Below are positions 1 through 12,141 of a stretch of DNA of 12,141 bases, in pieces. Below the pieces are notes generated by a model. That model saw nothing but the letters and a program-made list of their open reading frames with translations. It ran no database searches and was not told the DNA's origin. This stretch comes from Persephonella sp. (GTDB taxonomy: Bacteria > Aquificota > Aquificia > Aquificales > Hydrogenothermaceae). Both the position numbers and the translations under genes were made by a program. Position 1 is the stretch's first letter, and the number at the start of each line of letters is the position of its first letter. The DNA lies in contig JALTAS010000115.1 of the NCBI GenBank assembly GCA_027058925.1, positions 1 to 12,141 on the forward strand, read 5' to 3'.

Positions 1-1
1 C

Positions 2-52
2 CTTCAAATAGCTTTAAAAAAGGCACTTCAAAAACTGTCTGAAAAAGGATAG
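2..52 (+). CDS. C-terminal end of an upstream gene (partial, unidentified)
   Basis: One frame is open from the left edge to a TAG and encodes about 16 residues, LQIALKKALQKLSEKG. They read as an amphipathic, lysine-rich helix typical of a bacterial protein C-terminus. A second frame is also open from the edge, to a TGA at 40-42, but its composition (PSNSFKKGTSKTV) looks less natural. Too little is visible to name the protein. The call rests only on the open frame, its residue make-up, and the fact that the next gene begins about 50 bases later. Confidence 0.4.
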   Translation, partial: LQIALKKALQKLSEKG

Positions 53-79
53 AATTTTATAGTTTTATATACAAATATA

Positions 80-85
80 TATAAT
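80..85 (+). promoter_or_regulatory. candidate -10 element (TATAAT) for the cysteine synthase gene
   Basis: An exact TATAAT lies in a very AT-rich stretch, 18 bases before the TTG start of the cysteine synthase gene. A start about 6-8 bases downstream would give a short leader that contains the ribosome site at 91-97. The hexamer 17 bases upstream (TTATAG, 57-62) matches TTGACA poorly. In such AT-rich DNA a TATAAT can arise by chance. Confidence 0.35.
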
Positions 86-90
86 AGATG

Positions 91-97
91 AAGGTGA
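91..97 (+). promoter_or_regulatory. ribosome binding site that supports a TTG start
   Basis: AAGGTGA sits 6 bases before the TTG at 104. An in-frame TGA at 95-97 closes the frame just upstream, and no ATG or GTG lies in frame before the conserved fold. The ATGs at 123 and 126 are in another frame. This site therefore decides the start. Confidence 0.6.
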
Positions 98-103
98 CGG
101 GAA

Positions 104-1051
104 TTGTGGATTTTAGGAGAGCATGATGAACCGGTTAGAAAAACAAGAACCTCAATACTTGAGCTTGTTGGAAACACACCTCTGTTAAAACTGGAAAAAT
201 CTCTTCCTGAAGATCTGAAAGATAAACCTGTTGAGATATATGCAAAGCTTGAAGGTTATAATCCGGGGGGTTCTGTAAAAGACAGACCTGCAACAAGGAT
301 GATACTTGAGGCTATTCAATCAGGGAAGCTGACAAAAGACAAAATAATACTTGATGCAACATCCGGAAACACAGGTATAGCTCTTGCTATGGTTGGTACA
401 GCCTTAGGATACAGGGTTGAGCTTGCTATGCCGTCAAATGTTAGTGAGGAAAGGAAAAGGATTATTCAGGCATACGGTGCAAAAATACATTACACTGATC
501 CTCTTCAAAGTACAGATGGGGCTATCCTTTTTGTGAGAGATCTTATTGAGAAATATCCTGAAAAATACTGCTATATTGATCAGTATAACAATGATGCTAA
601 CTGGAGATCTCACTTTTACTCAACAGCTGTTGAAATATGGGAGCAGACACACCACAGAATAACCCATTTTATAGCTGGTATAGGAACCGGTGGAACAATA
701 ATGGGAACTGGAAGAAGGCTGAAAATATTCAATCCTGACATACAGATAATAGGTGTCCAGCCTGATAGCCCGTTTCACGGTATTGAGGGTCTTAAATATA
801 TAGAAACATCAATAAAACCTGGAATTTTTGATGAGAACAGGCTTGACAGAACTATGTTTATAGGGACTGATATAGCATATCAGAGAGCAAGGGAGCTTGC
901 CAGAAAAGAGGGTGTTTTTGTTGGACAGTCTTCCGGTGCTGCTTTTGAGGCTGCTATACAGATAGCAAGGGAGATAAAAGAAGGCGTTGTTGTTTTTGTC
1001 TGTCCTGACGGGGGAGAAAAATACCTTACTACCGCTCTGTGGGAGTTTTAA
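104..1051 (+). CDS. cysM: Cysteine synthase, O-acetylserine sulfhydrylase type (CysM-like)
   Basis: This is a PLP enzyme that makes L-cysteine from O-acetylserine (or an activated serine) and sulfide in the cytoplasm. The 315 residues fit the family length of about 300-320. The PLP lysine is K59 in NPGGSVKDR. TSGNTG (86-91) is the substrate loop. GTGGT (194-198) cradles the cofactor phosphate. SSGAA (276-280) and PDGGEKYLTT (301-310) close the site. NPGGSVKDRPA and the EIWEQT...ITHFIAGIGTGGT block look more like CysM than CysK. The family also contains cystathionine beta-synthases and CysO-dependent enzymes, so the sulfur donor is not certain. There is no C-terminal CBS pair. The start is TTG, giving an N-terminus (MWILGEHDEPVRK) about 15 residues ahead of the usual first helix. 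It stands alone on the plus strand, and its TAA overlaps the stop of the opposing gpgS. Confidence 0.88.
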   Translation: MWILGEHDEPVRKTRTSILELVGNTPLLKLEKSLPEDLKDKPVEIYAKLEGYNPGGSVKDRPATRMILEAIQSGKLTKDKIILDATSGNTGIALAMVGTALGYRVELAMPSNVSEERKRIIQAYGAKIHYTDPLQSTDGAILFVRDLIEKYPEKYCYIDQYNNDANWRSHFYSTAVEIWEQTHHRITHFIAGIGTGGTIMGTGRRLKIFNPDIQIIGVQPDSPFHGIEGLKYIETSIKPGIFDENRLDRTMFIGTDIAYQRARELARKEGVFVGQSSGAAFEAAIQIAREIKEGVVVFVCPDGGEKYLTTALWEF

Positions 1052-2262
1052 AAATCTTCATTATCTGTTCTTACAGCCTGTATCAGTTTTTCTGAAATGT
1101 CAGGAAGAGCAGCCCTTACTCTAACCCATGCGGACATTAGAGGAACACCTATGGGATCCTTTCTGAAATCCTCTTCTGCGATCTTTAATGCCTGAACAAA
1201 AGCCTCTATAGCTTCTATCTCACTGTGTCTGTCGTACTCAAGACCGTTTATGAGGGATAGTGCATTGTATTTTTCTATAGCGTATCTGGCTTCCTGCAGG
1301 TAGGTTGTTATCAGTGTTCTGAAAAAGCCGTTTGAAAAAACAAACCCGTCGTGTGCTAGAACCCTGAAAAGTGTTTTCGCTATATCTGAAGCCATCTTAA
1401 CGAGACCTTCAGAAGGTGTTCCTTTTTTCAGCTTCTGGTGTTTGTGCTCATAGGTTTCCATTACCTCAACCTGACAAACCCTGTTAAAAGATGTGTTGTT
1501 GTAAACCTCGCTCAGCATTGAAACTTCAAGTCCCCAAGTGGGGGATATTCTTATTCCTCTTGCTAAACTTCTTATAAATGAAAACTCTCCGGAAAGGGCG
1601 TATCTAAAGCTGTCAAGGTAGACCAAGAACTGTTTGTAGCCTAATATTTTCATTAAAGCTCTTATCAGTGGAGTGTAGAACAGTCTTGTGACTCTTCCGT
1701 ACAGTTTATTTGTTACCCTTGCGTAATAACCTTTAGCAAACTCAAAATCAAGAGCCGGTGAAACAACTGGATAAAAAAGCCTTGCAGGAAGTTCTCTTGA
1801 GTAGTTAACGATATCACAATCATGAAGGGCAATCGCATAAGCTTTTACATCTGACAGAATGTAGCCTAATGACATCCATACAGACCTTCCTTTTCCGGGA
1901 ATATCCACATTAAAACCTGCTTCTCTGAGCAAGTTATACAGCTTCTGCATTTTGGGACCATCATGCCATATAACATCAACCTGTGTAGGTATATCTGACA
2001 TTATTCTTTTTACTTTTCTGAACTCTTCCTCTGAAGCCCTGTCTAAAGAAAGGACTATTTTGTAAAGGTATCTTATTTTTTTAAGTTCCTCTACGATCTT
2101 AGGCATAGCAGGACCTTCAAACTCAGAGTATAGGGATGGAAGCAGGAGAACCATATTTCTTCTCTGTGCAAAAAGCTCAAGCTCATACTCAAGCTCTTCA
2201 AGTGATCTGCTTCCAAGTTTCTGCAAAGTTGTTATAACTCCATTTTGAAAAAAATCAGCCAT
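1048..2262 (-). CDS. gpgS: Glucosyl-3-phosphoglycerate synthase (GpgS, GT81 family)
   Basis: It transfers glucose from an NDP-glucose donor to D-3-phosphoglycerate, giving glucosyl-3-phosphoglycerate, the first step of two-step glucosylglycerate synthesis. The 404-residue protein has the MADFFQNG start that I associate with archaeal and bacterial GpgS. It then has a GT-A core: LLLPSLYSEFEG (39-50), the glycine/lysine loop PGKGRSVWMSL (122-132), a DxD-type metal site in HDCD (D148, D150), the acceptor region SGEF (224-227), GLEVSML (244-250) and a late EHKH (272-275). The DxD and GKG motifs match roles known from mycobacterial GpgS. An AGGAGG ribosome site overlaps the stop codon of ggs, 9 bases upstream, which suggests translational coupling. 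It is the last gene of the minus-strand run. Mannosyl-3-phosphoglycerate synthase (GT55) is less likely because its layout differs. Confidence 0.85.
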   Translation of the reverse strand: MADFFQNGVITTLQKLGSRSLEELEYELELFAQRRNMVLLLPSLYSEFEGPAMPKIVEELKKIRYLYKIVLSLDRASEEEFRKVKRIMSDIPTQVDVIWHDGPKMQKLYNLLREAGFNVDIPGKGRSVWMSLGYILSDVKAYAIALHDCDIVNYSRELPARLFYPVVSPALDFEFAKGYYARVTNKLYGRVTRLFYTPLIRALMKILGYKQFLVYLDSFRYALSGEFSFIRSLARGIRISPTWGLEVSMLSEVYNNTSFNRVCQVEVMETYEHKHQKLKKGTPSEGLVKMASDIAKTLFRVLAHDGFVFSNGFFRTLITTYLQEARYAIEKYNALSLINGLEYDRHSEIEAIEAFVQALKIAEEDFRKDPIGVPLMSAWVRVRAALPDISEKLIQAVRTDNEDF

Positions 2263-2267
2263 CTGAC

Positions 2268-2273
2268 CCTCCT
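2268..2273 (-). promoter_or_regulatory. consensus ribosome binding site of gpgS, overlapping the ggs stop
   Basis: AGGAGG on the minus strand lies 5 bases before the gpgS ATG. The ggs stop codon TAG (2274-2272) shares its first bases. A ribosome ending ggs would terminate on the gpgS initiation site. Confidence 0.75.
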
Positions 2274-3522
2274 AATCCCACAGTTTTATAAGGTAGTCCT
2301 TCATGTCTTCAAATATTTCTGCCTGTTTGCTGTAGTACTCTTCTGCTTCTTCATCTGTTTTGTCTTTAAGTTCATTAACAAGAGAAGCAACCCTTCCATT
2401 GTACAGAGGTATCATTGTATCAAGAACTTTGAATTTTTGTCTTGGTGTTGTATGGAAGTAATCTGCATATCTGTAAACAATTCTGACCCAAGTTTCTATA
2501 GGCATTATAAAGTTTTCAGGTTTTTCCTCCATAAAGAGTTTTTCAATTATTTTGAAATCCTCAGGTTCCAAAATTGATCTCCATACACCACCGAAGTTGT
2601 TGTAACCTAATTTAAAGTATTCAATAAGGCTTTGCTGATCTATTTCAAAAGGTTCAGGTTCCATGCCGACAAAATCACCAATAACAGGAACATCTTTTGA
2701 TCCTTTAACCTTTTTCCAGAAGTAGTCGTAACTTTCCATGAGCCTGAATATTGTTCCAACAACCTCCCTGTACATATGGGAAAGATCTTTACCTGGATCC
2801 TTTTCCTGATGTATCTTAGCCCCTAATCTTGCCTGACATACTTTATACCCATCAACAATCGCGGTTGTTGTCATCCATATATCTATCCCAAATTTTGCAA
2901 CATCTGTCTCCCAAACATCTTTGTCAAGGTAATCTTTTATAAGTTTTCTTGACATTCCAAAATCTCCACCAATAGGCTGTCTTATTCTGTAGCCGTATAA
3001 TGCTCTGGTAAGGTTGTAGGCTATTGTGTTTGTTATCGTCCCATCAAATTTATATCTTTTGTAATATGGGCATACATAGTCGTAACCTTCGTATATCGGT
3101 TCTATTATGTTTTTAACCCATTCTGGTGTTATGGATTTCAGATCAGAATCAAATGTTGCAACAGCTTCTGCTCTCAAAAATTCCGCAGCTTCAAAAACAG
3201 CCCTTAATGCGGATCCCTTTCCTGGAACACCTCTGTAAATTGTAACTATTTTTTCTATGTTGTACTTTGAGATATCTATCTCTCGTGCTACCTCTCTTGT
3301 GTCATCTGTTGATCCTCCATCAGATATAAAAATCAAACATTTTTTGTCATTAAAATACTTGTCAAGCCCTTTTGCCACCTGTTCAACAACATGTGATATA
3401 GTAAACTGGCTGTAGTAAGATGGTATCCCAACAACGATATCAGCATATCCTAAACGTTCTATTTTTTTTCTGGCATCATCCCTCAGAGCTGTTGAAAATC
3501 TTGCCCTTGGCAGTACTAACAT
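2272..3522 (-). CDS. ggs: Glucosylglycerate synthase (Ggs), single-step, GT78-like
   Basis: It is predicted to condense NDP-glucose with unphosphorylated D-glycerate to give glucosylglycerate directly. From the ATG chosen here it is 416 residues. The GT-A core shows DIVVGIPSYYSQ (28-39), ISDGGSTDDT (66-75), GKGSAL (101-106), the DxD site FDSDL (D125, D127), RQPIGGDFGMSRK (181-193), KFGIDIWMTT (210-219) and the histidine block AKIHQEKDPGKDLS (235-248). From memory, the order GKG-DxD-QPxGG-GID-H follows Rhodothermus marinus mannosylglycerate synthase (GT78), the single-step enzyme, and not GpgS. A single-step GG synthase has been described from Persephonella marina. A TTG at 3534 would add four residues, but the ATG at 3522 has TTGGAGG five bases before it. 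It starts one base after the kinase stop. Donor sugar cannot be read from sequence, so a mannosyl enzyme remains possible. Confidence 0.78.
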   Translation of the reverse strand: MLVLPRARFSTALRDDARKKIERLGYADIVVGIPSYYSQFTISHVVEQVAKGLDKYFNDKKCLIFISDGGSTDDTREVAREIDISKYNIEKIVTIYRGVPGKGSALRAVFEAAEFLRAEAVATFDSDLKSITPEWVKNIIEPIYEGYDYVCPYYKRYKFDGTITNTIAYNLTRALYGYRIRQPIGGDFGMSRKLIKDYLDKDVWETDVAKFGIDIWMTTTAIVDGYKVCQARLGAKIHQEKDPGKDLSHMYREVVGTIFRLMESYDYFWKKVKGSKDVPVIGDFVGMEPEPFEIDQQSLIEYFKLGYNNFGGVWRSILEPEDFKIIEKLFMEEKPENFIMPIETWVRIVYRYADYFHTTPRQKFKVLDTMIPLYNGRVASLVNELKDKTDEEAEEYYSKQAEIFEDMKDYLIKLWD

Positions 3523-3523
3523 A

Positions 3524-4819
3524 TCATCCTCCAACCAATATTATTGTTATGTCCATAACATTTGTCCCTGTATAGCCTGTTTTTATGTTGTCTTCGATTT
3601 TTGTAAAAAAGCTGTTTGAATCGTTGTTTTCAAGATATTTGTATGGATCGAGACCTAATTTTTTTACTTTCTTGTAAGAAGAGCTGTCAACTACAGCCCC
3701 TGCATCTTCAGAGTTCCCATCTATGCCGTCGGTTCCTCCTGATAAAAAAACGATATTTTTTGTGTCTTTTATCTCTATAAGGGCAGAAAGGCACAGTTCC
3801 TGATTTCTCCCTCCCTTTCCATTCCCTTTTACCGTTACCGTAGTTTCTCCTCCAAAAAGAAGGCATACAGGAGGTTTAAAGGGATTAGAACTTTTTTTAA
3901 TCTCTTTACCTATTGAAACTATTGCCTTTGCAACCTCTTTTGCTTCTCCTTTTAGCTGTGATGTCATTATGTATGTTTTCATAAATTTTTCTGCTTTCTG
4001 TTTTATTTTTTTCAGAGCGTCTATATTACTTCCTATTATGTAATGTTTTATATTTGGATTTTCTTTTTTTGGGGTTTCCTTTATCTCACCTTTTATTCCT
4101 TTTTTAATCACTTTTTTAACATTATCTGGAAGGTCGTCAAATATGTTGTGTTTTTTCAGGATGTTGTAGGCATCTTCGTATGTTGATTGATCGTAATATA
4201 AAGGGGCAGAGCCAATTGTAAAAAGATCATCCCCTATAACATCAGATATAACCAGTACTATTCCTTTTGCTTTTGTGGAATGTCCTAATCGTCCTCCTTT
4301 TATCAGGGATAGATGTTTCCTCACAATGTTTATCTCTTCAATGGGAACAGAATGTTTCAAAAGAATCTGTGTTGTTTTTTGAAGATCCTGAAGGGTTACA
4401 GGAGGAACAGGTTTTTCTATTAAGGCTGAACTTCCCCCTGATAGAAGGAATATAAAAAAGTCATTTTCTTTTAGTGATGAGATCTTTTTTAGTAGAGTTT
4501 CCCCTGCTATAAGGCTTTTTTCATCTGGTACAGGATGGCTTCCTTCAATAACTTTTATTTTTTTCAGTTTTTGTGTGTAGTTACATACAACAGTCCCATC
4601 TATGATGTAGTCTAACAACATTTTTTCTATGGCCTTTGCCATCTCAACAGATGCTTTTCCGCTTCCGAATATATATACTCCATTTTTAATGGAATATTTA
4701 TCTCCTTCTATCTGTATAGAGCTGTTTTCCAAACAGATCTTTTCAGGAATTAGATTTTCAGGTTTTACAGACTCTATTCCATAAAGGAATAGATCAATGC
4801 CTGTTTTTTTCAAATTCAT
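3524..4819 (-). CDS. Glycerate 2-kinase (class II, GK/MOFRL family)
   Basis: It phosphorylates D-glycerate with ATP, in this family usually to 2-phosphoglycerate. The protein is full length (431 residues from the ATG). Family motifs in order are GSGKAS (52-57, with K55), SHPVPD (94-99), LLSGGSSAL (125-133), NIVRKHLSLIKGGRL (164-178), LVISDVIGD (189-197), the MOFRL block FGGETTVTVKGNGKGGRNQEL (322-342, described by its key GGET and GGRNQE), SGGTDGIDG (360-368) and the final GYTGTN (415-420). The usual SGPTxPD segment reads SAPLYYD (204-210), a departure. It overlaps the end of gpgP by 26 bases. Next to ggs and gpgS it likely balances glycerate (Ggs substrate) against phosphoglycerates (GpgS substrate), or salvages glycerate. 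That role is inferred. The gene looks richer in A+T than the glycosyltransferase genes. Confidence 0.85.
   Translation of the reverse strand: MNLKKTGIDLFLYGIESVKPENLIPEKICLENSSIQIEGDKYSIKNGVYIFGSGKASVEMAKAIEKMLLDYIIDGTVVCNYTQKLKKIKVIEGSHPVPDEKSLIAGETLLKKISSLKENDFFIFLLSGGSSALIEKPVPPVTLQDLQKTTQILLKHSVPIEEINIVRKHLSLIKGGRLGHSTKAKGIVLVISDVIGDDLFTIGSAPLYYDQSTYEDAYNILKKHNIFDDLPDNVKKVIKKGIKGEIKETPKKENPNIKHYIIGSNIDALKKIKQKAEKFMKTYIMTSQLKGEAKEVAKAIVSIGKEIKKSSNPFKPPVCLLFGGETTVTVKGNGKGGRNQELCLSALIEIKDTKNIVFLSGGTDGIDGNSEDAGAVVDSSSYKKVKKLGLDPYKYLENNDSNSFFTKIEDNIKTGYTGTNVMDITIILVGG
3528..3532 (-). promoter_or_regulatory. ribosome binding site that fixes the ggs start
   Basis: GGAGG lies inside the last codons of the glycerate kinase gene (GTT GGA GGA TGA), five bases before the ATG at 3522. 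For the alternative TTG at 3534 this site would fall inside the gene and could not act. It supports the shorter 416-residue product. Confidence 0.7.
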
Positions 4820-5603
4820 CAATTAATCTCCAAACAACCTCGTTCCAGCCTTTACTTCCTGGATAAGAAGCCCTGATAATGCCCTGGATATTGATACTCT
4901 CATACTCCATATTAATTTTGGGTATTAGAACAGGAATGTCAACGACTTGAAGCATTGGAAGATCATTTTTACTGTCTCCTATGCCGACTGTTGTTATCCG
5001 GCCTATATTTTTTCTGAAAATATCTGCTGTTAGTTTTACAGCTTTTCCTTTATCCTGATTTTTTCCTATAAGATGGTAAAACCTTCCTCCTCTGGTAATC
5101 TTAAGTCCGTATTCTTCTGCTTTTTTTTCAAGCAAGGGAAGTTTTGATCTGTCTTCTAATATGAAAGGTTCTGTAAACTCCCTCATCTTTGAGTATCTTG
5201 CTTTTTCAACAGGAAGATCTGTTAACTTTGCTATCTCTTCAACACTCATATCCCCAAATCCTTTAATGGGAATTTCTCCTCTGATTTTATTGATAAATTG
5301 TCTTATATGGTTGTAATCTTTACCTAAAATAAGTGTTCTGTATCCGTTGTATTCAGGCAGATCAAGCTTAAAGCCTCTGTAGTTTTCAGGAAAGAAAACA
5401 GCTGCTCCATTTTCTACTATAAATGGTTCTTTTATGCCTATCTCTTTCTGGAGCAGTTCAATCTCAATTCTTGTTTTGCTTGATGTGAATATGAGGGGGA
5501 TTTTTAACTTTTTTATTCTGTTCAGTGATGGAAGGGCATCTTTGTAAGAGTAATCATCATGATTTAGAAGAGATCCATCAAGATCTGTAAAAATTACAAG
5601 CAT
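4794..5603 (-). CDS. gpgP: Glucosyl-3-phosphoglycerate phosphatase (GpgP; HAD, MPGP type)
   Basis: It removes phosphate from glucosyl-3-phosphoglycerate to give glucosylglycerate, the second step after GpgS. The 269 residues match HAD phosphatases of the mannosyl-3-phosphoglycerate phosphatase family. Visible motifs are the nucleophile motif FTDLDGSLL (D7, D9), motif II TSSKTR (40-45), VENGAA (63-68), the family segment REFTEPF (141-147), KGKAVK (185-190) and the metal motif GIGDSKNDLPML (207-218). The family also acts on mannosyl-3-phosphoglycerate, and the glucosyl assignment comes from the neighbouring gpgS and ggs. It starts two bases after the phoR stop, with only a weak ribosome site (GGTTGAG), so it may depend on ribosomes finishing phoR. 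Its product releases phosphate inside a phosphate-transport gene cluster. Confidence 0.84.
   Translation of the reverse strand: MLVIFTDLDGSLLNHDDYSYKDALPSLNRIKKLKIPLIFTSSKTRIEIELLQKEIGIKEPFIVENGAAVFFPENYRGFKLDLPEYNGYRTLILGKDYNHIRQFINKIRGEIPIKGFGDMSVEEIAKLTDLPVEKARYSKMREFTEPFILEDRSKLPLLEKKAEEYGLKITRGGRFYHLIGKNQDKGKAVKLTADIFRKNIGRITTVGIGDSKNDLPMLQVVDIPVLIPKINMEYESINIQGIIRASYPGSKGWNEVVWRLIDEFEKNRH
4828..4831 (-). promoter_or_regulatory. ribosome binding site that fixes the glycerate kinase start
   Basis: GGAG sits eight bases before the ATG at 4819, inside the 3' end of gpgP. The immediately preceding in-frame TTG (4822) would be only five bases away and is the weaker codon, so ATG is preferred. 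The choice changes one residue. Confidence 0.55.
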
Positions 5604-5605
5604 AG

Positions 5606-6598
5606 TTACTCAACCGGTAGTTTTACTATAAACTTTGAACCTTTTCCGATTTGACTTTCTACTTCAACTTTTCCGTTGTGAGCCTCGGCTATGTGCTTTA
5701 CTATAGAGAGTCCAAGCCCTGTTCCTCCAACATTTCTGCTTCTTGATTTGTCCACCCTGTAGAATCTCTCAAAGATAAGTGGAAGGCTTTCCTTGGGAAT
5801 TCCTATACCTGTATCTGAAACTGCTATAAGGACATATCTGTCCTTTTGCTCAGCTGTTACAGAAACCAATCCTCCCTGTTTGTTGTATTTTATCGCATTT
5901 TCAATAAGGTTTTTCAGTAAGATGCTGAATTTTTTCTCATCAACAAAAACTGTGAAATCAGAATAAACAGAGTTTTTGACTTTAACGCTTTTTTCGGAAG
6001 CTATATGCTGAAGATCATCAATTATCTGATTTACAACTCCTCTAAGTTTAACCTTTTTCTTTTGTATTTTTTCCTCTTTTGATTCTAACTTTGCAAGTAT
6101 GAGAAGGTCGTTAATCAGGCTATCCATCTGATGAATTCTTTTTTTTGCTTTTTTTAAAAAGCCCTTTATCACTTCCATCTTATCTTCATTCTCTAATGTT
6201 TCAATAACACCTTTCAGAACTGTGATTGGTGTTTTAAGTTCGTGGGATACATTTGAAACAAAATCTTTTTTTGCCTGTTTGTAAATCTCAAAAGGTGTTA
6301 TGTCCTGAAAGTGGATAACCTTTTTTCCATTTATGTTTAAAACTTTGGCCAGGAATATATCGTCGTCTATAATGATCTCTTCTTTCAGCTCATTTTTTAT
6401 ATCTGCACTTATCAGTGAGTAAAGATAGTTGTTTTTAACAACCTGTGAAAACCTTTTTCCTTCGGGATTTTTCACATTCAGTAGATCTTTCGCATATCTG
6501 TTCATGTACTGTATGTTTTTGTTCTGATCAATAACGATAAGCCCTTCTTTAAGGAAATCAAGAAAACCAATAAGAGTGTCTTTAAGGCTTTCTTCCAT
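5606..6598 (-). CDS. phoR: PhoR-type sensor histidine kinase, soluble (PAS-HisKA-HATPase)
   Basis: It probably autophosphorylates and passes phosphate to a PhoB-like regulator when phosphate is scarce. The order is a PAS-like domain (about 8-105), a dimerisation helix with H119 in VSNVSHELKTP, then an ATPase domain with the N box KNLIENAIKYN (229-239), G1 SDTGIGIP (261-268), the F box FERFYRVDKSRS (276-287) and G2 GGTGLGLSI (291-299). Its 330 residues contain no hydrophobic run long enough to cross the membrane, whereas E. coli PhoR is membrane-anchored through its N-terminus. Input from Pst/PhoU is therefore likely to be cytoplasmic. No response regulator gene is in this window. Its ATG shares a base with the phoU stop (TAATG), and an AGGTGAG ribosome site lies inside phoU. 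The PhoR identity rests on the pst-phoU neighbourhood and the PAS-HisKA layout. Confidence 0.82.
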   Translation of the reverse strand: MEESLKDTLIGFLDFLKEGLIVIDQNKNIQYMNRYAKDLLNVKNPEGKRFSQVVKNNYLYSLISADIKNELKEEIIIDDDIFLAKVLNINGKKVIHFQDITPFEIYKQAKKDFVSNVSHELKTPITVLKGVIETLENEDKMEVIKGFLKKAKKRIHQMDSLINDLLILAKLESKEEKIQKKKVKLRGVVNQIIDDLQHIASEKSVKVKNSVYSDFTVFVDEKKFSILLKNLIENAIKYNKQGGLVSVTAEQKDRYVLIAVSDTGIGIPKESLPLIFERFYRVDKSRSRNVGGTGLGLSIVKHIAEAHNGKVEVESQIGKGSKFIVKLPVE

Positions 6599-7254
6599 TA
6601 CTCACCTAAGTTCTGGTGTCTGAGCATCTTTCCTTCTTTCATATAAATAACTTCTTCTGCAAGGTTTGTTGCTATATCTGCAACCCTTTCAAGGTTTGAT
6701 GATACAGTTATCAGTCTTATTCCAACTTTTATATTTTTGGGATCCTCAACCATATATGTGTATATCTCTCTTATTATCTGTTCGTGAAGAGCATCAACCT
6801 TATCGTCTCTTGATATAACCTCTCTTGCAAGTTCTGTATCTAAAGTCTCAAGTGATTTCACCGCGTCCCTGACCATACCTATAACTATATCCGTCATAAC
6901 AGGGAGATCAACATACTCTTTAAGTTTAGGTTTTGTTAAAATCCTTTCTGCCTGCTCTTTTATATTTTCTGCATGATCTCCTATACGCTCAAGATCCCTG
7001 TTGACAAATAGATCCATAACAAGCATTCTCAGATATTTTGCTTCAGGCTGAAATCTTGCTATTGTTGTTATTATCAGAGTCTCATTTTCTACCTCCATCT
7101 GATCAACCTGAGGCTCAAGTTCATCAACAACTTTGAGGTACTCAGGGTTATGCTCAATTATAGCTTTGACAGCATTTTCAATCATAAGATCTGCAAGCTC
7201 AGCCATCTTTATAAGGCTGTCTCTAATTTTTTCAAGTCTTGGTTTTAAAAGCAT
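6598..7254 (-). CDS. phoU: Phosphate signalling protein PhoU
   Basis: PhoU is a cytoplasmic, peripherally membrane-bound helical protein. It links Pst transporter state to the PhoR kinase and represses the Pho response when phosphate is plentiful. The 218 residues give two three-helix repeats. Each carries the acidic metal-binding signature: E89 and D93 in LERIGDHAEN, and E189 and D193 in LERVADIATN. Length and motif spacing are normal. The ATG is preceded by AAAGGGGGA, and the gene begins 11 bases after pstB. Its stop overlaps the start of the kinase gene by one base. The order pstB-phoU-phoR fits a Pst-PhoU-PhoR signalling complex. Confidence 0.94.
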   Translation of the reverse strand: MLLKPRLEKIRDSLIKMAELADLMIENAVKAIIEHNPEYLKVVDELEPQVDQMEVENETLIITTIARFQPEAKYLRMLVMDLFVNRDLERIGDHAENIKEQAERILTKPKLKEYVDLPVMTDIVIGMVRDAVKSLETLDTELAREVISRDDKVDALHEQIIREIYTYMVEDPKNIKVGIRLITVSSNLERVADIATNLAEEVIYMKEGKMLRHQNLGE

Positions 7255-7265
7255 AATTTCCCCCT

Positions 7266-8033
7266 TTATCCAAATCTTCCACTGACGTAATCCTCTGTCA
7301 GTTTTTCTTTAGGTGCTGTAAATATGATATCAGTTTTATCAAACTCAATAAGTTCTCCAAGATACATAAATGCTGTGTAATCAGAAACTCTTGCAGCCTG
7401 CTGCATGTTGTGTGTAACGATTATTATCGTTACGGTCTCTTTTAATGATACAACAAGTTCCTCTATCTTACTTGTTGATATTGGGTCAAGGGCTGATGTA
7501 GGTTCGTCAAAAAGAAGAACTTCTGGCTCAACAGCAAGAGCCCTTGCTATAACAAGCCTCTGTTGCTGACCGCCAGACAGACCAGATGCAGAATCTTTTA
7601 ACCTATCTTTTACTTCATCCCACAAAGCAGCTTGCTTTAATGCTTTCTCAACCTTTTCTTCCAGTATCCTTTTGTCTTTTATTCCTCTCAGCTTAAGTCC
7701 ATATGCAACATTGTCAAATATGCTCATTGGAAATGGTGTTGGTTTTTGAAAAACCATACCTACTTTTGATCTCAGTTTTATAAGATCATAATCATCTTTC
7801 AGTATATTTTCCCCATCCAACAGTATTTCTCCTTTATATCTGTTTCCAGGATAGAGATCATGCATTCTGTTGAATGATCTAAGAAGAGTAGTCTTACCGC
7901 ATCCTGATGGGCCTATAAGTGCTGTTACCTTTTTTTCATAAACAGGAATATTTATCTTTTTCAGTGCTGGATCTTTTGAACCAGCATACCAGAAATAAAA
8001 ATCTTTAACCTTTATTTTTTCCCTATCAGCCAT
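7266..8033 (-). CDS. pstB: Phosphate ABC transporter ATP-binding protein PstB
   Basis: PstB is the ATPase of the high-affinity phosphate importer, acting as a dimer on the cytoplasmic face of PstCA. At 255 residues it is the usual length. Its motifs are intact: Walker [10 protein letters not shown] (41-49), the Q-loop glutamine Q96 in [12 protein letters not shown] (94-105, a PstB hallmark), the signature LSGGQQQR (152-159), Walker [13 protein letters not shown] (173-184) with E177, and the switch histidine H208 in [13 protein letters not shown]. An AGGTGG ribosome site precedes the ATG. The gene begins 8 bases after pstA and ends 11 before phoU. The protein looks fully active. Confidence 0.96.
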
Positions 8034-8041
8034 TTATCCAC

Positions 8042-9124
8042 CTACCCTCTGTATTTCAGATGTAATATATATCTTGCAATAACGGTAACAAACAGTATAA
8101 AGAAAGTGATAACGAAAGAAGCTGCCCATGCTTTTGTATGCCAGTCTTCGTAAGGACCTGTAGCATAAACAAATATTGTTACTGTAAGTGAAGATATAGG
8201 CTCATTCATGTTCGTTGTGAAGTAAGAGTTATTAAAAGATGTAAAAAGTAAAGGAGCTGTTTCTCCTGCAACTCTTGATATTGATAGTATAATTCCTGTT
8301 AGAATTCCTGTCATTGCTGCCCTGATCACAACATCTTTTATAACATTGTAATAAGATGCCCCAAGTGCAAATGCTGCCTCTCTCAAAGACCAGGGAACAA
8401 GAGAGAGCATATTCTCGGTTGTTCTTAGAACAACAGGTATCATAATAAATGCAAGGGCTGCAGCACCTGCCCAACCGTTGAATCCCTGAATTTTGTCCAC
8501 CAATTTTGGAAGGAGAAAGACAAACAAAAAAACACCAAAAAGAACTGTTATAAGCGTAGTTGTAAGATTTAGCAGTTTAACTGCCCTTTCTGAAGATATC
8601 CTTACTATTTTGAGCAGTATGTTTGTTGTGAACAGGTTTAGAATTGAGCCAAATAGGAAGGACAGTATAGCAGAAAGAAATGCCACAGCCAGAATACCAC
8701 CTAAATTGATATGACCTATGGGTTTAACGAGTATAGCATAGATAAAAGTTCCAACAACTATAGATGGGACGCTAACCATTATGTCTGATAGTATAGATAC
8801 AGTTTTTGAAAATTTTGTTCCTCTCGCATACTCTGCAATAAAAATTCCTGCAAGCATTCCTACAGGAACACCTATAATCACAGCAAAAAACACTATCTCA
8901 AGCTGGCCGACAAAAGCGTTTCTCAGTCCTCCACCGGGTATTCCGGGGGGAGCAGGATCTTCTGTGAAAAGCTCAAGGTTAAGACCTGATATACCGTGTC
9001 TCAAAACATCAAACAGTATAAAACCGAGCCAGAACAATCCAAAAAAAGCAGCAGCTGTTGATAAAGAAAGAGCAATCCAGCTTATTATCTTCCTTCTTCT
9101 TACGTATCTTTCTTCATATCTCAT
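8042..9124 (-). CDS. pstA: Phosphate ABC transporter permease PstA, with an internal insertion
   Basis: PstA is an inner-membrane permease that pairs with PstC. The core is typical: an N-terminal helix (about 15-40), the periplasmic segment EDPAPPGIPGGGLRNA (55-70), VGVPVGM-type helices (74-98), SDIMVSVPSIVVG (113-125), the cytoplasmic coupling loop REAAFALGASYYNVIKDV (249-265) and GETAPLLFT (288-296). At 360 residues it is longer than E. coli PstA (about 296). The excess lies between GTFIYAILVKPIGH (125-138) and FNGWAGAAALAFIMIP (215-230), where ordinary PstA runs straight on. The insert of about 76 residues holds two hydrophobic stretches (about 141-170 and 187-207), joined by a basic loop KIVRISSERAVK. 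Its ATG overlaps the pstC stop as ATGA. The frame is unbroken. Confidence 0.92.
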   Translation of the reverse strand: MRYEERYVRRRKIISWIALSLSTAAAFFGLFWLGFILFDVLRHGISGLNLELFTEDPAPPGIPGGGLRNAFVGQLEIVFFAVIIGVPVGMLAGIFIAEYARGTKFSKTVSILSDIMVSVPSIVVGTFIYAILVKPIGHINLGGILAVAFLSAILSFLFGSILNLFTTNILLKIVRISSERAVKLLNLTTTLITVLFGVFLFVFLLPKLVDKIQGFNGWAGAAALAFIMIPVVLRTTENMLSLVPWSLREAAFALGASYYNVIKDVVIRAAMTGILTGIILSISRVAGETAPLLFTSFNNSYFTTNMNEPISSLTVTIFVYATGPYEDWHTKAWAASFVITFFILFVTVIARYILHLKYRG

Positions 9125-10062
9125 CTTGAGTATCCCCTTTCAGCTTTAAGGAGAAAGAATTTTGCCAGAGCAAGTATCACAAAGCTGAGAACAAACAGTA
9201 TAAGGGCAAGATAAAAAAGAGATGATAAGTATATATCTGAATCAGCCTCTGTGAACTCATTTGCAAGGGTAACTGTTATTGTTGCAGCAGCATCAAACAG
9301 AGATGTTGTAATCTCGTGTCTGTTTCCTAAGACAAAAGCAACAGCCATTGTTTCTCCTAAAGCCCTCCCAAGGGCTAAAACAATTCCCCCATAAATTCCC
9401 AGTTTTGCATAAGGTATCATAACATCCTTCACAACATCCCATTTTGTTGCACCAAGTGCATAAGCAGACTCTTTCATAAGGTCAGGAGTAAGATTAAGTG
9501 AGTCTCTTGCCACACTTGCTATAAAAGGAATGATCATAATGCTTAAAACTACACTTGCTGTAAAAAGATCAATTCCCTGAGGTGTCCCTTCAAATATCTT
9601 TCCTATTAAAGGGATCTGTCCCAATGTTTTCTGAATGGCAGGTTCTATGTATTCTGACATTATTGGTGCCAGTGTAAAAAGCCCCCACATTCCGTATATG
9701 ATACTCGGGATAGCTGCGAGCATCTCTATAGCAATTCCTACAGGTGTTTTTAAAAAATGGGGGGAAACCTCAGCCAAAAAGATAGCTATTCCCAGAGCCA
9801 TAGGGATTGCCAGAGTTAGAGATAAAATTGTTATAACAACAGTTCCAAAAAGTGGAGCTGCTGCGCCGAATATCTGTTTAACAGGATCCCAGTTCTGGGT
9901 TATTATAAAGTTGATTATTCCAAACCTATGAATCGCCAGAGATGATTCTTTGTAGAGGACTAAAATTATCAGAAGGATCAGTGTTAATACAAGAAAAGAA
10001 GCAGAAAAGGAAATTATCCCGAAAAATATATCTTTCAAGGGTGGTTTTCCTATTTTTTTCAT
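9121..10062 (-). CDS. pstC: Phosphate ABC transporter permease PstC
   Basis: PstC is the second inner-membrane permease of the phosphate importer. From the ATG chosen here it has 313 residues, close to E. coli PstC. It has an N-terminal helix (about 12-37), the periplasmic NWDPVKQIFGAAAPLFGT (57-74), the helices IPMALGIAIFLAEVSP (86-101) and MLAAIPSIIYGMWGLF (114-129), the coupling loop KESAYALGATKWDVVKDV (197-214) and LGRALGETMAVAFVLGN (231-247). An in-frame ATG at 10110 would add 16 residues (MPIFVIMNTDINQVGV), but it lies inside a terminator hairpin and has no ribosome site. The ATG at 10092 also has none. The ATG at 10062 follows CAGGTAGGAGTA and yields MKKIGKPPLKD, a normal PstC start. 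Separated from pstS by about 105 bases. Confidence 0.94.
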   Translation of the reverse strand: MKKIGKPPLKDIFFGIISFSASFLVLTLILLIILVLYKESSLAIHRFGIINFIITQNWDPVKQIFGAAAPLFGTVVITILSLTLAIPMALGIAIFLAEVSPHFLKTPVGIAIEMLAAIPSIIYGMWGLFTLAPIMSEYIEPAIQKTLGQIPLIGKIFEGTPQGIDLFTASVVLSIMIIPFIASVARDSLNLTPDLMKESAYALGATKWDVVKDVMIPYAKLGIYGGIVLALGRALGETMAVAFVLGNRHEITTSLFDAAATITVTLANEFTEADSDIYLSSLFYLALILFVLSFVILALAKFFLLKAERGYSR

Positions 10063-10090
10063 TACTCCTACCTGATTTATATCTGTATTC

Positions 10091-10096
10091 ATTATA
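10091..10096 (-). promoter_or_regulatory. possible internal -10 element before pstC
   Basis: On the minus strand TTGTTATAATG contains an exact TATAAT just past the second terminator hairpin. A start about 7 bases on would give a short leader to the pstC ATG at 10062. The hexamer 17 bases upstream (TGGGCT) matches TTGACA weakly and lies in the hairpin. It would supply the downstream genes independently of pstS, but could be chance. Confidence 0.28.
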
Positions 10097-10097
10097 A

Positions 10098-10120
10098 CAA
10101 AAATGGGCATAAAAGCCCAT
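10098..10120 (-). terminator. intrinsic terminator between pstS and pstC (proximal to pstC)
   Basis: Read on the minus strand: stem ATGGGC (10120-10115), loop TTTTAT, stem GCCCAT (10108-10103), then T residues to 10099. That is a six-base-pair stem with four G:C pairs and a five-T run counting the last stem base. It lies about 50 bases past the pstS stop, inside an otherwise uninterrupted operon, so it probably terminates partially and lowers expression of the distal genes relative to pstS. Confidence 0.68.
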
Positions 10121-10121
10121 G

Positions 10122-10141
10122 AAAAAGTGCTAAGATTAGCA
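10122..10141 (-). terminator. weaker terminator-like hairpin immediately before the first
   Basis: The minus strand reads TGCTA-ATCT-TAGCA (10141-10128), one C, then TTTTT (10126-10122). The five-base-pair stem is weaker than the neighbouring one, but the T-run follows directly. The pair would act as tandem terminators. The underlying 14-base near-palindrome (TGCTAAGATTAGCA) could instead be a protein site. Confidence 0.42.
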
Positions 10142-10167
10142 GGCAGGGATGTGATTGGAAAGTCCTT

Positions 10168-11172
10168 TTATGGATGAATTCCTTTTTCTTTCCAGTAATT
10201 AAATATTTTCTGTTTCAACTTTTCTGGAAGAGGAACATAATCAAGTCTTTCTGCGATTTTGTCCCCTTTTTCAAAAGCCCACTTGAAAAATCTGTTTACC
10301 TTTTTGTTTGTTTCTGTTTTTTCTCTCGCCTCAAGAATAAATGAAGCTCCTGCTATAGGCCATGCTTTCTTTCCTGGTGCATTTACCATCCAGAGATAAA
10401 AATCTTTTTTAGGATCAAAGTTTGCTGTGGCTCCCGCTGCTTTAAATGTTTCTATGCTTGGTGCAACAAAATTTCCTGCAGGGTTTTTCAGGAGAGTGTA
10501 TGCAAGCTTATTTTGCTTTGCGTAGGCAAACTCAACATATCCTATTGAGTATTTCAATCTTTTAACATAGTTTGCAACACCTTCATTTCCTTTCCCACCT
10601 ATTCCAACAGGCCATTTGACAGCTTTTCCTGATCCTACCTTTTCCTTCCATTCTGGACATGCACCTGAAAGGTATGTTGTAAATATCGCTGTTGTTCCTG
10701 AGCCGTCAGCCCTGTGAACTACCTGTATCTCTTTATGGGGAAGGTTCAGTTCTGGGTTTATTTTTTTTAGATGTTTGTTATCCCAGTATTTGATTTTACC
10801 AAGGTATATGTTGCATATAGCTTTTGAATCAAGTTTAAGCTGGCCGGATTTTACACCTGGAATGTTAACGACAGGAACAACCCCGCCTATTATTGCAGGA
10901 AACTGATAAAGTTTGTATTTATCAAGCTTTTCTGGTGGAAGAGGAGCATCAGATGCTCCAAAATCAACCGTTCTGTTTTTTATCTGTCTAACTCCACCAC
11001 CTGATCCGATAGACTGGTAATTCAGCTTTATACCTGTTTCTTTATAATACATGTAAGCCCAGGCCGCATATACAGGATAAGGGAATGTTGCACCTGCTCC
11101 ATTTATTGTTTCTCCGGCGATCGCTACATTTAACAATCCTGCTACAACAACACCTGCCGTAAATTTTTTCAT
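10168..11172 (-). CDS. pstS: Periplasmic phosphate-binding protein PstS
   Basis: PstS captures phosphate in the periplasm and delivers it to PstCA. The 334 residues begin with a signal peptide (MKK, hydrophobic core 7-18, probable cut near AIA at 17-19) and have no lipobox cysteine, so it is soluble as in Gram-negative bacteria. Phosphate-binding segments are visible: GAGATFPYP (25-33), SIGSGGGVRQI (55-65), VDFGASDAP (69-77) and RADGSGTTAIF (154-164). Two cysteines (C120, C172) could form a disulfide. Length is usual. AAGGAGG lies eight bases before the ATG, among the strongest ribosome sites here. It starts 13 bases after the barrel-protein gene and is followed by tandem terminators, an arrangement expected to keep PstS more abundant than the permease. 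Confidence 0.95.
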   Translation of the reverse strand: MKKFTAGVVVAGLLNVAIAGETINGAGATFPYPVYAAWAYMYYKETGIKLNYQSIGSGGGVRQIKNRTVDFGASDAPLPPEKLDKYKLYQFPAIIGGVVPVVNIPGVKSGQLKLDSKAICNIYLGKIKYWDNKHLKKINPELNLPHKEIQVVHRADGSGTTAIFTTYLSGACPEWKEKVGSGKAVKWPVGIGGKGNEGVANYVKRLKYSIGYVEFAYAKQNKLAYTLLKNPAGNFVAPSIETFKAAGATANFDPKKDFYLWMVNAPGKKAWPIAGASFILEAREKTETNKKVNRFFKWAFEKGDKIAERLDYVPLPEKLKQKIFNYWKEKGIHP

Positions 11173-11185
11173 TTTTAATCCTCCT

Positions 11186-12141
11186 TTAATAATGAACTTC
11201 TGCAGTTATCATATATTTTTTGTAATCTTTGCTGTCAACCTTATCATAATCTGCTGTTATTCCATTTACAATCCATGTTACATACTTGTTCATATGCCAT
11301 GCGATACCGTATATGTACATCTTTCTGTCGTATGTGTCCTTCTTAGAGTTCCATCTGTCGTATCTTCCGAAAATTGATATCTTGTGTTCCAAAACAGGTC
11401 TGATCTCAAAGTTAAATGAGTACCCATTCCCTTTGTTTTCTGATCCTTTATACCAGTCAGACTTTATATACTGACCGGCCACAAGGAATAAAGGCTGGTT
11501 ATAAACACCGTGTATCTGGTAAACAGTGAGATCTTTGTCTGATCCTCTATGGTTGAAGCTGTTTAATGCATGGAGTGATACATTTGCGTATGTCTGTGAA
11601 AGGGGTTTGGGTTTTTTCTTTCCACCACCAAGTATGTGCCATGTTGCCCTGCCTTCTATCATAGGTTTGTTTCCTTTATCACCTTTGTCTTTTCTTCCTA
11701 TATGATCATACCCTTCACCATCAAACACACCATATTCTGCAGAAAAGTATTCTGTTTTTGTTTTAAACTCTATTCCTGCATCTGCTGAAGGGAGAAGATG
11801 GGCACCATCTTTAGACTCATAAAATGTTTTTGAAATGGATCTAAACCACCAACCTGAATGTTCTTCATAATCAAGCCATGATGTATGTGCTATACCAAGC
11901 TCAAATGCTGTTGCAGGTATTATTTTTGAGATATCTTTATAAAGGTAAAGATGCTTTATCTTAAAGTTGATCTCCTTTCCTTCATCCGGATCTTCGTTGT
12001 GGTTCTGTTTTGTTACATCAAGTGTAAATCTGAAATGATCCTTTTCATTGAAGAAAAATTTTGTTACAAAGTATCCCCTTCTGACCTCAAAATTTCCTTC
12101 GTCTGTTCCATTATTTCTGTCTGTAAAGGTGTATCCTATAT
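11186..12141 (-). CDS. Outer-membrane beta-barrel protein, porin-like (5' end outside window)
   Basis: The frame is open from the right edge to the TAA and gives 317 visible residues. Its start and signal peptide lie beyond the window. Starting it at the internal GTG (11728) would cut through the conserved part. The sequence is a succession of short alternating polar/aromatic strands, such as FEVRRGYFVTKFFFN, HFRFTLDVTKQ, EFKTKTEYFSAEYG, KISIFGRYDRW and KMYIYGIAWHM, separated by charged turns. It ends in ITAEVHY, an aromatic end typical of outer-membrane barrels. Two lysine-rich segments, near residues 149-159 (GRKDKGDKGNKP) and 171-179 (GGGKKKPKP), resemble exposed loops. The strand pattern recalls phosphate-selective porins of the OprO/OprP type, and the 13-base gap to pstS supports phosphate entry. 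The family itself is not certain from what is visible. Confidence 0.7.
   Translation of the reverse strand, partial: IGYTFTDRNNGTDEGNFEVRRGYFVTKFFFNEKDHFRFTLDVTKQNHNEDPDEGKEINFKIKHLYLYKDISKIIPATAFELGIAHTSWLDYEEHSGWWFRSISKTFYESKDGAHLLPSADAGIEFKTKTEYFSAEYGVFDGEGYDHIGRKDKGDKGNKPMIEGRATWHILGGGKKKPKPLSQTYANVSLHALNSFNHRGSDKDLTVYQIHGVYNQPLFLVAGQYIKSDWYKGSENKGNGYSFNFEIRPVLEHKISIFGRYDRWNSKKDTYDRKMYIYGIAWHMNKYVTWIVNGITADYDKVDSKDYKKYMITAEVHY

Follow-up and report, generated by a model that had tools for sequence, protein, structure and literature searches.

The window, a 12,141-nt contig of Persephonella sp., carries an 11-gene stretch on the minus strand in the order porin–pstS, pstC–pstA–pstB–phoU–phoR–gpgP–glycerate kinase–ggs–gpgS (Table 1). 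The hosts are hot-vent bacteria related to Persephonella, and glucosylglycerate (GG) is a protective sugar-acid solute.

Gene content of the locus

The nine-gene run from pstC to gpgS described in the original prediction is real, and every joint is as described there. The genes pstC and pstA overlap by 4 nt (ATGA) and phoU and phoR by 1 nt (TAATG), and the pstA/pstB, pstB/phoU, phoR/gpgP and ggs/gpgS gaps measure 8, 11, 2 and 9 nt, respectively. The gpgP/kinase overlap is 26 nt with an ATG start of the kinase and 29 nt with a TTG start; the kinase/ggs joint is a gap of 1 nt from the ATG and an overlap of 11 nt from the TTG. The 3' end of gpgS overlaps the convergent cysM by 4 nt. The earlier description missed pstS and the porin-like gene upstream of the nine genes, the latter truncated at the contig end, as well as the 105-nt pstS/pstC gap with its hairpin, T-run and extended -10 box, which is the sole gap of more than 13 nt among the 11 genes. 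Searches of the window for tRNAs and, with gathering thresholds, for Rfam families gave zero matches.

Table 1. Positions of genes and candidate signals in the window
Feature	Position	Strand	Evidence or remark
Porin-like gene, first of upstream unit	11187..12141	-	open frame to contig end; 5' end beyond contig
pstS, phosphate-binding protein	10168..11172	-	PF12849 PBP_like_2, E 3.9e-33; 13 nt behind porin
Terminator-like hairpin and T-run, pstS/pstC gap	10098..10120 (stem-loop 10120-10103)	-	about -9.4 kcal/mol
Extended -10 element TGTTATAAT, proposed promoter of nine-gene unit	10091..10099	-	
pstC, phosphate permease	9121..10062	-	TIGR02138, 297 bits (cut-off 196)
pstA, phosphate permease, long 360-aa form	8042..9124	-	TIGR00974, 263 bits (cut-off 193)
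pstB, ATPase	7266..8033	-	TIGR00972, 394 bits (cut-off 343)
phoU	6598..7254	-	TIGR02135, 177.7 bits (cut-off 130)
phoR-type histidine kinase	5606..6598	-	HisKA, HATPase_c; PnpS NF046044, 311 bits (cut-off 400); TIGR02966, 291 bits (cut-off 334)
gpgP, glucosyl-3-phosphoglycerate phosphatase (MPGP family)	4794..5603	-	TIGR01486, 241.8 bits (subfamily cut-off 164.75)
Glycerate 2-kinase, MOFRL type	3524..4819	-	PF13660, PF05161; NF041176, 308.7 bits (under cut-off 550)
ggs, glucosylglycerate synthase	2272..3522	-	GT2 and MGS_GT domains
gpgS, glucosyl-3-phosphoglycerate synthase, last gene	1048..2262	-	NF040724, 345.6 bits, E 3.3e-103 (under cut-off 700)

PstS, PstC, PstA, PstB, PhoU and a PhoR-type kinase are encoded in the order of a pst-phoU-phoR phosphate operon. 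PstC, PstA, PstB and PhoU pass the curated NCBIfam cut-offs, and PhoR scores below those of both the PnpS and the PhoR model. It has no strongly hydrophobic 19-aa stretch, with a peak 19-aa hydropathy of 1.18. The window's porin piece gave no Pfam match; the same position in relatives holds a porin-like gene, of which the G028 copy matches Porin_O_P (E 3.8e-9) and the G026 copy matches no Pfam model.

The GG module appears complete, as originally predicted, with both routes encoded: the two-step route by homologues of GpgS, which falls below the curated cut-off of its matched model, and GpgP, and the one-step route by a homologue of Ggs. The latter is 77% identical to the NCBI entry 'glucosylglycerate synthase Ggs [Persephonella]' (P0018), among the 120 listed of 7999 homologues scored. 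Searches against solved structures revealed weak matches only, to mycobacterial-type GpgS and mannosylglycerate synthase.

The locus resembles pstSCAB-phoU-phoR operons with a Pho box in gene set and order, in the Pho-box-like repeats upstream (seen in relatives) and in the hairpin after pstS. It differs in the -10 box behind this hairpin, the four GG genes after phoR, a PhoR without an evident membrane segment and a phoB outside the run. 'Operon-like' clustering of GG genes is already known. The GG biosynthesis genes for GpgS, GpgP and Ggs of P. marina, reportedly described by Costa in 2007 and by Fernandes in 2007, code for the same enzymes, and the same gene order is found in genome G016, which is probably P. 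marina. The literature searched, which lies outside those two works, gave no tie of the P. marina GG genes to pst-phoU-phoR. New here are the terminator-like hairpin and -10 box in the pstS/pstC gap, and the Pho-box-like motif ahead of porin–pstS in relatives.

Candidate signals in the pstS/pstC gap and ahead of porin–pstS

The pstS/pstC gap was compared over 27 gaps of the family and the operon over 11 loci, both sets coming from related genomes and thus giving non-independent counts. A hairpin followed by a T-run occurs in 24 of the 27 gaps, being absent by the criteria used in G026, G021 and G022. TATAAT is found in 25 (2.7 expected from shuffles; missing in G014 and G015), including those of genera without GG genes at this place, and the extended form TGnTATAAT in 19. 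Among the 22 gaps with both hairpin and -10 box, the box begins 5-17 nt past the recorded stem in 19; in G025, G035 and G037 it lies 81-363 nt away. Moreover, in 11/11 operons scanned from the locus start through gpgS, exact TGnTATAAT occurs on the operon strand as a single copy, 36-49 nt before pstC. The box upstream of pstC has no clear -35 partner, and a general scan of the window found no excess of promoter-like (34 versus 35.5 in shuffles) or terminator-like sites (11 versus 8.1). As the nine stems folded reach only about -7 to -14 kcal/mol (G018, -8.8), extensive read-through, and with it strong Pho control, is conceivable.

A Pho-box-like motif, TTAANNAATNTTAACANAAATTTAATA, has 57 matches in 35 of 41 genomes, compared with 17 for the reversed pattern, and recurs before known phosphate genes beyond chance. 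Placement covers 19 distinct listed sites out of the 57 matches, with several porin labels assigned by eye: 14 stand upstream of a porin-like gene, pstS or the phoB operon, three are at contig ends (L048, L058, L062) and two lie away from phosphate genes (G040 and the second of G016). In several genera the motif stands ahead of pstS or the porin gene, and G035 and G037 have it ahead of the phoB operon; it was also seen at nine porin promoters of the window's genus (g1) and a second genus (g7). Where a g1 genome has the motif (10 genomes), a search allowing up to 3 mismatches returns this one match, which itself deviates at no more than one position. Since these 10 matches compare with 5 for the reversed control, the motif in this genus rests on its place and mismatch number, not on its count. 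It presumably resembles Bacillus PhoP boxes. The window's own porin promoter lies beyond the contig end, absent from the assembly, so the motif position is taken from relatives. The highest-scoring PhoB candidate in the window's genome is a weak one (168 bits), and a loose TTAACA-N5-TTAAYA scan of that genome allowing one mismatch gave an uninformative 35 matches versus 18 in the control.

The motif thus precedes porin–pstS rather than the proposed promoter of the GG-bearing unit: no Pho-box-like site was found within the nine genes, including the putative pstS/pstC promoter and the region upstream of gpgP. Likewise, 11/11 separate GG loci outside g1 and g7 have none, either at ≤3 mismatches or by a matrix scan whose matrix was trained on the same sites it later recovers. 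Pho control could still reach the GG genes by read-through, or if the nine genes are not a separate unit.

Gene order across the family

Ten of the 14 g1 genomes carry the Pst/Pho–GG order on a single contig, as does G016 of g7. Of 12 genomes, 11 have a phoR/gpgP gap between -4 and +3 nt; the exception is G019, where the tabulated gap of 311 is due to a split phoR, the second piece of which ends 3 nt ahead of gpgP. The arrangement is not chance, because the two genes adjoin each other in 10 genomes besides the window's and, with phoR split, in G019. In agreement with the original prediction, neither a general scan nor the TGnTATAAT scan made a promoter or terminator evident at this boundary. 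On the operon strand, three promoter-like 9-of-12 matches fall inside phoR, their first hexamers being at 6449, 6204 and 5956.

Relatives with the two blocks far apart, named at the outset as evidence against a link, do occur across the family, with ggs and phoR on different contigs in 8/8 g2-g5 drafts that have both, but not within the window's genus. The genes after phoR vary by genus. In 6/6 g2 genomes an SDR-like gene (named by eye) overlaps phoR by 4 nt; G013 (g5) has a PhoB-type regulator after phoR; and in the pieces of g3, g4, g6, g8, g9 and g10 examined, either the following same-strand frame is missing or at least 33 nt off, or a convergent gene comes next.

Because of this variation, the GG module may be a passenger, one that came to lie behind phoR by accident in the ancestor shared by both genera and uses its promoter without being linked to phosphate physiologically. 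We regard this as a serious contender, although we would not bet on it. G022, of the same genus as the window, lacks GG genes between phoR and cysM. In addition, g1 and g7 share flanks without a phosphate link, namely cysM and a RuvA-like gene downstream and a RibB-like gene upstream (the latter two named by eye), so that conserved adjacency is not special here. By contrast, pstC, pstA and perhaps pstB look exchanged for g2-like versions in two sublineages, and the GG block has nevertheless been kept behind phoU-phoR.

Transcription and regulation of the glucosylglycerate genes

The original prediction of co-expression stands in one half: the GG genes probably share a transcript with the Pst/PhoU/PhoR core, because phoR/gpgP joints range from -4 to +3 nt, exact TGnTATAAT is absent after pstC in 11/11 operons scanned and the order is kept in two genera. 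Pho-regulated GG synthesis, the other half, does not follow, because the sole Pho-box-like site found lies before porin–pstS, and the hairpin and a separate -10 box intervene. Starvation control of the solute is possible, and its likely switch sits ahead of the stop-like signal further upstream. The nine genes are best read as a unit of their own with an internal promoter lacking a Pho box, and we lean towards two units arranged head to tail, porin–pstS and then the nine genes.

From the gene order, joints, hairpin, -10 box and motif positions, all read from sequence, we infer transcript boundaries, PhoB binding and read-through as follows. We propose that the first unit starts at a Pho-box promoter beyond the contig, as in relatives, is turned on by PhoB-phosphate at low phosphate and ends mostly at the hairpin behind pstS. 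The second would start at the extended -10 promoter past the hairpin and yield one message at basal level for the Pst permease and ATPase, PhoU, PhoR and both GG routes, GpgS and GpgP working from 3-phosphoglycerate and Ggs from glycerate. Phosphate starvation would then lift the second unit only as far as polymerase passes the hairpin. GG would serve as an anionic, phosphorus-free solute, whose synthesis by GpgS and GpgP would release the phosphate of sugar phosphates and glycerate phosphates; moderate coupling to the phosphate sensor could therefore be useful, with selection for it putative. A stronger version is tentative at best: that GG is hard-wired into the phosphate physiology of Persephonella-type vent bacteria, rising behind phoR as phosphate drops, to balance potassium as a phosphorus-free anion while phosphate is released from 3-phosphoglycerate and glucose phosphate.

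It is doubtful that all 11 genes form a single operon under PhoB acting at the porin promoter, in which the hairpin would only tune an excess of pstS and GG would be part of the starvation response. The Pho-box-like motif ahead of the first gene in relatives, the otherwise tight spacing of the window's genes and the lack of a clear terminator in G026 would fit such an operon, but TATAAT in almost every pstS/pstC gap, also where no GG genes follow, and the absence of a Pho-box-like site from the second unit argue against it. Even less probable is an unseen GG promoter inside phoR or gpgP that answers to salt or heat, independently of the phosphate genes. Unusual promoters escape consensus scans, three promoter-like matches lie inside phoR, and in one paper GpgS and GpgP of P. 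marina are counted among the genes for osmoregulation; yet exact TGnTATAAT is absent from phoR and gpgP in 11/11 operons, there is no room between the genes, and the phoR matches do not exceed chance level. The earlier suggestion that the cell changes its solutes at low phosphate, in the form of GG replacing the phosphodiester di-myo-inositol phosphate, is very improbable and is rejected as a general cause: an inositol-phosphate synthase matched in only two of 13 GG-bearing g1/g7 genomes, G016 and G000, with no match in the other 11, some incomplete. In its favour, the synthase gene adjoins that of a nucleotidyltransferase, which in G016 is fused to a CDP-alcohol transferase and in G000 is truncated by the end of the contig.

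A reference on GG and nitrogen stress in marine Synechococcus is reportedly that of Klahn from 2010. In these cyanobacteria, GG is linked to nitrogen stress and GpgS clusters with nitrogen-stress, not phosphorus-stress, proteins (PMC11020310); the two cases would share a use of GG that depends on nutrients and is not purely osmotic, whereas here the link would be to phosphate, drawn from gene order alone. The passages found in the searched literature on GG with phosphate starvation or the pho regulon gave no tie of GG synthesis to Pho control. If true, a compatible-solute pathway of a thermophile would be linked by gene order to a phosphate sensor, and the case cautions against inferring regulation from abutting genes alone. 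The two-promoter layout of the family's pst genes predicts that pstS would be strongly induced and the GG genes weakly or by read-through.

Gene order in the window and its relatives

The window is the complete contig C115 of a genome (G000) of 1.40 Mb in 262 contigs, with a completeness of 78%. Its minus strand carries a cut porin-like gene, pstS, pstC, pstA, pstB, phoU, phoR, gpgP, a glycerate kinase gene, ggs and gpgS, with the convergent cysM behind gpgS at the end of this 11-gene stretch. The tight nine-gene run from pstC to gpgS described in the original prediction was confirmed, and recomputation in the window reproduced all of its gene joints. The gene names are backed by NCBIfam and Pfam, with GpgS, glycerate kinase and PhoR missing the curated cut-offs; Ggs shares 77% identity with the protein named Ggs by NCBI in Persephonella. 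PhoR has a maximum 19-residue hydropathy of 1.18, compared to 2.93 for PstC; being without a strongly hydrophobic stretch, it looks cytoplasmic.

Searches of 41 family genomes with Ggs and with PhoR, after which the loci were fetched and annotated, revealed ggs in 12 of the 14 genomes of the window's genus (g1). The order of the window, with ggs after phoR on one contig, recurs in nine other g1 genomes (G026, G023, G018, G024, G017, G025, G028, G029 and G019) and in the g7 genome G016, probably P. marina; several glucosylglycerate (GG) frames are broken in G029. We take this gene order to have been public since the P. marina genome, so that only its reading is new. G027 has the two parts split over two contigs, one of which stops inside gpgP, and G020 has just a 4-kb piece carrying the GG end. 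In G021 the contig stops in phoR, and ggs and gpgS were not found in this genome of 74% completeness. In 11 of 12 genomes the phoR/gpgP gap lies between −4 and +3 nt. In the twelfth, the two-contig genome G019, phoR is broken into frames of 227 and 103 residues by either a sequencing error or a real break; gpgP begins 3 nt after the second frame, and the GG genes remain open.

In G022, phoR is followed by ~700 nt of other sequence and then cysM, an interval with no GG genes and no convincing remnant of them (best tblastn E value 0.14, for a GG protein). The PhoU+PhoR tree (FastTree, printed after midpoint rooting) unites g1 and g7 as a clade (0.999) and places G021 and G022 within g1; hence the GG module was most likely lost in G022. 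Two small frames stand in its place, the first perhaps HEPN-like by eye, with no Pfam match.

The comparison across the family, by which the original prediction proposed to judge the linkage, gave a divided result: adjacency is kept in g1 and G016, whereas ggs and phoR lie on different contigs in all eight draft genomes of genera g2–g5 where both were found (G001, G004, G005, G008, G010, G011, G012 and G013). No pst or pho gene was seen in the fetched GG pieces of g2–g5. The G004 GG locus equals that of G012 in gene lengths and identities, with a branch length of zero between them, and G004 has a listed contamination of 7%, so it is perhaps not independent of G012. Both loci also have a D-2-hydroxyacid dehydrogenase gene that shares 4 nt with gpgP; its product is a candidate supplier of D-glycerate to Ggs. 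Across the phylum, GpgS matched in 24 of 136 genomes, one of which (G123) lies outside the family.

Coordinates of features in the window and in loci (L) fetched from its own genome and related ones
Feature	Genome	Locus	Position	Strand
TGnTATAAT, behind the stem-loop	G000	window	10099–10091	minus
Stem-loop	G000	window	10120–10103	
Apparent mosaic operon	G000	window	8042-10062	
Apparent mosaic operon, further loci		L015, L016, L042		
phoR	G000	window	5606-6598	
Split phoR	G019	L026	6707-7698	
Two small frames between phoR and cysM	G022	L029	9223-9921	
D-2-hydroxyacid dehydrogenase	G012, G004	L030; L032	8472-9500; 10249-11277	
Second phoU-phoR-SDR block	G023	L047		
Motif, 141-aa protein, phoB	G037, G035	L049, L050		
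Inositol-phosphate synthase and nucleotidyltransferase	G000, G016	L068; L069	3462-5263; 3777-6196	

Proposed promoter anatomy and possible phosphate control

The pstS/pstC gaps of 27 genomes were compared, three of 30 pieces having been dropped for a missing gene; since close relatives are included, the counts are not independent. TATAAT occurs in 25 of the 27 gaps, compared to 2.7 expected from 1000 dinucleotide shuffles per gap, and the extended form TGnTATAAT in 19. A hairpin with a T-run is present in 24 gaps and absent in G026, G021 and G022. Of the 22 gaps that have both hairpin and −10 box, 19 place the start of the box 5–17 nt past the recorded stem; in G025, G035 and G037 it starts 81–363 nt past it. 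Within g1 and g7, TATAAT is found in 14/14 gaps, TGnTATAAT in 13/14 and the hairpin in 11/14. A scan of 11 of the 14 g1/g7 loci (G027, G021 and G022 left out) revealed a sole exact TGnTATAAT on the operon strand through gpgS, 36–49 nt upstream of pstC in all 11 operons. No clear −35 box accompanies the −10 box in the gap, and a general scan of the window gave no excess of promoters and terminators over shuffles, which counts against an internal promoter. The same pst anatomy is seen in genera without GG at this place, which suggests that GG joined a pre-existing unit.

One conserved block was found in the aligned region upstream of the porin gene in nine genomes. With up to 3 mismatches, the pattern TTAANNAATNTTAACANAAATTTAATA gave 57 matches in 35 of 41 genomes, compared to 17 for the reversed pattern. 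Ten of the 14 g1 genomes carry a single match each at this tolerance, with 0 or 1 mismatch (reversed pattern, 5 matches in g1); nine of these sites lie upstream of the porin gene, and the tenth (G025) lies at a contig end, adjoining a divergent neighbour that resembles that of G028. The g1 genomes without a match are G000 and G029 (in both, the contig ends in the porin gene), G020 (front absent) and G021, which has a variant with 11+11 spacing. Among 19 distinct printed sites, 14 are followed at a distance of 32–69 nt by a porin-like gene, by pstS or, in G035 and G037, by a small gene with phoB behind it; three lie at contig ends, and two (G040 and G016) are away from phosphate genes. On this comparative evidence we call the motif a putative Pho box. 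In the g9 genomes G037 and G035, it stands ahead of phoB, with the gene of a conserved 141-residue protein of unknown function in between. Of the 41 genomes, 33 encode a PhoB-like regulator with a score of 221–255 bits, below the cut-off of 296 bits in every case; the best in G000 reaches 168 bits. A scan of both strands of the window with the motif matrix found no match within 3 bits of the threshold of 26.1, the best score on the operon strand being 3.3.

The nine genes coincide with a predicted unit that starts at the putative internal promoter between pstS and pstC. Transcribed from there, the GG enzymes would be made at a basal level alongside the Pst membrane part, PhoU and PhoR, and phosphate would act on the GG genes only via read-through from porin–pstS. 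Co-transcription of the GG genes with pst-phoU-phoR, as originally proposed, is likely. The further claim that GG is tied to phosphate starvation fared less well: Pho induction is unproven, and the promoter anatomy makes it appear less likely than first thought.

History of the operon and the passenger reading

The window PstC is 94–95% identical to those of G023 and G026 and 88% to that of G005 (g2), compared to 83–84% for four g1 genomes (G025, G028, G027 and G019) and 71–77% for G018, G024, G017, G029, G021, G022 and G016. Its PstA has the 360-residue form of g2, which is ~280 residues in G018, G024, G017, G029, G021 and G022. The PstC+PstA tree (11 sequences, genomes with the short PstA dropped) agrees with these identities, and the PstB tree prints the same grouping at 0.956 with weak inner support. 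The front of the run seems to have been exchanged and the back retained, forming a mosaic operon. In addition to its own block, G023 has a second, g2-like phoU-phoR-SDR block that might have served as a donor for such an exchange. In the GG tree, g7 joins g3 (0.971) next to g1.

GG might also be a passenger behind phoR, a reading we keep alive; as it concerns function and the other rivals transcription, the confidence values overlap. The gene downstream of phoR varies by genus: in 6/6 g2 genomes, and likewise in the second phoU-phoR copy of G023, phoR has a 4-nt overlap with a gene judged SDR-like by eye; in G013 (g5) it overlaps with a PhoB-type regulator gene, and other genera have wider gaps or convergent genes. 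Moreover, phoR does not adjoin pst in the fetched g3, g4, g5 and g8 pieces, and flanking genes unrelated to phosphate are also common to g1 and g7.

Physiological context

GpgS and GpgP would convert 3-phosphoglycerate and a glucose phosphate into GG, a phosphorus-free anion, with phosphate freed. The portions of the literature searched yielded no paper that places GG under Pho control. For P. marina, GpgS and GpgP are listed among the osmoregulation genes in PMC2874817, GpgS is cited in PMC2674218, and PMC10077225 cites Lamosa 2013 for a GG derivative. In chemostat cultures of marine Synechococcus, GpgS groups with nitrogen-stress proteins (PMC11020310); this favours a nutrient role for GG, but not one tied to phosphate. 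GG could be swapped with di-myo-inositol phosphate only in genomes that have an inositol-phosphate synthase, and among the 13 GG-bearing genomes of g1 and g7 this enzyme was found in G000 and G016 alone. In these two, the myo-inositol-1-phosphate synthase gene adjoins that of a nucleotidyltransferase, which in L069 forms a fusion with a CDP-alcohol transferase; these genes are for a di-myo-inositol-phosphate-type solute.
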